This document shows positions 1 through 64,000 of a DNA stretch of 64,000 nt, piece by piece. The notes under the pieces were generated by a model. The model was given only the letters and a program-made list of their open reading frames with translations. It had not been told where the DNA came from and ran no database searches. The stretch spans positions 1-64,000 of the forward strand of contig JBFLZD010000001.1 of the NCBI GenBank assembly GCA_040756435.1, written 5' to 3'. This DNA comes from Spirochaetota bacterium (GTDB lineage Bacteria > Spirochaetota > UBA4802 > UB4802). The translations under genes were made by a program, and so were the position numbers. The stretch's first letter is position 1; each line of letters opens with the position of its first letter.

Positions 1-751
1 GAGTTGCAATGCAGTATATATCCTTTGCACCATTTTCCCGTAATGCATGTGCTGCCTGTGTTATGGACCCTGCAGTGTCAATCATATCGTCAATTAATAT
101 ACAGTTGTGGTTTTTGACACTTTCTTCGCCTATGATATTCATTACCTCTGATTTATTGGGCTCAGGCCTTCGCTTATCTACTATTGCTAATTCTGCTCCT
201 ATGTTCCTGGCTAAAAATCGTGCACGTTCTGTTCCACCGGCATCCGGTGATACAACAGTTGGGTTTGGAATATTGAGCTCTCGTACATATTCAATTACCA
301 GTGGTGATGCAAAAAGATTATCCACCGGAATGTCAAAAAAACCCTGTATCTGGTCGGAGTGTAACTCCATAGTGAGTATTCGGTCAACGCCTGCAGCCTG
401 TAACATGTTGGCAACTAATTTAGCTGAAATAGGAACCCGTGGCTCCACCTTTCGGTCCTGACGAGCATAGCCATAGTAAGGTATGACAGCAGTAATTCGC
501 TGTGCTGAAGCCCGCATGGCCGCATCCACCATGAGCAGCAATTCCATGATGTTGTCATTTGCAGGGTTGCTGGTGGATTGTATTAAAAAAACATCCACGC
601 TTCGTACGTTTTCAAGAATCTTGACAGATATTTCCCCATCCTTAAATTTTTTAATTTCAATTTCGGAAAGTTCAATGCCTAAATACTGTGCAATTTCATG
701 GGCTAACGGGAAATTTGAGGTTCCGGAAAATAGTTTTATTGGATATATCAT
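1..751 (-). CDS. prs: Ribose-phosphate pyrophosphokinase (PRPP synthetase), C-terminus off the window
   Basis: Makes PRPP from ribose 5-phosphate and ATP in the cytosol, for nucleotide, His and Trp synthesis. The frame read from the ATG at 751 begins MIYPIKLFSGTSN and remains open to base 1, giving 250 codons. It shows the family's EIEIKKFKDGE segment, the RQDRKVEPR ATP-site loop, VVSPDAGG, and the PRPP-binding loop LIDDMIDTAGS near residues 215-226. About 60 residues of the usual ~310 are missing because the window ends. It lies 17 bp downstream of the GlmU-like gene on the same strand, fitting the widespread ispE-glmU-prs order, so co-transcription is likely. Identification is firm. Confidence 0.95.
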   Translation of the reverse strand, partial: MIYPIKLFSGTSNFPLAHEIAQYLGIELSEIEIKKFKDGEISVKILENVRSVDVFLIQSTSNPANDNIMELLLMVDAAMRASAQRITAVIPYYGYARQDRKVEPRVPISAKLVANMLQAAGVDRILTMELHSDQIQGFFDIPVDNLFASPLVIEYVRELNIPNPTVVSPDAGGTERARFLARNIGAELAIVDKRRPEPNKSEVMNIIGEESVKNHNCILIDDMIDTAGSITQAAHALRENGAKDIYCIAT

Positions 752-768
752 AATAACCTTTTTAACAT

Positions 769-1512
769 TTACTTTTTTTTGGAAATTATATCTTCAAGTT
801 TAGCTAATTCCTCTTTTGAATTAATACCACTGCCCTGTATTGGATCATCTAACCTGATAATTTTAACAGTATTGCCGGTTGACCGGATATATGTTAATGC
901 ATCAGGCAGATAGTATTCCTTCTGTGCATTTTCTGTAGTAACGGTTTTTAAACCCTTGAAAAGAAGCTGTGATTTAAATGCATAGGTACCGGTATTAACT
1001 TCATGGGTAGCTTTTTGCTCAGGGTCTGCATCCTTTTCTTCTACGATTTTTTGTAGATTGCCATGTTCATCACGAATGATTCGTCCATAGCCAAAAGGAT
1101 TTTCAAGTTCCATGGTTAGCACAACTGCTCCCGTTTTGGGGTCGTTGGCTGTAGAAAAAAGCATTGAAAACGTTTCAGGCTTAATTAACGGAACATCCCC
1201 ACAGGCAACAATGATAATACCATTATATGCCTGCAATACAGGTTCGGCCTGCATAACTGCATGCCCTGTTCCTAATTGCTCTTTTTGCCATACAAATTGT
1301 GCCCTTTTGCTTATTGCCTGTATAACATCTTCACCTCTATAGCCTACCACCACGATGATATCTTCTTCTTTAAGACCTGCATGTATTAAATTATCAATAA
1401 CATGAAGAACCAGTGGTTTGCCACCCAGGGGGTGCAATACTTTGGGCAATTCGGATTGCATTCGTACGCCTTTACCCGCAGCAAGGACTATGGCTTTACA
1501 TTTACTATCCAT
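769..1512 (-). CDS. GlmU-like nucleotidyltransferase, N-terminal domain only
   Basis: A sugar-nucleotide pyrophosphorylase of the GlmU N-terminal type, which would form UDP-GlcNAc from GlcNAc-1-P and UTP for cell-wall synthesis. The start is AIVLAAGKGVRM, then LPKVLHPLGGKP, GTGHAVMQAEP, CGDVPLI and EVNTGTYAF, all typical of the family. The protein is ~247 residues, whereas full GlmU is about 450-460 because of a C-terminal left-handed beta-helix acetyltransferase; no hexapeptide repeats follow here. GlcN-1-P acetylation would therefore need another protein, or the substrate may differ. The ATG at 1512 is chosen; a GTG at 1521 is an alternative, and neither has a good Shine-Dalgarno. It lies between tRNA-Gln and prs. 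Confidence 0.85.
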   Translation of the reverse strand: MDSKCKAIVLAAGKGVRMQSELPKVLHPLGGKPLVLHVIDNLIHAGLKEEDIIVVVGYRGEDVIQAISKRAQFVWQKEQLGTGHAVMQAEPVLQAYNGIIIVACGDVPLIKPETFSMLFSTANDPKTGAVVLTMELENPFGYGRIIRDEHGNLQKIVEEKDADPEQKATHEVNTGTYAFKSQLLFKGLKTVTTENAQKEYYLPDALTYIRSTGNTVKIIRLDDPIQGSGINSKEELAKLEDIISKKK

Positions 1513-1537
1513 ACATGGCACCAGAAAAATAGAAAAT

Positions 1538-1609
1538 CTGAGGTGCCAGGATTCGAACCTGGGAATGCCGGGACCAAAACCCGGTGCCGTACCGCTTGGC
1601 TACACCTCA
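1538..1609 (-). tRNA. tRNA-Gln (anticodon TTG)
   Basis: Read on the minus strand the sequence folds as a cloverleaf. The acceptor arm is TGAGGTG pairing with CACCTCA, the anticodon arm is CCGGG-TTTTGGT-CCCGG with anticodon TTG, and the T arm is CCAGG-TTCGAAT-CCTGG. The 3' CCA is not encoded and would be added by the CCA enzyme (a candidate gene lies at 43062). It sits between ispE and the GlmU-like gene on the same strand, so it may be processed from a shared transcript. Confidence 0.95.
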
Positions 1610-1640
1610 TTATTTAGATATAATATAGTAATAATTTTTA

Positions 1641-2531
1641 TTATATCATTAATAATTTGGTAAAAAAAACCTGTGAAAATTGGGTTTGAATCTGGCTGTA
1701 AACATTTTCAGCATTTACTGAATCAAAAAAAAGTGCAAAAATTGCAGATCCACTCCCTGTCATCTGAGCAAAGTCAGGTTGAAAACGTTTCAGAGTATTA
1801 TATACAGTAACAAGCCCAGGATTGTTGGTAAATATAATCTCCTGAAAGTCATTTTTAAATATTTTCAACAATGAGTTACTGTCACCTTTTTTCCATACGT
1901 GAAGAATTTCGTCTTTACAGGAAGCAACAGGCTGAGTGCCTCGTTTGAGGTCAGCATAAGCCTGTTTGGTATTGCAATGGATATCATCATAGATAATAAT
2001 TGCGGTTGCCGGCAGAGCTATTGGCGGCAATGGCGTGACTATTTCGCCTATACCCTCACACAGTGCAACTGTACCGTTAAGACAAAAGGGCACATCAGCC
2101 CCAATTGTTTGTGCTATTGCCATAAGTTCCTGTTCATTAAAATGTTTCAGCCTATTATTAAGAAGCAACAACGTTGCGGCAGCATCCGCACTGCCCCCGG
2201 CTAAACCCGCCTGGGATGGTATATTTTTTTGTATGGCGATAGCAACCTGCAATCCTATGCCAGCATGGTGACAGTACATTTCAACAGCTTTTGCAATGAG
2301 ATTTTCCCTTGTAGGTATGTTTTCCATAACAGATGCGTTGCGTCCACCAATACACTGCAATGATGTGATGCCCACACCAGGTTTACACACTTCACATTGT
2401 TCAAGTTGTAAAAGATCAAAAATATCAACTTTTGCCATGATGCTACAGATATTGTGGTAGCCATCAGGCCGTTTATTCAATACTTCAAGATGAAGATTTA
2501 TTTTTGCGTAGGCTTTTATACTAACAATCAT
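1641..2531 (-). CDS. ispE: 4-diphosphocytidyl-2-C-methyl-D-erythritol kinase
   Basis: GHMP-family kinase that phosphorylates CDP-methylerythritol in the MEP pathway of isoprenoid synthesis; cytosolic. The sequence begins MIVSIKAYAKINLHL and continues RPDGYHN, both typical of IspE. The ATP loop reads PSQAGLAGGSADAAA near residues 100-114. QTIGADVPFCLNG and a MTGSGSAIFALF C-terminal glycine motif follow. The length, 296 residues, is usual. The ATG at 2531 is preferred because the family begins at this point; a GTG at 2540 would add three residues. It heads the cluster continuing to tRNA-Gln, the GlmU-like gene and prs. Confidence 0.93.
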   Translation of the reverse strand: MIVSIKAYAKINLHLEVLNKRPDGYHNICSIMAKVDIFDLLQLEQCEVCKPGVGITSLQCIGGRNASVMENIPTRENLIAKAVEMYCHHAGIGLQVAIAIQKNIPSQAGLAGGSADAAATLLLLNNRLKHFNEQELMAIAQTIGADVPFCLNGTVALCEGIGEIVTPLPPIALPATAIIIYDDIHCNTKQAYADLKRGTQPVASCKDEILHVWKKGDSNSLLKIFKNDFQEIIFTNNPGLVTVYNTLKRFQPDFAQMTGSGSAIFALFFDSVNAENVYSQIQTQFSQVFFTKLLMI

Positions 2532-2711
2532 TAATAGCACTTTTATTACAGAATGGCAAATCTATATTTTAGCTGTTTTCCTGTCAAGTAATTAATAGTA
2601 GCTGTGATATATGTTAAAAAATTGTTGCATTGTTCATACAAATATATGAAGAATAAGGGCATTATTACCATTTATTTATAAAAGCATTGCAATATTGAGG
2701 TGTTTACTACT

Positions 2712-4109
2712 ATGCAAATCGTGATGAAAATATTGATGGGGATGATGTATCTGCTCCCTAAAAAAATGCGCGATAGCTTCCCAGCTATCATGATGCAAAA
2801 AGGGAGGGTTGCTGCTGGAAAACATCATCCCACAATTGCTATGAATATTACCAATATGCTTATATGTGCAAAAAATTGTGGAACATGCCCAAGTTATCCT
2901 GGGATACGAGGGGAAGCGCTTTTTTGTGCTTCTGGCCCCAGTACAGGTGAAGTTATTGAAAATGGTTGTAATTGTATTACTTGTCCACTATTTGACAGAT
3001 GTAGCCCCTATAGTATTGGATATTTTTGTATTCATGGGCAGTGCAGCCCTAAGGATACACGGACAGCAATTGCTAAATTTACAGATATGGCTAAGGCCTA
3101 TTTACAGCGTTTTACATTTCAGATAGATGATGAAGAAGAATTCATTCTTGAGGATGCGGTAAAAGCAGAGATTGTTGATGAACCCGATGTCCATGATATA
3201 ACACTCAAGTTTATTGGTGAAAAAGTAGTTAATTCTAAATCAAACATCCCAATCCTGTATGCATCGCTTAATGCCGGGATACCACATACACACGTATGTG
3301 GTGGGAGAGCACGGTGCTCAACCTGCAGGGTGATAATAGAAGAGGGCCTGGAATATTGCCGACCTCGAAATGAAAGAGAAACACGGCTGGCTAAAATAAA
3401 AGGATTTCCCCCTGAAGTCAGGCTTGCATGACAGACCACTGTAGAAGGTAACATCTCATTACGGAGGCTGGTATTGGATGAGCTTGATATATCCGAGGCT
3501 ATACGACAGGGTAGAGGTGGCATCAATGATGTAGGAAGAGAAGCTGATGTTACAATATTATTTTCAGATATACGATCATTTACTGCATTTTCTGAAAAGG
3601 CTTTGCCGTATGATGTCATTCATATTTTAAACAGGTATTTTGAAACTATAGGAAGTATTATTGATGTTAATGGGGGCTACATTGATAAGTATATGGGTGA
3701 TGGTATTATGGCTATTTTTGGCCTGGATAAAGACATGAAAGATGACCATGCATATCTGGCTGTAAAATCATCACTGGAAATACAACAAGCAATAAATGAA
3801 TTCAATGATTATCTATTACAACATTTTAATCATTCTTTTTCAGCAGGTGTTGGTATTCATTCCGGAACTGTTATTATTGGGAACTTAGGGTTCAGCAAAA
3901 AGAAAGAATACACTGCATTGGGTGATACGGTCAATACAGCTTCACGTATAGAATCATTGAATAAAAGAACTGGAACTGCAATACTTGTTTCTGAAAGTAC
4001 ATATAAGCGGTGTCAGCGGCATTTTACCTGGGGGCGAAAATTTAAAACAAAGGTTAAAGGCAAGGAAGAGCCTGTAGTTGTTCATGAAGTAATTGATTTT
4101 ATGCGTTAG
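2712..4109 (+). CDS. DUF2769-ferredoxin-adenylate/guanylate cyclase with in-frame TGA codon
   Basis: Class III nucleotide cyclase with a redox-type N-terminus, 465 residues if the TGA at 3429-3431 is read through. Residues ~50-110 form a Cys-rich DUF2769-like domain (CGTCPSYPG, CNCITCPLFDRC). Residues ~170-245 form a [2Fe-2S] ferredoxin domain (HVCGGRARCSTC). The cyclase domain follows, with metal sites FSDIRSFTAF and YMGDGIMAIFG and the GDTVNTASRIES motif. The TGA interrupts the frame at RLA-[TGA]-QT, where the family carries the last cluster cysteine (RLACQT). The same frame continues without indel into the cyclase domain. It could be selenocysteine, readthrough, a nonsense mutation or a sequencing error. 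A TTG at 3474 could restart translation of the cyclase domain alone. The 3' end overlaps the convergent epimerase gene by 11 bp. Confidence 0.8.
3429..3431 (+). other. In-frame TGA at the fourth ferredoxin cysteine position
   Basis: TGA is flanked in frame by codons for RLA upstream and QT downstream, and the upstream and downstream reading frames are identical. Cluster ligands C-x5-C-x2-C lie about 33 codons earlier, which is the expected spacing to the last ligand. One base change from TGC or TGT would give it. A clear bacterial SECIS hairpin could not be recognised by eye: only short GTAA/TTAC and ACCA/TGGT pairings are visible in the next 45 bases. Confidence 0.7.
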
Positions 4110-5052
4110 AAGATAAATAAGCTCTGATTGCCTGCTCAGATGAATAACGTGGTTTAAATCCAAGCACTTTTTTAATTTTATCAGCATTCATGGAAAGTGG
4201 GTATTGAATATATGTTAACTGGCCAGGCCCAAAAGGCAGAAGATGAAGCGTATAAAGGGCTGAAACAATAGGCTTCATTATACCTGCGGGTATTGGTACC
4301 AGGGGTTTGCCAGCAACTGTTGCCATTTCATCATAGCGCAGTCCTTTGTCGGTGGCAAGGTTGAAAGCCCCCTGAACATTTTTTGTCAGGGCCAAGAAAA
4401 ATGCTTCTGCAGCATCATCTTCATGTATAAATTGCATTATTGGGTTATACCCTTTAAATCCAAGGATAAATGACTGCTTCAATGATTTTGCTACAGCACT
4501 TTTACAATGAGGCCCCATTATAATACAGGGGCGCATGATGACAACTTTTGTGTTTGGGTTTTCTTTAGCAAACTGTGCAACCTTATATTCAATTTCGACC
4601 TTATGTATAGCATAGGTAAAACCGGGTGTCGGGCGCAATGGGGCTGTTTCATCAAGATAATCAGGAGTATCAGGGAAAAATCCATATGCACAATCGGAAC
4701 TGGCAATAACAAATTTGCTGGCTTTAACCGCAGCAGTAGCACGCAGAACATTTTCAGATCCTACTATATCAATTTCGTACTCCAGTTTATAATCACGTGA
4801 AGGGTTTGAAAGATATGCTAAATGCAGTACATCGGTAACTTTGTGGTTAATAAAAATGTCCTTAAGCTTTTGCCCATCTCTGATATCACAATATTCATAA
4901 ACAAAGTGAGGTGGAAGAGGCATATCAGGTTTAATAATGTCAGTACATACTATTTTAGAGTAGAATTTGGATTTTTTAAGTCTTTCTATTACGCGCGAAC
5001 CAACATACCCAAATGCTCCGGTAATTACCAGTATTCGCTTTTGTGTTTTCAT
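4099..5052 (-). CDS. NAD-dependent epimerase/dehydratase (extended SDR)
   Basis: Extended short-chain dehydrogenase of 317 residues, probably acting on a nucleotide sugar or a related NAD(P)-dependent substrate. The Rossmann motif TGAFGYVGS lies at residues 11-19. DIRD follows at the adenine-contact position, ASSDCAYG holds the catalytic Ser region, and YAIHK provides the Tyr-x3-Lys pair near residues 147-151. The C-terminal part is the variable substrate domain, so the substrate cannot be assigned. It is convergent with and slightly overlaps the cyclase gene. An upstream spacer of ~220 bp separates it from a divergent gene. Confidence 0.82.
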   Translation of the reverse strand: MKTQKRILVITGAFGYVGSRVIERLKKSKFYSKIVCTDIIKPDMPLPPHFVYEYCDIRDGQKLKDIFINHKVTDVLHLAYLSNPSRDYKLEYEIDIVGSENVLRATAAVKASKFVIASSDCAYGFFPDTPDYLDETAPLRPTPGFTYAIHKVEIEYKVAQFAKENPNTKVVIMRPCIIMGPHCKSAVAKSLKQSFILGFKGYNPIMQFIHEDDAAEAFFLALTKNVQGAFNLATDKGLRYDEMATVAGKPLVPIPAGIMKPIVSALYTLHLLPFGPGQLTYIQYPLSMNADKIKKVLGFKPRYSSEQAIRAYLSSNA

Positions 5053-5272
5053 AATATATTCCTTAAGTTATAGTGTCCCTTAATTTTAATACCTTAATTT
5101 ATATGGTATCAATAACTTTTTTATATTTTTTTATATGTTGCAAATTAAGGCGGATAATAATACTATTTTATAAGTAAGCCCATAAATGTAATGGTGAACA
5201 TATTGATAATCTCACTTTTAATCGATGTAGGTTTAAAAGTTTTTTGATTATGTATTTTTTAGGAGGAGATAG

Positions 5273-6358
5273 ATGAAATATCTATTCTTGATTATTGTTA
5301 TACTTCATGGTTTGATTCATGTGCTTGGGTTTTTAAAATCTTTGGGATATGCAATACCTCAATTACCTGCTATAAACAAACTTACTGGTATAGTTTGGCT
5401 GGTGGTAAGCTTTGCGATGATAGCAACAGCTATTTTGTATATTACTGATAATGCCATGTGGTTGTTGACAGGAACTATCGCCATATTTGTATCCCAGGTT
5501 TTAATTATTTCAAGCTGGCAGGAAGCAAAATATGGAACGTTGCCCAATATTATTATTCTTATTATTGTAGTTGTTGGATGTGCAATGTGGTTTTTCAACC
5601 ATCAGGTTGAAAAAGAAATTCAGGTAATGTTAGCACAGGAAGCGCATTCTGAAAAGCCTGCAGAAAAAATTATCACTGAAAATATGCTTACACGATACCC
5701 TGCACCTGTACAACGATGGCTCAGATATTCTGGTGTTGTAGGGAAGGAAATTGTAAGAACGGTGTACGTTACACAGAAAGGTGAAATGAGGTTAAACCCT
5801 GGACAAAAGCAATGGTTTACATCATATTCACAACAGTACTTTACGGTTTCCATCCCTGCATTCATCTGGAAGGTAAGCATGAATATATATCTGCTGCCTG
5901 TTATTGGCAGGGATATGTTTGTCAATGGCAAGGGGGAAATGAAGATAATGTTAATGGGGCTTATACCAATCGCGATAGCTGGTAATGATTTCAAAATTCA
6001 TCAATCGGCTTTACAACGGTTTCTTGGTGAAATTTCTTGGTTTCCTCAGGCAGCGCTCATGCCTTATATACGCTGGGATGCAATTGATGAATCAAGTGCA
6101 AGAGCAACAATTACATATAGGGGTATATCAGGCAGTGCTGTTTTTCATTTTAATACTAAAGGTGAACTGGTAAAGTTTGTGGCAATGCGATATAAAGACA
6201 TTAATGATGAAAAGCCTACAGAGTGGGTTGCAACTGTTAAAGGTTATGGTGAATTTAATGGTATAAAAATCCCAACATCCTTTGATGCTACATGGATGCT
6301 AAAAGAGGAACCATTTACATGGTTCAGGTTTGAGATTTCTGATGTGAGATATCAGTAA
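5273..6358 (+). CDS. DUF6544-type membrane protein
   Basis: Protein of 361 residues with unknown function. The first ~110 residues hold about four hydrophobic segments (for example FLIIVILHGLIHVLGFL and IIILIIVVVGCAMWFF). The remaining ~240 residues look soluble and resemble the DUF6544 family, with RYPAPVQRWLRYSGVVG near residue 138 as its hallmark start. A strong Shine-Dalgarno (AGGAGG at 5262-5267) precedes the ATG. Family membership is from memory of the motif pattern; a biochemical role is not assigned. It stands alone between a divergent epimerase and the downstream phosphatase gene. Confidence 0.7.
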   Translation: MKYLFLIIVILHGLIHVLGFLKSLGYAIPQLPAINKLTGIVWLVVSFAMIATAILYITDNAMWLLTGTIAIFVSQVLIISSWQEAKYGTLPNIIILIIVVVGCAMWFFNHQVEKEIQVMLAQEAHSEKPAEKIITENMLTRYPAPVQRWLRYSGVVGKEIVRTVYVTQKGEMRLNPGQKQWFTSYSQQYFTVSIPAFIWKVSMNIYLLPVIGRDMFVNGKGEMKIMLMGLIPIAIAGNDFKIHQSALQRFLGEISWFPQAALMPYIRWDAIDESSARATITYRGISGSAVFHFNTKGELVKFVAMRYKDINDEKPTEWVATVKGYGEFNGIKIPTSFDATWMLKEEPFTWFRFEISDVRYQ

Positions 6359-6435
6359 CAACAGTGTTATTATAAATTACAATGTGCTGTGATAGAGGAG
6401 TAATGTAATTGGATTGTAATACAATAAAATATTTA

Positions 6436-6462
6436 TTGACAAAATAGTTATATATGTATACT
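6436..6462 (+). promoter_or_regulatory. Possible sigma-70 promoter for the 7TM-SpoIIE gene
   Basis: TTGACA (6436-6441) is followed after 15 bp by TATACT (6457-6462), or after 17 bp by TACTAC. It lies about 160 bp upstream of the start at 6625. The match is by consensus only, in AT-rich DNA. Confidence 0.4.
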
Positions 6463-6624
6463 ACCAGCAGTAACGGGATTAACATTAACAATTATTCAAA
6501 AGAGATTATTGAATTATTATATAGTAGATAATGTTTTATACAAGAAAAGATATTTCCCACTCAAAGCTTCACAATTACAAATGCAGAGTAGTTTTACTAT
6601 TAATAATCCAAATATAAAAACATT

Positions 6625-8745
6625 ATGGAAGCAAAACCAAACTCACTATCTACATTACGATTGTTTGCTTTTATTTTATTATGTTATGTAAGTGTATGTC
6701 ATGTATGTGGATGTTCGCCTTCAGAAATATTTTTTTCACCTTATGCTGCAACTGGTGGGGTTTTGGATTGTTCAAGATGGGATTTTACAAAAGAAAATCC
6801 GGTTGAATTAAAAGGCGAATGGAAATTCAAAATGTATGACGATAACCCGGGATATGCCTTACCTGATGTAGATGATTCACAATGGGATATGATAAAAATT
6901 CCTAATTACTGGAACGTAAAAAAGTATAAAGGAGAAGGATTTGGATGGTTCAGATTAAAGGTTAAGGTTAACGATAGTTTCTGGGAAAGCAGTCCTGCCA
7001 TTTATCTTCAGGGGGCAAATACAGCATATGAACTCTATTGCAATGGAAAGAAAGTCTTGCATGCCGGGACTGTCGGTGAAAACAGGGGAACCTCTGTTCC
7101 CAGTTTAAAACCACAAATACAACCTTTGCATATACACCATAATCCCAAAGACATTGTTATAGCAGTTAAAGTATCTAATTTTTATCATAGGGGGGGTGGG
7201 CTTAATAAATCTATCGTTATTGGTTCTTTTGACAGCATTAGCAAAGTCCTCTGGCAAAGAGATTTTTCTGCAACGCTTATCCTGGGTATTTTAATAATAA
7301 CTGCTATTTATCATATTATTCTCTTTTTTGGACGAATGCAGGATAAAACTTCTCTGTGGTTTTCAATTTTCTGTATTGCTGTTTTTAGCCATTCTTTTGT
7401 TGTAGGGAACTATCTAGAACAAATTTTCAGTGGTCAAAAGATTTATTTTATACGATTTACCATTGAATATGCAAGTTTAGGATTAGGATGGACAGGCCTG
7501 GCTTTGTATATGTATTCACTTTTTCCCCATGAGACAAACAGACTATTTGTTTTGTTCCTGGTAGCAACAGGGCTTATTTTTATAAGTGTGCCGATTCTAT
7601 TTCCCCCACAAATTTTTACAAAGCTTATAAATATCTTCAATATATTTCTTCTGATTTCATTGGTTGGTAGTTTTTATGTACTAATTATAGCTTCTTTAAG
7701 AAGGCGTAAAGATGCTTTATTAATTTTATCTGGTTTTATTATTTTAATGCTAAGCATTATAAATGATATGTTGCATAATCTTTTTATTATAAGTACTGCG
7801 TTTATTTCAGAATACGGGCTTGTCTTTTTTATTCTGTTTCAATCTTCTGTGTTATCACTTCGTTTTTCTCGAGCATTTAAACTTTCCGAGTACCTTTCAA
7901 GTAATCTCAATGAGGAGGTAAACAAAAAAACAGCAGAATTATTACAAAAGACTGAAGAAGCATTGTCCGCACGTCAGGAAACTGAAGAAACATATAAAAA
8001 ATTATCTGTATTATATCAGCGTATGTCTCATGAAATACATTTAGCAAAGATTGTACATGACAGAATTATCCCAAAAGAATGCAGTACATTTCCTGGCATA
8101 AAAATAACTATCTACACTAAACCCTTTATGGAGATTGGTGGTGATTTTTATGACATTGCAAAGTTACCAGGAGGGCAAACGCGACTGTTTGTTGCTGATG
8201 CAACAGGTCATGGCATCAGTGCATCATTGGCAACAATTTTAATAAAAGTTGAATATGATAAAATTAAGGAGATCTGTGCAAAACCTTCTGAGGTACTTGG
8301 TAGGCTTAACGATATATTTTCAGAGTATTATAAATCCCTGAAGATGTATATAACGGGTGTTGTGGTAGATATTAATACAAAAGACAATATCATTATATAT
8401 GGTTCAGCGGGTCATCCTGATCAAATTATAGTTAAAAATGGTGATATGCATGAATTATCCCGGACCGGACCAGCAATTGGTATATCACGTACACCTGGCT
8501 ATGAGGATCGAACCATTGAATATAACCATAAGGATACATTGTTTTTATTTACTGATGGTATTTTAGAGGAATTCAATCCAGTGCAGTTTGAAGATGGATA
8601 CAATAACCTAAAAACTTTTATAAAGAAATTTAGTTATACAAATGCAGAAGGAACTATTAATGCAATTAAAGAGCATTTGGAGCATAAGCCTATAAGTGTC
8701 CAGCAAAAGGATGATGAACTTATTATGGGTATTGATTTTGTATAA
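6625..8745 (+). CDS. 7TM-DISM receptor with SpoIIE/PP2C phosphatase domain
   Basis: Membrane signalling protein of 706 residues, likely a sensor that controls a partner-switching (anti-sigma antagonist) pathway. The N-terminus has a hydrophobic signal with a lipobox-like VCGC. Next comes an extracytoplasmic beta-sandwich of galactose-binding type (WDFTKENPVELKGEWKF, PNYWNV, GFGWFRLKV). Seven membrane segments lie at about residues 210-405. A coiled coil (residues ~415-480) follows, then the PP2C-like phosphatase with GGDFYDIAKL, ADATGHGISA and LFTDGILEEF, which carry the metal-binding Asp/Gly residues. Spirochaetes are rich in this architecture. No antagonist or anti-sigma gene is adjacent. 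The start lacks a clear Shine-Dalgarno. Confidence 0.88.
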   Translation: MEAKPNSLSTLRLFAFILLCYVSVCHVCGCSPSEIFFSPYAATGGVLDCSRWDFTKENPVELKGEWKFKMYDDNPGYALPDVDDSQWDMIKIPNYWNVKKYKGEGFGWFRLKVKVNDSFWESSPAIYLQGANTAYELYCNGKKVLHAGTVGENRGTSVPSLKPQIQPLHIHHNPKDIVIAVKVSNFYHRGGGLNKSIVIGSFDSISKVLWQRDFSATLILGILIITAIYHIILFFGRMQDKTSLWFSIFCIAVFSHSFVVGNYLEQIFSGQKIYFIRFTIEYASLGLGWTGLALYMYSLFPHETNRLFVLFLVATGLIFISVPILFPPQIFTKLINIFNIFLLISLVGSFYVLIIASLRRRKDALLILSGFIILMLSIINDMLHNLFIISTAFISEYGLVFFILFQSSVLSLRFSRAFKLSEYLSSNLNEEVNKKTAELLQKTEEALSARQETEETYKKLSVLYQRMSHEIHLAKIVHDRIIPKECSTFPGIKITIYTKPFMEIGGDFYDIAKLPGGQTRLFVADATGHGISASLATILIKVEYDKIKEICAKPSEVLGRLNDIFSEYYKSLKMYITGVVVDINTKDNIIIYGSAGHPDQIIVKNGDMHELSRTGPAIGISRTPGYEDRTIEYNHKDTLFLFTDGILEEFNPVQFEDGYNNLKTFIKKFSYTNAEGTINAIKEHLEHKPISVQQKDDELIMGIDFV

Positions 8746-9064
8746 TTAAAAAGATTATTGTATAAGTAGAATTTTTCTAACCGTACCTTCAGCGTCATTA
8801 TATTTTTTTATAAAAGATTATATGGACTATTATTTTTATTCTGTATTTTTCATCCCCAACCATTATAATTCCTTTGAGATGAGATTTTAATTTATTTTTT
8901 TGTGAAATTATCGTTAGGTATTCCTCATCATATATACTGTAAAAGTTTATCGGATAACTGATACTAATATTGTATGTAAATACTATCTTTTGGTAATCTA
9001 TTGTTGTTTTTGTAATGGAAATGTAGTATATTATAGTAATTAAGAATTTAAGAGGAATCTTAAT
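8746..9064. other. Intergenic region, no convincing gene
   Basis: 319 bp of AT-rich DNA between the phosphatase and the copper ATPase. A 90-codon minus-strand frame exists, but it has low-complexity composition, no Shine-Dalgarno, and its start overlaps copA; it was not accepted. No clear terminator hairpin was seen. Confidence 0.5.
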
Positions 9065-11401
9065 ATGCAAAAAACACTTATTACAGGAATACAGGATACT
9101 TCATTGCAGGTGGTACAGAATGTATTGTCCACTGTGCAGGGTATAGGCAGGATAGAATATAAAAACAAAAGATATAGTATTGTGTACGATAGTTCTGTTG
9201 TAAGTCCCACACAGATACTGGAGGCCTTAGAGGCTGCCGGCTTATATGTTGAAAAAGAGGTATGGCAGGCTTCCGTTGGCGGAATGAGTTGTGTAATGTG
9301 CTCAAAAGCGGTAACGCGTAGTGTTATGGATTTAGAAGGCATTCTTGATGTTTCAGTTAACTATGCAACGGGAAAGGCAACAGTGATTGTTACTCCGCAC
9401 ACCGTCACCACTGAAGATATTAAAATAAAAGTTGAAGAAGCAGGATACCAGTTTTTAGGTTTGGGTACTGGAGAGCAAAAGTCTTCTAACGTGCGATTGG
9501 CTCAGATTTTTATTGGGCTTATAGCTGGGAGTGTACTTATGGCTATGATGTATGTACCGGCGGTTTTCAGTCACTGGATTGTTGCTTTAATCTCTGTGCC
9601 AGTATTTGTGTTTGTAAGCTTCCACATCTTTGTCCATGCCTACCATGCTCTCAAAAACAGGGTGTTATCTATGGATGTGATGTATGCTATGGGTACGGGT
9701 ATTTCGTTTGCTGCAAGTGTTGGCGCTACGTTTGGCATTTTGCCACATGAGTTTTTTGTGTATGAAACAGCTATTTTTTTAGCAACATTTCTTAATATAG
9801 GGAAATATTTAGAGGATAGAGCCAGGTCAAGAACATCAGGAACCATTAAAAAGTTACTATCGCTTAAACCTGACACGGCTATCGTCATTCGTGATAATAA
9901 AGAAATTGAAATTAAAACTGAAGACGTCATTGTGGGTGACAGTATCATTGTAAAACCACAATCACGGGTGCCAGTTGATGGCGTGATTATAAAAGGTGCT
10001 GGGTACATTGATGAATCAATGGTAACCGGCGAATCGGTGCCGGTGTATAAAAAAGAAGGTGACAGGGTTATTGGCGGAACACTGAATAAAAATAACCTGC
10101 TTGTAATACAGGCACAGGTGCTGGGAAGCGATTCTGTACTCTCACGGATTATTTCACTGGTGGAAAAGGCTCAAGAGTCAAAACCAGCAATGCAGCGGTT
10201 TGCTGATAGGGTTGTTGGGTATTTTATTCCTGTGATACTGATGATTGCTTTTGTTGCTTCGCTGTTATGGTATGTAGTTAGTGGCAATGCGATGTTTGCA
10301 TTTCAGGTTTTTGTTGCAGTTATCGTTATTGCCTGCCCGTGCGCGTTGGGGCTTGCAACTCCCACTGCTGTGACTGTTGGTCTTGGCAGAGGTGCTGAGT
10401 TAGGGATTCTGGTAAAAAATGCTGAAGCACTTGAGAAGGCAAGCAATGTTACCACCGTTGTCTTTGATAAAACTGGTACACTGACTACAGGAAAGCTTAC
10501 CGTTATTGATGTTGTACCCTTAAATATACAGCATGATGAATTTATTTCTTTATGTGCAACACTTGAACGGTATGCCAATCACCCTATTGGTGATGCTGTA
10601 GTGCAGTATGCTAAGGACAAGGGTGTGATTTTTAAAGATGCAGAGGAAGTGAAGGTTTTTGAGGGAAAGGGTGTCATGGGTAAGATAGCTGGAAGAAAAA
10701 TTATTGCTGGCAGTATGGCTTTTATTCAAGAAGGGGTTGATACTGGAACTATCGCACATCATATTACTATGTTTGAAAAGCAGGGTAAAACCGTACTTGT
10801 AGTAGCTGATACACAACCACTGGGTATTCTTACTCTTGCTGACAAACCAAAGCAGGAAGCCAGGGAAACAGTGCAAAAGCTTAAAGAAAATGGGAAAAAG
10901 ACGATAATGATTACCGGTGACAACAGGCAGGCAGCAGATGCTATAGCTGGTGAAGTTGGTGTTGATGAAGTATATTCTGATGTTACTCCTGAATCAAAGA
11001 TGAATATTGTCATTAAGCTTCAAAACAATGGTGATATTGTGGCTTTTGTGGGTGATGGCATTAATGATGCACCGGTGTTAGCTCAGGCAGATATTGGCAT
11101 TGCTATGGGGGCAGGTACTGATGTTGCTATTGAAGCAGGAGATGTGGTGTTATTGCGTAACAGGTTAGCTGATGTGGTTACGTATTTTGATTTAGCGGTA
11201 AAAGTTATGAAACGGATTAAGCAGAATATCTTCTGGGCATTTGCGTATAATATGCTACTGGTGCCTGTTGCAGCAGGAATACTGTATCCATTTACAGGAT
11301 TTTTAATAAAACCAGAATTTGCAGGAGCTGCAATGGCTTTAAGTTCCGTTACTGTGGTAGGATTATCATTATTGTTGAGGCGTTATAGACCGTCACATTA
11401 G
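9065..11401 (+). CDS. copA: Cu(+)-translocating P1B-type ATPase
   Basis: Copper exporter of the inner membrane, 778 residues. The first ~70 residues are an HMA-like fold without CxxC. A second HMA at ~75-140 has GMSCVMC, able to bind Cu(+). The membrane core holds ACPCALGLATPT (the CPC site near residue 423). DKTGTLT carries the phosphorylated Asp at 468, NHPIGDAVV gives the HP motif, and GDGINDAPVLAQAD forms the hinge. TM7 AYNMLLVP and TM8 MALSSVTVVG match the P1B-1 copper signature, although the usual Asn in TM8 is replaced. A Shine-Dalgarno AGAGGA precedes the ATG. No copper chaperone or csoR gene is adjacent. The 3' end overlaps the convergent downstream gene by 9 bp. Confidence 0.93.
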   Translation: MQKTLITGIQDTSLQVVQNVLSTVQGIGRIEYKNKRYSIVYDSSVVSPTQILEALEAAGLYVEKEVWQASVGGMSCVMCSKAVTRSVMDLEGILDVSVNYATGKATVIVTPHTVTTEDIKIKVEEAGYQFLGLGTGEQKSSNVRLAQIFIGLIAGSVLMAMMYVPAVFSHWIVALISVPVFVFVSFHIFVHAYHALKNRVLSMDVMYAMGTGISFAASVGATFGILPHEFFVYETAIFLATFLNIGKYLEDRARSRTSGTIKKLLSLKPDTAIVIRDNKEIEIKTEDVIVGDSIIVKPQSRVPVDGVIIKGAGYIDESMVTGESVPVYKKEGDRVIGGTLNKNNLLVIQAQVLGSDSVLSRIISLVEKAQESKPAMQRFADRVVGYFIPVILMIAFVASLLWYVVSGNAMFAFQVFVAVIVIACPCALGLATPTAVTVGLGRGAELGILVKNAEALEKASNVTTVVFDKTGTLTTGKLTVIDVVPLNIQHDEFISLCATLERYANHPIGDAVVQYAKDKGVIFKDAEEVKVFEGKGVMGKIAGRKIIAGSMAFIQEGVDTGTIAHHITMFEKQGKTVLVVADTQPLGILTLADKPKQEARETVQKLKENGKKTIMITGDNRQAADAIAGEVGVDEVYSDVTPESKMNIVIKLQNNGDIVAFVGDGINDAPVLAQADIGIAMGAGTDVAIEAGDVVLLRNRLADVVTYFDLAVKVMKRIKQNIFWAFAYNMLLVPVAAGILYPFTGFLIKPEFAGAAMALSSVTVVGLSLLLRRYRPSH

Positions 11402-11950
11402 CCTATAGAGTGTTTCTTTTACCCAATCAGGAATATTCTGGTAATCTTCAAAGCTTAGTAATGCACCTAAATAAATTTTAAAACTTTGCCCTTTAAATTT
11501 GGTCTCAAAACTTTGTGCTATATGAGATTTATCCCAATTATGCTTTTTATATAAAAATGCCGCATCGAAAGGATCTTTAGGATCTATTCTTCTTCCGGCA
11601 ACATATACTTTGTTTAAAAAAAGATCAAAGTCGCTTGCTATTTTAATAGTATCGAATTTTTCAATTTTTTCTAAATTAGGGAAAGGGAAAAGTACAAAGG
11701 AAACCTTAATGTCTTTGATGAAAAAATCAATATTGTCATCTTTTTTCTCCCAACGGTTTATATCGGTATTATACATTGACAAAACTTTTTTAGTCAGTAG
11801 ATTATAAGAAAATTCTTTTTGGCTAAAAAAATCAAGGTCAAAGCTTTCTCTATGGTTATATTTAATCATTATCGCTGTCCCACCAGCTAAATAGAAATTT
11901 TTAAAATATGATTGTATTTCTTTTGCTAAATTAATGATTTCTGTGTTCAT
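11393..11950 (-). CDS. AbiEii/AbiGii-type nucleotidyltransferase (putative toxin)
   Basis: Small (185 residues) nucleotidyltransferase-fold protein of the type formerly called DUF1814. FYLAGGTAIMIKYNHRES followed by FDLDFFS gives the GG...H-R-S-x-D-x-D-F core. Downstream come VSFVLFPFP and KVYVAGRRIDPKDPFDA, which resemble the third acidic strand and helix of AbiEii-like enzymes. It is shorter than classical AbiEii (~300) and resembles short chromosomal members. The partner ORF upstream overlaps its start by 20 bp, so the two are translationally coupled. A role in phage defence or toxin-antitoxin function is inferred from family and pairing, not shown. Confidence 0.75.
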   Translation of the reverse strand: MNTEIINLAKEIQSYFKNFYLAGGTAIMIKYNHRESFDLDFFSQKEFSYNLLTKKVLSMYNTDINRWEKKDDNIDFFIKDIKVSFVLFPFPNLEKIEKFDTIKIASDFDLFLNKVYVAGRRIDPKDPFDAAFLYKKHNWDKSHIAQSFETKFKGQSFKIYLGALLSFEDYQNIPDWVKETLYRLM

Positions 11951-12215
11951 TCCAGTACCGTATCCAGAATTTTATACCCCGTTTAATATATGGATATCGA
12001 AATGTTATATCAGTTGTTTCCTGTGGATAAGTATCATATATATATTTAATCTCATCATAATTTCCGTAATCTAAAACCCGTGTAATGAGCTTTTCAAGAG
12101 GTGCATAACGCTGCTCATCCCATAGAAGGGATTGAAGATGCTCAGGAATTGGCACACTATGGGTATATACCCATTTAATTCTTCTTTCCATAATAGATGG
12201 TTTAGAAACATTCAT
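11931..12215 (-). CDS. DUF6922-like small protein, probable partner of the nucleotidyltransferase
   Basis: A 94-residue basic protein. It contains LLWDEQRYAPLEKLITRVLDYG followed by GNYDEIKYIYDTYP, resembling DUF6922 proteins that precede AbiEii-like nucleotidyltransferases. It overlaps the next gene by 20 bp on the same strand. A second in-frame Met (MERRIKWV) nine codons in may be the true start. Its likely role is antitoxin or regulatory subunit, by analogy and by gene order. No DNA-binding motif is recognisable. Confidence 0.65.
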   Translation of the reverse strand: MNVSKPSIMERRIKWVYTHSVPIPEHLQSLLWDEQRYAPLEKLITRVLDYGNYDEIKYIYDTYPQETTDITFRYPYIKRGIKFWIRYWNEHRNH

Positions 12216-12554
12216 AGTAATTATGATAATTGTAAAGCTATATTCTTGTAATATTTTATATTCGCATTACCAATAGAGCAAGAACTTTTTAAATGTATCA
12301 ATGTGCATAATTGCATCCTTATGGTGGATTATGTGATGTATATAGGTGATTAAAGATCAAAGCAAAAAGGCATTACGTTTTATGCAAAATGATGCTGAAT
12401 TGTGAAGGTACAATTACAGGCTTTAATTCTTTATATTTTTCTCTTATTATTAAAGTAACTTTTATTATGTTAAAAACTTTCTGTCCTTAGTATGCTAATA
12501 CTTGACATTTACAATATAGTATGATATGTCATTATCGATTTATTGGAGGTTGCC
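12216..12554. other. Divergent intergenic region with one possible promoter
   Basis: 339 bp between the nucleotidyltransferase pair (leftward) and the SDR gene (rightward). It is AT-rich, with no ORF and no repeat noticed. Promoters for both directions are expected here; one candidate for the rightward gene is annotated separately. Confidence 0.5.
12502..12530 (+). promoter_or_regulatory. Possible promoter for the SDR/TPP-enzyme operon
   Basis: TTGACA at 12502-12507, a 17-bp spacer, then TATGTC at 12525-12530. The perfect -35 lies 48 bp upstream of the SDR start, leaving a very short leader. The -10 is weak. Confidence 0.4.
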
Positions 12555-13388
12555 ATGTATCCTGATCTGAAAAATAAAAATGCGGTTGTCACCGGTGCTG
12601 GTAAGCCAACGGGGATTGGTTTTGCTATAGCTCGTGAACTTGCAAAAAATGGGGCAAATGTCATCATAGCCGATTTAGGCAAAGGTACCATCGGTGATAC
12701 AACAATGCAGGCCGGTCAGTTAAGCCAGATGCAGCAGCTTGCTTCAGAATTACAAAAAGTATACTCAGTTGGTGCATATGCAGTATCCTGTGATGTTACC
12801 AACAAACAATCAGTTGATGAATTTGCAGAAAAAGTTTCTGAATTGTTTGCATGTGTCCATATTCTTTGCAATAATGCTGGTGCGGCTTTTGGGGTTCCTA
12901 GCGCTATACATACCTATGATGATGAAGCCTGGCTTAAAACAATTGATGTGAATTTACATGGCACATTCAGGGTTTCAAAAGCCATTGTGCCACTTATGAA
13001 GCAGGGTGGTTCCATAATCAATACCGCATCGCGAGCAGGAAAATTTCCTGCACTGTTCAATGGTGCTTATTCAGTTTCTAAAGCAGGGGTTATTATGCTT
13101 ACCAAGGTCATGGCAAAAGAACTGGCAGGTGCTGGTATACGGGTTAATGCAATTTGCCCGGGGCAGATTAATACTGATTTAGAACGCTGGCGATTTGAAT
13201 TAGAAGCAAAAGTATTCAACACAACACCAGAAGAGCGGGAAAAGGTTATGTGCCAGAGCATACCACTGGGCAGGATTGGCACACCTGAAGAGGTGGCAAA
13301 GCTTGTAGTATTTTTAGCTTCTGAGGCATCTTCATATATTACGGGCCAGGCAATAAATGTCTGTGGCGGGCAATTAATGGAATTATAA
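12555..13388 (+). CDS. Short-chain dehydrogenase/reductase
   Basis: Classical SDR of 277 residues, a soluble NAD(P)-dependent oxidoreductase. TGAGKPTGIG is the cofactor glycine motif, carrying a small insertion often seen in SDRs of this subgroup. DVTN contacts adenine, NNAGAAFG is the structural motif, NTASRAG contains the catalytic Ser, and YSVSK the Tyr-x3-Lys pair. The C-terminus ASSYITGQAINVCGG is typical. GGAGG at 12545-12549 selects the ATG at 12555; an in-frame TTG at 12543 overlaps that ribosome site and is rejected. The next gene starts 15 bp downstream, so the two probably act on related substrates; the substrate is unknown. Confidence 0.88.
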   Translation: MYPDLKNKNAVVTGAGKPTGIGFAIARELAKNGANVIIADLGKGTIGDTTMQAGQLSQMQQLASELQKVYSVGAYAVSCDVTNKQSVDEFAEKVSELFACVHILCNNAGAAFGVPSAIHTYDDEAWLKTIDVNLHGTFRVSKAIVPLMKQGGSIINTASRAGKFPALFNGAYSVSKAGVIMLTKVMAKELAGAGIRVNAICPGQINTDLERWRFELEAKVFNTTPEEREKVMCQSIPLGRIGTPEEVAKLVVFLASEASSYITGQAINVCGGQLMEL

Positions 13389-13403
13389 CAAATGGAGGAT
13401 CAT

Positions 13404-15086
13404 ATGGCTAATGGGGCAAAACTGGTTGTTGAAGCATTACTGGATAAAAAGGTTGAGTATATATTTTCGTTAAGTGGGGGGCATATTACTCCAATTTATG
13501 AGCATCTGGAAAATTCACCAATAAAAATATTTGATACCCGCCACGAGCAAGCTGCGGTGTTTATGGCTGAAGCGTGGGGACGTTTGAGTCGCAAACCAGG
13601 TGTTGCGCTTGTTACAGCCGGTCCTGGATTTACCAATGCACTGACAGCCATAGCCAATGCACGGCTATCCAATGCACCAGTGCTTCTTATAGCAGGATGT
13701 GTAGGGCTTGAAAGCAATGATAAGCTTGACTTACAGGATATGAAACAGTTACCGGTGATTGAACCAATGGTAAAAAAGGCGTTTGTATGCCATAAACCTG
13801 AGCGCGTGTACGAATACGTTGATATGGCATATCGTACGGCATGTTCAGGAAGGCCAGGACCGGTGTATCTGGAATTGCCTGTTGACGTTCTTAACGCAAA
13901 ACAAGATGAAACAAAAGTAAAAAAAACAAATACATTGGTATATTCAAAACCGTGCGATAGTGCCGCAGCTTTTGATGTGATTGAACTTTTGCAACACAAG
14001 AAAAAACCAATCATTATTGCAGGTAGTGGCGCATGGTATGCAGATGCTTCAGAGGCGCTCAAGCAATTTATTGAACAAACTGGTATTCCTGTCTTTACCA
14101 ATGCAGCTGGGCGAGGTGTAATACCCGATACACACCCCCTGTGTTTTGAATCTTCACTTGCCATACGACCAGGAGCAGCGTTGTATGCCAATTTCAATGC
14201 TGATATGGTGATACTGTTAGGGAACCGGGTGAGCCTGTATTATATATTTGGTGATATATTTAACAAAGATGCAACTTTAGTTCAGGTGGATATTGAACCT
14301 GAAGAGATAGGACGTAATCGCAGTATACATAAGGGAATAATAAGCGATGTTAGCTCATTTGTTGGTGAATGTAATAAGATACTAAAAGAAAAACAATTAA
14401 ATCTGACGGAACGCTTTAAAGAATGGGTACGTGAGCTTAAAAAAGGCGATGAAGAAAGTAAAAAGCAGGCTATGGAGCAATGGCAAAGCAATGCAGTACC
14501 CATTCATGCTATGCGTGTTGCTTATGAAGTGAATCAGATCATGGACAAGGAAGATGATGTTGTGGTAAGTGATGGCGGAGATGCTCAGATATGGATGGGT
14601 ATGACACGAACTGTAAAGAAAGGTGGAACATACTTAGATTCGGGATTGTATGGATGTTTGGGAGTGGGTATACCATTTGCCAATGCTGCAAAGCTGTATT
14701 ACAAAAACTCACGGGTTGTGCTTTTTACAGGTGATGGTTCTTTAGGATTTAACTTTATGGAAATAGAAACTGCTCTACGAAAAGGGTTAGCCATTACTAT
14801 AGTCGTTAGCAATGACCTTGGATGGGGGATGATACGGCACAGCCAGGTTTTGCGTATGGGGCATCCAGTAAAAGAAGGAACGTTTATAGGCAATATTCCC
14901 TATCATAAGCTGGTGGAAGCTTTGGGTGGCAAAGGGTATTTCATTGAAAAACCTGATGATATAAAACCAGCTATCGTTGATGCAGTGCAGAGCAATACGG
15001 TAGCACTGGTAAATATCATGACTGATCCCGATACAATTAGTCCTGGCAGTGTGGCGCTGGCTAACTTAGGTGGATATAAGGCGTAA
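13404..15086 (+). CDS. Thiamine-diphosphate-dependent enzyme (acetolactate synthase-like)
   Basis: Protein of 560 residues with the three-domain fold of the acetolactate synthase/oxalyl-CoA decarboxylase family. DTRHEQAAVFMAEAWGR includes the catalytic Glu that activates ThDP, and VTAGPGFTNALTAIANA follows. A central FAD/ADP-type domain comes next. The ThDP motif begins GDGSLGFNFMEIETA and ends in SNDLGWG. The real substrate could be pyruvate, a 2-hydroxyacyl-CoA or another 2-oxoacid; no regulatory ilvH subunit or ilvC is nearby, so isoleucine/valine synthesis is not indicated. GGAGG at 13395-13399 supports the ATG at 13404. The operon partner is the SDR upstream. It ends exactly against the convergent TSUP gene. 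Confidence 0.83.
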   Translation: MANGAKLVVEALLDKKVEYIFSLSGGHITPIYEHLENSPIKIFDTRHEQAAVFMAEAWGRLSRKPGVALVTAGPGFTNALTAIANARLSNAPVLLIAGCVGLESNDKLDLQDMKQLPVIEPMVKKAFVCHKPERVYEYVDMAYRTACSGRPGPVYLELPVDVLNAKQDETKVKKTNTLVYSKPCDSAAAFDVIELLQHKKKPIIIAGSGAWYADASEALKQFIEQTGIPVFTNAAGRGVIPDTHPLCFESSLAIRPGAALYANFNADMVILLGNRVSLYYIFGDIFNKDATLVQVDIEPEEIGRNRSIHKGIISDVSSFVGECNKILKEKQLNLTERFKEWVRELKKGDEESKKQAMEQWQSNAVPIHAMRVAYEVNQIMDKEDDVVVSDGGDAQIWMGMTRTVKKGGTYLDSGLYGCLGVGIPFANAAKLYYKNSRVVLFTGDGSLGFNFMEIETALRKGLAITIVVSNDLGWGMIRHSQVLRMGHPVKEGTFIGNIPYHKLVEALGGKGYFIEKPDDIKPAIVDAVQSNTVALVNIMTDPDTISPGSVALANLGGYKA

Positions 15087-15443
15087 TTATTTACTGAAGA
15101 TTATATGTAACGACATTATAAAAAGTATTATACCAAAAACTCGGCGTAATGTTTCGTTATCTAGGGATACAGCAATTTTCCCACCAATATAGCCGCCAAT
15201 AACAAACCCTAATGCAAGGGTTATGGCTACAGGAATATTGACATTGCCTGATTTATAATATTCGTATGCCGCCAGTATCCCAATGGGGGGTATCATGGCA
15301 GCAAGTGTTGTTCCCTGTGCCATATGCTGATTGAAATGGAGCAGGTATATAAGTGCAGGGATCATGATGATTCCACCGCCTATGCCCATTAATCCCCCTA
15401 AAATGCCAGCTGATAGTCCAATGATAGTAGTAATAATTAACAT
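15087..15443 (-). CDS. Half-length TSUP (TauE/SafE) membrane permease
   Basis: Hydrophobic protein of 118 residues, nearly all membrane helices. GLMGIGGGIIMIPALIYL and GTTLAAMIPP are the signature of the TauE/SafE sulfite/organosulfonate exporter family. Full-length members have ~250 residues made of two homologous halves; this is one half, like the short members that are thought to dimerise. The substrate is unknown. Its stop abuts the stop of the convergent TPP-enzyme gene. A good ATG start precedes the conserved first helix. Confidence 0.8.
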   Translation of the reverse strand: MLIITTIIGLSAGILGGLMGIGGGIIMIPALIYLLHFNQHMAQGTTLAAMIPPIGILAAYEYYKSGNVNIPVAITLALGFVIGGYIGGKIAVSLDNETLRRVFGIILFIMSLHIIFSK

Positions 15444-15533
15444 AAATCAAACTCCTATAAAAAATATATATTGACCAAAGAAAACGTATAGTATGGTATA
15501 CTGTCAAGTTATATAAAAAATTCTGAGGAATAA

Positions 15534-16241
15534 ATGAAAAACATTCCCATCATAATAACCTGTGAACATGCAGGAAATCGTGTTCCTGATGTATTGCGCG
15601 ATATTTTCACTGATACCACAATACTTTCCACCCATTGGGCGTATGATATTGGAGCATTGCAGATGGCACGCATCCTTGCAAAGATACTTGAAGCACCACT
15701 GTTGTATACTACTGTTACACGGTTGGTGGTGGATTGCAACAGGTCAATAGGAAGCAATGAACTTTTTTCAGAAATGATAAAAGGAAGCAATATTTTTTTT
15801 AAAAATGAGATAGTTAAGCGTTATTATACTGTATATCGTAGTAAAATTGAAAAAGCTATTAACGCCATGTTGCAGAACTCAGATGCTGTGTTCCATATTG
15901 CGGTACACTCATTTACCCCGCAATTGTATGGTTTTAAACGATATACTGATATAGGATTGCTGTATGACCAGAGCCGCCCTACAGAAGCATTATTTTGTAT
16001 CAATATCAAAGAAGCATTGATGAATGCATATCCATTGCGGGTTGCATTTAATTACCCATTTAGAGGATGCGGTGATGGTGTCACGGTGTGGTTACGGAAG
16101 CAGTATGGCGATAGTTACTGCGGAATTGAGCTGGAAGCCAACCAGCAGATTTTTTTCAGCAGTAAAAGGCAGTGGCGCACAGTATCACATCATCTTGCAC
16201 AGGCAATACAGCATGCAGTAAATGCAATGGTACACCAGTAG
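15534..16241 (+). CDS. N-formylglutamate amidohydrolase family protein
   Basis: A 235-residue member of the FGase/HutG2-like family of zinc amidohydrolases. ITCEHAGNRVPD at the N-terminus, STHWAYDIGA, DCNRSIGS, HIAVHSFTPQLYG and IELEANQQIF are recognisable family blocks, with His and Glu residues suited to metal binding. The family cleaves N-formylglutamate or related N-acyl amino acids, but no histidine-degradation genes are nearby, so the substrate stays open. It begins after a short AT-rich spacer downstream of the divergent TSUP gene and is monocistronic. Confidence 0.8.
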   Translation: MKNIPIIITCEHAGNRVPDVLRDIFTDTTILSTHWAYDIGALQMARILAKILEAPLLYTTVTRLVVDCNRSIGSNELFSEMIKGSNIFFKNEIVKRYYTVYRSKIEKAINAMLQNSDAVFHIAVHSFTPQLYGFKRYTDIGLLYDQSRPTEALFCINIKEALMNAYPLRVAFNYPFRGCGDGVTVWLRKQYGDSYCGIELEANQQIFFSSKRQWRTVSHHLAQAIQHAVNAMVHQ

Positions 16242-16430
16242 TTACCTGCAGGTGCAAGACGGTTACGTAGGCTTTTAGAAAAGAAGGATTCATTATTATT
16301 CTTCCCCGGATAAAATAGGGGATGTGACATTGGGGGCAAATTTTTATTTTTTTGGAAGGACATCCTTGGTCATCCCAAAAAGTAAAGATTTATTATGGAA
16401 GAGAATTTATATTGAATGGAGATAATTTCT

Positions 16431-17831
16431 ATGCCAGTTGATCCAATGGATGTACAAAAAAAATTAAAAAGCATTAAAGCAGAATACGCTGAAATTCGCT
16501 TAAGTGAAAGTTTTTCTACCACGATACACCTTTCAAAAAGGATGATAGAAACCTGTAAAGTCGGCACTTCAACGCAAGGGTCGGTTCGCGTTTATAATAA
16601 AGGGTGTTGGGGATTTTTTGCCTTTACTTCTCTTGATATGATTGATTATGCCGTGCAACAGGCACTGCAACTATCGCACATACAAAAAAAAGAAAACGCA
16701 CCCACATTGTCTTCATTACAAACGAATGTGATTACTGAAAAAACAAAAACACTCATTCCACCTAATACAGTAAGCTTAGAAGAAAAGATGCACTTGCTTA
16801 CCCAGTACAATGACATATTAAAAGATAGTGAGCTTATAGAAAATACTAATGTATTATACCGTGATTCATTGACACAGTATGTGTTATGTAATACTGATGA
16901 CAGCATTGTAGAATATGAAAGGTCTTTCTGCGGATTGTCACTATCAGCTATTGCAAAAGATGGGACTGTCATTCAGCCATATGGAGAATCGGATGCCAAC
17001 TATGCAGGTTTTGAGATAGTAAAGGATAGACACACAATGGCAGAAGAGGTAGTGCGTATTGCAACTGAGCTTGTTGCAGCCCCACAGATAAAAAGTGGTG
17101 TATATGACGTGATTGCTGATCCAAAATTATCGGGTGTTTTTATTCATGAAGCATTTGGCCATTTATCAGAAGCAGACTTTGTGTATGAAAATCCACGGAT
17201 GAGAGAGATAATGGTAATTGGTAAGCGTTTTGGCCCGGATATACTCAATGTTGTGGATGATGGGACGCTGCCGTATGCCGGATATATCCCCTGTGATGAT
17301 GAAGGTATAAAACCTACAAAGACATATTTGATAAAAAATGGAGTATTACATAGCCGTCTTCATTCGCGGGAAACGGCGGTAAAAATGGGGGAAGAGGTTA
17401 CCGGCAATGCACGGGCTATTAGTACTTCGGCAAGTCCTATTGTGCGAATGACCAACACATATATAGAAAATGGAGATTCTACAGTTCAGGAATTATTTGA
17501 AAAGCTGTGGAATGGCATCTATGTGGTGGGGGCTCTGGGAGGGCAAACAAATTTAGAAATGTTTACCTTTACACCTGCTTATGCGTATGAAGTAAAAAAA
17601 GGGAAGAAAACAAAGAAGTTTCGAGAGTGCATGCTTACAGGAAATGTATTTGTAACTCTTGCTAATATTGAAGCAATAGCTAACGATTGTACATTGTTTG
17701 GTGGATTGGGTGGTTGTGGTAAACAGGGTCAGGCTCCACTGCCAGTATCTTCTGGTGGACCGCACATATTGATAAAAAATGTTCTTATAGGAGGCAAAGG
17801 TGCTGGAAGTAGAAAAACTAAATCTAAGTAG
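16431..17831 (+). CDS. tldD: TldD-family metallopeptidase
   Basis: Catalytic subunit (466 residues) of a TldD/TldE zinc protease, which degrades unfolded peptides and can process modified peptides; cytosolic. The zinc site IHEAFGH (H-E-x3-H, His239) lies mid-protein, followed by SEADFVYENP. GGLGGCGKQGQAPLPVSSGG near the C-terminus is typical. The first 200 residues form the PmbA/TldD N-terminal domain. An internal GGAGA sequence supports the ATG at 16431 over the in-frame ATG at 16416. It overlaps the tldE-like gene by 32 bp, as expected of subunits made in equal amounts. Confidence 0.92.
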   Translation: MPVDPMDVQKKLKSIKAEYAEIRLSESFSTTIHLSKRMIETCKVGTSTQGSVRVYNKGCWGFFAFTSLDMIDYAVQQALQLSHIQKKENAPTLSSLQTNVITEKTKTLIPPNTVSLEEKMHLLTQYNDILKDSELIENTNVLYRDSLTQYVLCNTDDSIVEYERSFCGLSLSAIAKDGTVIQPYGESDANYAGFEIVKDRHTMAEEVVRIATELVAAPQIKSGVYDVIADPKLSGVFIHEAFGHLSEADFVYENPRMREIMVIGKRFGPDILNVVDDGTLPYAGYIPCDDEGIKPTKTYLIKNGVLHSRLHSRETAVKMGEEVTGNARAISTSASPIVRMTNTYIENGDSTVQELFEKLWNGIYVVGALGGQTNLEMFTFTPAYAYEVKKGKKTKKFRECMLTGNVFVTLANIEAIANDCTLFGGLGGCGKQGQAPLPVSSGGPHILIKNVLIGGKGAGSRKTKSK

Positions 17832-19119
17832 AATACAGGAAACCTGTGCAAAACAAAAAAGTCGCTGGTGGGATGTATTTGTTGAGTATGCAATACATAA
17901 AACATATTCATTTAAAAATAATGTTTTTTACGGCGTACGGGAATCAGAAATAAAGGGTTATGGTATCAGGATGAATGTTGATGGCAAAACGGGTTTATCC
18001 TTTTGCAATGATATTGCAATGCTTGACTCTGTTATTGCATATGCGCAAGAAACAGCAAATTATGGGGAAATTGAAGAATATGAACTTCCATCAATGCAAC
18101 CCACTCCTTATGTTGCATGCTATGATGAGAAAATATTTAATAAGAATAGTCAATACTATCTGCATGCATTACAGAAAGTTGTTGATACAATACGTTCTGT
18201 TTACAGTGACTGTATGGTTGATGCAGGCTTAGGGTGTGTGGATGGGTATATGCATCTGGTTAATTCTCAAGGTTTTAATAATGGATACCATTATTCACGG
18301 CACAGGTCAACAATAACTGCCTTGCGAATATTGCCTGATGGAAGCCGTGTGCAGATTTATGAAAGTATTACCTGGAATAGCGATTTTAATATTGATGAGC
18401 TTACTGAACGAATTATACAAAAGCTGGCATTCAGCGAACGCACAGTCAAAATGCCCTTTGGCAATTATAATGTAATTTTTACTCCAAAGGCATTTGGTCA
18501 GATAATGGGTGTGGTTCTGCAGGGTTTGACGGGGCGATCAATTGAACGGGGTATTTCACGGTATATTGGAAAATTTGGTGAAAAGGTTTTTGGTAAGCAG
18601 TTTACGGTGTATGATAATCCGTTAATTGACTTTGCACCGGGAAGCTATCCTTTTGATGATGAAGGAGTTCCGGCTCAGAATAAAACCCTTATTGAAAATG
18701 GGTATGCAAAAACCTATATTGCTCATTTGCAAAGCGCTCATCTTTTGCATACCAATCCTACCGGGAATGCTTCGCGAGGGTATGCTACCTTGCCCCAGGA
18801 AAGTTTTAGCAATATTATTGTAGAACCGGGCACTCTATCCTTTAAAGATATGATAGCACAGATGGGAACAGGGATTATTATAGACCAGTTTATTGGCTTT
18901 GGGCAATCAAATACACTAATGGGTAACTTTTCAGCCAATTTGGATTTAGCTTGGTTGGTTGTACAGGGTGAAGTTAGGGGGCGATTATCAAATTCCATGG
19001 TAAATGATGATGTTACAACGATGTTGAATGATAAAATAGTTCTTTCTTCAGAACGAGAGTGGGGTGGCAATGCCTATCTCCCCTATGTATTGTGCCGTAT
19101 AAATTATTCAACTACATAA
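17800..19119 (+). CDS. tldE: TldE/PmbA-family protease subunit
   Basis: Non-catalytic partner of TldD, 439 residues from a GTG at 17800 with GGAGG at 17790-17794. It shares the fold, with LSRIQETCAKQKSRWWDVF at the start, FTPKAFGQIMGVVLQGLTG where TldD has its zinc helix, and DNPLIDFAPGSYPFDDEGV further on. The HExxxH motif is absent, matching TldE/PmbA. The start lies inside the tldD gene. The heterodimer would be the active protease. Confidence 0.88.
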   Translation: MLEVEKLNLSRIQETCAKQKSRWWDVFVEYAIHKTYSFKNNVFYGVRESEIKGYGIRMNVDGKTGLSFCNDIAMLDSVIAYAQETANYGEIEEYELPSMQPTPYVACYDEKIFNKNSQYYLHALQKVVDTIRSVYSDCMVDAGLGCVDGYMHLVNSQGFNNGYHYSRHRSTITALRILPDGSRVQIYESITWNSDFNIDELTERIIQKLAFSERTVKMPFGNYNVIFTPKAFGQIMGVVLQGLTGRSIERGISRYIGKFGEKVFGKQFTVYDNPLIDFAPGSYPFDDEGVPAQNKTLIENGYAKTYIAHLQSAHLLHTNPTGNASRGYATLPQESFSNIIVEPGTLSFKDMIAQMGTGIIIDQFIGFGQSNTLMGNFSANLDLAWLVVQGEVRGRLSNSMVNDDVTTMLNDKIVLSSEREWGGNAYLPYVLCRINYSTT

Positions 19120-19287
19120 TTTTTTATATAAAAGTTTTGACAAAAAGAGTATATATTTCTTGCTTTTTTAGATAACCCTGTTATGTTTGCGATAGAATAA
19201 AAAGGAATGTGTAAAAAAGGTATAGTTCGTCCGCTTTAAGTGGAAATATTTATTATTTTAAGATTATAAATTTTCAGGAGAAATGCA

Positions 19288-20325
19288 ATGAAGACTAAAA
19301 TTACAGAACTTTTCAAGATTAAGTATCCAATTCTACTTTCAGGTATGAGCTGGATAAGTACGCCCGAACTGGTTGCAGCGGTATCAAATGCTGGCGGACT
19401 TGGTATCCTTGCAACCGGTGTATTGACAGCCGAGCAGACCCGTGAAGCAGTGCGAAGGGTACGGGAACTTACTAAAAAGCCATTTGCAGCAAATGTTACG
19501 CTGTATTTCCCAGGGGCTGAACGCAATGCTGAGGTTCTCATTGAGGAAAAAGTTCCCATCATTAACTATTCGTTAGGTAAAGGCGATAAGATTGCAAAAG
19601 CTGTGCATGCATACGGTGGAAAAGTAATAGCCACTGTTACCACACATAAACATGCACTGGCAGCCCAGCGTGATGGAGCTGATGCCCTGATAGTTACCGG
19701 GTATGAAGCGGCAGGTCATGGTGGAGCAATCACATCGTTGGTGTTAATCCCTGCAATTTCACAGGCAGTAAATATCCCGGTTATTGCAGCCGGTGGCTTT
19801 GCCGATGGCAGGGGGCTTATTGCAGCTCTTGCACTGGGAGCAGAAGGTATATCAATGGGAACCAGGTTTATGAATACCAAGGAAAGCCCTGTGGCTGAAA
19901 GTGCAAAACAGGCAAGTATTAAGAGTGAAGTATACAACACAGTGTATACACCAAAAATAGATGGATTGCCAGCACGCTTCATGAAGTCAAAAGCTGTAGA
20001 GCGTCTTATGCATAAACACCTTAATCCATTCAGTTCGCTTATACGCTCAAAGAAGATTGCTGACATGCTTGGCTATCCATGGTTAAAACTTGCAGTTGGC
20101 ATTATGTTTATGGGTCCACAGCGGGCAATTCAGATGGCACGCATGGCAATTGGGTTTGATGCTTTCAAGATAGGAACCATGGATGGTGATTTTGATAAAG
20201 GTGTTTTACCATTGGGCCAGGTTACCGGCATTATTAATGATACACCAACAGTGAAACAGGTTGTGGATAGAATAATAAAAGAAGCAGTAGAAATTGAAAA
20301 ACAACTGGCAAAAAAGGTTAAATAG
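19288..20325 (+). CDS. Nitronate monooxygenase family flavoprotein (copy 1)
   Basis: FMN-dependent TIM-barrel enzyme of 345 residues. YPILLSGMSWISTPELVAAV, SNAGGLGILATG, ADALIVTGYEAAGHGG and AAGGFADGRGLIAALALGA are the classical NMO/FabK-like motifs; the His of GHGG would be the catalytic base. Related enzymes include enoyl-ACP reductase FabK, so the reaction is not certain. It is followed 54 bp later by an acyl-CoA synthetase and then by a clear paralogue (copy 2). AGGAG at 19277-19281 precedes the ATG. Confidence 0.88.
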   Translation: MKTKITELFKIKYPILLSGMSWISTPELVAAVSNAGGLGILATGVLTAEQTREAVRRVRELTKKPFAANVTLYFPGAERNAEVLIEEKVPIINYSLGKGDKIAKAVHAYGGKVIATVTTHKHALAAQRDGADALIVTGYEAAGHGGAITSLVLIPAISQAVNIPVIAAGGFADGRGLIAALALGAEGISMGTRFMNTKESPVAESAKQASIKSEVYNTVYTPKIDGLPARFMKSKAVERLMHKHLNPFSSLIRSKKIADMLGYPWLKLAVGIMFMGPQRAIQMARMAIGFDAFKIGTMDGDFDKGVLPLGQVTGIINDTPTVKQVVDRIIKEAVEIEKQLAKKVK

Positions 20326-20379
20326 TACATATCGTTTTATACAGTTGCCAATAAAAAATTATTATGGGGTGGGGTATCT

Positions 20380-22209
20380 ATGCAGAAAGCAACACTAGAA
20401 GGGTATAAGGAATTTTGTGCCAGTGAAAGAAGCGTTATCAATATGGTATTATCTCGAGCAAAGCAACGGGGTAATGCAGCCGCATTATCGGGATTTATTG
20501 ATGGCAAAAAGTATAGCTATACCTGGAAAGATCTGACAGGGATAGTTTATGCGATAGCTCATTTTTTAATTTCTAAAGGCCTGCAAAAAGGGGACCGTGT
20601 TGCAATCTTTTCACAGAATTGCCCCGAATGGACATTAGCTGATTTAGGGATTCAGGCTGCAGGGTGTGTCCCGGTACCAATTTATGCAACCAACTCAAAG
20701 GATGAAGCAAAGTATATACTTGACGATGCTTCAATCAAAGCAATCTTTACCGGTGATCAGGAACAGTATGATAAGATTTATCAGATACTACATTCAACCA
20801 GCTTACAGATGATAGTATCTCTTCAAGAAGCTGTGATAGTAAATGGTGAAAATAGCTTTTATTTTCATGAGATAGTAAAAACTGAAGTTGGTGATGGTAA
20901 AAAGACTGTTGATGCCCGTATTAATGAATTATCAAGCAATGACATGCTCACCATAATCTATACTTCGGGAACAACCGGGAATCCTAAAGGTGCGGTACAT
21001 ACGCATGCAAGCTTTTTAGCTGGTATCTATGCATCGGTATTCCGTTTCCCTGAAGCAGGACCGGGTATGGTATCCCTTGCATTTTTGCCCTTAAGCCATG
21101 TGTTTGAACGCATGTGGACATATGGCGTATTGCTGAAAGGTGGTGAAAACAATTATTGCCGTAATCCAAAAGACATTATGGAAATTTTGCCATTGTCAAA
21201 ACCACAGTATATGTGCAGCGTTCCTCGTTTATGGGAAAAGATGTATGCTACAATATTTGACAGGTTAGAAACAGCGCCACCTGCAAAGAAGAAATTGTTT
21301 AACTGGGCAACTACTACAGGTATTGAATATGATACCAGAAAAAGAGCTAAACGATTTATTGGGCCATGGCTTGGTATAAAAAGATTTTTTGCTAATGCCC
21401 TTGTATTGAAGAAGGTACGTCAGATAGTTGGTGGCAATGTATGGGTTTTCCATGTTGGTGGTGCAGCTATGTCAGCTGAGATAAATGCTTTTTTCAATGG
21501 ATTGGGGATCCCGCTGGCTCAGGGGTATGGATTAACAGAATTTTTCCCTGTTGCCGTTGGTACTGCTACCACTGCTTATCCAGGTGTCTGTGGGCCCATT
21601 CTTGATATTGTTGATGTCAGAGTTTCTGATGAGGGTGAAATTCAGTTGAAAGGCCCCATGTGTATGCAGGGGTATTTGAATAAACCTGAAGCAACTAAAG
21701 AAATGTTTACGCAGGATGGCTGGTTTAAAACAGGAGATGTGGGAACCATTGAGGAACATGATGGGAAACTATATATACGCATCACTGACAGGATTAAGGA
21801 CCTTATAATCACTGCAGGAGGTAAAAATATTGCTCCGCAGGTAATTGAAACAATGTTAGGTGAAGACCTCTACATTGAGCAGGTTGTGGTGGTTGGTGAT
21901 GGGCGAAAATATATCAGTGCCCTTATTGTACCCAATTTTGAAATGCTTGGAGAATTTGCAAAATCAAAAGGAATACAATATTCTTCCCGTCAGGAGCTAA
22001 TTTCCAAACCAGAAATTGTTGAATTCTACAACACCAAGATTGAAAAACTTACTGAAAGCCTGGGACAGGTTGAGAAGATCAAAAAGTTTACTTTAATGCC
22101 ACATGAATTCACACAGGAAAACGGTGAGATTACACCAACATTGAAAATTAGACGTAAAGTGATTCAGCAACGATACAGTGACATCATTGATAAGATGTAT
22201 GTGGAATAA
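20380..22209 (+). CDS. Long-chain acyl-CoA synthetase (AMP-forming), copy 1
   Basis: ANL-superfamily adenylating enzyme of 609 residues that activates fatty acids to acyl-CoA. The P-loop-like motif IIYTSGTTGNPKGAVHTH lies near residues 193-210. FLPLSHVFERM, QGYGLTEFFPV, GWFKTGDVG and the C-terminal ITAGGKNIAPQVIE follow in the usual order. It resembles FadD15/FAA1-type synthetases. Lying between the two nitronate-monooxygenase paralogues suggests a shared role in lipid or short-chain acid metabolism. A second synthetase of the same superfamily is at 28443. Confidence 0.9.
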   Translation: MQKATLEGYKEFCASERSVINMVLSRAKQRGNAAALSGFIDGKKYSYTWKDLTGIVYAIAHFLISKGLQKGDRVAIFSQNCPEWTLADLGIQAAGCVPVPIYATNSKDEAKYILDDASIKAIFTGDQEQYDKIYQILHSTSLQMIVSLQEAVIVNGENSFYFHEIVKTEVGDGKKTVDARINELSSNDMLTIIYTSGTTGNPKGAVHTHASFLAGIYASVFRFPEAGPGMVSLAFLPLSHVFERMWTYGVLLKGGENNYCRNPKDIMEILPLSKPQYMCSVPRLWEKMYATIFDRLETAPPAKKKLFNWATTTGIEYDTRKRAKRFIGPWLGIKRFFANALVLKKVRQIVGGNVWVFHVGGAAMSAEINAFFNGLGIPLAQGYGLTEFFPVAVGTATTAYPGVCGPILDIVDVRVSDEGEIQLKGPMCMQGYLNKPEATKEMFTQDGWFKTGDVGTIEEHDGKLYIRITDRIKDLIITAGGKNIAPQVIETMLGEDLYIEQVVVVGDGRKYISALIVPNFEMLGEFAKSKGIQYSSRQELISKPEIVEFYNTKIEKLTESLGQVEKIKKFTLMPHEFTQENGEITPTLKIRRKVIQQRYSDIIDKMYVE

Positions 22210-22325
22210 TGTGTTTAAAATTAGTATTTTTTGTATATAAAATTTTTATTGCTACAATAGTAGTGTAACGGTGTTATGTTTCATGGTTATGAGAATAATA
22301 ATTTTAGTAAATAGGGAGTTATCGT

Positions 22326-23360
22326 ATGAAAACAAGAATTACTGAACTGTTTGGTATTAAATATCCTATCATCCTACCCGGGATGAGCTGGATTAGCACT
22401 CCTGAGCTGGTAGCTGCGGTATGTAATGCAGGTGGTACAGGATATCTGGCAACCGGGCCTCTGACACCGGAACAAACACGGCAGGCTATCAGAAGAATCC
22501 GTGAACTTACTGATAAGCCTTTTGGTGCAGGTTGTACCCTCATTATGCCGGGAGCACGCGAAAATGCGGAAGTCATGCTTGAGGAAAAAGTGCCTATCAT
22601 TAATGTATCATTGGGTAAGTGCGACTGGATTGCAGAGCGTGCACATAAATATGGCGGCAAGGTTATTGCAACTGTAGTTACTGAAAAACATGCTCTGGCA
22701 GCTGAAAAACAGGGTGCTGATGCTCTTCAGGTAACCGGGCACGAAGCTGCTGCTCATGGTGGACAGGTTACCACCTTTGTTCTTGTTCCGGCGATAGTTG
22801 ATAAAGTAAAAATTCCTGTTGTTGCTGTTGGCGGAATAGCAGATGGCCGTGGGATGGCTGCTGCACTGGCGCTTGGTGCTGAGGGTATTGGCATGGGTAC
22901 CCGTTTATCAATGACGAAGGAAAGCCCATTACATAAGAAAACCATTGAAGCACAGCTTAAAGCAGGTATTGAAGATACAATTTATTCCAATAGATTTGAT
23001 GGAATTTACTGCCGTGTATTAAAAACTAAATCAGCTGAAAAAGCTATACGAAAGGGTATGAGTTTGCCTCATGCAGCCTTAGAATCATATAAAATAGCCA
23101 AGATGATGAATATGCCTTATTTCAAATTAGCGTTAGGTGTTATGCTACAGGGGCCAAAGATGATGATTCAACTGGCACATTTTGCTACAGCCTTTGACAA
23201 AATAAAAGTAGCAACGGAAAAGGGCGATCTTGATTATGGTGTACAGCTTATTGGGCAATGCCAGGGCCTTATTAATGATGTACCAACGGTAAAGGAAGTC
23301 ATTGAAAGAACGGTAAAAGAAGCAAAAGCTATATATCAGAAAAATCTGAAAAAATTTTAA
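22326..23360 (+). CDS. Nitronate monooxygenase family flavoprotein (copy 2)
   Basis: Paralogue of the protein at 19288, 344 residues. Near-identical blocks include GMSWISTPELVAAV, EEKVPIIN, YGGKVIATV and ADGRG-AAALALGAEGI. Differences include EAAAHGG in place of EAAGHGG and several Cys residues not in copy 1 (CNAGG, GAGCTL). FMN binding is expected. The ATG is preceded by a GGGAG Shine-Dalgarno at 22315-22319. The gene is followed by a GC-rich inverted repeat that is probably its terminator, now split by a dispersed element. Confidence 0.88.
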   Translation: MKTRITELFGIKYPIILPGMSWISTPELVAAVCNAGGTGYLATGPLTPEQTRQAIRRIRELTDKPFGAGCTLIMPGARENAEVMLEEKVPIINVSLGKCDWIAERAHKYGGKVIATVVTEKHALAAEKQGADALQVTGHEAAAHGGQVTTFVLVPAIVDKVKIPVVAVGGIADGRGMAAALALGAEGIGMGTRLSMTKESPLHKKTIEAQLKAGIEDTIYSNRFDGIYCRVLKTKSAEKAIRKGMSLPHAALESYKIAKMMNMPYFKLALGVMLQGPKMMIQLAHFATAFDKIKVATEKGDLDYGVQLIGQCQGLINDVPTVKEVIERTVKEAKAIYQKNLKKF

Positions 23361-23380
23361 GTGATAAAAGAATATTTATT

Positions 23381-23607
23381 AAAGAAGGGGGCGTCTCAAA
23401 TGAAATAGTGGGGCACGCAATGACCACAGTGTACGTCACTGCGAGCGCATCGCCTGCCCTGAGTGCTTCGACAAGTTCAGTAACCGCCTGTAGAAGGGCG
23501 GCAGTCTCGATACCACGGAAGATGGGATTGCTTCGTCACTTCGTTCCTCGCAATGACAGGAAGGCAAAAGTCATTGCAATGAGGTGTCTTTTGGGCCCCC
23601 CTTCTTT
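23381..23607 (+). terminator. Probable terminator inverted repeat split by a dispersed element
   Basis: AAAGAAGGGGGC (from 23381) and GCCCCCCTTCTTT (ending 23607) are near-perfect inverted repeats 20 bp downstream of the second NMO gene. Together they would form an ordinary terminator stem. The ~200 bp between them is a dispersed repeat element, so the two arms are either an interrupted terminator or the element's own terminal inverted repeats. Confidence 0.5.
23394..23596 (+). mobile_element. Short dispersed repeat element, copy 1
   Basis: About 200 bp that share both ends with the element at 54542-54888. The left end reads TCTCAAA..AAA..GTGG.GC..GCAATGAC. The right end includes a 34-bp block with one difference (23524-23557, ending CGCAATGAC) and ATTGCAATGAGG. 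Inside lies GCTTCGACAAGTTCAGTA, a version of a GCTTCGACRAGCTCAGCA motif. It has no coding capacity worth calling and higher GC than its surroundings. It is probably a nonautonomous mobile or REP-type repeat. Confidence 0.7.
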
Positions 23608-23990
23608 ATATACAGATTTTATGTATATTTTTTCACAGGATATGATTACTATTATTGTAATATAAACGCATTGAGATGATTGAAAAACTAGTTAAATATA
23701 TATTGAACATATTTTCTATATAATAAATAATAAATGGTATTAAAAATGTTACTATATTCTGTGTGATAATCATATTGGATAATATGTAACCTCTTATACA
23801 ACTATCGAAAAAAAATTGCTTAATTTCCTTGACAAAATTATTATGTAAAAATAAGTTTGAACACCAATTTCAAAACAATATATTTTTATTGATTTTTGTT
23901 TCTTGATTAATATAAATACCGTGCTACACTTGTAATCTATATAATTTTTAAGTATAACAGCGAAATAATCAGTATTATAGAGAGGATATA
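23608..23990. promoter_or_regulatory. rplM upstream region with a possible promoter
   Basis: AT-rich stretch before the ribosomal protein operon, with no ORF. A candidate promoter is TTGATT (23903-23908), 16 bp, TACACT (23925-23930), giving a ~60-base leader before the rplM ATG. A second -35-like TTGACA lies near 23830 without a clear -10. No L13-type autoregulatory structure was identified by eye. Confidence 0.4.
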
Positions 23991-24437
23991 ATGGGTATTT
24001 TGCAGCAAACATTTTCTTTAAAAAAATCTCAGATTGAGAAAAAATGGTATATCATTGATGCAGAAGGCAAAGTTTTAGGCAGGCTTGCAGCAGAGATAGC
24101 ACATGTATTGCGGGGGAAACATAAACCTGCATACTCGCCTCACCTTGATATGGGTGATAATGTCATAGTAATAAACGCAGATAAAGTGCTTTTGACAGGC
24201 AAGAAACCACAGGAAAAAGAGTATTTCTTTCATTCTAAATATCCTGGCGGAAGCAGGTTTGTGAATATCAGAAAGATGCTTGAGAAAAAGCCCGAATATA
24301 TATTGTACCATGCAGTAAAAGGTATGATGCCAAAAAACAAATTGGCACGACAGCTAATGGGTAATTTAAAAATATATGCCGGCAGTGACCATCCCCACAA
24401 GGCACAGAAACCTGAACCTTTAGAATTAAAGTTTTAA
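23991..24437 (+). CDS. rplM: 50S ribosomal protein L13
   Basis: Component of the large ribosomal subunit, 148 residues, which is the usual length. [42 protein letters not shown], and the C-terminal [20 protein letters not shown] are diagnostic. It is followed 45 bp downstream by rpsI, the universal bacterial rplM-rpsI pair. GAGAGGA at 23980-23986 is the Shine-Dalgarno. Confidence 0.97.
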
Positions 24438-24482
24438 TGGCTTAAAGAAAATTATTGTTACTAAATAGATGAGGTTATAAAA

Positions 24483-24875
24483 ATGGCAAGTGCAGCAAAT
24501 TATGCAACAGGAAGAAGAAAATCAGCGGTTGCGCGTGTGTGGTTAAAACCGGGAAATGGTACTATAATAATCAATAATAAACCTATAAACGAATATTTCA
24601 GGCGACAAACCCTGGAGTTAGTGGTACGACAGCCACTGGAAGAGGCGGGTGTGCTGAATTCATTTGATGTTGTTGCCACTGTTGATGGTGGAGGATGGAC
24701 AGGGCAGGCGGGCGCTGTTAAGTTAGGTATTGCCCGATGCTTATCAGCACTGGATGAAAAGTATAAAAAATCCATGCGGCAGGCAGGATTCCTTACCAGG
24801 GATTCACGTGAAGTTGAACGCAAAAAATATGGCCAAAAAAAGGCACGGAAAAGATTCCAGTTTTCCAAACGATAA
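24483..24875 (+). CDS. rpsI: 30S ribosomal protein S9
   Basis: Small-subunit protein of 130 residues whose C-terminal tail contacts P-site t[20 protein letters not shown] at the start, [19 protein letters not shown] in the middle, and the basic tail ending FQFSKR are diagnostic. It is second in the rplM-rpsI operon and is followed closely by a strong rho-independent terminator. Confidence 0.97.
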
Positions 24876-24901
24876 AAAATGGAATGCAGTATATACTTTA
24901 C

Positions 24902-24929
24902 AAAAAGGATGCCCGGTGGCATCCTTTTT
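24902..24929 (+). terminator. Rho-independent terminator after rpsI
   Basis: Stem GGATGCC (24907-24913), loop CGGT, stem GGCATCC (24918-24924), preceded by five A and followed by five T. It ends the rplM-rpsI operon; the preceding A-run extends the stem. Confidence 0.9.
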
Positions 24930-24964
24930 GTTATATTTGATGAATATCTTTGGTGTGTTATGTT

Positions 24965-25603
24965 ATGATTATACAGGATATTGAATATACTGATCGCTAT
25001 ATTCGGATAACATTGGATACTGGCGAATATTTACGGGTGGACACTGCTTCTGTTCCCTCAGGGTTGCTACGTAGAGGTGGGGCAATTGATATTGATGCAT
25101 ATAATCACTTAAAAGAGGAATCCAGGCTGTTTGAGTGTAAGGAAAAGGCATTATATTATATCAGCATCCGTAGCCGTACTGAGCACGATATAAAAAAATA
25201 TCTTATAAAAAAGGGGTTTGATAAAACTACCATAGGCCGGGTGATACAGTATTTAACTGAACGGGGACTCATTAATGATTATGAATATGCAGTGCACTAT
25301 ATTCAATCAGTCAGGGAACATAAAGTTATTGGCAATAAAATGTTAGAAAAAAAACTTTTTGAAAAGGGTGTTGATAAAGGGATCATCAAAAAGGCTATCA
25401 GGAAAACAGAGAATAAAGAGCCCGATATTGAGCAGGTGTATCAGCTAGCACTAAAAAAGTATAATCAGGTTAAAGAAAAATCCAACGCTACCGTAAAAAT
25501 GGTAGCATTTTTACAACAAAGAGGCTTTAGCTGGGAAATTATAAAAAAAGTTATGAAACGATTTGGTGATGATTATGAAGAAATACATGATATACAGGAA
25601 TAA
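24965..25603 (+). CDS. recX: RecX-family regulatory protein
   Basis: A 212-residue, mostly helical protein that modulates RecA filaments. The body has tandem three-helix repeats, visible as ALYYISIRSRTEHDIKKYL, LTERGLINDYEYAVHYIQS and the C-terminal FLQQRGFSWEIIKKVMKRFG. The length exceeds that of many RecX (~150) because of an N-terminal extension of about 50 residues, common in Firmicute and spirochaete forms. No recA lies in the window. The ATG at 24965 is preferred over the upstream GTG at 24950. Confidence 0.87.
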   Translation: MIIQDIEYTDRYIRITLDTGEYLRVDTASVPSGLLRRGGAIDIDAYNHLKEESRLFECKEKALYYISIRSRTEHDIKKYLIKKGFDKTTIGRVIQYLTERGLINDYEYAVHYIQSVREHKVIGNKMLEKKLFEKGVDKGIIKKAIRKTENKEPDIEQVYQLALKKYNQVKEKSNATVKMVAFLQQRGFSWEIIKKVMKRFGDDYEEIHDIQE

Positions 25604-25720
25604 TTACAGAAGTTATTTTATACATTAGTATAATTAATATTATTGAAATTGTAACATCGTTTTTTTACATTGTTTTGTACATATGAAGGATTTTATTTTT
25701 ATCTACAAGGGATGCACAGT

Positions 25721-28348
25721 ATGATGAAGGTACATGATTTGCGGACGTCATTTATTACATTTTTCAAAGAGCGGGATCACAGAATTGTCCCTTCAAGTTC
25801 ATTAATACCAAAGGATGACCCAACACTGCTGTTTACCACTGCAGGTATGGTGCAATTTAAACCTATGTTTGCCGGTACTGTTGAATTAGAGTATACCCGT
25901 GCAGCATCAATACAAAAATGTTTGCGAACGAGTGACCTGGAAAATGTTGGCAAGACCAAACGGCATTGTACCTTTTTTGAGATGTTAGGCAATTTTTCAT
26001 TTGGTGACTATTTTAAAAAAGAGGCTATTGAGTGGGCGTGGGAATATTCAACTGCTGTGATTGGTTTTCCAAAAGAGAATATATGGGTTTCTATATATAT
26101 AGATGATGATGAAGCTTTTGATATATGGCACAAAGATATTGGCCTGCCAAAACAAAAGATAGTACGGTTGGGCAAGGAAGACAATTTCTGGGGACCAGCC
26201 GGTGATTCAGGTGCATGTGGTCCCTGTTCAGAGCTGTATTTAGACCGTGGGCCTTCATTTGGATGCGGTAAGCCTGATTGTAAACCAGGTTGTGATTGTG
26301 AACGATTTTTAGAATTCTGGAATTTGGTGTTCAATCAGTATTTTCAGGATACTGAAGGTGTTCTACATCCACTTCCACGTACCGGCATTGACACCGGTAT
26401 GGGACTTGAGCGCCTTGCAACTCTGGTACAGAATGTTGACAGTATCTATCAAACCGATGAATTAAAAGGGCTTGTTGATTATATTGTGAAAACACGGAAT
26501 ATTTCCTACCAGGGTGATGCACAGATAGCAGTCAATGTACTTGTAGAACATGCACGTGCACTTACCTTTGCAATATCGGATGGTGCTTATCCATCAAATG
26601 AAGGCAGAGGCTATGTATTGCGCCGTATCTTACGGCGAGCACTGCGCTATGGCCGCCAGATTGGTATTCATGAACCGTTTGTGTATACCATTGTTGACCC
26701 ACTGGTTGCGGCCATGGGGAAACAATATCCGGAACTATCGGACACAAAAGAAAATGTTAAGGCTGTTATAAAAGGTGAAGAAGAGCGCTTTTTAGAAACA
26801 ATTGAAAATGGCATGGACAGGCTGGAAGAGATTATCAAAACATTAACAAAAAAAGGCGAAACAACGATAAGCGGGAGTGATGTATTTGTACTCTATGACA
26901 CTTTTGGTTTTCCGGTAGAGATGACTGAGGAGATAGCACGTGAAAATGGGCTTGGTATTGACCGGGAAGGTTTTGAACATAAAATGGAAGAACAGCGAAA
27001 CCGTGGAAGGCAAAGCTGGAAAGGTACCGAAGGCAGGATTGATGGGGTTGTGGGTGAAATATTAAAGAAAGTTCAGAGCACACAGTTTGAAGGGTATGAA
27101 AAATATGATTCAGAATCAGAAATTATTGTGCTGTCAGATTTTGAAGGCCTGAAGACCCATTTGCGTGAGGGGCAGGAAGGAATACTGGTTGTCAAAAACA
27201 CGCCATTTTATGGTGAGTCAGGCGGGCAGGTTGGGGATACTGGTTATATAATGAGTGATAGCGGAACATTCAGAGTTGTGGACACAAAAAAATCTGGTGA
27301 CCTTATTGTACACATTGGGCAGGTGGAAAGAGGATTGTTTCAGGAGGGAGCTAAGGTACGGTTATCAATTGATGGTATTAGAAGAAATCTTACCCGTGCC
27401 AACCATACTGCAACACATCTTTTGCAGGCAGCATTGCGTCAGGTTTTGGGACAGCATGTAAAGCAGGCAGGTTCACTGGTAGATCCCCAGCATTTTAGAT
27501 TTGATTTTTCCCATTTTAAAGCAATGACACCTGAAGAGATCCAACAGGTGGAGGCGATAGTTAATGAAAAAGTTTGGGCTGCATTGCCGGTGAATACTGC
27601 AAATATACCATTGCAGGAAGCCTTAAATCAGGGTGCGATGGCAGTATTTGATGAGAAATATTCTGATATTGTCAGGATGGTTTCTATCAGCGATTTTAGT
27701 AAGGAATTGTGTGGTGGGACGCATGTAGACAATACAGGTAAAATTGGTGTTTTCAGAATAATGCGTGAGTCCTCACCCGGTGCAGGCGTACGAAGAATTG
27801 AAGGCGCAACACTAAAGGGGGTATATGAGCGGCTGATTCATGAGCATTCGATAGTAAGAAGGATTATGGGGTTGCTGGAAGTAAATGAGTCAAATATTGA
27901 GAAAAAAATTGCTGAAATGCTTGAAAAAGTTTCCTATCTGGAAAAGGAACTGGAAAAGACTAAAGCTGCTGGTTTGAAGGATGTAGCCAGGGAGCTATAT
28001 AGTAAAGCAGAGCTCATCAACAGCCTGAAATTTGTGAGTGCATCATTGCAAAATATGGATGCTGAAAGCTTGCGTACACTGGCTGATTATATACGGGAGC
28101 TTTCGGATTCCGTAGTAGTGTGTTTAGCTTCTTCAAAGGAAAATAAGGCATTTATTATTGCTGCAGCAACTAAAGGTGCTATTGATAAAGGTATTGATTG
28201 CGGTGCTATTATCAAAACTGTTTCCAAAGAGATTGGTGGCGGTGGTGGCGGTAGAAAAGATCTGGCACAGGCTGGTGGTAAATCACCTGAACATATTGCA
28301 AAAGCACTTGCAAAATGCAGGGAAATTGTATTGCATAGCAGTAAATAA
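25721..28348 (+). CDS. alaS: Alanyl-tRNA synthetase
   Basis: Class II synthetase of 875 residues that charges tRNA-Ala. The N-terminus FITFFKERDHRIVPSSSLIP, then FTTAGMVQFKPMF, KTKRHCTFFEMLGNFSFGDYF and GTGMGLERL-like blocks of the aminoacylation core. Editing-domain zinc ligands are in HTATHLLQAALR and CGGTHVDNTG. The C-terminal DHHA1 part ends in a glycine run (GGGGGGRKDLAQAGG) important for tRNA recognition. AAGGG at 25707-25711 favours the ATG at 25721 over the one at 25712; the upstream in-frame start at 25670 would add residues foreign to the family. Confidence 0.97.
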   Translation: MMKVHDLRTSFITFFKERDHRIVPSSSLIPKDDPTLLFTTAGMVQFKPMFAGTVELEYTRAASIQKCLRTSDLENVGKTKRHCTFFEMLGNFSFGDYFKKEAIEWAWEYSTAVIGFPKENIWVSIYIDDDEAFDIWHKDIGLPKQKIVRLGKEDNFWGPAGDSGACGPCSELYLDRGPSFGCGKPDCKPGCDCERFLEFWNLVFNQYFQDTEGVLHPLPRTGIDTGMGLERLATLVQNVDSIYQTDELKGLVDYIVKTRNISYQGDAQIAVNVLVEHARALTFAISDGAYPSNEGRGYVLRRILRRALRYGRQIGIHEPFVYTIVDPLVAAMGKQYPELSDTKENVKAVIKGEEERFLETIENGMDRLEEIIKTLTKKGETTISGSDVFVLYDTFGFPVEMTEEIARENGLGIDREGFEHKMEEQRNRGRQSWKGTEGRIDGVVGEILKKVQSTQFEGYEKYDSESEIIVLSDFEGLKTHLREGQEGILVVKNTPFYGESGGQVGDTGYIMSDSGTFRVVDTKKSGDLIVHIGQVERGLFQEGAKVRLSIDGIRRNLTRANHTATHLLQAALRQVLGQHVKQAGSLVDPQHFRFDFSHFKAMTPEEIQQVEAIVNEKVWAALPVNTANIPLQEALNQGAMAVFDEKYSDIVRMVSISDFSKELCGGTHVDNTGKIGVFRIMRESSPGAGVRRIEGATLKGVYERLIHEHSIVRRIMGLLEVNESNIEKKIAEMLEKVSYLEKELEKTKAAGLKDVARELYSKAELINSLKFVSASLQNMDAESLRTLADYIRELSDSVVVCLASSKENKAFIIAAATKGAIDKGIDCGAIIKTVSKEIGGGGGGRKDLAQAGGKSPEHIAKALAKCREIVLHSSK

Positions 28349-28442
28349 CATAAATGCAAAAATGTAATTAATTTCTTGAAATACCTACCAGCCGTGATAT
28401 ATAAATAGTTATATTTAAATTAATATATTCAGAGGGGTTATT

Positions 28443-30353
28443 ATGGGTGAGCTTAAAACAATGGTTCAGTATTTTTATGATACCTGCGGCAGATTTCCTG
28501 AACGGCCTGCACAAAAATTCAATAGTAAGCTGTATGATGACAATAATGGAATGTTTACGTATGCAGAGTTAAAAGATCGTGTAGAGGATATAGCCTGTGC
28601 ATTGATGAAAATAGGGTTCCCCTACAAAGGCAGAGCTGCAATTATGGCGCCAACAAGCTATATGTGGACACAGGTTGATATTGCCATTGCCTGTGCTGGT
28701 GGTGTCAGTGTAACAATTTATCCTACATTATCTGATTCTGAAGTCACATACATTATGAAGGATTCTAAGTCCACAGTGATATTTGTGGGCAATCAAGAGG
28801 AACTTGATCAGATAAAACGGATCGGGAAACAGTTGAAAGACCTTAAAACTGTTATTGTAATGGATATATCATTTACCGGTGATAACAAGAAGATCTATGG
28901 TATTAAGGATTTTATTGCCATGGGTAGAGAGTGGCGGAAAAATGCAGCAAATTATAAGAAGTACATCAAACGGAAAGATAGTATAAAATTGGATGATTGG
29001 TTCACTATACTGTATACTTCTGGAACAACCGGACAGGGAAAAGGTGCTATCATAACACACTGGACTGGTTCATCACGGTTAGAAGGCACGGTAGCATATT
29101 TCCAGAAATATAACTTTGATGTAAATGAGAATGATGTGACACTATGCTATCTACCACTATCGCATGTATTTGATCGCGGTTCCTGTCAATGGCTTGCCTT
29201 AACAAAAGGTGCTTTAATATGTTATGCTGATAAACCTGCAACCTTAATTGAAGACATGCAAAAATATAATCCTACATGGATTAACTGTGTTCCACGATTG
29301 TATGAAAAAATTTATATTACTATGCAGCAGGCAATGGCAGAAAGCACATTGAAGAAAAAGCTGTTTGACTGGGCAATTGGTGTAGGTTTGCAGGCGCTTG
29401 AATATCGCAAAGATGCTAATGGCTGCTACAACATGCATCCAGAGTTTGATTTGAAATCTAAATTGCCATTGGGTTTGAAAATAAAGTATTCAATAGCTGA
29501 TAAACTTTTTGCCAAGGTGCGTGGTTTATTTGGAAACAGATTCCACCATTCATTTTCAGCAAGTGCAGCAATATCGCCTGATTTGCTGCGGTTCTATTAT
29601 GCATTGGGTCTGGCTGTTGTTGAAGGGTATGGTTCAACGGAAAGCTTCAATGCAGCAGTGCTTAATCCAATTACTGCTTGCAAGCCAGGTTGTATGGGCA
29701 AAGAAGCCAATGGTAGTAAATGCCGGGTAGCTGCTGATGGTGAATTAGAACTTTCAGGTGCTGGTATATTTAAAGGTTATCTCAACAAACCAAAAGAAAC
29801 TAAAGAGGCATTTACAAAAGATGGCTGGTTTAAAACGGGTGATGTAGTAGAGTTAACGCCTGATGGATATATTAAATTTGTTGAAAGGAAAAAAGGAATA
29901 ATATGTACTTCAATTGGCAAAAACGTTGCACCTGCAAAAATTGAGAATCTCTTTTCAACCAGCAGCTGGGTGGAACAGATTTTCCTTGTAGGTGATGAAA
30001 AGCCATTTATTACAGCACTCATTGTGCCTAACTTTGCAAACTTTATGGCGTTATTCAAACGTGAATGTATTGCATATGATGAATCAAAATTGGTATATGA
30101 GAATATTGGCGGGATGCAGATATGTACAAAAGTTGGCGATGATTTCATTAATAATAAACGTTTGCAGGAACTGATAGACAATGATGTAAAAGAAGCAAAC
30201 AAAAGACTGGAAAAATTTGAAGAAGTCAAACGCTACACCATACTGAACCAGCGGTTTACCGAATCAAATGGTATGATTACTCCAACGCAGAAAGCAAAGA
30301 AACGAGTGATTATCCAGGTCTATAAAGATGTTATAGAGAAGATGTACGAATAA
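28443..30353 (+). CDS. Long-chain acyl-CoA synthetase (AMP-forming), copy 2
   Basis: ANL-superfamily enzyme of 636 residues. ILYTSGTTGQGKGAIITH is the ATP motif near residues 190-207, LPLSHVFDRGSCQW, EGYGSTESFNAAVLNP, GWFKTGDVVELTPDGYI and the C-terminal-domain ICTSIGKNVAPAKIE follow in order. It is clearly diverged from copy 1 at 20380, so probably a separate substrate range. GAGGGG precedes the ATG. It ends at a bidirectional terminator shared with the leftward glutamate-synthase-like gene. Confidence 0.9.
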   Translation: MGELKTMVQYFYDTCGRFPERPAQKFNSKLYDDNNGMFTYAELKDRVEDIACALMKIGFPYKGRAAIMAPTSYMWTQVDIAIACAGGVSVTIYPTLSDSEVTYIMKDSKSTVIFVGNQEELDQIKRIGKQLKDLKTVIVMDISFTGDNKKIYGIKDFIAMGREWRKNAANYKKYIKRKDSIKLDDWFTILYTSGTTGQGKGAIITHWTGSSRLEGTVAYFQKYNFDVNENDVTLCYLPLSHVFDRGSCQWLALTKGALICYADKPATLIEDMQKYNPTWINCVPRLYEKIYITMQQAMAESTLKKKLFDWAIGVGLQALEYRKDANGCYNMHPEFDLKSKLPLGLKIKYSIADKLFAKVRGLFGNRFHHSFSASAAISPDLLRFYYALGLAVVEGYGSTESFNAAVLNPITACKPGCMGKEANGSKCRVAADGELELSGAGIFKGYLNKPKETKEAFTKDGWFKTGDVVELTPDGYIKFVERKKGIICTSIGKNVAPAKIENLFSTSSWVEQIFLVGDEKPFITALIVPNFANFMALFKRECIAYDESKLVYENIGGMQICTKVGDDFINNKRLQELIDNDVKEANKRLEKFEEVKRYTILNQRFTESNGMITPTQKAKKRVIIQVYKDVIEKMYE

Positions 30354-30420
30354 AGTAAAAAAATAATTAATGCTCTTGCCGTTTTTGTATGGTAAGAACA
30401 TAGTTCATTCATCAAATAAA

Positions 30421-30450
30421 AAAAGGCAGGTTTTGCAACCTGCCTTTTTT
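30421..30450. terminator. Bidirectional rho-independent terminator
   Basis: Stem GGCAGGTT (30425-30432), loop TTGC, stem AACCTGCC (30437-30444), with an A-tract on the left and six T on the right. It sits between the convergent acyl-CoA synthetase and the glutamate-synthase-like gene and can serve both. Confidence 0.9.
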
Positions 30451-30467
30451 AGTGCTTAATACAAATA

Positions 30468-32066
30468 TTAGATGTAATCACACCCTTCTAAAAGAATCTT
30501 TTCAGCTTCTTCCTTATAGGCATCCATTACATACGGTATACCAGAGATTTTTGCTGCTTCTTCAGTGAGGGCCATAAGGTCGCTTCGTGAAATAGTATCA
30601 ATTCTGAAATTACGGCTACCAGCCATAAGCTGCTGTAATCCAACTTTTATTTTCTGGCTGAATGTGTAAAGACCTATTGCTCCAAGTGGGAAATTATCTA
30701 CTTCTTTTCCGTATTTAGCCTTGAGTTCTTCGTAGCATACAAAGATTTCTTCTTTCGTTGCACCATGCTGAGCAACATTCTTTGGCAGGTTATTTTCTTT
30801 TAACCATTTTTCAATATTTTTCCCAACCATACCAGGAATCATCAGTGCGCGTCCCATACAAACTGCTTTGAAATATGGGGATCCCATTGCTAAGACTTTG
30901 AAGATGTGGTCTTCAGTTGAAAAACCACCAGCCATTGCTAAATCAGGAACCCACATGCCTTTTGCAGCCATTTTCTGAGCCATATCATACGCCATACACT
31001 GGAGATAGAATGTAGGAACGCCCCACTCTTCCATCATGCGCCATGGGCTCATACCAGTACCGCCACCAGCACCATCGATTGTTAAAAGGTCAATCTTTGC
31101 TTCAGATGCCCAGCGTAATGCAGCTGCTAATTCCTTTTGTGAGTAAGCACCTGTTTTTAATGTCACGCGCTTTGCACCCAATGCTCTCAGCCGTTCAACT
31201 TCCTGCAGGAAAGCATCTTTGCTTATGAATCCTAAACGTGAGTGGCGCTCAAATTCTTTAATTGCCCCATCCTTGAATGCTGCTTGAATAGCAGGGATAG
31301 TTGGGTCGGGAGTTACTATATAACCACGGTTTTTCAGTTCAATAGCTCTTTCAAGGCTACGTACTTTTATTTCACCGCCTATACATTTTGCTCCCTGTCC
31401 CCATTTTAATTCAACGGTTTCTACTCCAAGCTGTGAAAGGATGTATTCAGCAACACCTAAATTGGTATCTTCAACATTCATCTGTACCAGAATATCACCA
31501 GCTTCTGCTTTATACTTTTTGAATGTCTCTACACGGCGTATCATTTCAGGGGATTTTGTAACCTTACCATTTTTGTCTCTTTCAAGACCGGGATCAATCC
31601 CGCAAACATTTTCGCCACACACTATGGCTATGCCTGAGATTGCAGCCCCAACCGCAAAATGCTCCCAGTTAATGCGAGCAATGTCGGTTGAACCCAATGC
31701 ACCGGTAAACATTGGCACTTCTAACTTAACCCTGTTTTTTGTGCCAAAATATGTTTCAGTGGATACCATGGGGAAACGTGCTGTTTCAGGGCCAGGATTA
31801 AGAAGACCCTTTGCTCCTGCAGCATACCCTTGAATATTGAGGTGAGAATAATCAACAGGATAATCTTTGTCAGCTCCTGCTGTTATTTCCCCAAATGGAC
31901 CCGGGTACAGAAGCTCGCGTCCTCGCATGGTTGCCTGGAATACTTCGCAATTTCCAGTACAACCGTCCAGACAGCGAGAACAAATACCTGATTGTGGTGC
32001 AACATTCCGTGAGCGGTTAGCAGTGCGGGTTGCATCGTTTGAGTTTGGTCGTGATAAATTTCCCAT
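30468..32066 (-). CDS. FMN-binding glutamate synthase-like protein
   Basis: Protein of 532 residues with the FMN barrel of the glutamate synthase large subunit but no glutaminase domain. Near the N-terminus CSRCLDGCTGNCEVF gives four Cys with room for an iron-sulfur site. GPFGEITAGADKDYP and HLNIQGYAAGAKGLLNPGPE follow. The barrel has TIDGAGGGTGMSPWRMMEEW, DLAMAGGFSTEDHIFKVLAMG and VCMGRALMIPG, homologous to GltB. Such proteins accept electrons from separate flavoprotein partners; the divergent NfnAB-type pair is a candidate, inferred from position only. Its true substrate is unproven. Confidence 0.82.
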   Translation of the reverse strand: MGNLSRPNSNDATRTANRSRNVAPQSGICSRCLDGCTGNCEVFQATMRGRELLYPGPFGEITAGADKDYPVDYSHLNIQGYAAGAKGLLNPGPETARFPMVSTETYFGTKNRVKLEVPMFTGALGSTDIARINWEHFAVGAAISGIAIVCGENVCGIDPGLERDKNGKVTKSPEMIRRVETFKKYKAEAGDILVQMNVEDTNLGVAEYILSQLGVETVELKWGQGAKCIGGEIKVRSLERAIELKNRGYIVTPDPTIPAIQAAFKDGAIKEFERHSRLGFISKDAFLQEVERLRALGAKRVTLKTGAYSQKELAAALRWASEAKIDLLTIDGAGGGTGMSPWRMMEEWGVPTFYLQCMAYDMAQKMAAKGMWVPDLAMAGGFSTEDHIFKVLAMGSPYFKAVCMGRALMIPGMVGKNIEKWLKENNLPKNVAQHGATKEEIFVCYEELKAKYGKEVDNFPLGAIGLYTFSQKIKVGLQQLMAGSRNFRIDTISRSDLMALTEEAAKISGIPYVMDAYKEEAEKILLEGCDYI

Positions 32067-32582
32067 ATTCTTGCTCCTTAGAATAGTTTGTAGAATATAT
32101 TAAAAAATATTATTTGAAAGGCACTGTTTTGGTATGAAAAAAACGTGATATAATGATTACATATTACTTTTGTGCTATTGATTGAAATTCTATGTAAAAG
32201 TCAAAATATTTAATATCCATGAAATATAATTTCCTAAAAATTTAACATATTTGTAACATGAAGCAAAGTATTTGGAAAGAATATTTTTAAATAATAATAA
32301 AATAAAATTTAATACTGATTTTTCCTTGCAATAATGGGGTATAAATAATATGGGAACTTCTAAATACTATTATTTTGGATGTTCCCTTGTGGGCACAATA
32401 TATATATATGATAAAACCACTTTCTATTATATGAATAATTACGGAAGAAAGCAGTTTTTAGAGGTGCCAATAAAAATTAAAAAAGCGATAGTACCTTTTT
32501 AAAAAAATGAATAAATTGTATTGAAAATTCCAGGATTTTAAGTATTTTAATGAATAGTTAAATATCAATGTATGGAGCAATT
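32067..32582. other. Divergent intergenic region before nfnA
   Basis: ~516 bp of very AT-rich DNA between the glutamate-synthase-like gene (left) and the NfnA-like gene (right). It contains the ~117-bp palindromic repeat annotated at 32352. No ORF is credible. Promoters for both directions are expected but none stands out from the AT-rich background. Confidence 0.5.
32352..32468 (+). repeat. ~117-bp imperfect palindromic repeat, copy 1
   Basis: Closely matches the sequence at 49505-49618. The ends form imperfect inverted repeats (GGGAACTTCTAAATACT against the complement of AGTTTTTAGAGGTGCC). Internal pairings are GGGAAC with GTTCCC, GGCAC with GTGCC, and CTTTC with GAAAG. The sequence ends ~115 bases before the nfnA start. 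Indels that are not multiples of three between copies argue against coding. It is either a miniature mobile element or a structured 5' leader. Confidence 0.75.
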
Positions 32583-33425
32583 ATGTATACTATAATTCAG
32601 AACACCAAAATATCCACAAATGTGGGAAAGATAGTAATTGAAGCACCTTACATTGCACAGCATCGCAAGGCAGGTCAGTTTGTCATAATAATAGTCGATG
32701 AAGTGGGAGAGCGAATACCTCTTACTATTGCGGACGCAGATAAAGAAAAAGGCACCATTACCCTGTATTATCAGATTGTGGGGACTTCTACCCATAAACT
32801 ATCGCTTAAAAAAGAAGGTGAGGAGCTTTACAATGTTGCCGGACCATTAGGGCATCCCACAGACATCCATAATTACGGGACAGCGGTGTGTGTGGGTGGA
32901 GGCATTGGCATTGCTGCGGTGAATCCAATTGCTGTGGCAATGAAAGAGGCGGGTAATTATTGCATAAACATTATTGGTGCACGGAATAAGGAATTATTAA
33001 TACTGGAACAGGAGCTGAAAGTAAAAAGTGACCAAATAATTGTTACTACCGATGATGGGTCATATGGTATCAAAGGGTTTGTTACTGATGAATTAAAAAA
33101 GATTCTTGATTCAAGGAAAGTTGATATTGTGGTGGCAGTGGGTCCTGTACCCATGATGAAAGCGGTAAGTGAGCTTACACGCACCTATAATGTAAAAACG
33201 CTGGTTAGCCTGAATTCAATTATGGTGGATGGCACCGGCATGTGTGGTGGGTGCAGGGTAACAGTTGATGGCAAAAAGCAATTTACCTGTGTTGATGGAC
33301 CCGAGTTTGATGCCCATTTAGTGGATTTTGATGAACTTATGAAGCGGCTTAACACCTATAAGGATCAGGAAAAAGAAAGCTTTGAAAAACACACATGTCA
33401 GCTGGAGAAATACCATGGCCGATAA
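32583..33425 (+). CDS. nfnA: NfnA-type FAD/[2Fe-2S] oxidoreductase subunit
   Basis: A 280-residue ferredoxin-NADP reductase-like subunit. The N-terminal beta barrel has HRKAGQFVIIIVDEVGERIP, VAGPLGHPTDI binds FAD, and VCVGGGIGIAAVNPIA binds NAD(H). The C-terminal [2Fe-2S] binding segment is MCGGCRVTVDGKKQFTC. This pattern fits NfnA/SudB proteins, which pair with a GltA-like subunit for NADPH:ferredoxin electron bifurcation or sulfide dehydrogenase activity. GGAG at 32574-32577 supports the ATG at 32583. It overlaps the next gene by 11 bp. Function is inferred from family. Confidence 0.87.
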   Translation: MYTIIQNTKISTNVGKIVIEAPYIAQHRKAGQFVIIIVDEVGERIPLTIADADKEKGTITLYYQIVGTSTHKLSLKKEGEELYNVAGPLGHPTDIHNYGTAVCVGGGIGIAAVNPIAVAMKEAGNYCINIIGARNKELLILEQELKVKSDQIIVTTDDGSYGIKGFVTDELKKILDSRKVDIVVAVGPVPMMKAVSELTRTYNVKTLVSLNSIMVDGTGMCGGCRVTVDGKKQFTCVDGPEFDAHLVDFDELMKRLNTYKDQEKESFEKHTCQLEKYHGR

Positions 33426-34812
33426 AATTCCAAGACAAAAGATGCCTCAGCAGGATCCAGCCAAACGGATCCATAACTTTAATGAAGTTCCTTTGGGGTA
33501 TGACGAAAATACAGCAGTGCTTGAAGCAAGCCGTTGCCTGCAGTGTAGGCGTCCTACCTGTGTGGAAGGGTGTCCTGTGAATATTAATATTCCGGGATTC
33601 ATCAAAGCATTGAAAGAGGGGAATCCACTGGAGGCATTTGCTGTTATAAAGCAGACAAATTCGCTGCCGGCAGTATGTGGTAGGGTTTGTCCGCAGGAAG
33701 ACCAGTGCGAAAAATTGTGTGTATTAGCCAAAAAAGGAGAGCCCGTTGCTATCGGTAATTTAGAACGATATGTTGCAGACTTTGAGCGTGAAAAAGAGCA
33801 TTATGCATTTCAAAAGGTAAAAGCAGAAAAAGGGAAAAAAGTTGCAATCATTGGTTCAGGGCCGGCGGGGTTAACGGCTGCAGGAGATTTAGCCCGTATG
33901 GGGTACAGTGTTACGGTATTTGAGGCATTGCATAAGGCTGGTGGGGTGTTGGTATATGGGATTCCTGAGTTCAGGCTGCCAAAAGATATAGTACAATATG
34001 AGGTTGATGCTCTTAAAGCTATGGGTGTTACCATAGAACTGAGCAGAGTAATAGGCACTGCGGAAACCGTCAATGACTTGTTGTCATCAGGTTTTGATGC
34101 GGTATTTGTTGCAACAGGTGCTGGATTGCCGTTATTTCTGGATATACCAGGCGAAAATCTTCAGGGTGTGTACAGTGCCAATGAATATTTAACACGATCT
34201 AATTTGATGAAAGCGTATCGTTTCCCGGAGTATGATACGCCAATTGTTAAGGGTGATAGGGTTGCTGTTGTTGGTGGTGGGAATGTTGCTATGGACTCAG
34301 CACGCACGGCCCTGCGCCTGGGCAGCAAAGAAGTATATATTATATACCGTCGTTCCAAAAAAGAGATGCCTGCACGAATTGAAGAAGTTGAGCGCGCCGA
34401 AGAAGAAGGGATTATCTTTAAGCTTTTGACAAATCCGGTGCGGTTTATAGGTGATGAAAAAGGCAGGATTAAAGCGGTAGAATGTATTCAGATGGAATTA
34501 GGTGAACCTGATGCTTCCGGAAGGCGAAGCCCCATACCTGTTAAAGGGTCAGAGTTTATTATAGATATTGATGTGGCAATCATTGCAATTGGCAATGGTC
34601 CAAATCCCTTAATACCAAAAACTACACCGGGGTTGGATACAACGAAACGCGGCAATATCGTTGCTGATCCCCAAACTATGAAAACCAGCAAACGCGGAGT
34701 GTTTGCTGGTGGTGATATTGTAACTGGGGCTGCAACCGTTATTCAGGCAATGGGAGCAGGAAAAAAAGCGGCAAAAGCTATTGATGAATATCTTTCAACT
34801 GGTGTGTGGTAG
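33415..34812 (+). CDS. nfnB: NfnB/GltA-type NADPH-dependent glutamate synthase small-subunit homologue
   Basis: A 465-residue flavoprotein with two FAD/NAD domains and an N-terminal iron-sulfur region. Cysteine motifs CLQCRRPTCVEGCPV and CGRVCPQEDQCEKLCV hold [4Fe-4S] clusters. IGSGPAGLTAAGDLARMG binds FAD and VVGGGNVAMDSARTALRLG binds NADPH. EYLTRSNL, YRRSKKEMPAR and FAGGDIVTGAATVIQAMG are GltD-like. With the preceding NfnA-like gene it forms the standard bifurcating pair. GGAG at 33403-33406 and the overlap support the ATG at 33415. The 3' end overlaps the convergent deacetylase gene by 35 bp. Confidence 0.9.
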   Translation: MADKIPRQKMPQQDPAKRIHNFNEVPLGYDENTAVLEASRCLQCRRPTCVEGCPVNINIPGFIKALKEGNPLEAFAVIKQTNSLPAVCGRVCPQEDQCEKLCVLAKKGEPVAIGNLERYVADFEREKEHYAFQKVKAEKGKKVAIIGSGPAGLTAAGDLARMGYSVTVFEALHKAGGVLVYGIPEFRLPKDIVQYEVDALKAMGVTIELSRVIGTAETVNDLLSSGFDAVFVATGAGLPLFLDIPGENLQGVYSANEYLTRSNLMKAYRFPEYDTPIVKGDRVAVVGGGNVAMDSARTALRLGSKEVYIIYRRSKKEMPARIEEVERAEEEGIIFKLLTNPVRFIGDEKGRIKAVECIQMELGEPDASGRRSPIPVKGSEFIIDIDVAIIAIGNGPNPLIPKTTPGLDTTKRGNIVADPQTMKTSKRGVFAGGDIVTGAATVIQAMGAGKKAAKAIDEYLSTGVW

Positions 34813-35572
34813 AAACCAGAATCTTTTCTTGTTCCTTTGTTGGTATACGTTTTTTATTTTTATACATGATTGCATTGGCAATGGAATTCCAGTTATTCTG
34901 GAACATGTAACGAGGAAGTTCCAGTGTATTGCATGTAAGGGGCAATGAAACAGAGCCCCACGTAATGGTGAATGCATACGTATAACCAGCCCGTGTCAGG
35001 GCCTGTTTTCCAATATCTGTTACAACACCAAAGGGGTACACAAAGGTATCAACGGTAATGCCTAATTTTTCTTCCAGCATCTTTTTTGATTCAAATACTT
35101 CTAAGGTAAAGTAGCGATAGTTTTTAGTATAGAGTTCATCATTGATAAACAAATGAAAGTAACCATGAGAAGCTATTGCACATCCTTCCCTGGTTAATTG
35201 CTGTAATTCTTCCCAGGTTAAAACGTAAGGCTTTTTCCCAATTATAAATGTATTAATGCCAAGTAGTGGCTTGATGCCTAAAGGCTTTAATACTGAATAG
35301 TATGCATCAAGAACCGTCCGGTGGCCATCATCGATGGTAATAAGGATATTTTTATCACCACTGACTTTTCCGGATTTTATATCAGCAAATGATATAAAAG
35401 AAAATCCATGAGAACGCAAATCAAGAAGTTGTTTTTGAAATTCTTGTAGTGATATGTCGTATTTAATTTTTTTCCCCATAAAGGTATGATAAACAAGTAC
35501 GTATACCTTATTGCTGGCATAAAGTGGTGAAAGTGATAAGAAAAATAATACGGTAATGAAAATAAATCTCAT
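34778..35572 (-). CDS. Secreted polysaccharide deacetylase
   Basis: Carbohydrate esterase family 4-like protein of 264 residues, likely exported. The N-terminus MRFIFITVLFFLSLSPLYAS is a typical signal peptide ending before NKVYVLVYHTF. The NodB motifs are LITIDDGHRT (metal and catalytic Asp-Asp) and ASHGYFH (H-x3-H zinc ligands). It probably removes acetyl groups from a surface or cell-wall glycan. An in-frame start at 35626 would place 18 residues before the signal peptide, so 35572 is preferred. It overlaps nfnB at its 3' end. Confidence 0.85.
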   Translation of the reverse strand: MRFIFITVLFFLSLSPLYASNKVYVLVYHTFMGKKIKYDISLQEFQKQLLDLRSHGFSFISFADIKSGKVSGDKNILITIDDGHRTVLDAYYSVLKPLGIKPLLGINTFIIGKKPYVLTWEELQQLTREGCAIASHGYFHLFINDELYTKNYRYFTLEVFESKKMLEEKLGITVDTFVYPFGVVTDIGKQALTRAGYTYAFTITWGSVSLPLTCNTLELPRYMFQNNWNSIANAIMYKNKKRIPTKEQEKILVSTTHQLKDIHQ

Positions 35573-35930
35573 AAGTCTTCCTTTAAAAATTGTGTGATAT
35601 CCGTTATTTTTGTCATTTCTCATCATACATTATTGGGATGAGAAATGCCGTATAATCAATTGAAAAATTTTTTTACACCTTCTCAATGTCCACGGCGTGA
35701 TTATTTATAATAATTTCATTGTGCTAAGAACAAAGAGATTTTGATTTATTAACAGTATCTATCGGTACAAATAAATATAACTATAAAAGAAATATCAAAC
35801 CAGAACTGTCAACATAAAAGTTTATAATTATGCAATTATTGTAAAGCATAGTGAAGCAATTGAATTGTGATTGACGGTAAATAATTATCTGTTAACATAT
35901 TATAAAATACTATATAAATGGGGGTTAGCC
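35573..35930. other. Intergenic region, nothing recognised
   Basis: ~358 bp of AT-rich DNA between the leftward deacetylase and the rightward enolase-superfamily gene. No ORF of note, tRNA or repeat was found. Promoters in both directions are expected. Confidence 0.5.
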
Positions 35931-37160
35931 ATGAAAATTAGTTGTATTGAATTATACCATGTTTCCATACCTCTGCGCTATACATTTTGGCCAACGTGGA
36001 TACCCGGGTATCCACAGACACATAACCGATTTACATTGATAAAGCTTATAACTGATGATGGCATAGAAGGGTATTCAGCCGGCTCGGCAATGGGTAAAGA
36101 GCGCGAAGGGTTGGGGGATCTTTTAGCCGGGTATATCATGGGAACTGATCCAAATGATATTGACCGTGTTCAGAGCCTTTTAAAACAGGCAGGGTATTTG
36201 GGGTGGAGGAATTTCTGGATAGAGCCGGCATTCTGGGACATTATAGGCAAAAGTAAAGGCAAGCCTGTCTATGAACTGTTGGGTGGCAATGCACGCCCTA
36301 TTGAGGTATACTGTTCAACCGGTGAAATGCATGATCCGCAAAGACGTGTTGATGAAATCTTAACATTAACTGAGCGTGGATTTAAAACATTTAAACTGAG
36401 GGTAAAAAATAAAGAACTTAAAGACGACATACGCCATATTGAAATAATATCAAAAGGTGTTGGCAATAAAGTAAAACTGGGAGTGGATGCCAACCAGGGG
36501 TGGCCAGTTTCAATAATTGACAGGGTTCCAGAATGGGATTTGAAACGTGCAAAAGAGTTTGTAAGAGCATGTGAGGCCAATAACATTGTGTGGCTTGAGG
36601 AACCACTTGATTCCCGTGATTATGATGGGAATGCAGCGTTAAAGCGTTTTGCTAAAAAAGTAAAAATTTCAGGTGCAGAACTCAACTACGGATGGGATGA
36701 AATTAAGATAATGTTTGAAAAGGACTGTTTCCATATATATCAGCCCGATGCAACGTTTGCCGGTGGCATTGCACAGGTAAAAAAAGTTATTGATACATGC
36801 CATGAGAAAAAGCGTGAATTTTCACCACATACATGGACCAACGGCATTGGATTTTATATTGGCTGGAATATGGTTCTTGCTGATACTAAAAACAAACTGC
36901 CATTGGAATATCCGCTTGAAGAGCCTTCATGGGTACCTGAATACAGGGATGGCATCATTGAGCCAATTATTCCGGATAAAAATGCGATGTTGCAGCCATT
37001 TACACGCCCGGGACTTGGTTTTGAGATTGACAAAAAATTGCTGTCAAAATATGGAAAGCGGTATTTCCGGATGACTGAGTTTGGTTTAAAGATTAAGGTG
37101 ATACGTGAAAAAGGTTTGAAAGAAGCTCTGGCACTCAAAAAACGCAAGGAAGGACAATAA
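35931..37160 (+). CDS. Mandelate racemase/muconate lactonizing enzyme family protein
   Basis: Enolase-superfamily enzyme of 409 residues; abstracts a proton alpha to a carboxylate using Mg2+. The cap domain includes YRYTFWPTWIP-like aromatic residues unusual in the family (PLRYTFWPTWIPGYPQTH). The barrel has FKLRVKNK (Lys-x-Arg in place of Lys-x-Lys), GVDANQGWP and WLEEPLDS for metal-binding Asp and Glu, SGAELNYG for the third ligand and FSPHTW with a catalytic His. This pattern fits the MR subgroup; the substrate is unknown, possibly a sugar acid. It is followed immediately by the 32-codon ORF and asnS, so may be in one operon with them. Confidence 0.83.
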   Translation: MKISCIELYHVSIPLRYTFWPTWIPGYPQTHNRFTLIKLITDDGIEGYSAGSAMGKEREGLGDLLAGYIMGTDPNDIDRVQSLLKQAGYLGWRNFWIEPAFWDIIGKSKGKPVYELLGGNARPIEVYCSTGEMHDPQRRVDEILTLTERGFKTFKLRVKNKELKDDIRHIEIISKGVGNKVKLGVDANQGWPVSIIDRVPEWDLKRAKEFVRACEANNIVWLEEPLDSRDYDGNAALKRFAKKVKISGAELNYGWDEIKIMFEKDCFHIYQPDATFAGGIAQVKKVIDTCHEKKREFSPHTWTNGIGFYIGWNMVLADTKNKLPLEYPLEEPSWVPEYRDGIIEPIIPDKNAMLQPFTRPGLGFEIDKKLLSKYGKRYFRMTEFGLKIKVIREKGLKEALALKKRKEGQ

Positions 37161-37259
37161 ATGCAAAAACAATTGTCTATTGGTAGTGAAGGATTAAACT
37201 ACAATGTTTGGGTAAAACAAATAATTGATGGTATTGAAGGGCGTTGCATAAATATATGA
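37161..37259 (+). CDS. Small 32-residue ORF coupled to asnS
   Basis: Starts directly after the stop codon of the racemase-family gene and has a strong Shine-Dalgarno (AAGGAAGGAC). Its TGA overlaps the asnS ATG as ATGA. The peptide begins [19 protein letters not shown] and is not recognised. The tight spacing on both sides suggests real translation, perhaps for coupling, but no homologue evidence is available. Confidence 0.5.
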
Positions 37260-38641
37260 AGCGAATACGTATTGTCGATTGTTTACGAAGTAATGTCCCT
37301 GTTAATGACTGCACCGTAGCCGGATGGGTGCGAACAAAACGGGAATCCAAAGAAAATATCTTTATTGAAATTAATGATGGCTCCTGCTTATCAAACCTGC
37401 AGGTGGTGGTGGGTGTGGGCGATAGTTATTTTGATACAGCCCAAAGGTTGCATACGGGTGCAAGTGTGTATATACAGGGCAATCTGGTGCCATCCCCTGC
37501 TAAAGGACAGAAGTGGGAACTAAAGCCCACTGTTATTACTGTGTTTGGCGATGCTGATCCTGAAAGCTATCCCTTGCAGAAAAAACGGCATTCATTTGAA
37601 TTTTTACGCGAGATTGCACACCTGCGTCCACGAACTAATACCATGGGTGCCATTATGCGGATCCGCAATCAGGTATCGTATGCCATTCATACCTTCTTTC
37701 AGCAAAAAGGATTTTTGTATGTCCATACGCCCATTATAACTACCAGTGATTGTGAGGGTGCTGGTGAGATGTTTCAGGTAACCACGCTTGATTTGCATAA
37801 TCTGCCGGTGGTTAACGGGTCAATTGATTATGCTCAGGATTTTTTTGGTGCAAAGGCAGCATTAACAGTCAGTGGCCAGCTTGAAGGGGAACTGTTGGCC
37901 ATGGCCTTAGGGGATATTTATACATTTGGCCCCACATTCAGGGCCGAAAATTCCAATACCACACGCCACCTTTCCGAGTTCTGGATGGTTGAGCCCGAGA
38001 TGGCGTTTGCAACGCTTGAAGATGATTGTTCCTTGGCAGAAGAATTTTTGCGATTTGTTTTTAAGTGGGTGCTTGAAAAGTGCCAGGAAGATATGCAGTT
38101 TTTTAATGAGCGAATAAAGCCGGGGATCATCCAGAATTTAGAATTAATTGTTAACAGTTCTTTTGAGATAGTTCCCTATACCGAAGCCATTGAAAAATTG
38201 CAGCAATCCAGAGAATCATTTGAATTTCCCGTACACTGGGGGATGGACCTGCAAACCGAGCATGAACGCTGGTTAACTGAAAAATATTTCAAAAAACCAA
38301 TAATAGTTATACATTATCCAAAAGCAATAAAAGCTTTTTATATGAAGCTTAATGACGATAATAACACTGTAAGGGCAATGGATGTATTGGTACCGGGTGT
38401 TGGCGAGATTATTGGCGGAAGTGAGCGTGAGGACCGATACGATGTGTTGATTGCACGTATGAAAGAAATGGGATTAAACCCTGATGACTACTGGTGGTAT
38501 TTAGATATACGGAAATTTGGCTCAGCACCACATGCTGGGTTTGGTCTGGGATTTGAGCGCGCAATTCAGTTTATTACCGGTATGCAGAATATACGTGATG
38601 TTATACCATTCCCCCGAACACCGGGAAATGCACGATTTTAG
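37256..38641 (+). CDS. asnS: Asparaginyl-tRNA synthetase
   Basis: Class IIb synthetase of 461 residues. The N-terminal OB-fold anticodon-binding domain has [22 protein letters not shown]. Catalytic blocks are [20 protein letters not shown] (motif 1 region), [21 protein letters not shown] (motif 2) and the C-terminal [12 protein letters not shown] (motif 3). Use of Asn rather than Asp is inferred from the [12 protein letters not shown] pattern and the [18 protein letters not shown] block of AsnRS. Its ATG overlaps the stop of the upstream 32-codon ORF. It is followed 15 bp downstream by rpiB. Confidence 0.95.
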
Positions 38642-38655
38642 CAGGTGGATAGTAT

Positions 38656-39093
38656 ATGAAAATAGCAATTGGCAATGATCATGCAGGTGTTGAACTGAAG
38701 CAATATATCATACAGCATTTTAATGAGCATGATTTTATTAATGTTGGTACTGATGTCACACAATCATGCGATTATCCTGATTATGTAAAATTAGTTGCTG
38801 AATTGGTACAAAAAGGTGAGGCAGATTGTGGCATAGCAATATGCGGTACAGGCATAGGTGCATCAATTGTTGCTAATAAACATAAGGGTATTCGTGCTGC
38901 ACTGTGTACCAATGAGTTTATGGCTACCATGGCACGAAGGCACAATGATGCAAATGTTCTGGTGCTGGGTGCACGGGTTGTTGGAATGGATTTAGCTATT
39001 CACATAACAGCAGCATTTTTGGAAGGGATGTTTGAAGGTGGCCGCCATCAGCGCAGGTTAGATAAAATTACACAGATAGAAAAAATACAATGA
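38656..39093 (+). CDS. rpiB: Ribose 5-phosphate isomerase B
   Basis: RpiB/LacA family isomerase of 145 residues that interconverts ribulose 5-phosphate and ribose 5-phosphate, feeding PRPP synthesis. Family motifs are AIGNDHAGVELK, DVTQSCDYPDY, GIAICGTGIGASIVANK (catalytic Cys in ICGTG) and HNDANVLVLGARVVG. The length is standard. It lies 15 bp after asnS and overlaps the next gene by 4 bp (ATGA). Confidence 0.94.
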   Translation: MKIAIGNDHAGVELKQYIIQHFNEHDFINVGTDVTQSCDYPDYVKLVAELVQKGEADCGIAICGTGIGASIVANKHKGIRAALCTNEFMATMARRHNDANVLVLGARVVGMDLAIHITAAFLEGMFEGGRHQRRLDKITQIEKIQ

Positions 39094-40751
39094 AAAAGTT
39101 CAATATAAAAAACTATTATGCTGTCATCGGTATTGTTTTTCTATCAGTGTTGTGCATTGCATTGACGTATGATAGCACCTACCATGTTATGTTTACATCT
39201 GAAGGCCTGGACCTGTTTAATGCAAAAAAAATTAAACTACAAGGAAATCAATCTGGATTTTCTATAGCAAAAATAAATTATAAAGATTCCGTAAATCCAC
39301 TTGTTACCGATTTATTGATTACCTTTGATAAGGATTTTCCCACAATGGTCAAGGATGATACTGGCCATTATGCAATACGCTATGCGCAGTACACATATTC
39401 AAAAGAAGATATAGAAAACGAAGGGTGTGCATATTTTTTCCATAAAGATCACCGTGTTGAAATACAAACTGCAAAGAATAATTGGCTAACTAACTGCACT
39501 GATTTAGGATCGTTCACCTTGGAGGCAAAACTGAAGCTTACGAAATACAGTCCTCAGGCGGTAGTGCTTTCGCGTATTGGTTATTCAGGTGGCAAACAGG
39601 GTTTTGAGATTCTGTGTGTAAATGATAAGCTTGCAGTGCGGTTTTATAAGATGTTTTATAAAAAGGATAATGTGCCGGTTGATGTTTTCTGTCACCGCTC
39701 ACCGTCTCTTGCATTAAACACCTGGTACCATATTGCGGTTAGTTTTGATAGAATATCGGGAAAATTAGAAACCATGATCAATGGGGATGTTGTAGAAACT
39801 ATTTTCTGTACAGAAAGTGGAGAGCCGTTTGTTGATGTTATGGTGCCACGGTTTATATGTCAGGACATACCGATTGCTGTGGTGGGCAAGCATTTTTATG
39901 GATTCTTAGATAAAGTAAGGATTGCCCAACGATATATTCAGGATTTAGAAAAAGAAACTGAAATAGCAAAGACACAATTCAAGGCAATAACCTATAATCA
40001 GAGAGACACTATAAACCGTGAGGGTATCATCACAAGCCCCGTATATACATTCCCGGACTATGGGACCATGGTGACGCTTTTTCAATGGGATGAAAAGTTA
40101 CCTCCATCAACGTTTATATGGATGGAATTCAGAATCAGTGATGCATTTTTCAAAGCAGATGATGAAACGCCTCAATGGTTTAGAATAACAAATAAGCAAA
40201 AAAATATATATCTGCACAGAGTTGGCAATGAATATCTCAGAGGGAAATTTTACCAATGGCGGGCACATTTAATAGCTTCGCCTGATGGATACAGTGCTCC
40301 GGTTATCTACAATATTGGATTACAGTATGCATTGGATACAGCTCCACAACCACCGATTTTTGTTACCGTCGATTTGGTTGGGAACAATATGATCACACTG
40401 AAGTGGAAGAAGAACGTTGAGTATGACATACTGGGATATAATATTTACTATGGAGTAAAAAGCAAACAATACGATGGCATCATACGAACTGTTAACGGCA
40501 AACGTATTTCCAATGAACTATCGGATACAAATGGATATATTACAGTAACACTAACAAATGATGTCATTGAAGAAAACCGTGCCAATGATACAAAAAACTT
40601 TTTAACCTTTCCAATATTAAAGAATAATGTTCTGTATTTTTTTGCAGTGACTGCCTATGATTCATATAAACCTGATACCATGTTTAATCACGAATCAAAA
40701 CATTCAAAAGAAGTAAGCGCCCGCCCTGATCCCGGATCAGATATTAAGTAG
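39090..40751 (+). CDS. Exported LamG/fibronectin-III-like protein
   Basis: Protein of 553 residues, exported or membrane anchored through the N-terminal hydrophobic segment YAVIGIVFLSVLCIALTY. Residues ~110-290 look like a LamG/concanavalin A-like domain (FTLEAKLKL, NTWYHIAVSFDRISGKLETMINGD, GFLDKVRIAQRY). A later beta-rich part includes LKWKKNVEYDILGYNIYYG, typical of a fibronectin type III domain at ~425-535. It probably binds carbohydrate or surface ligands; specificity is unknown. It overlaps rpiB by 4 bp, likely the end of the operon. Confidence 0.7.
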   Translation: MKKFNIKNYYAVIGIVFLSVLCIALTYDSTYHVMFTSEGLDLFNAKKIKLQGNQSGFSIAKINYKDSVNPLVTDLLITFDKDFPTMVKDDTGHYAIRYAQYTYSKEDIENEGCAYFFHKDHRVEIQTAKNNWLTNCTDLGSFTLEAKLKLTKYSPQAVVLSRIGYSGGKQGFEILCVNDKLAVRFYKMFYKKDNVPVDVFCHRSPSLALNTWYHIAVSFDRISGKLETMINGDVVETIFCTESGEPFVDVMVPRFICQDIPIAVVGKHFYGFLDKVRIAQRYIQDLEKETEIAKTQFKAITYNQRDTINREGIITSPVYTFPDYGTMVTLFQWDEKLPPSTFIWMEFRISDAFFKADDETPQWFRITNKQKNIYLHRVGNEYLRGKFYQWRAHLIASPDGYSAPVIYNIGLQYALDTAPQPPIFVTVDLVGNNMITLKWKKNVEYDILGYNIYYGVKSKQYDGIIRTVNGKRISNELSDTNGYITVTLTNDVIEENRANDTKNFLTFPILKNNVLYFFAVTAYDSYKPDTMFNHESKHSKEVSARPDPGSDIK

Positions 40752-40836
40752 AACGAAACTTCAATTATACTTGCAATTGTTATTTGTATATCCTATTATG
40801 AAATAAAATTATCATTAACCATAAAAAGGTAATTAT

Positions 40837-43065
40837 ATGAAAGTATTTACTATCAGTGAACTTATTGGGACTATGAAGCAATTCCCTCTTCTGCAAAAGG
40901 TATCGCCTGTTGAGGTGGTAAAGTCTTTGACATTTTTTAAAGATGTCCCTGAAGAGGTTTTACAGGAGATAGTTGATGGTATATTCATACATCAGTATGC
41001 AAAAGATGAAATTATAAGCAGACACGGGCGATACAATGAGTGGTTATATGTTGTGCTTAGGGGTGAAATTTCAGTATTTATTATTACACCTGATTATACC
41101 AAATTGGAGCTATATGCATTAGGGCCTGAAGACTTTTTTGGTGAGGACATTGTAATCCGCAATGAGCCACGAGAAAGCACGGCAATAGCATTTACTGAAT
41201 GTATCTTACTTGCAATTGGGAAGCAGGAATTGACAAAAATTATTGCATCTTCACCTGCAACCTATGAAAAACTCAATAATGCGTTTCTGCAGCGAAAAAT
41301 GCGTAACAATCTTCGTTCCATACCAATATTCACACATCTGCGCGAAGAGGTTTTCAATGAAATACTGGATGTTGTCAGATTGGTTCATGTAAAAAAAGGT
41401 GATGTGATTTTTAAACAGGGTGATGTTGGTGATGCATTATTTTTAATCCGAAAAGGTGATGTGAGTGTCTACAGGGCAATGAATAAAAATGAAGAACTCA
41501 TATCCTTGCTTGCCGAGGGAAACTTTTTTGGTGAAATGGCCCTGGTACTGGGTGAGCCACGGAATGCTACTGTTATAGCTAATGATGATTGTGAATTGCT
41601 TAAGATTGATAAAAATGATTTTGATTCCATAATAGCACGTTATGTTGATGTCTATAATACCATTCAGGCTGTTGCACTTGAGCGGGTGACAGGGCATGAA
41701 CTTTTTGACAGCAATGAAGCATTTATATCAAAAAAGCTTATAGAATTAAATAGGGCTGTAAATAAACATATTGATGTTATTGCACAGTGTACCTTTGAAA
41801 CGCCAAAAGGAAGTGCCCTGCTTGCAACGTTGCCTGGGTCTCGTTACCCTTATGTCTATCCGCGCGATAGTGCCTGTGCAACTCGAATGTTATATCGCAT
41901 TGCAATGAGCCGTTTGCGTTCAAAAGACATTGCTTTTAGACTTCTTGCCGGCATTGCTAAATTTATTTACAATTGCCAGCGTGACGATGGGTACTGGGGA
42001 CAGCGGTATGGGCTTGATGCAGCTGATAAAAGTATTTATAAGCAGGAAGACAATGTGGCGCATGGTGTGTCCATTTTGTGTAGATATCTGCTTGCAGCCA
42101 AAAGCAGGGGGCATATTCCTCATGACAGTGAAGCATATATAGAGTCAATATATAAAGGTGCAATGTTTGCGGTTAAACGCTACTATCGTAATGAAATACA
42201 TTTGTTTTATTCCACAACATCCATCCATGAATCAGCAATAGAAGAAGGATATTCAATATGGGTTAATTATGCATATTACTGTATGCTGCTTTTAATTGAG
42301 CAGGTGGCAAAGGAATTTAACTGTGAAACTAAATTTGGAAAAGCTTTTTTACTGAAAGAGGGATTTGGGACCATTGTTAAAAATGTATTTACCATTGGGG
42401 ACAGACTTATACGGCGGCTGAAACCTGATGGTGAGGCGGATTTGCGCCCTGATATAACATTGATGAGTCCGTTTTTCTTTGGTACCGGGATAGTGCCGGA
42501 TATTTTTATACCAGATGAGATTTTTATTAACACGATGAAATTTGTAGAGGATACTCTTTGGGACCCTGATCTGGGGATGCTACAGCGATACTTGCCATTT
42601 ATTGAAGATCCCAATACGCATGTACATGCTGGTAATGGACCATGGGTACAGTATACTGCAATGCTGGCACAGTATTATTATTTTACAGGTAACATTGAAA
42701 AAGGTGATACAATTATGGATATTATAGATAGCTATAGCACGGATGGCTATTTGTGTGAACATTTAACCACACCAGACAGGTTTCATGAATTTATGACATT
42801 AGAATGGTTACCGGGAAGTGATGTGAATAAAGAATTTGCACCTGATATTATGGTTGACGGAATCACCTATGATTTAATTGTTGAGGAACTTAATCATATG
42901 AAAAATTCTTATGATCAGATAAAAAGAAAAATTGAAACGGGATCTTTGCGCTATCTTACTTTTGCAATCCCGCTCATGTGGTCACATGCTGAATATGCAA
43001 TGGCCCTATTGTTAAAAACATGGCGGCAATTACAGGATACGGGAGTTAAGCAACACATTTTATGA
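40837..43065 (+). CDS. Two cyclic-nucleotide-binding domains fused to a GH15-like glycosidase
   Basis: Cytosolic protein of 742 residues. Residues ~25-135 form the first cNMP-binding domain (FFGEDIVIRNEPRESTAIA). Residues ~150-265 form the second, whose phosphate-binding cassette FFGEMALVLGEPRNATVIA has the canonical Arg. The rest resembles the alpha/alpha-barrel of glycoside hydrolase family 15: GSRYPYVYPRDSACATRML, CQRDDGYWGQRYGLDA, EEGYSIWVNYAYYCMLL and AGNGPWVQYTAMLAQYY. The fusion implies allosteric control of glycan hydrolysis by cAMP or cGMP; the cyclase at 2712 is a possible source. Catalytic Glu residues need an alignment. It overlaps the CCA-enzyme gene by 4 bp. Confidence 0.85.
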   Translation: MKVFTISELIGTMKQFPLLQKVSPVEVVKSLTFFKDVPEEVLQEIVDGIFIHQYAKDEIISRHGRYNEWLYVVLRGEISVFIITPDYTKLELYALGPEDFFGEDIVIRNEPRESTAIAFTECILLAIGKQELTKIIASSPATYEKLNNAFLQRKMRNNLRSIPIFTHLREEVFNEILDVVRLVHVKKGDVIFKQGDVGDALFLIRKGDVSVYRAMNKNEELISLLAEGNFFGEMALVLGEPRNATVIANDDCELLKIDKNDFDSIIARYVDVYNTIQAVALERVTGHELFDSNEAFISKKLIELNRAVNKHIDVIAQCTFETPKGSALLATLPGSRYPYVYPRDSACATRMLYRIAMSRLRSKDIAFRLLAGIAKFIYNCQRDDGYWGQRYGLDAADKSIYKQEDNVAHGVSILCRYLLAAKSRGHIPHDSEAYIESIYKGAMFAVKRYYRNEIHLFYSTTSIHESAIEEGYSIWVNYAYYCMLLLIEQVAKEFNCETKFGKAFLLKEGFGTIVKNVFTIGDRLIRRLKPDGEADLRPDITLMSPFFFGTGIVPDIFIPDEIFINTMKFVEDTLWDPDLGMLQRYLPFIEDPNTHVHAGNGPWVQYTAMLAQYYYFTGNIEKGDTIMDIIDSYSTDGYLCEHLTTPDRFHEFMTLEWLPGSDVNKEFAPDIMVDGITYDLIVEELNHMKNSYDQIKRKIETGSLRYLTFAIPLMWSHAEYAMALLLKTWRQLQDTGVKQHIL

Positions 43066-44486
43066 AGACGTATACCGTAACATTAGAAATTCCTCCACGA
43101 GTAGCAAAAGAAATTAAGGCTATATATACAACATTAACCAACAATGGGTATGAATGTTATTTAATTGGTGGATCCGTGCGTGACCTTATTTTAGGAATAC
43201 CTGTGTATGATTATGATTTTGCAACTAATGCATATCCAGAAGAAGTAATGAAGCTTTTTAAAAAAGTTGTGCCAACAGGGATAAAGCATGGAACGGTGAC
43301 AGTTCTTATGCATTATTCTCAGTATGAGATAACTACATACAGGGCTGATGGCAAATACACTGATGGAAGACATCCTGATACAGTTGTTTTTTCACAAACT
43401 CTTAAGGAGGATGTTGAACGCCGTGATTTTACCATAAATGGCCTTGCCTATGATGTTAACACCAGCCAGGTCATTGATTATGTAGGAGGCATGCGTGATA
43501 TTGAAAAAAAGATTATCCGCACCATAGGCGATCCCCTTCAGCGATTCAGTGAGGATGGGTTGCGCCCATTCAGGGCATGCAGGTTAGCTGCAAAGCTTCA
43601 TTTCAGCATTTATAAGGAAACACTGGAAGCTATTCCACAAGTACTGGATATAGCAAAAAAGATATCTGTAGAGCGGGTACGCGATGAAATAAAGAAAATG
43701 CTTGAAGCCGATAAACCATCTGAAGGTTTTGAATATTTACGAGTTACAGGGTTGCTTGATCTCTGCATGCCTGAGCTGTCGCAAGGTTTTGGTATGGAAC
43801 AGAATAAATACCACATGTACGATATTTATTATCACAGCATCTATTCATGTGATGCTGCTCCTAAGGAAAAACCATTAGTCCGACTTGCAGCATTGTTGCA
43901 TGATATTGGAAAAATACCTACACGGCGTGAAGGGAGTGATGGTGATTATACTTTTTACAATCACGAGGTGATAAGTTCCAAAATTGCACGCAAGATCATG
44001 CGCAGGCTTAAATTTTCCAATGATGAAATAGAGTATGTAACCAATCTTATTGTAAACCATATGTTTCATTATACCAACGACTGGACAGATGGAGCAGTGC
44101 GCCGATTTATACGAAAAGTTGGATTAGATAATCTTGATGATCTATTTATATTGCGCCTTGCTGATAGATGTGGCAATGGAATGAGAGATGGATTGCCAGA
44201 ACCTATAAAAAAGCTTAAAAGGCACATCCAAAAGGTTATTGAAAAAGATAATGCATTTACTGTTAAGGATCTGGATATAGATGGATATATATTGATGGAA
44301 CATCTTAATTTGAAACCCGGGCCTGTGATTGGCAAAATCCTTAATGAGTTACTGGAACGGGTCCTTGACAACCCTGAATTGAATAAACAGGAAACACTTT
44401 TGCAAATGGCACACGAATTGTATGCTGCCATGGCTCGTGATAACACAGCCACTCACCATGACAGCACACATCATCATACTGTTTAA
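43062..44486 (+). CDS. cca: CCA-adding enzyme/poly(A) polymerase family with HD domain
   Basis: Class II nucleotidyltransferase of 474 residues, adding CCA to tRNA 3' ends or (in some lineages) A. The head has IGGSVRDLILG and YDYDFATNA with the metal DxD, then ERRDFTINGLAYD and EDGLRPFRACRLAAKL. An HD domain (LVRLAALLHDIGKIPTR) occupies residues ~270-400. Neither tRNA in this window encodes its CCA, so a CCA activity is needed. Full nucleotide preference cannot be read here. It starts in an ATGA overlap with the CNB/GH15 gene and ends convergently with mtnP. Confidence 0.9.
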   Translation: MKTYTVTLEIPPRVAKEIKAIYTTLTNNGYECYLIGGSVRDLILGIPVYDYDFATNAYPEEVMKLFKKVVPTGIKHGTVTVLMHYSQYEITTYRADGKYTDGRHPDTVVFSQTLKEDVERRDFTINGLAYDVNTSQVIDYVGGMRDIEKKIIRTIGDPLQRFSEDGLRPFRACRLAAKLHFSIYKETLEAIPQVLDIAKKISVERVRDEIKKMLEADKPSEGFEYLRVTGLLDLCMPELSQGFGMEQNKYHMYDIYYHSIYSCDAAPKEKPLVRLAALLHDIGKIPTRREGSDGDYTFYNHEVISSKIARKIMRRLKFSNDEIEYVTNLIVNHMFHYTNDWTDGAVRRFIRKVGLDNLDDLFILRLADRCGNGMRDGLPEPIKKLKRHIQKVIEKDNAFTVKDLDIDGYILMEHLNLKPGPVIGKILNELLERVLDNPELNKQETLLQMAHELYAAMARDNTATHHDSTHHHTV

Positions 44487-45349
44487 GAAAAGTAGTTAGG
44501 CAATATTGATTTTAGTTTTTTCTTTTGTTTACTGCTTTGCTTTTTGGGATCAGTTATAACTGCATATTTTATTGCTTCCTTGCACCCACAATCCCTTTCT
44601 TTAGTAAGCAATGGTATTAATTCTTTTATAAGGGCTTTGGCATTTGAGGCATTTTTATTAAGATTATTGACAACCATATCAACGGTTACATGCTCCTCAT
44701 CCTCCTTCCAGCAATCATAGTCGGTACTCATGCAGATGACTGCGTAACACATCTCTGCTTCACGGGCAAGCTTGGCTTCGGGTAACGTACTCATGTTGAT
44801 TACACCCGCCTGCCATGAACGGTAGAGGTGACTTTCAGCACGGGTGGAAAATGCAGGCCCTTCCATGCATATCAGCGTTTCATTGGTATGCATGGGTATA
44901 TTAAGTTTTTGAGCTGCAACAAGTATTAATTCATGAAGTCTGCTGCAGAATGGGTCAGCAAAGGCAATATGGGCAGCTATCCCATCACCAAAAAAGGTTG
45001 AAATGCGTGATTTTGTGCGATCAATAATCTGGTTGGGTATTACAAAATCTAGTGGCTTAATGCGCTCTTTCAAGCTACCCACAGCGGAAAATGCCACTAT
45101 CTGACCTGCACCCAGCATTTTGAGTGATGCAATGTTTGCACGATAGTTAATTTCATGAGGCAGGATAAAATGACCACGACCATGGCGAGGTAAAAATCCG
45201 GCTTTAACTCCACCAACTTCTGCAATGGTAATAACATCTGAAGGCATGCCCCAGGGTGTTTTTACTTTTACTTCATCCAATATAGTAACACCTTCAATCT
45301 GATACAGACCCGAGCCTCCAATGATGCCAACATCAATTTTTGGTTTCAT
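44483..45349 (-). CDS. mtnP: S-methyl-5'-thioadenosine phosphorylase
   Basis: Nucleoside phosphorylase of 288 residues in methionine salvage. IGGSGLYQIEGVTILDE, FLPRHGRGHFILPHEINYRAN, CMEGPAFSTRAES, GVINMSTLPEAKLAREAEMCYA and MSTDYDCW are recognisable. The Asp in the last motif, where guanosine/inosine phosphorylases carry Asn, supports MTA or adenosine-type substrates. The final ~30 residues are a Lys-rich tail. It lies downstream of the histidine-kinase gene on the same strand and overlaps the cca stop by 4 bp. Confidence 0.9.
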   Translation of the reverse strand: MKPKIDVGIIGGSGLYQIEGVTILDEVKVKTPWGMPSDVITIAEVGGVKAGFLPRHGRGHFILPHEINYRANIASLKMLGAGQIVAFSAVGSLKERIKPLDFVIPNQIIDRTKSRISTFFGDGIAAHIAFADPFCSRLHELILVAAQKLNIPMHTNETLICMEGPAFSTRAESHLYRSWQAGVINMSTLPEAKLAREAEMCYAVICMSTDYDCWKEDEEHVTVDMVVNNLNKNASNAKALIKELIPLLTKERDCGCKEAIKYAVITDPKKQSSKQKKKLKSILPNYFS

Positions 45350-45470
45350 AAATTTTCTCCCTTAAAAAAAAGTATTTATCATCAGTGCTATTTCTCATCA
45401 AGCGGTTGCGTAGTATATCACTGTATAGATGCCCACCAACGCTACAGTGTATCCCTCATCCTTTCCGGTA

Positions 45471-47762
45471 TTACCGGTGTGATGCTATTGTATACAACAA
45501 TGATTTGATTTCTTTTATGTCAAATGGCTTTTTAATGTAACCAAAAGCTTGTTCTTTGTCAACTATCTCTTTAATCTGATCTTCATAAAAAATACCGGTT
45601 ATAAATACAACTTTCTGGTTGGGATTTTCGTCTTCTATCATTTTGTATGCATCAATGCCGGAAAGTACAGGCATGGATACATCCATAAATACAATATCAT
45701 ACTGATTTTCTTTGCACAGGGAATATCCCTCATAACCATTGGTTGCAAAGGTAATAGCGGATATGCCTAATGATTGGAGAAGCGTTTTAAAAAGATCACG
45801 GATTGCATCGTCATCATCAACTATTAACACGGTAAGCTTGCTTAAATCTTTTGGTTGTGATGAAGCCTGCAACTCCTTTGGTAGATATGCGGTTTTATAT
45901 ATGGGAAGTTCTATAATAAATTCAGTTTCTTTGTCGGGGATGCTATGAAACCAAATCTTCCCGTTATGCTGTTCAATAATATTTTTGGATATGGATAATC
46001 CCATTCCTGTGCCAACTATGTTATGAGCTCCGGTTTTGGTGGTAAAAAAAGGATTAAAAATTTCATCCTGAATTTTGGGGTCAATTCCTGTACCGGTATC
46101 ATGAATAGTGATAATTGCATTCCCATTTGATTCATCGATAGTAATGGTGATAGTTCCCTGGCCCTTAGGCCGTATAGCATGTACTGCATTAAGCAGTATG
46201 TTCAAAAATACCTGCTGTATAAGGCCAGCATCTACATAGCACACTGGATTTTTTACAAATTTTTTTATTAGAGTGATGTTGTCCTTTATTAATATTTTTT
46301 CCTGTATACGTACAATATCATTAATGAGATCCGCTATTTTATGGCGTTCTTTATTAGTAATGTCCTTGCGGGTAAGCATTGATAGGTTTTTCAGGATGGC
46401 ATGTCCTTGTTCGGTCATTTTTTCAATAACCTTAAAGGCTTTTGTATTGGCTTCAATATCGTCAGGGTTATTCAGAGTGTACTGGACATAGCCTTGAATG
46501 CTTGTGAGAATATTGTTGAATTCGTGGGTGATGCCTGATGCCATTTCTCCAATAGCAGACAATCGCTCTGACTGCAGTATCTTATCCCACAGCTGGCGTG
46601 TTTGGGTTATATCATGCCAGTAAATCTGATGATATAAGGAACTATCGCCCACAAAACTTAAAATGCGAAGCTCAAGTATCAGGGGTTTGCCGGTAACAGT
46701 AAAGGCTTTAACATTAATAGTTGTGGCATTGTCAATGGGTTTTTGCAGCAGTTCAGAAAGCACAGCCCAGTCATCGTGATGTATGAGTGATTGAAGGTTA
46801 ACATCTGTGATGAGAGTTTCCTGGGGGAAATTGAATAATTTAAAAAATTGCGGGTTTGCATATAAAAGCATATCCGCTTTAGAAAGTGACAGTCCATCAG
46901 GAAGATTTTCCACCAGAGTACGATACCGTAGCTCAGATGAAATGAGCATGTCCTCAGCCTTACGTTGAGTGGTGATATTAATACCAATAAGCAGGTAAAA
47001 TTCCAGATCACCATACAGCTTAATTTTTTCACCTGTTACAAGCAGGGTGGTGTCAGTATTATTCATTCTGAATGTTATTTCTGATTCACGCTGTTCAATA
47101 TTGCGGTTTATTAATGAAAACAGATGTTCTATTTTCTCCGGTTGTATGGTTAATTCTTGAATTTTTTTTCCGTATAATAGTTTTTTAATGTTATTGTTTC
47201 GGGTAAAGTATTGTCTGTGTGCCCTGAAGTATATGATTGTCCCCTGTAATGTGGTTATACACACTACCGATGGATGGAGTTTTACCAGAGCATTATATAA
47301 AATATTTTGCGACAATAACTTGTAAATGTTACGTGAAATAAGATTTTCAGTAGTATAGATTAAAGCATTCAGCGATGCCGTTGGATTTGACTGCAATGAA
47401 TGAGTTTCTAATTTTATAAAGTGAGGACGTTCAGTAAGCTCCAGTATGCCAATAATTCCTGCAATACTGAACCGCTTTTTGAATCGGGTAGTTATGGGAA
47501 AATCGGTAGCAAACAGTAAAAGCGGGGTATATGTTGATTGAAGCATTTTTTGTAACATATCAGTTACTGGTGTAATGGTATGCATGCTCAAGGGTAGTAT
47601 TAAAAGGGAATGTGTATCGGGCAAAGGGTCATCAGTAGCTATAATAGAAAATCCAATATGATTGCGTGAAAGATAGCGCACAATCCGCTGATGCAATGGT
47701 GATTCGGTACCAAGTAGCAAGATGTTACTGATGCCATACTTATGTAAAAATTGTTTAAACAT
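45471..47762 (-). CDS. Hybrid histidine kinase with PAS and receiver domains
   Basis: Sensor kinase of 763 residues without membrane segments. Residues ~1-120 form a degenerate receiver-like or unknown domain. PAS-type regions span ~165-275 and ~280-400 (YRTLVENLPDGLSLSKADML, with INITTQRKAEDM before it). The HisKA motif is GEMASGITHEFNNILTSIQG with the phosphoacceptor His, and the HATPase has NAVHAIRPKGQG, HDTGTGIDPKI and GTGMGLSISKNI. A C-terminal receiver (TVLIVDDDDAIRDL, FMDVSMPVLSG with the phospho-Asp) follows. The output partner is not adjacent. mtnP lies downstream on the same strand; the gamma carbonic anhydrase is divergent. Confidence 0.9.
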   Translation of the reverse strand: MFKQFLHKYGISNILLLGTESPLHQRIVRYLSRNHIGFSIIATDDPLPDTHSLLILPLSMHTITPVTDMLQKMLQSTYTPLLLFATDFPITTRFKKRFSIAGIIGILELTERPHFIKLETHSLQSNPTASLNALIYTTENLISRNIYKLLSQNILYNALVKLHPSVVCITTLQGTIIYFRAHRQYFTRNNNIKKLLYGKKIQELTIQPEKIEHLFSLINRNIEQRESEITFRMNNTDTTLLVTGEKIKLYGDLEFYLLIGINITTQRKAEDMLISSELRYRTLVENLPDGLSLSKADMLLYANPQFFKLFNFPQETLITDVNLQSLIHHDDWAVLSELLQKPIDNATTINVKAFTVTGKPLILELRILSFVGDSSLYHQIYWHDITQTRQLWDKILQSERLSAIGEMASGITHEFNNILTSIQGYVQYTLNNPDDIEANTKAFKVIEKMTEQGHAILKNLSMLTRKDITNKERHKIADLINDIVRIQEKILIKDNITLIKKFVKNPVCYVDAGLIQQVFLNILLNAVHAIRPKGQGTITITIDESNGNAIITIHDTGTGIDPKIQDEIFNPFFTTKTGAHNIVGTGMGLSISKNIIEQHNGKIWFHSIPDKETEFIIELPIYKTAYLPKELQASSQPKDLSKLTVLIVDDDDAIRDLFKTLLQSLGISAITFATNGYEGYSLCKENQYDIVFMDVSMPVLSGIDAYKMIEDENPNQKVVFITGIFYEDQIKEIVDKEQAFGYIKKPFDIKEIKSLLYTIASHR

Positions 47763-47909
47763 ACTGTATCCTGTATACAGGGTATAATTAAATGATTATA
47801 TGCATATTCATCAACGCTTTTTTCGTAAATTAAAATAAACTGTGTAAATTATGTTGACAGATTGTAATGGTAAATAAGGGATAATAAAAAATTCAATTTT
47901 GGAGGATCT

Positions 47910-48524
47910 ATGATTCATAATAATGTTACAACTGATTTTGTAAGCAAGGAATACACTCCTGTTATTGATGTTTCAACCTATGTGCATCCACTTGCAGCCG
48001 TTATTGGGAATGTGATACTTGGGAAAAATGTTATGGTAGCGCCATTTGCTTCTGTGCGGGGGGATGAAGGACAGCCCATTTATGTTGGTGATGATTCAAA
48101 TGTTCAGGATGGCGTTATCATCCATGCACTTGAAACAGAACACCACGGTCATCCGGTAGAAAAAAATCTGGTGGAAGTGAGTGGTAAAAAATATGCTGTG
48201 TATGTTGGTAATCGTGTGTCGCTGGCTCATCAGGTGCAAATTCACGGCCCGGCATATATAGGCGATAGTTCCTTTATAGGGATGCAAAGTTTGGTATTCA
48301 GGGCAAAGGTTGGCAAAAGTTGTGTGGTGGAACCAAAATCGCTGGTTATGGGAGTGACCATACCTGACGGAAGATATGTACCTGCAGGGTCAGTTATTAA
48401 GACACAAAATGATGCTGATAATCTTCCTGTTATAGATGACAGCTATCCTTTCAAGAATTTGAATGATGGTGTGATCCATGTGAACGTAGCACTTGCTGCA
48501 GGGTATAAGACAAAGAAGATATAG
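47910..48524 (+). CDS. cam: Gamma-class carbonic anhydrase (Cam-type)
   Basis: Left-handed beta-helix enzyme of 204 residues that interconverts CO2 and bicarbonate as a trimer with Zn or Fe. Hexapeptide-repeat strands run throughout. Metal ligands are the His of VIIHALE and the two His of SLAHQVQIHGP (H-x4-H). It keeps the acidic RGDEGQPI loop and LETEHHGH corresponding to the proton-shuttle Glu residues of Methanosarcina Cam, which most bacterial CamH proteins lack; motif order matches that enzyme closely. No signal peptide is seen, unlike secreted archaeal Cam. GGAGGAT precedes the ATG and a strong terminator follows. Confidence 0.9.
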   Translation: MIHNNVTTDFVSKEYTPVIDVSTYVHPLAAVIGNVILGKNVMVAPFASVRGDEGQPIYVGDDSNVQDGVIIHALETEHHGHPVEKNLVEVSGKKYAVYVGNRVSLAHQVQIHGPAYIGDSSFIGMQSLVFRAKVGKSCVVEPKSLVMGVTIPDGRYVPAGSVIKTQNDADNLPVIDDSYPFKNLNDGVIHVNVALAAGYKTKKI

Positions 48525-48530
48525 ATAGTA

Positions 48531-48564
48531 AAAAACCCCCTCTTTTTTTAGAGGGGGTTTTTTT
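48531..48564. terminator. Bidirectional rho-independent terminator
   Basis: Stem CCCCCTC (48536-48542), T-rich loop, stem GAGGGGG (48551-48557), flanked by an A-run on the left and seven T on the right. It separates the carbonic anhydrase from the convergent YIP1-family gene. Confidence 0.92.
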
Positions 48565-48568
48565 AAGA

Positions 48569-49267
48569 TTATTCTTTCTGTTCCTGTTCCAGCTTTTCTA
48601 ATGATTTTTGTAATTGCTGTAACTGTTCTAAAGCCTTCTGCTGTTCTGATGAAAGCTTTTCGGTTTCTTCCAGCATCTGCTGCCCCATATGTCCTGCAAA
48701 TCTGTATGCTTTAAATGAACCATAGAGTGATAGAACATACAATATAGCAAGGATTCCGATGACTATCTTTGCAACATTTTCTTTAGCACTTAAAGCATTA
48801 ACAAGGGCAATAAAGGTAAGATACAGGCCATACAGTGCAATTATTGCTGATACAACAAGCCCTAAATAAAAGCTTACGCTCGTTAAAAATGAAAACAATG
48901 CCTGAACTGGACCAAGAACCATTAATGCAGCCACCACGCGGGCATTTGCTTCAAAGGCAGTGTTGCCGCCACATATAGCTGAAATAATGAGCAAAATAAC
49001 GCCACCAATAAAAAGGCCAATAATTGCAAAAAGAATAGATCCAATTAATGCCATAGCCGGACCAGTACCAAACATGGTAAATGCAGAAAGGTTGAGCAAT
49101 GAAAAAATAAAGTAGATAACGCCTGAAATTACCCCGTACAAAACTGCTTTGATAATTGGTTCAACAAGTCCACCTTCTTTAGCCATTGATGAAAAATAAT
49201 CCTTTGGGCTTAAAAGTGTTGCTTTGGACTCATCAAAAAATTTTGTAAAATCAAAACTACCTGCCAT
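48569..49267 (-). CDS. YIP1-family membrane protein
   Basis: Integral membrane protein of 232 residues. After a ~40-residue cytosolic start (SPKDYFSSMAKEGGLVEPI, typical of YIP1), five hydrophobic helices follow, with FIGGVILLIISAICGG and YGLYLTFIALVNALSAKEN as conserved-looking pieces. A Gln/Glu-rich coiled-coil tail (EQQKALEQLQQLQKSL) ends the protein. The bacterial family is of unknown function. An AGGAGG Shine-Dalgarno lies just upstream of the ATG. It ends at the bidirectional terminator. Confidence 0.8.
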   Translation of the reverse strand: MAGSFDFTKFFDESKATLLSPKDYFSSMAKEGGLVEPIIKAVLYGVISGVIYFIFSLLNLSAFTMFGTGPAMALIGSILFAIIGLFIGGVILLIISAICGGNTAFEANARVVAALMVLGPVQALFSFLTSVSFYLGLVVSAIIALYGLYLTFIALVNALSAKENVAKIVIGILAILYVLSLYGSFKAYRFAGHMGQQMLEETEKLSSEQQKALEQLQQLQKSLEKLEQEQKE

Positions 49268-49721
49268 ACTTTCCTCCTTTTTTGAACAAAATTAAAAAAA
49301 TTTTAGTGGGGGGTTACATATTAATTATATGTAAACAACTAAAAAATACAACATATAAAAATATAAGTCAAACATAAAATTATTTTATAATTGGTAAAAA
49401 TATTCCTAAACTACTTTTTTGTGATTAAGTGATTATACTCTTATCAATGAAAGCTGGTGTGTCTAGAATATATTTTACTTGATAAAATCTATTGTATAGA
49501 ATAAGGGAACTTCTAAGAACTGTTTTTTCGGATGTTCCCTTGTGGGCACAATATAGAGGATAAAACCGCTTTCTATTATATGAATAATTTCGGAAGAGAG
49601 CAGTTTTTTAGATGTGCCTATAAATGATATTGGATTGCCTTTAACAAGATATATTGTTGCTATGCACAAACGTACACATGGCATAAAAAATTAAAAAAAA
49701 CAACTTCAGGAGATAGTATCT
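49268..49721. other. Divergent intergenic region before the MCP gene
   Basis: 454 bp between the YIP1 gene (left) and the MCP gene (right). It contains the second copy of the palindromic repeat at 49505. A 69-codon minus-strand frame crosses that repeat but lacks support and is disrupted in the other copy. No other structure is recognised. Confidence 0.5.
49505..49618 (+). repeat. ~114-bp imperfect palindromic repeat, copy 2
   Basis: Same element as at 32352, in the same orientation relative to its downstream gene. Pairs: GGGAAC (49505-49510) with GTTCCC, GCTTTC with GAGAGC (one G-U, changed to an A-U pair in the other copy), and GGCACA with TGTGCC (49613-49618). The ends are imperfect inverted repeats. 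It finishes 103 bases before the MCP start codon. Confidence 0.75.
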
Positions 49722-51263
49722 ATGAATGTGATGAGGAATGTACTTGCAAATTATAGCAATGCTTCGTTTATTATGCAGCAGCGTGCTAAAACTCTTTCCT
49801 ATTTTCTAACAGTGTGCATTGTACTGGTATTATTTTTTCTTGGTGCACAAAATATAATGGCGACACGTCCACTGTTTTCCTTTATTAATGCAGTTTTGTG
49901 TGCCATCCTTATTTTTTTAACCATCGCTACTATGCTATTGCGGGCAGGTAATTATTCATGGGCAGCAAATATTTCGGTGATTGGTTCAGTAATAGTATTG
50001 GGACTTCTGGTAAATTTTGGTACCATGGCACATAATGAGGGAATTATTCTTACCAACTATCAATTTTTAATTTTTATTATCTTCAGTGCATTGTTTTGTT
50101 CGCGCCGTATGGTTATAACAGTAGCTATCGTGTCGCTTGTGTTTGCTATTATTTCATTGATACGTACTGACCTGATTTCAGGTAAGGTAAAAACAGTTGC
50201 TATTGTTGATTTTACCTTTGAATTGATAATAATTACCGCTATAAGCTATCTGCTGTTAAGGCTCATGGATACAACAATCCAAAAACTACACGAAGAGTTT
50301 GAAAATAGGGATCAATTGATGCGTATCAAAGACCTGCTGGAAGCAGTAAAGGATATTTCGCAAAAGCTGGCAGTGGCTTCCCATGAACTGTCGGACACTT
50401 CCAAAAATTTTTCAATAAATGCACAAAACCAGGCAGCTCTTGCTGAAGAGATAACGGCAACCATTGAAGAAATTTCGGCTGGTGTTGAAAATGTGTCAAA
50501 CAGTGCAAATTATCAGTATGATAGCATCAATTCATTCACACGGCGCACAGAGGAACTTTCGGCACTTGTTTCACGGATGGAACAAAAAATTAATAATGCA
50601 ATCCAGCTTACCGCTTCAATAGAATCCCATGCCCGTTTGGGTGCTGAATTACTGAACGTAATGGATACAAGTATTACTAACATTCATAACAGTTCAGGAG
50701 AGATGACAAATATAGTAAAAATAATAAAGGATATCTCAGATCAGATAAATCTATTATCTTTAAATGCTGCTATTGAAGCAGCACGTGCTGGCGATGCAGG
50801 CAGGGGTTTTGCTGTAGTGGCAGATGAAATATCAAAGTTAGCAGACAGAACACAGGTGAGTGTAAAGGAGATTGAGTCATTAATTAGTGCCAATGACAAA
50901 GAAATACAGAAAGGTATGACAAGTGTGCAGCAAACAGTAGATACTATAAGTGGTATTATCAAAGGGGTTAATGAAATAAATACTATGGTGCAGGTGCTGG
51001 CTGATTATATGAAGCAACAATTGGAGGTAAATTCAATAGTAGCCAAAGAGTCAGGCCTGGTAAAGGTGAGGTCTGAGGAAATACGCAATGGTGCCGAAGA
51101 ACAAAAAAATGCTTCGGGCGAAATTGTGAAATCAGTTGCCGGCATTAATGAACTGACTCAGGCAAATGCATCCGGAGCACTGAAAATTACCGAAAGTGCT
51201 GATACGGTACTTTCCATGAGTGATGTTCTAAAACAACGTGTTGAAGCGCTGGAGATAGTATAG
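49722..51263 (+). CDS. Methyl-accepting chemotaxis protein
   Basis: Membrane chemoreceptor of 513 residues. About six hydrophobic segments occupy residues ~25-190, so sensing is probably by the membrane domain rather than a periplasmic domain. The cytoplasmic signalling domain has INLLSLNAAIEAARAGDAGR followed by GFAVVADEISKLA, the hairpin tip that binds CheA/CheW. Helical methylation regions flank it. AGGAG at 49709-49713 precedes the ATG. The next gene begins 5 bp after its stop. No che genes are adjacent. Confidence 0.92.
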   Translation: MNVMRNVLANYSNASFIMQQRAKTLSYFLTVCIVLVLFFLGAQNIMATRPLFSFINAVLCAILIFLTIATMLLRAGNYSWAANISVIGSVIVLGLLVNFGTMAHNEGIILTNYQFLIFIIFSALFCSRRMVITVAIVSLVFAIISLIRTDLISGKVKTVAIVDFTFELIIITAISYLLLRLMDTTIQKLHEEFENRDQLMRIKDLLEAVKDISQKLAVASHELSDTSKNFSINAQNQAALAEEITATIEEISAGVENVSNSANYQYDSINSFTRRTEELSALVSRMEQKINNAIQLTASIESHARLGAELLNVMDTSITNIHNSSGEMTNIVKIIKDISDQINLLSLNAAIEAARAGDAGRGFAVVADEISKLADRTQVSVKEIESLISANDKEIQKGMTSVQQTVDTISGIIKGVNEINTMVQVLADYMKQQLEVNSIVAKESGLVKVRSEEIRNGAEEQKNASGEIVKSVAGINELTQANASGALKITESADTVLSMSDVLKQRVEALEIV

Positions 51264-51268
51264 GTATA

Positions 51269-52186
51269 ATGCACTCATTTATACTGATAAGCAATAATAC
51301 CGCACAACAGAGTGAGCTTGCAAAACATTCTGTCACTGCAGAATGCACATCAGAAGACTTCAGTGTCAAAGTATTACAAGAAAATCGTGGTACTGTCTGT
51401 ATTCTTGATTTTAACAGCAGTGATATAGCTATGCAGTATGAATCGCTTATAAGAGATATTGTCACTGCCAATCTCCCCTGTATTGGCATCTGTTCTGAAA
51501 CTCAATCTTTAAAAAAAACACTTATACGCTATGGAATATCTGCGGTGTTTAGGCCATCACAGTATCACTATATTCCATTGTTTTTTAAAAACTACACCCC
51601 TTCTGTTACAGGAACTATCGCCATAATTGATAGTAATGTATACAATACATATGGCTTATCAACAGCTATACAGGCATTTGGTTATCAGGCTATTGTAGTG
51701 AACTCACTTGATGCATGGTGTGATATTCATGATATGATGGACATAGTGTGCATTAATTGTTCGCAGGTTAGCACTCATGAGATTGCTACAAAGTATGTAG
51801 CCGGGAAGCTTCCAAAAAAAAATGCACTGGTATTGTACAAAAGTGAAGAAAGTGATATTTTCATTCATGACATCATTAAATTACACCGTATAGCCAAAGT
51901 AATCTATACTCTGGAAGAGGTGTATACGCTCCTGGTACAGCTTATGTTTAGACAGCAATTTCACTCGCTGCTATATTCATTATATGAAACATCGGATATG
52001 CAACGCAGTGTAACAGCATATAGGGGGAGCCTGCGCCAGCTGTATCTTGAAACAGGTGTGGACATATTTACACTGCCTGCTATAACAAACCGTGATGCAA
52101 TAGAATCCTTCAGGGATAAAACAGAATGTATACATGCTTTACTGGCAAAAGCAGCGGGTTTTAACTGGCTTAGTGAAAGTGAATAA
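51269..52186 (+). CDS. Unknown protein with degenerate receiver-like segments
   Basis: A 305-residue soluble protein not recognised. Residues ~1-105 and ~112-235 each look like an alpha/beta receiver fold: the second begins GTIAIIDSNVYNTYGLSTAI and has MDIVCINCSQ where a phospho-Asp strand would lie, so phosphorylation is unlikely. The C-terminal ~70 residues are helical (MFRQQFHSLLYSLYETSDM). It is probably co-transcribed with the MCP gene 5 bp upstream and may be a signalling adaptor; this is inference from position. Confidence 0.6.
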   Translation: MHSFILISNNTAQQSELAKHSVTAECTSEDFSVKVLQENRGTVCILDFNSSDIAMQYESLIRDIVTANLPCIGICSETQSLKKTLIRYGISAVFRPSQYHYIPLFFKNYTPSVTGTIAIIDSNVYNTYGLSTAIQAFGYQAIVVNSLDAWCDIHDMMDIVCINCSQVSTHEIATKYVAGKLPKKNALVLYKSEESDIFIHDIIKLHRIAKVIYTLEEVYTLLVQLMFRQQFHSLLYSLYETSDMQRSVTAYRGSLRQLYLETGVDIFTLPAITNRDAIESFRDKTECIHALLAKAAGFNWLSESE

Positions 52187-52768
52187 TTACCGTCTTAGTC
52201 TATGTGGAAATGCAAAATCAGCAATGAGCTGCAAGGGAAGGTATTGATGCTGTTGCTCTGCAGGGTCTTTTGGGTAACATGGCCGCTTTTCGTTGTGGCA
52301 GCTTCGGCATACTTTTTCTCTGGCTTTTATGCCATCTGTTCCTAAGATGGGATACATCCCTAATGAAAGAGCCTTTTTGTATGCAACTTCCCTGTTTCCC
52401 AAAGCCACATGGTTTTCATAACTATTGTATATGCTGCCTGGCCCATGGCATGACTCACATCCAACGCCATCTTCCCACAGAGCTGGATTTTTTCCTAAAC
52501 CTGTGGTGTGACATTTGAGGCATTGTTCATCACTGGATGGGTTATTGAGAGATAATTCTTTTGCAAGTGACAGGGCTTTATCCTGTTTTAGTAGTAAATA
52601 TGCTTTTGCATGAGGGGATTGCTGCCAGGATTTATACTGATTCCCAATAGCATCTGATTCATGGCACTTTTTGCAGACAGCAACACCAACAAATGAGGCG
52701 TTTTTCCGTGCTGCCGTAAAGGCAAATAGCATCAGTAAACACACTATGTAGATTCTTATTAATTTCAT
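52187..52768 (-). CDS. Tetraheme c-type cytochrome, cytochrome c554-like
   Basis: Exported protein of 193 residues with signal peptide MKLIRIYIVCLLMLFAFTAA. Four heme-binding CxxCH motifs are present: CKKCH, CLKCH, CESCH and CRSCH. The C-terminus is short and basic. It resembles multiheme cytochromes of the c554 or NapC-linked electron carrier type with unknown redox partner. It is convergent with the MCP-operon gene, with stop codons adjacent. Cytochrome maturation genes lie elsewhere. Confidence 0.85.
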   Translation of the reverse strand: MKLIRIYIVCLLMLFAFTAARKNASFVGVAVCKKCHESDAIGNQYKSWQQSPHAKAYLLLKQDKALSLAKELSLNNPSSDEQCLKCHTTGLGKNPALWEDGVGCESCHGPGSIYNSYENHVALGNREVAYKKALSLGMYPILGTDGIKAREKVCRSCHNEKRPCYPKDPAEQQHQYLPLQLIADFAFPHRLRR

Positions 52769-52919
52769 AGCAAAAGTAACAATAGCAAAGGTATAGCATT
52801 ATGAATTGATTGTAAATACTTTTTTAATATGAGCGATAGTTCTTAACAAATAATTTTTAGCTTGACTTATTAAATTTTTAATATTACTATTAAGGAAAAT
52901 AATAAGAAGTGAACAATAC

Positions 52920-53201
52920 ATGAAAAATATGCATGATAAAAAAGTTGGGGCTTTCCTGGTGGAAAATGGCATTATTTCAGAAGATCAACTAAAGGAGGCT
53001 CTGGAACTTCAACATGATAATCCTGAGAGGCTTATAGGGGAAATCCTTGTAACCATGGGTGTTTTAACTAAAGAAGAACTGGTTATGGCTTTAGAGATGT
53101 ATATGATGACTACAGATGCAATGCCAGAACATGTAGATGAGTGGCTGGATCAGGATGAAATTGATTTGTTGATGGAAAAAATAAAGAATGAAAGTAAATG
53201 A
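52920..53201 (+). CDS. Stand-alone MshEN/GspE N-terminal-like domain
   Basis: Small 93-residue acidic protein. KKVGAFLVENGIISEDQLKE and RLIGEILVTMGVLTKEELVM are two copies of the helical motif found at the start of type II secretion/type IV pilus ATPases (GspE_N/MshEN). MshEN domains of related ATPases bind c-di-GMP. No ATPase domain follows, so this may be a regulatory single-domain protein. A monocistronic gene; the following promoter belongs to the next gene. Confidence 0.7.
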   Translation: MKNMHDKKVGAFLVENGIISEDQLKEALELQHDNPERLIGEILVTMGVLTKEELVMALEMYMMTTDAMPEHVDEWLDQDEIDLLMEKIKNESK

Positions 53202-53257
53202 ATAAAAAATGATAAACCAGTTATTTTTGAGTAAATGCTCAATAACATGAAAAGTTC

Positions 53258-53284
53258 TTGACAATTATGCAGTGATTTTAAAAA
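53258..53284 (+). promoter_or_regulatory. Possible promoter of the thioesterase gene
   Basis: TTGACA at 53258-53263 and TAAAAA at 53279-53284 with a 15-bp spacer, about 10 bp before the ATG at 53294. The transcript would have almost no leader; no Shine-Dalgarno is seen. Confidence 0.35.
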
Positions 53285-53293
53285 TATGCCACT

Positions 53294-53710
53294 ATGATTG
53301 AATTTGAAGACAAAACATGCTTTGGTTGCGGAAAATCAAATGAAAGAGGTTTAAAGCTTCACCTTAAGTTTGATCCAGACACAAAAACAGCATATGGTGA
53401 GTTTAAAGCAGATCAAACATTAGAGGGGCCTCCAAATATAATCCATGCCGGCATCATAGCCAGTATTTTAGATGAAACTATGATGACCGTAAATAAGTAC
53501 ATGGAATATATAGCTTTAACAGGGGAAATAACCATTCGTTATTTGCAACCAGCTTTTATTGAAGAGAATTTGTATATCAGGGGCTGGTTTGTAAAAAAGA
53601 ATAAACGTGTCATTGAGAATAGGGCTGAGATTGAAAACGAAATGGGGAAAATAGTTGCCCGGGCTAAAGCCAAATATATTGAAGTTGAAGAAATACCCCA
53701 ACCAGAATAA
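53294..53710 (+). CDS. PaaI/hotdog-fold thioesterase
   Basis: A 138-residue hotdog-fold thioesterase of the PaaI/HGG-motif type, hydrolysing an acyl-CoA. The N-terminal CFGCGKSNERGLKLHLKF has two Cys typical of this sub-group. The central PPNIIHAGIIASILDETM contains the H-A-G motif with catalytic Asp/Glu. The remaining strands end in ARAKAKYIEVEE. It may act with the acyl-CoA synthetases of the window, but no direct linkage is seen. tRNA-Leu follows 11 bp after its stop. Confidence 0.85.
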   Translation: MIEFEDKTCFGCGKSNERGLKLHLKFDPDTKTAYGEFKADQTLEGPPNIIHAGIIASILDETMMTVNKYMEYIALTGEITIRYLQPAFIEENLYIRGWFVKKNKRVIENRAEIENEMGKIVARAKAKYIEVEEIPQPE

Positions 53711-53721
53711 ACTATTTTTTT

Positions 53722-53805
53722 GCCGAAGTGGTGGAATTGGTAGACGCAGCGGACTCAAAATCCGCCGGGGGCAACTCCATGAGGGTTCGAGTCCCTCCTT
53801 CGGCA
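53722..53805 (+). tRNA. tRNA-Leu (anticodon CAA)
   Basis: A class II tRNA of 84 nt. Acceptor GCCGAAG pairs with CTTCGGC, the anticodon arm is GCGGA-CTCAAAA-TCCGC (anticodon CAA), a long variable arm follows, and the T arm is GAGGG-TTCGAGT-CCCTC. CCA is not encoded. Its 3' end is the apparent origin of the repeat array that follows. Confidence 0.95.
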
Positions 53806-54537
53806 AATATTATTAATTGGATATGTGATACATATCCAATATGAGTGTTTACGGGTCCCTCCGTTGGTAAAAAATATATATTGGATAAGATATACATATC
53901 CAATGTAGGTGTTAGCGAGTTTCTCCTTTGGCAAATAATATTTAATTAGATATGTGATACATATCCAGTATGAGTGTTTACGAGTCTCTCCTTTGGCAAA
54001 AAATATATATTGGATAAGAGATACATATCCAATGTAGGTGTTAGCGAGTTTCTCCTCTGGCAAATAATATTTAATTAGATATGTGATACATATCCAATAT
54101 GAGTGTTTACGAGTCCCTCCATTGGCAAATAATATATACTGGATATGTGATACATATCCAATGAGAGGTTGTGCGAGTCCCTCCATTGGCAAATAATATA
54201 TACTGGATATATGATACATATCCAGTATGAGTGTTTACGAGTCCCTCCATTGGCAAATAATATATACTGGATATGTGATACATATCCAATGAGAGGTTGT
54301 GCGAGTCCCTCCGTTGGCAAATTATATATATACTGAATATGTGATACATATCCAGATATCCAGTATGAGTGTTTACGAGTCTCTCCTTTGGCAAAAAATA
54401 TATATTGGATAAGAGATACATATCCAATGTAGGTGTTAGCAAGTTTCTCCTCTGGCAAATAATATATACTGAATATGTGATACATATCCAGTATGAGTGT
54501 TTACGAGTCCTTCCGTTGGCAAATTATATATACTGGT
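53806..54537 (+). repeat. Tandem array of tRNA-Leu 3'-end-derived ~64-bp units
   Basis: Eleven full units of 64-65 bp (one of 74 bp) directly after tRNA-Leu, then a partial twelfth. Unit ends fall at 53871, 53935, 54000, 54064, 54129, 54193, 54257, 54321, 54395, 54459 and 54523. Each has a spacer of A/T, a hairpin (typically GGATATGTGATACATATCC) and a block such as CGAGTCCCTCCATTGGCAAA, a degenerate copy of the tRNA T-arm and acceptor end. Odd units carry GTATGAGTGTTTACGAGT, even units GTAGGTGTTAGCGAGT or GAGAGGTTGTGCGAGT. The layout recalls the E. coli tyrT/rtT repeats. Function is unknown. Confidence 0.9.
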
Positions 54538-54541
54538 TGTG

Positions 54542-54888
54542 TCTCAAAGCAAACTGTGGAGCTTGCAATGACGCTAGTGAAATGTCATTGTGAGCGTAGC
54601 GCTTACACTGAGTGCTTCGACGAGCTCAGCAACCACTTGTCGGAGTGTGGCAATTTCAATTGTATTAGACAAGATTGCTTCGTGCCTGTGGCACTTGCAA
54701 TGACGGGATTGGCCCATGTGTCATTGCAAACGAAGTGCCTGTGCTGAGCTTGTCGAAGCGAAGCAATCTCAATGCCGCAGAAGATGAGATTGCCACGCGC
54801 CTGCGGCGCTCGCAACTATGGGATTGCTTCGTCACTTCGTTCCCCGCAATGACGCGGGTGCAAAGTTATTGCAATGAGGGGTTTTTTG
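54542..54888 (+). mobile_element. Dispersed repeat element, copy 2, inserted into array unit 12
   Basis: About 347 bp, GC-richer than the surroundings. Its left end (TCTCAAAGCAAACTGTGG) and right end (54820-54853 plus ATTGCAATGAGG) match the element at 23394. The longer body contains the inverted pair GCTTCGACGAGCTCAGCA (54614-54631) and TGCTGAGCTTGTCGAAGC (54742-54759) and several near-repeats of CGCAATGAC. It separates the two halves of the twelfth tandem unit. No ORF is credible. It is probably a nonautonomous mobile element or a composite of REP-like units. Confidence 0.75.
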
Positions 54889-54930
54889 ATACATTCCCAA
54901 TGAGTGGTTAGGTAAGTCCATCCTTTCAAA
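54888..54930 (+). repeat. Right half of array unit 12
   Basis: GATACATTCCCAATGAGTGG and the following bases to TCAAA at 54930 align with units 6 and 8 (GATACATATCCAATGAGAGG ...). With TTATATATACTGG before the element (54524-54536), it reconstitutes one diverged unit. Confidence 0.7.
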
Positions 54931-55284
54931 ATGGAATGCTTATTTTGAATCCAAGGATATATTTCTTTCTCAGTATTCTTTGACCTTCTTTAAAAATTTC
55001 CCAAAGACTTTTTTAGAATTACTTTATCCTTTTCGTTATGAGAATAGGGGAGCACAAAAAATGGAAATATTTAAGAGAAAAATATTATTGACATTTTGAA
55101 TTTTTTTTTAAAATACATTAGAACCAAAAAAGGGATGTATAAAGTGACAAAGAAAGTTTTACCTTTCAGCGAAAGGGAGTATATCTGCATTGCGTCTATG
55201 CCTCCCAAGATGGTATGAAATACGAAATGCGGATAGGAAGGATTTAGATGAAATTTTCGCATGATTTTTTTGGAGGTTTCAATA
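54931..55284. other. Intergenic region between the array and the chimeric gene
   Basis: 354 bp, AT-rich. A weak promoter-like pair TTGACA (55088-55093) and TAAAAT (55109-55114) with a short 15-bp spacer is present. Short open stretches near 55190-55265 could be gene remnants (for example LPRWYEIRNADRKDLDEIFA in one frame) but cannot be named. A clear ribosome-binding site for the next gene lies at 55270. Confidence 0.4.
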
Positions 55285-56244
55285 ATGGCACTTTTTTTCA
55301 ATAACAAGAAATTCAATGAATATAAATTTATGGTCGAAGAAGAATTTGAGAAATTAGTCTCTGATAATAGCAAAATATTTTTTGGTGATAAAACGATATA
55401 TATTGATGCAAAAAAGAAAATCGAAACAAAAGCGTTAGGTGGTTCCATCCCCGATGGATTTCTTTTTGATTTTTCAGATAGTGATAATCCTGAGTTTTAT
55501 TTAATAGAAGTTGAACTTGCATCCCATGATTTTTATAAGCATATATTTCCTCAAATTACTAAATTTTTTGCTTTTTTCAAAAACAATAAAAGTCAAAAAG
55601 ATTTAATCGAGAAAATATATTCAATTGCGAGCACAGATGATTCAATAAAAAAAGAATTTAGAAAATTCTTAGGAGAAAAGGAAATATTTAAATTTATCAA
55701 TGATACCATTGAGGGAAGCCAAAATATATTATTGATTATTGATGGGGATAAATCCGAGTTACCTGAAATTGTTGATACATATACAGACACTTGGGGAAAA
55801 ATAGTTAAAACGATAAAAATTAATATATTTAAAAACAATAATGATCTTATTTTTTCAATGACTCCTGATTTTCTTAGAGCGTACTATGAAAGCGTAGCTC
55901 GTTTTTGCGAAAACGAAATACGCCCTATATTGAACTGGATTATTGGTTTAATAATTAAGGAGCGCCGCGGAGATATTTACAAGGCGCTGCAGGGTAACAT
56001 AGATAATCTTGATTGGGAAATTGAATTTAATCCGCTATGGATAGAAGATACAAAGGAAAAAGCAGACAGGGAGCTTCGCGAAGCACAGCGCGATCAGATT
56101 TACGTTACCACGCAGGTTTTAAGCCCTTCTGAAGTGAGGATGATGCGCTTTAAAGATCTTGAAGAGTTTGACTCCTGGCAGGCTTCACCGGTTGATTTTA
56201 GTACAGCAGAAGTTCAGGAAGCAGAAAAAGAAGAAAGCGAATAA
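55285..56244 (+). CDS. Chimeric protein: nuclease-like N-terminus joined to phage portal C-terminus
   Basis: Protein of 319 residues made of two unlike parts. Residues ~1-190 are AT-rich in their coding DNA and contain GGSIPDGFLFDF followed by FYLIEVELASHDFYKHIFP, an arrangement of acidic residues resembling PD-(D/E)xK nuclease-like domains. From about residue 192 the sequence becomes LRAYYESVARFCENEIRPIL, then WEIEFNPLWIEDTKEKADRE and TTQVLSPSEVRMMRF, which matches the C-terminal ~130 residues of DUF1073-type phage portal proteins (normally ~450 residues). The upstream ~300 residues of the portal are missing. GGAGG at 55270-55274 favours ATG 55285. The mu-F-like head gene follows, as expected for a portal. 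Confidence 0.75.
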   Translation: MALFFNNKKFNEYKFMVEEEFEKLVSDNSKIFFGDKTIYIDAKKKIETKALGGSIPDGFLFDFSDSDNPEFYLIEVELASHDFYKHIFPQITKFFAFFKNNKSQKDLIEKIYSIASTDDSIKKEFRKFLGEKEIFKFINDTIEGSQNILLIIDGDKSELPEIVDTYTDTWGKIVKTIKINIFKNNNDLIFSMTPDFLRAYYESVARFCENEIRPILNWIIGLIIKERRGDIYKALQGNIDNLDWEIEFNPLWIEDTKEKADRELREAQRDQIYVTTQVLSPSEVRMMRFKDLEEFDSWQASPVDFSTAEVQEAEKEESE

Positions 56245-56373
56245 ACGCAAAAAAAATGCCATTTTTTAAGGGGATTTTATAGGGGGTATAGAAATGTATT
56301 GCTTTTTAGTTTGGACACGTTTGGACACGGTTTTATTGCAAATGGGAGCCTTTTAAAACAAGGTCTGTGATGT

Positions 56374-57819
56374 ATGTATCCAATAGCATTGGAAAAACAA
56401 TATGTGCGCTTTGTAACAAAGGAATTTTTAGCTATAGCAGATGAAATTGTAAAACGCATTAAACGTGAATTGAAAAAGGAAATTGCATTTGATAGCGATG
56501 ACAGAATGCGTGCTGACTCTATTACAAACATAATGATTTTTTTGCAGCAATTAAAAGAACAATATGGCAATAGAATAGATCAGCGGGTATTAGAAGGAAA
56601 AGTAAAAAAACATTTTAGCCTTATCGATGCCTGGAGCAGGGATAAAACATATGAAGACTGCAAGAAATTATATGCCCGCCTGTCTACGCCAGGGTCTGAT
56701 GGAAAACTATATATTCCAACAATTTCTATGCGCAAAGCACTCAATGAAGAGTTAATTGATAATACAGTGAAACGCAATGTCGACCTTATTAATAATATAT
56801 ATAAAAATTATTTTAATGATATTGCAAATGTAGTAAAGACTGGTGTTTTAAATGGAGAAGGATTTGCTGTTATTACTAATAAGTTACAGGCAAAAACTAA
56901 GGTAAGCCTTTCAAAAGCGCAATTTTGGGCGCGAGACCAGATTGGTAAATTTTTTGGGCAAACAACTAAAATACGGCAGCAGGAAGCCGGGATTGCAGGA
57001 TATATCTGGCGTTGTGTAGGGGATAAGCGCACGCGAGATTTGCACCTTGCTTTGGAGGGGACATTCCATTATTGGAATGATCCGCCTGTAATTAATGGCC
57101 GCAAGTGCCATCCCGGCGATGATTTTAATTGCCGATGCTGGGCTGAGCCTGCGTTTGGGCCAGAGGATGCTGAAAAAGAATTTGGCCAGGAGTTGCCCAG
57201 TGATTATTTTACGAGCGGTCGCATAGCAACTGCGCCAGTTAATTGGAGTAATGAAAATGATTTCAGACAGCGTGTAATAATAGATATAAATGATGCTATG
57301 CTTAAGAATAAAGTAGAATTATCTCTTGCTGATCTGGCGAAAGTTATACACCTTGATCCCAATACGCTTGCCAAACCCTTAGTGATTACGCAAAGAAAAT
57401 TGCAGGATAATGCTATCAAGGGAGAATTTTCACGTTCAGCCATCATAATACATGATTATGAAACTACTGATTTGACTGTATATCACGAATTTTTTCATTA
57501 TCTTGATTCGACACAAAGTATAGATAAAAAATTAAAGAAAACAGTAATTGATGTATTGCATTCAAGCGTAACATATAAAAATATTTTGCGTGAATTGAAA
57601 AGTAAGACTATCACAAAAGAAAGGCGGCAATATTTGCGCTATTTAATTCAGGACGATGAAATGATTGCGCGTTTGTTTGAACAATATATGTGGGAATATA
57701 AATTAAAGAGGGATTTTGGATATATATCTAATATGAGAAATTATTATTTTCTTGACAATGATAGAAACCGACTCTATATTTTTATTGAAACATTATTAAT
57801 TAAAAGCGGCTTATTATGA
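56374..57819 (+). CDS. Phage Mu F-like minor head protein with C-terminal HExxH domain
   Basis: Phage head morphogenesis protein of 481 residues. Residues ~85-275 form the Mu gpF/SPP1 gp7 core: LSKAQFWARDQIGKFFGQTT, WRCVGDKRTRDLHLALEG and CHPGDDFNCRCWAEP (Cys-rich C-terminal motif). A linker follows, then a ~190-residue domain with DLTVYHEFFHYLDS, whose HEFFH is a zinc metallopeptidase signature. It may process head proteins or act on host targets; this is inference. The small gene at 57816 overlaps its stop as ATGA. Confidence 0.85.
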   Translation: MYPIALEKQYVRFVTKEFLAIADEIVKRIKRELKKEIAFDSDDRMRADSITNIMIFLQQLKEQYGNRIDQRVLEGKVKKHFSLIDAWSRDKTYEDCKKLYARLSTPGSDGKLYIPTISMRKALNEELIDNTVKRNVDLINNIYKNYFNDIANVVKTGVLNGEGFAVITNKLQAKTKVSLSKAQFWARDQIGKFFGQTTKIRQQEAGIAGYIWRCVGDKRTRDLHLALEGTFHYWNDPPVINGRKCHPGDDFNCRCWAEPAFGPEDAEKEFGQELPSDYFTSGRIATAPVNWSNENDFRQRVIIDINDAMLKNKVELSLADLAKVIHLDPNTLAKPLVITQRKLQDNAIKGEFSRSAIIIHDYETTDLTVYHEFFHYLDSTQSIDKKLKKTVIDVLHSSVTYKNILRELKSKTITKERRQYLRYLIQDDEMIARLFEQYMWEYKLKRDFGYISNMRNYYFLDNDRNRLYIFIETLLIKSGLL

Positions 57820-57995
57820 ATGATGAATTATTAAAGAAACGCATAAAGATAGAATTTGATTTCATAGATGGTAAGATCACAGAGCAGGAAGCAATAGAAC
57901 AATATATTGCTTTGGGGATTAAACCATCTAATGCTAAAATATTAATTAACAATATAAAAAGCGATATGATGAAAGCTAAATATAATTTAAAATAG
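57816..57995 (+). CDS. Small phage protein of 59 residues
   Basis: Begins with ATG at 57816 overlapping the head-protein stop (ATGA). It reads MNDELLKKRIKIEFDFIDGK, then ITEQEAIEQYIALGIKPSNA and a basic tail. It is too short for reliable naming; location between the minor head protein and protease suggests an accessory head-module gene. Confidence 0.6.
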   Translation: MNDELLKKRIKIEFDFIDGKITEQEAIEQYIALGIKPSNAKILINNIKSDMMKAKYNLK

Positions 57996-58084
57996 ATATA
58001 GTTTTATATTATTAAGTATAATATACGCTAATTTTTGCCATTTGTCCCTTGCTTCTCGCCTTTTTTTATTATTTATTCCCCTGT

Positions 58085-59251
58085 ATGAAAAATGAACACC
58101 GATATGACAAGGGTATTGCCCAGGCGCAAAGCTTTGGCGATGGATTTTTACGTGCCAGAGTGACCATCGCACGGCCTGGAGTATTCCCCTATCTAACAAG
58201 AGATGGAAATATTCGTTGGGAAGCGAAGCTTCCTGAGGATTTATTTAGCGATATAACAATTAATACTGCGAAAGGTGCGCCTGTAACAGATGGCCATCCC
58301 CCAATTGATGATGCAAATGGTATGGTAACGCCTGAAAATTATACTAAATATATAAAAGGAAGCCTTGGAGATAGCATTGTAATTCGTGATGGGATGTTAG
58401 AAGCAACCGAAACGGTGTTTGATGCACAACTTATTAACGATTTAAAACAAGGGAAAAAGGTAGAGGTATCAATTGGTTTTATTACGGATGTTGATTATAC
58501 GCCAGGCGAGTATAATGGCATGAGGTATGATGCGCGGCAAACTAATATTCGCATAAATCATATTGCCCACGTTGAAGCTGGCAGAGCGGGTGAAAAAGTA
58601 CGGGCATATCTGGATACAGATTATCCATATGCAGTTATGACTGAAACTAATTACAGGAGGGATGTAAAAATGGATATTTTAGAAGCGTTGAAAAAACTTT
58701 TAGCAGCGCTTGGTATTGCACTAAACGATAATACCGAAAATGCAAGCAGCGAAAATGGCAAAAACAGTGAAGGAGCTGCTAATGAATCAAAAGAGGGAAA
58801 CGATACTGAAGAGAAAATGGCAGATGCATCTGATATTGCAAAGCTGAAAGAATTAATTAAAAAACAACAGGCTAAAATTGATGCATTAGAGGAAATTCTA
58901 AAAAAGAAAAAAGAAGAACAAAAACGAAACGATGAAGCTGTGCGCATTGATGAAGCAGTAAAAAAGCGTCTTGCACTTATTGATGCTGCTAAAAGCGTTG
59001 TTCCAGAATACAAATATGATGGTGAAAGCGAACGTGATCTTAAATTAAAGATAATAAACAAAATACTGCCTTTTGAAAGTTCGGTGAAAATTGATACGCT
59101 TGATGATGTATATATAGATGCACGTTATGATGCAGCGCTACAGTTTGCAAAGGAAAAAGCAAATATCGATATTGGCAACAATGCAGTACGCATTGATGAA
59201 CATGCGATTGAAGAAAAGAAGAAGAAACGATTACAATTGATGGAGGGATAA
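58085..59251 (+). CDS. Phage prohead protease/scaffold (DUF2213-like)
   Basis: Protein of 388 residues from the ATG at 58085. The first ~190 residues carry RYDKGIAQAQSFGDGFLRAR, GAPVTDGHPPIDDAN and KKVEVSIGFITDVDY, with His and Ser suited to a serine-type prohead protease. The last ~180 residues are an acidic then highly charged coiled coil (ELIKKQQAKIDALEEILKKK), suggesting a fused scaffolding part. An upstream start at 58049 is rejected because its hydrophobic residues are foreign to the family. The cement gene begins 1 bp later. Confidence 0.85.
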   Translation: MKNEHRYDKGIAQAQSFGDGFLRARVTIARPGVFPYLTRDGNIRWEAKLPEDLFSDITINTAKGAPVTDGHPPIDDANGMVTPENYTKYIKGSLGDSIVIRDGMLEATETVFDAQLINDLKQGKKVEVSIGFITDVDYTPGEYNGMRYDARQTNIRINHIAHVEAGRAGEKVRAYLDTDYPYAVMTETNYRRDVKMDILEALKKLLAALGIALNDNTENASSENGKNSEGAANESKEGNDTEEKMADASDIAKLKELIKKQQAKIDALEEILKKKKEEQKRNDEAVRIDEAVKKRLALIDAAKSVVPEYKYDGESERDLKLKIINKILPFESSVKIDTLDDVYIDARYDAALQFAKEKANIDIGNNAVRIDEHAIEEKKKKRLQLMEG

Positions 59252-59252
59252 T

Positions 59253-59750
59253 ATGGCTATTAATGATGGTAGCACATACAATGATGATGTGCGTAATGCA
59301 GGCGAAATTGCTGAACACTTACCAGATGAATATATTACAACGCATACAGCACAGGAAGAAATTCCTTTTGGATATGCGGTAGCCCGTGGAAGTAATGCTG
59401 ATGCTGCAAAGATTATTTCTTCTGCAACTGATGAATTATTAGGAATTGCTGCCCAATCGTTTGAAGCATCGTTATTAAATGATATGAAATACGCTGCTGG
59501 CGATGTTGCTGGTGTGGTGCGTAAAGGGATAGTAGTAGTATATGTTGAAGAGGCTGTTGATCCCGGTGATCCAGTAAGAGTGCGACATACTGCCGATACC
59601 AATAAGCCAAATGGTGTATTTTGCACTACTGCGGTAGCAGGAAAAACTGCAATCGTTAAAAATGCAGAATTTAAAGGAAGCACTACTGGTCAAGGATATG
59701 TAGCGCTATGGATAGATGGGCCGTTTACACTAATTGCAGATCAAGCATAG
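59253..59750 (+). CDS. Phage structural cement (decoration) protein, Gp24-like
   Basis: Protein of 165 residues. The central GYAVARGSNADAAKIISSAT, then GIAAQSFEASLLNDMKYAAG and VVRKGIVVVYVEEAVDPGDPVRVR, resemble phage cement or DUF2190-like capsid-decoration proteins. It stands between protease and major capsid, the usual place. It stabilises the capsid shell. An AT-rich gene with a GGAGG Shine-Dalgarno. Confidence 0.75.
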   Translation: MAINDGSTYNDDVRNAGEIAEHLPDEYITTHTAQEEIPFGYAVARGSNADAAKIISSATDELLGIAAQSFEASLLNDMKYAAGDVAGVVRKGIVVVYVEEAVDPGDPVRVRHTADTNKPNGVFCTTAVAGKTAIVKNAEFKGSTTGQGYVALWIDGPFTLIADQA

Positions 59751-59762
59751 TGGAGGATTATA

Positions 59763-60710
59763 ATGGAAACAAGATTTGATGCAGTATTATTAAGAAAGGA
59801 AGATTTGCTGGCAATAGAGAATGTATTATATGAAGCAAAGAAAGAAGAGCTTGTAGCAAGGCAGTTTCTTAATGTTAACACCAATTTTCCACCCTATGCA
59901 ATGGAAATTGGGTATGACTGGTTTGATGTTGCAGGAAGTGCAAAGATTTTGGCCGCAGGTGCAAGTGCAAAGGATGTCCCATTTGTAGGCGAAAAAGGCG
60001 GCCGCGAAACAATGAAGGTATATAGCATCGTTACAGGTATCCGGTATACGAGAGCAGAGCGCATGGCTGCGCAGGCACGAAATGCATTGGGCAAAGGCCC
60101 ACAAATTAGCCTTGATACCACACGCGTGGCCACTGCACGCAGATTTGTTGCTGAAATGGAGAATAAATTAGCTTTCATAGGCGATACCTCGCATAACATT
60201 AAAGGGATTCTTAACCATCCCGGTATCACTGCTGAGGATGTTGCTGCTAGTGGCACTGGAGCAACTGATGCGGCAAAACGGTTATGGGCAAATAAAACTC
60301 CTAAGCTTATACTCAAAGACCTTCTTGCTGGGAAAAGGAAAGTGGAACAGGGTAATATATTTAAAGCTCGTGTGCTTATTCTTGATTCTGACCATTATAA
60401 TGCACTGCTTGAGCCATACAGCGATTATTCTCCAATGACAGTGCTTTCCTGGTTACAGAAAGAAGGTGCTTATTTTGAAAAGATAGTTGTGACAAATAGC
60501 ATTGCGTCAACAGTGAATGGGCTGAATGTAGGATGCTTTGTTATACTTGATAATGCACCAGAGATAGTAGAACTTGCAGTGCCTATGGATTTGACCCTGG
60601 GTGAGCCAGTATATGATCTGCTTGGCACAAGCGAGCAGGTAGTTGAAGAACGTACAGCTGGGTGCATAATTCGCCATCCTGCAGCAATTTATGTTGGCAA
60701 AGGAATATAA
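59763..60710 (+). CDS. Major capsid protein (DUF2184-like)
   Basis: Protein of 315 residues, HK97-fold type. RFDAVLLRKEDLLAIENVLYE at the start, MEIGYDWFDVAGSAKILAAG and RRFVAEMENKLAFIGDTSHN then IKGILNHPGI are recognisable, as is TAGCIIRHPAAIYVGKGI at the C-terminus. It forms the icosahedral shell. The following gene begins at a TAATG overlap. Confidence 0.85.
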   Translation: METRFDAVLLRKEDLLAIENVLYEAKKEELVARQFLNVNTNFPPYAMEIGYDWFDVAGSAKILAAGASAKDVPFVGEKGGRETMKVYSIVTGIRYTRAERMAAQARNALGKGPQISLDTTRVATARRFVAEMENKLAFIGDTSHNIKGILNHPGITAEDVAASGTGATDAAKRLWANKTPKLILKDLLAGKRKVEQGNIFKARVLILDSDHYNALLEPYSDYSPMTVLSWLQKEGAYFEKIVVTNSIASTVNGLNVGCFVILDNAPEIVELAVPMDLTLGEPVYDLLGTSEQVVEERTAGCIIRHPAAIYVGKGI

Positions 60711-61036
60711 TGCCGCTTGCAACAGTTACAATGTTTAGGGAGCTTTTGGGCGGGGCATCGCATTTGGCCGATGCCCGCCTGCAAAGCGTTTTGAATTTTG
60801 CTGAAGTTAAAGTTAAAAATGATGGTATAAGCGATACTCATGAGCTTTTTGCACAAATGCAAATGTATTATGCGGCGAGCATACTTGAACGGAGTGGCGA
60901 AATTGATTATGTAACTATTTCACGTCAGGTTGGTGACGTATCAACAAGCTATTTAACCAATCAGTATGGCGGCTTTTTTAACTTATATGTAAAAGAATTA
61001 CGCAATATTATTGGGAAAAGCGGGTTTATTGTATAA
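60710..61036 (+). CDS. Phage head-tail adaptor (DUF4054-like)
   Basis: Small helical protein of 108 residues beginning MPLATVTMFRELLGGASHLA. The ADARLQSVLNFAEVKVK and AQMQMYYAASILERSG segments fit DUF4054 / connector adaptors that join portal to tail. The start overlaps the capsid stop (TAATG). The stop overlaps the following ATG. The frame upstream of 60710 belongs to the capsid gene and was excluded. Confidence 0.7.
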   Translation: MPLATVTMFRELLGGASHLADARLQSVLNFAEVKVKNDGISDTHELFAQMQMYYAASILERSGEIDYVTISRQVGDVSTSYLTNQYGGFFNLYVKELRNIIGKSGFIV

Positions 61037-61641
61037 TGCCAGGAAAAGTAACATATATTGAAATTGGCAATATAGAAAATGAGCTGCAAAAGCTTATCGG
61101 GAAACATATAATTGCTGGCGTTGCTGCGGAAGAGAAATCTGTTTTAGCGCAATATGCAGGTGCAAATGAATTTGGTGCAATTATCCGTCCAAAAGCTGGG
61201 AAAAAGTATATTGCAATACCACTACAGCCTGAATTTAAAGGTAAAAGCCCAAAGGATATACCAGTTAAATTTATTATTAAACAAAGCAAAGATCACACTA
61301 AGGCTGTGTTATTTATAGGTGATATCCCCGCATTTTTATTAGTTAAATCATCAAAAATACCAGAAAGGGCATTTTTGCGCACAACGTTAGATAATAAAGC
61401 TACTATTGATGCAATTATTGCAAAAGCAAAATATGGGCTACGAGCTGTATTGACTGGCAAAGCAAGTGCAGAAACAATATTAAATGCAATTGGGGCAACA
61501 TTAGTAAGCAGGATAAAAATTACTATATCATCCAATCTTCCGCCAGCTAATAGTGGGATTACATTGCGCATGAAAAATGGCGATGTGACGCTTATAGATG
61601 AAGGAATTTTGCTTAAATCAATAAGCTATATGGTTGAGTAA
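61036..61641 (+). CDS. Phage neck/tail completion protein (HK97 gp10-like)
   Basis: Protein of 201 residues. VLAQYAGANEFGAIIRPKAG and KIPERAFLRTTLDNK are the characteristic pieces of HK97 gp10-type head-closure/tail-completion proteins. It seals the neck during tail attachment. Overlaps neighbours on both sides by few bases. Confidence 0.7.
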   Translation: MPGKVTYIEIGNIENELQKLIGKHIIAGVAAEEKSVLAQYAGANEFGAIIRPKAGKKYIAIPLQPEFKGKSPKDIPVKFIIKQSKDHTKAVLFIGDIPAFLLVKSSKIPERAFLRTTLDNKATIDAIIAKAKYGLRAVLTGKASAETILNAIGATLVSRIKITISSNLPPANSGITLRMKNGDVTLIDEGILLKSISYMVE

Positions 61642-61642
61642 T

Positions 61643-61972
61643 ATGCGTCTTGGCAATGATTATAAATTTGTAAAAATTTATAAATATGGGAGCGGAAATT
61701 ATAGTGATGGTGAATGGGTTAAGGGGGATAACACTGCAATTAACGATATAATGATCCCAAGGCCCATAACCCCGCAGCAGGAGAGAAGATTGCCAGAAGG
61801 AAGTTATAAAGCAGGCGATATGAAATTTTATAAACGAGGTGAAGCAGTATATAAAAGCGGTGATGTAATAGAATATAATGGGAATAAATATCGCATTGGT
61901 GACATTAGCGAACGACATGAGGGAGGATTTGTAATTTATTTCGGTAAACTTGAATATGGAAATGATAGGTAA
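61643..61972 (+). CDS. Phage head-tail joining protein, putative
   Basis: Small protein of 109 residues beginning MRLGNDYKFVKIYKYGSGNY; contains DIMIPRPITPQQERRLPEG and GDVIEYNGNKYRIGDISERH with a DNA/RNA-binding-like beta barrel pattern. Position between neck and tail-terminator genes suggests head-tail joining. Identity is moderate. Confidence 0.6.
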   Translation: MRLGNDYKFVKIYKYGSGNYSDGEWVKGDNTAINDIMIPRPITPQQERRLPEGSYKAGDMKFYKRGEAVYKSGDVIEYNGNKYRIGDISERHEGGFVIYFGKLEYGNDR

Positions 61973-62456
61973 AATTAAAGCATATATTAAAGAACTTTCA
62001 ACATATTGCAATATTCCATTCGTACGCAGCGAGCAAAGTGGCGTGCGCCCAGGCGAACTTTTTTTATCATATAAAATTTTATCAAATCAGCCAGAGCCGG
62101 AGCAATGTGTTATCATAAAATACTTAGAAAAGGATGATACACAAGCTATTAAGCAGAAAATTAAAGAAAGTGAAATAATTGTATCGCTTACGTTTATAGG
62201 AAATGAAGATAACTTTGGTAATGTATGGGATGCTACAAATAAAGCATATGATTTTATTGATTCAATAGAAGGATTTGAGGCGGCATGTGCTATTGGAATT
62301 GGAGTAAGTGTTAAAGGTCCAATCCAGGATAGAACGGTATTTTTAGAAACATCGTATGAATACAGGCTTGGATTTGATATCATAATCAGGAATGAAATGA
62401 TTACTGAAGTGATAATAGATGCTGTTGATATTAATGCAACATTATACAATTTATAA
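61956..62456 (+). CDS. Phage neck/tail terminator protein (LIC_12616-like)
   Basis: Protein of 166 residues beginning MEMIGKIKAYIKELSTYCN. GELFLSYKILSNQPEPEQ and VWDATNKAYDFIDSIEGFEA recall a family of neck-terminator proteins known from Leptospira. It starts 17 bp inside the preceding gene. In-frame TTG 61950 and ATG 61962 are alternatives. It probably caps the tail tube at the head side. Confidence 0.65.
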   Translation: MEMIGKIKAYIKELSTYCNIPFVRSEQSGVRPGELFLSYKILSNQPEPEQCVIIKYLEKDDTQAIKQKIKESEIIVSLTFIGNEDNFGNVWDATNKAYDFIDSIEGFEAACAIGIGVSVKGPIQDRTVFLETSYEYRLGFDIIIRNEMITEVIIDAVDINATLYNL

Positions 62457-62476
62457 TTTTAATGAGGAGGACACAA

Positions 62477-63514
62477 ATGGCGTATATCAATGATTTAGAT
62501 ATCCAAATTACCCTTGCGACGAAGCCGCTTACCGTGCAGGGTTTTTCGAAAATTTTAATCCTTGGCAATCGAACAAGCCCCAATACTCTCATCGGGCATT
62601 ATGGGGAATATGCTGACCTTGCGGGCATGATTACGGCGGGATTTGTCAGCACTGATCCCGAATATAAAATGGCCGCGCTTATTTTTGCGCAGTCTCCCTG
62701 CCCCAGCGAAATCGCGGTACATATTCATGATGCCGCAACGGACATCGACGATGCGCTTGATACACTGGTACTCACTCACAACGACTGGTATGGGCTGCTC
62801 ATCACCAGCCGCGACGCGGATGATCTCCACACTGCCGGAACATGGGCTTTGGGGCATGAGAAACTCTTTATTGGATGTACCGCATCGCCGACAGCCTTAA
62901 CCGATCGCAACAACATCCGGGAAGCGTATGTGATACACGACAAAGCGACGGATTATCCCGAAGCGGCCTGGGCGGGGCTTTGTTTCCCGCAGTCGATTGG
63001 TTCTATCACCTGGAAGTGGAAATCGCCAACTGGAGTTGTGGCAAGCAGTTTTACGCTCACGCAACTGAATGCCATACGGGACGGCAAAGGACAGACATTT
63101 TCCGAAAGAAGCGGGATTGTCTATTCCGACGAGGGAATCACAACTGGCGGAGAATATATCGACGTCATCATGAGCAGAGATTACATCAAAGCGCGTCTCG
63201 GTGAGGCGCTGTTTGCGCTGCAAACTCGCGTGGGTAAAATTCCTTTTGATGATTACGGTGGTGCAATGCTTGAAGCAACGATACGCGATGTATTGCGCCA
63301 GGCGGGCAAGCAGGGAATCATCGCGAAAGCGGTGAGCGAAGCAGACAAGAAGCTCAGCGACGAAGGTGAATATATGTATCAGGTCTATGTACCGCCGCGC
63401 AGTGAAGTTCCCGCAAATGACAGGGCTGAGCGAAAATGGACGGGTATCACTTTCAGCTTCGCGCTTGCCGGCGCAGTACATAAAACTCAAATTTCCGGTA
63501 CGATTACGATTTAA
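62477..63514 (+). CDS. Phage tail sheath-like protein (DUF3383 family)
   Basis: Protein of 345 residues beginning MAYINDLDIQITLATKPLTV. YADLAGMITAGFVSTDPEYK then MAALIFAQSPCPSEI are the characteristic DUF3383 pattern, and ARLGEALFALQTRVGKIPFDD falls in the C-terminal part. Contractile sheath proteins of this kind imply a myovirus. The coding DNA is strikingly richer in GC than the phage genes before it. GAGGAGG at 62464-62470 selects the ATG at 62477; the upstream frame from 62462 is not needed. Confidence 0.85.
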   Translation: MAYINDLDIQITLATKPLTVQGFSKILILGNRTSPNTLIGHYGEYADLAGMITAGFVSTDPEYKMAALIFAQSPCPSEIAVHIHDAATDIDDALDTLVLTHNDWYGLLITSRDADDLHTAGTWALGHEKLFIGCTASPTALTDRNNIREAYVIHDKATDYPEAAWAGLCFPQSIGSITWKWKSPTGVVASSFTLTQLNAIRDGKGQTFSERSGIVYSDEGITTGGEYIDVIMSRDYIKARLGEALFALQTRVGKIPFDDYGGAMLEATIRDVLRQAGKQGIIAKAVSEADKKLSDEGEYMYQVYVPPRSEVPANDRAERKWTGITFSFALAGAVHKTQISGTITI

Positions 63515-63525
63515 GGAGGTAGAAA

Positions 63526-63936
63526 ATGTCTGGTTTTTATGATCCTAAAGAAGTGAGGCTTATAATAAATGGACTGGATGTTACTGGTTTTGCTGAAGGA
63601 GAAAAAATTAAAATAGAGCCTGTTACAAAAGAAGACTATAAAAGTTTTGTTGGGGTTGATGGCGAAGTGAGTTTCTCAAAGGTGAACGATGATCGGCATA
63701 CTATCACTTTCACGTTGAAAGAAGAATCTCCAAGTAATAAGGTGCTGGATGCGCTGCGCAAACTTCCAACAAGTTTTGCGGTTATGGTGAAAAACACCAG
63801 CGCAGGCAAATTTATTGGTGGTTCGATTGGTTGCCGCTTCGCCGAAAAGCCGTCGATCACCTTTGGCGCAGAGGATCCGAAGCGTGAATGGAAAATTATA
63901 GCCCCAAGCTGGAGTGGCCAGGCTTTGCCAGAATAA
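63526..63936 (+). CDS. Phage tail tube-like protein (DUF3277 family)
   Basis: A 136-residue protein with VGVDGEVSFSKVNDDRHTIT and SNKVLDALRKLPTSFAVMVK, matching DUF3277-type tail structural (tube) proteins that follow the sheath. GGAGG 12 bp before the ATG is the Shine-Dalgarno. GC content changes within the gene, AT-rich at the start and GC-rich after ~63750. Sheath-tube order is normal for contractile phages. Confidence 0.75.
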   Translation: MSGFYDPKEVRLIINGLDVTGFAEGEKIKIEPVTKEDYKSFVGVDGEVSFSKVNDDRHTITFTLKEESPSNKVLDALRKLPTSFAVMVKNTSAGKFIGGSIGCRFAEKPSITFGAEDPKREWKIIAPSWSGQALPE

Positions 63937-63946
63937 GGAGGTAATA

Positions 63947-64000
63947 ATGTCGACAGTGAGTGTGATATCAAGCGAGCGTGATGGGCTTGTTGTAGTAATA
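63947..64000 (+). CDS. Partial phage ORF cut by the window end
   Basis: GGAGG (63938-63942) precedes ATG 63947, and 18 codons remain open to the end (MSTVSVISSERDGLVVVI). It continues off the window and is probably the next tail gene; too short to identify. Confidence 0.5.
   Translation, partial: MSTVSVISSERDGLVVVI

What the first reader, a model, noticed from the sequence alone, without database searches (positions are those of the whole stretch)
53722..54930. Long tandem array built from the 3' end of tRNA-Leu
Twelve ~64-bp units follow tRNA-Leu(CAA). Each carries a degenerate T-arm/acceptor segment (CGAGTCCCTCC..TGGCAAA) plus a conserved hairpin. Short tRNA-derived tandem repeats exist in E. 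coli (tyrT-rtT), but an array this long, with hairpins between copies, seems undescribed. If transcribed with the tRNA, it would give a repeated RNA resembling tRNA 3' ends that could bind RNase P, RNase Z, the CCA enzyme or LeuRS.
Basis: partly seen in the sequence, partly recalled or inferred. Interest (0 to 1): 0.82.

Follow-up and report, generated by a model that had tools for sequence, protein, structure and literature searches.

The report
Tandem repeats spawned from a tRNA end
Behind a leucine tRNA gene of an uncultured spirochaete, the last 20 or so bases of the tRNA plus a small hairpin have been copied about eleven times in a row; it is a real, fast-changing repeat of a kind already known from E. 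coli, most likely a by-product of copying errors, with no sign in the sequence that it works as a tRNA-mimicking RNA.

Summary
The array is real. About eleven degenerate 64-bp units (the first overlapping the tRNA) follow tRNA-Leu(CAA) at 53788-54536, with a 129-bp two-unit super-period. The stretch 54541-54890 is not array but a dispersed palindromic repeat. The window is from a Spirochaetota MAG. Among about 40 relatives, only the sister species (G001, A05DMB-I-13) has the array: shorter, decaying towards the distal end; congeners G002 and G004 have a bare tRNA. First units are 89% alike between the two species, later units only about 68%, so the arrays turned over independently. The tRNA-like segments are no better conserved than the hairpin, lack the 5' acceptor strand, and the hairpin shows no covariation beyond shuffles. 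This fits slippage or unequal exchange and speaks against a selected tRNA-mimic RNA. Closest known case: the E. coli tyrT/rtT repeats (178 bp x 3.1, each with the tRNA 3' end), re-measured here. Unexpected: the genus has further arrays built from tRNA 5' ends, at tRNA-Arg(TCG) in three species and tRNA-Gly(CCC) in this one, so tRNA ends may be recurrent amplification points. Verdict: new member of a known kind, moderate interest; transcription untested.

The parts
53721..53806 (+). tRNA-Leu(CAA); its last ~18-20 nt (53788-53807) are the first copy of the repeated segment
   Evidence: ARAGORN; Rfam RF00005 56.4 bits at 53722-53805
53788..54536 (+). tandem array: ~11.5 units of 64 bp with a 129-bp two-unit higher-order period; each unit = tRNA 3'-end-like segment + AT-rich linker + hairpin + ATGAGTGTTTA-like tail
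   Evidence: TRF, manual unit split and alignment, lag analysis
53816..53840 (.). first hairpin (ATTGGATATGTGATACATATCCAAT); its palindrome core recurs in every full unit and, at <=2 mismatches, almost nowhere else in the genome
   Evidence: the repeat finder, genome pattern search: 11 places in the array, 2 weak ones elsewhere
54541..54890 (.). NOT part of the array: dispersed palindromic intergenic repeat (..GATTGCTTCG..CGCAATGACG..)
   Evidence: 62 matches over the genome at E<=0.001
53294..53710 (+). conserved thioesterase-like gene directly upstream of the tRNA, used as synteny anchor (name from recalled fold-family resemblance, not tested)
   Evidence: 96-100% identical in congeners; followed by tRNA-Leu(CAA) in 25 of 26 spirochaete loci

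Best explanation
The array is a selectively near-neutral tandem amplification of the 3' boundary of the tRNA-Leu(CAA) gene. In the common ancestor of this species and G001, a segment running from inside the T-loop, across the tRNA 3' end, to ~44 bp downstream was duplicated. This leaves the tRNA itself intact, so it is tolerated. The palindrome beside it (inferred) favours polymerase stalling and template slippage. Once two copies existed, unequal exchange or slippage expanded the array in one- and two-unit steps, giving the 129-bp period, and partly homogenised it within each species. Shown: the array, its orthology at the first unit, absence in other congeners, species-specific turnover, higher-order period, decay in G001. 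Inferred: slippage as the mechanism, the role of the hairpin, absence of function.
For: Same locus, same unit design and near-identical first unit in G001 (10.9% different) while later units differ by 31.6% between species, 16.8% within G000 and 27.9% within G001. Alternating similarity at lag 2 and lag 6 (0.10-0.11 against 0.19-0.21 for odd lags), i.e. amplification of two-unit blocks. Bare tRNA in G002 and G004. tRNA-derived segment no more conserved than the stem in either species: 0.135 v 0.122 and 0.32 v 0.24. Decay in G001. No covariation above shuffles. The same kind of duplication, with the endpoint inside a tRNA and the tRNA kept intact, is seen at tRNA-Gly(CCC) (25 bp x 3, identical copies) and tRNA-Arg(TCG), where no 3'-end mimicry could apply.
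Against: Three tRNA-end arrays among ~43 tRNA genes in one genome is more than the general density of arrays predicts: about 5-8 unrelated arrays of TRF score >=100 in 504 kb, several coding or CRISPR-like. Something about tRNA ends may therefore be special. The hairpin pairs in 88.7% of cells across units, above the column-slide control (51% at most), so weak constraint on it is possible. The proposed ancestral breakpoint in G002 is only suggestive (shuffle p 0.02-0.03 in two of four comparisons).
Confidence: 0.72

Rival explanations
1. The array is transcribed as a 3' extension of pre-tRNA-Leu and acts as an rtT-like RNA or a decoy for RNase P, RNase Z, the CCA enzyme or LeuRS.
For: No terminator-like site is found on the + strand between the tRNA and the array's end, so read-through is possible; the E. 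coli tyrT repeats, with the same design, are annotated as the small RNA RttR.
Against: Units lack the 5' acceptor strand, so no acceptor/T-arm minihelix can form in cis. In both species every downstream unit has at least one change in the 7-nt acceptor strand (alignment). No extra conservation of the tRNA-like part. Strong decay in the sister species. No credible Rfam match other than the tRNA.
Confidence: 0.1
2. Tandem attachment-site scars: a tRNA-targeting integrase left repeated att cores; the prophage remnant next door is the last guest.
For: A ~22-kb insert carrying a phage structural module begins directly after the array and is absent in G001; tRNA 3' ends are classic att sites (general knowledge).
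Against: G001 has the array without the phage, so the array came first. The 44-bp spacer of every unit is also what follows the intact tRNA, leaving no foreign DNA between copies. No integrase was recognised among the proteins scanned, and no further tRNA 3'-end copy lies on either strand up to 84 kb. Related arrays sit at tRNA 5' ends.
Confidence: 0.08
3. The repeated palindrome is a cluster of protein-binding sites (operator, partition or replication-type iterons) that happens to carry tRNA sequence.
For: A 19-bp palindrome core recurs about 11 times and at <=2 mismatches only twice elsewhere in the genome, both weak.
Against: In G001 the palindrome is intact only in the first unit and damaged in most others; it is absent at the same locus in G002 and G004; there are no dispersed sites as a regulator would need.
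Confidence: 0.06
4. Assembly artefact of a MAG.
For: Both genomes that carry the array are draft assemblies; repeats are prone to misassembly.
Against: Two independent assemblies have it at the same place with different, internally diverged units; the contig continues for 113 kb beyond (167,691 bp in all).
Confidence: 0.03

Closest known systems
E. coli tyrT/tyrV rtT (RttR) repeats
   Same: Tandem repeats directly downstream of a tRNA, each carrying the tRNA's 3'-terminal ~19 nt; re-measured here as 178 bp x 3.1 copies with exact AATCCTTCCCCCACCACCA in each.
   Different: There the units are long, nearly identical (95%), include CCA and are annotated with a small RNA and a small ORF (tpr). Here the units are 64 bp, ~11 copies, degenerate, no encoded CCA, with a palindrome and no recognised product.
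tRNA-derived att duplications left by integrative elements
   Same: Duplicate the 3' end of a tRNA gene.
   Different: Those flank kilobases of foreign DNA; here copies are 64 bp apart with host-derived spacer and no integrase was recognised nearby.
Ordinary minisatellite-like tandem repeats with higher-order units
   Same: Two-unit super-period, species-specific turnover, decay.
   Different: The boundary falls inside a tRNA gene, and similar tRNA-end arrays recur in the genus.

Membership tests
rtT / tyrT-type tRNA 3'-end tandem repeats | tandem copies immediately downstream of a tRNA gene | tested here: met
rtT / tyrT-type tRNA 3'-end tandem repeats | each unit contains the tRNA 3'-terminal segment | tested here: met
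   18-nt segment at 2-5 mismatches in the downstream units tabulated; E. coli control exact
rtT RNA family itself | sequence homology to E. coli rtT RNA | tested here: not met
   Rfam scan of 53600-55000 finds no bacterial small-RNA family besides tRNA
rtT RNA family itself | RNA released from the repeats on tRNA processing | not testable with these tools
   no transcriptome
integrase att-site scars | recombinase gene and foreign DNA between the repeats | tested here: not met
   spacer is 44 bp of host sequence; no integrase among the scanned proteins of the neighbouring prophage block
structured non-coding RNA | covariation supporting the hairpin | tested here: not met
   covariation score 0.139 v 0.129 +/- 0.017 in shuffles

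The most novel reading that the evidence does not exclude
In this spirochaete genus tRNA gene ends, both 3' (Leu-CAA) and 5' (Arg-TCG, Gly-CCC), are recurrent sites of tandem amplification, with units joining a tRNA end to nearby sequence that in the Leu and Arg arrays includes a hairpin. This would point to a specific process (fork-transcription conflict, a nuclease acting at tRNA genes, or reverse-transcriptase activity) that copies tRNA ends.
Probability: 0.15. Interest if true: 0.55.

Novelty: new member of a known kind. Interest (0 to 1): 0.3.

Why it matters
It shows that tRNA-end tandem repeats are not an enterobacterial oddity: they arise in spirochaetes, at both ends of tRNA genes, and can be followed through birth, expansion and decay in sister species. 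That makes it a small natural system for asking whether tRNA genes are hot spots of tandem duplication. No new RNA function is indicated.

Tried and rejected
Minus-strand ORFs across the array (154, 136 and 111 aa) were rejected as genes: the 129-bp period is a multiple of 3, so an open frame stays open, and the first runs into antisense tRNA; the ORF in G001 is short and different. Unit elsewhere in the genome: none at E<=0.001. Plasmid collection: tRNA part only. Ancestral pre-duplication flank in G002 with a microhomology breakpoint: only suggestive, not relied on. Covariation of the hairpin: none above shuffles. Rfam: nothing credible beyond tRNA. Promoter-like sites exceed shuffles (16 v 7.5 over both strands), but most are the same AT-rich motif repeated with the units, so they are not independent. 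Literature searches found no description of such arrays in spirochaetes; the library lacks most subscription papers.

Full report
What is there. A tandem array starts inside the 3' end of tRNA-Leu(CAA) and runs from 53788 to 54536. TRF describes it as 64 bp x 11.5 or, better, 129 bp x 5.8. Each unit has four parts: a segment like the last 20 nt of the tRNA (CGAGTCCCTCCTTCGGCAAA), an AT-rich linker, a palindrome (ATTGGATATGTGATACATATCCAAT) and a tail (ATGAGTGTTTA). The first unit overlaps the real tRNA.

Where it is. Relatives found with the upstream thioesterase-like gene are all Spirochaetota MAGs. The gene order thioesterase - tRNA-Leu(CAA) is present in 25 of the 26 named loci. The own genome is a 3.6-Mb draft in 126 contigs.

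Who has it. G002 (which matches UBA2205 likewise) and G004 have the tRNA and the upstream gene but no array. G003 lacks the upstream gene and this tRNA in its draft. None of the other named loci with the tRNA shows tRNA-tail copies or a nearby tandem array.

How it evolved. The first units of the two species differ by 10.9%, close to the divergence of the whole flank (88% identity), so the element is orthologous. Later units differ by 31.6% between species but 16.8% within G000 and 27.9% within G001, and similarity peaks at lags 2 and 6. That is the pattern of independent expansion in two-unit blocks. In G001 the array decays: mismatches to the tRNA end are 0, 3, 7, 3, 9, 5 over 18 nt.

Is it functional? 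Three tests speak against a selected tRNA mimic. The tRNA-like segment is no better conserved than the stem (0.135 v 0.122 in G000; 0.32 v 0.24 in G001). The hairpin shows no covariation above shuffles. The units contain no 5' acceptor strand, so no acceptor/T-arm minihelix can form in cis. The hairpin does pair better than slid controls, so weak constraint on it cannot be excluded. Transcription could not be tested. The strong predicted folding of the whole stretch (z = -6.3) is what repeated palindromes would be expected to give by themselves.

Other tRNA-end arrays. A scan around the 43 tRNA genes of the own genome found two more arrays, both of tRNA 5' ends: 100 bp x 3.4 between tRNA-His and tRNA-Arg(TCG), each unit starting with GCGCCCGTAG[CT]TCAG, and 25 bp x 3 at tRNA-Gly(CCC). 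The Arg array has relatives in G003 (83-bp units) and G004 (115-bp units), both at contig ends, while G001 and G002 have none. Units in G003 and G004 also contain a hairpin (AAATGTTTGAAAAACATTT). Arrays of score >=100 that are neither coding nor CRISPR-like are rare in 504 kb of the same genome, so three at tRNA ends is notable, but I did not build a matched intergenic control and give this only as a lead.

The phage neighbour. Compared with G001, G000 carries extra DNA from about 54541 to 76393, with portal remnant, head, tape-measure, baseplate and tail-fibre genes and a diversity-generating retroelement. It most likely entered after the array existed, because G001 has the array without it. 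No integrase was recognised among the proteins scanned, and no further tRNA 3'-end copy was found up to 84 kb.

Comparison with the known. E. coli K-12 tyrV is followed by 178-bp repeats (3.1 copies, 95% match), each with an exact copy of the tRNA's last 19 nt, annotated with the small RNA RttR. The present array is the same kind of arrangement without sequence homology. It differs in short degenerate units, high number and the palindrome.

Verdict. Observation confirmed; interpretation partly supported. Most likely a near-neutral slippage/unequal-exchange product at a tRNA boundary (0.72). New member of a known kind.

Noticed in passing
G000:C1:71076-74203 (L048:7076-10203), within the insert that starts at window 54541: Diversity-generating retroelement in a prophage remnant: Mtd-like tail protein with FGE-sulfatase/C-lectin end, Avd protein, a template-repeat-like stretch and a reverse transcriptase.
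   Followed up: partly
G000:C39, L022:1615-1954: 100-bp x 3.4 array of units starting with the 5' end of tRNA-Arg(TCG), between tRNA-His and tRNA-Arg; related arrays in G003 (L110:1-232) and G004 (L116:6212-6437), absent in G001 and G002.
   Followed up: partly
G000:C31, L023:1556-1630: 25-bp x 3 perfect tandem repeat of the 5' end of tRNA-Gly(CCC).
   Followed up: partly
window 54541-54890: Dispersed palindromic intergenic repeat family, 62 matches in the genome; a similar stretch lies upstream of tRNA-Cys in L043:1179-1359.
   Followed up: partly
G000:C16:20932-23975 (L138:932-3975): CRISPR-like array (repeat ..CCCCGCTAATAGGGGATTGAGAC..) followed by several other tandem arrays with GC-rich hairpin units (ACAATAATGTCACCCC..GGGGT).
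   Followed up: no
G003 contigs C5 end and C48 start (L111, L110); G004 contig C11 end (L116): Contig breaks fall at the tRNA-Arg array, suggesting that such arrays fragment MAG assemblies and are under-reported.
   Followed up: no
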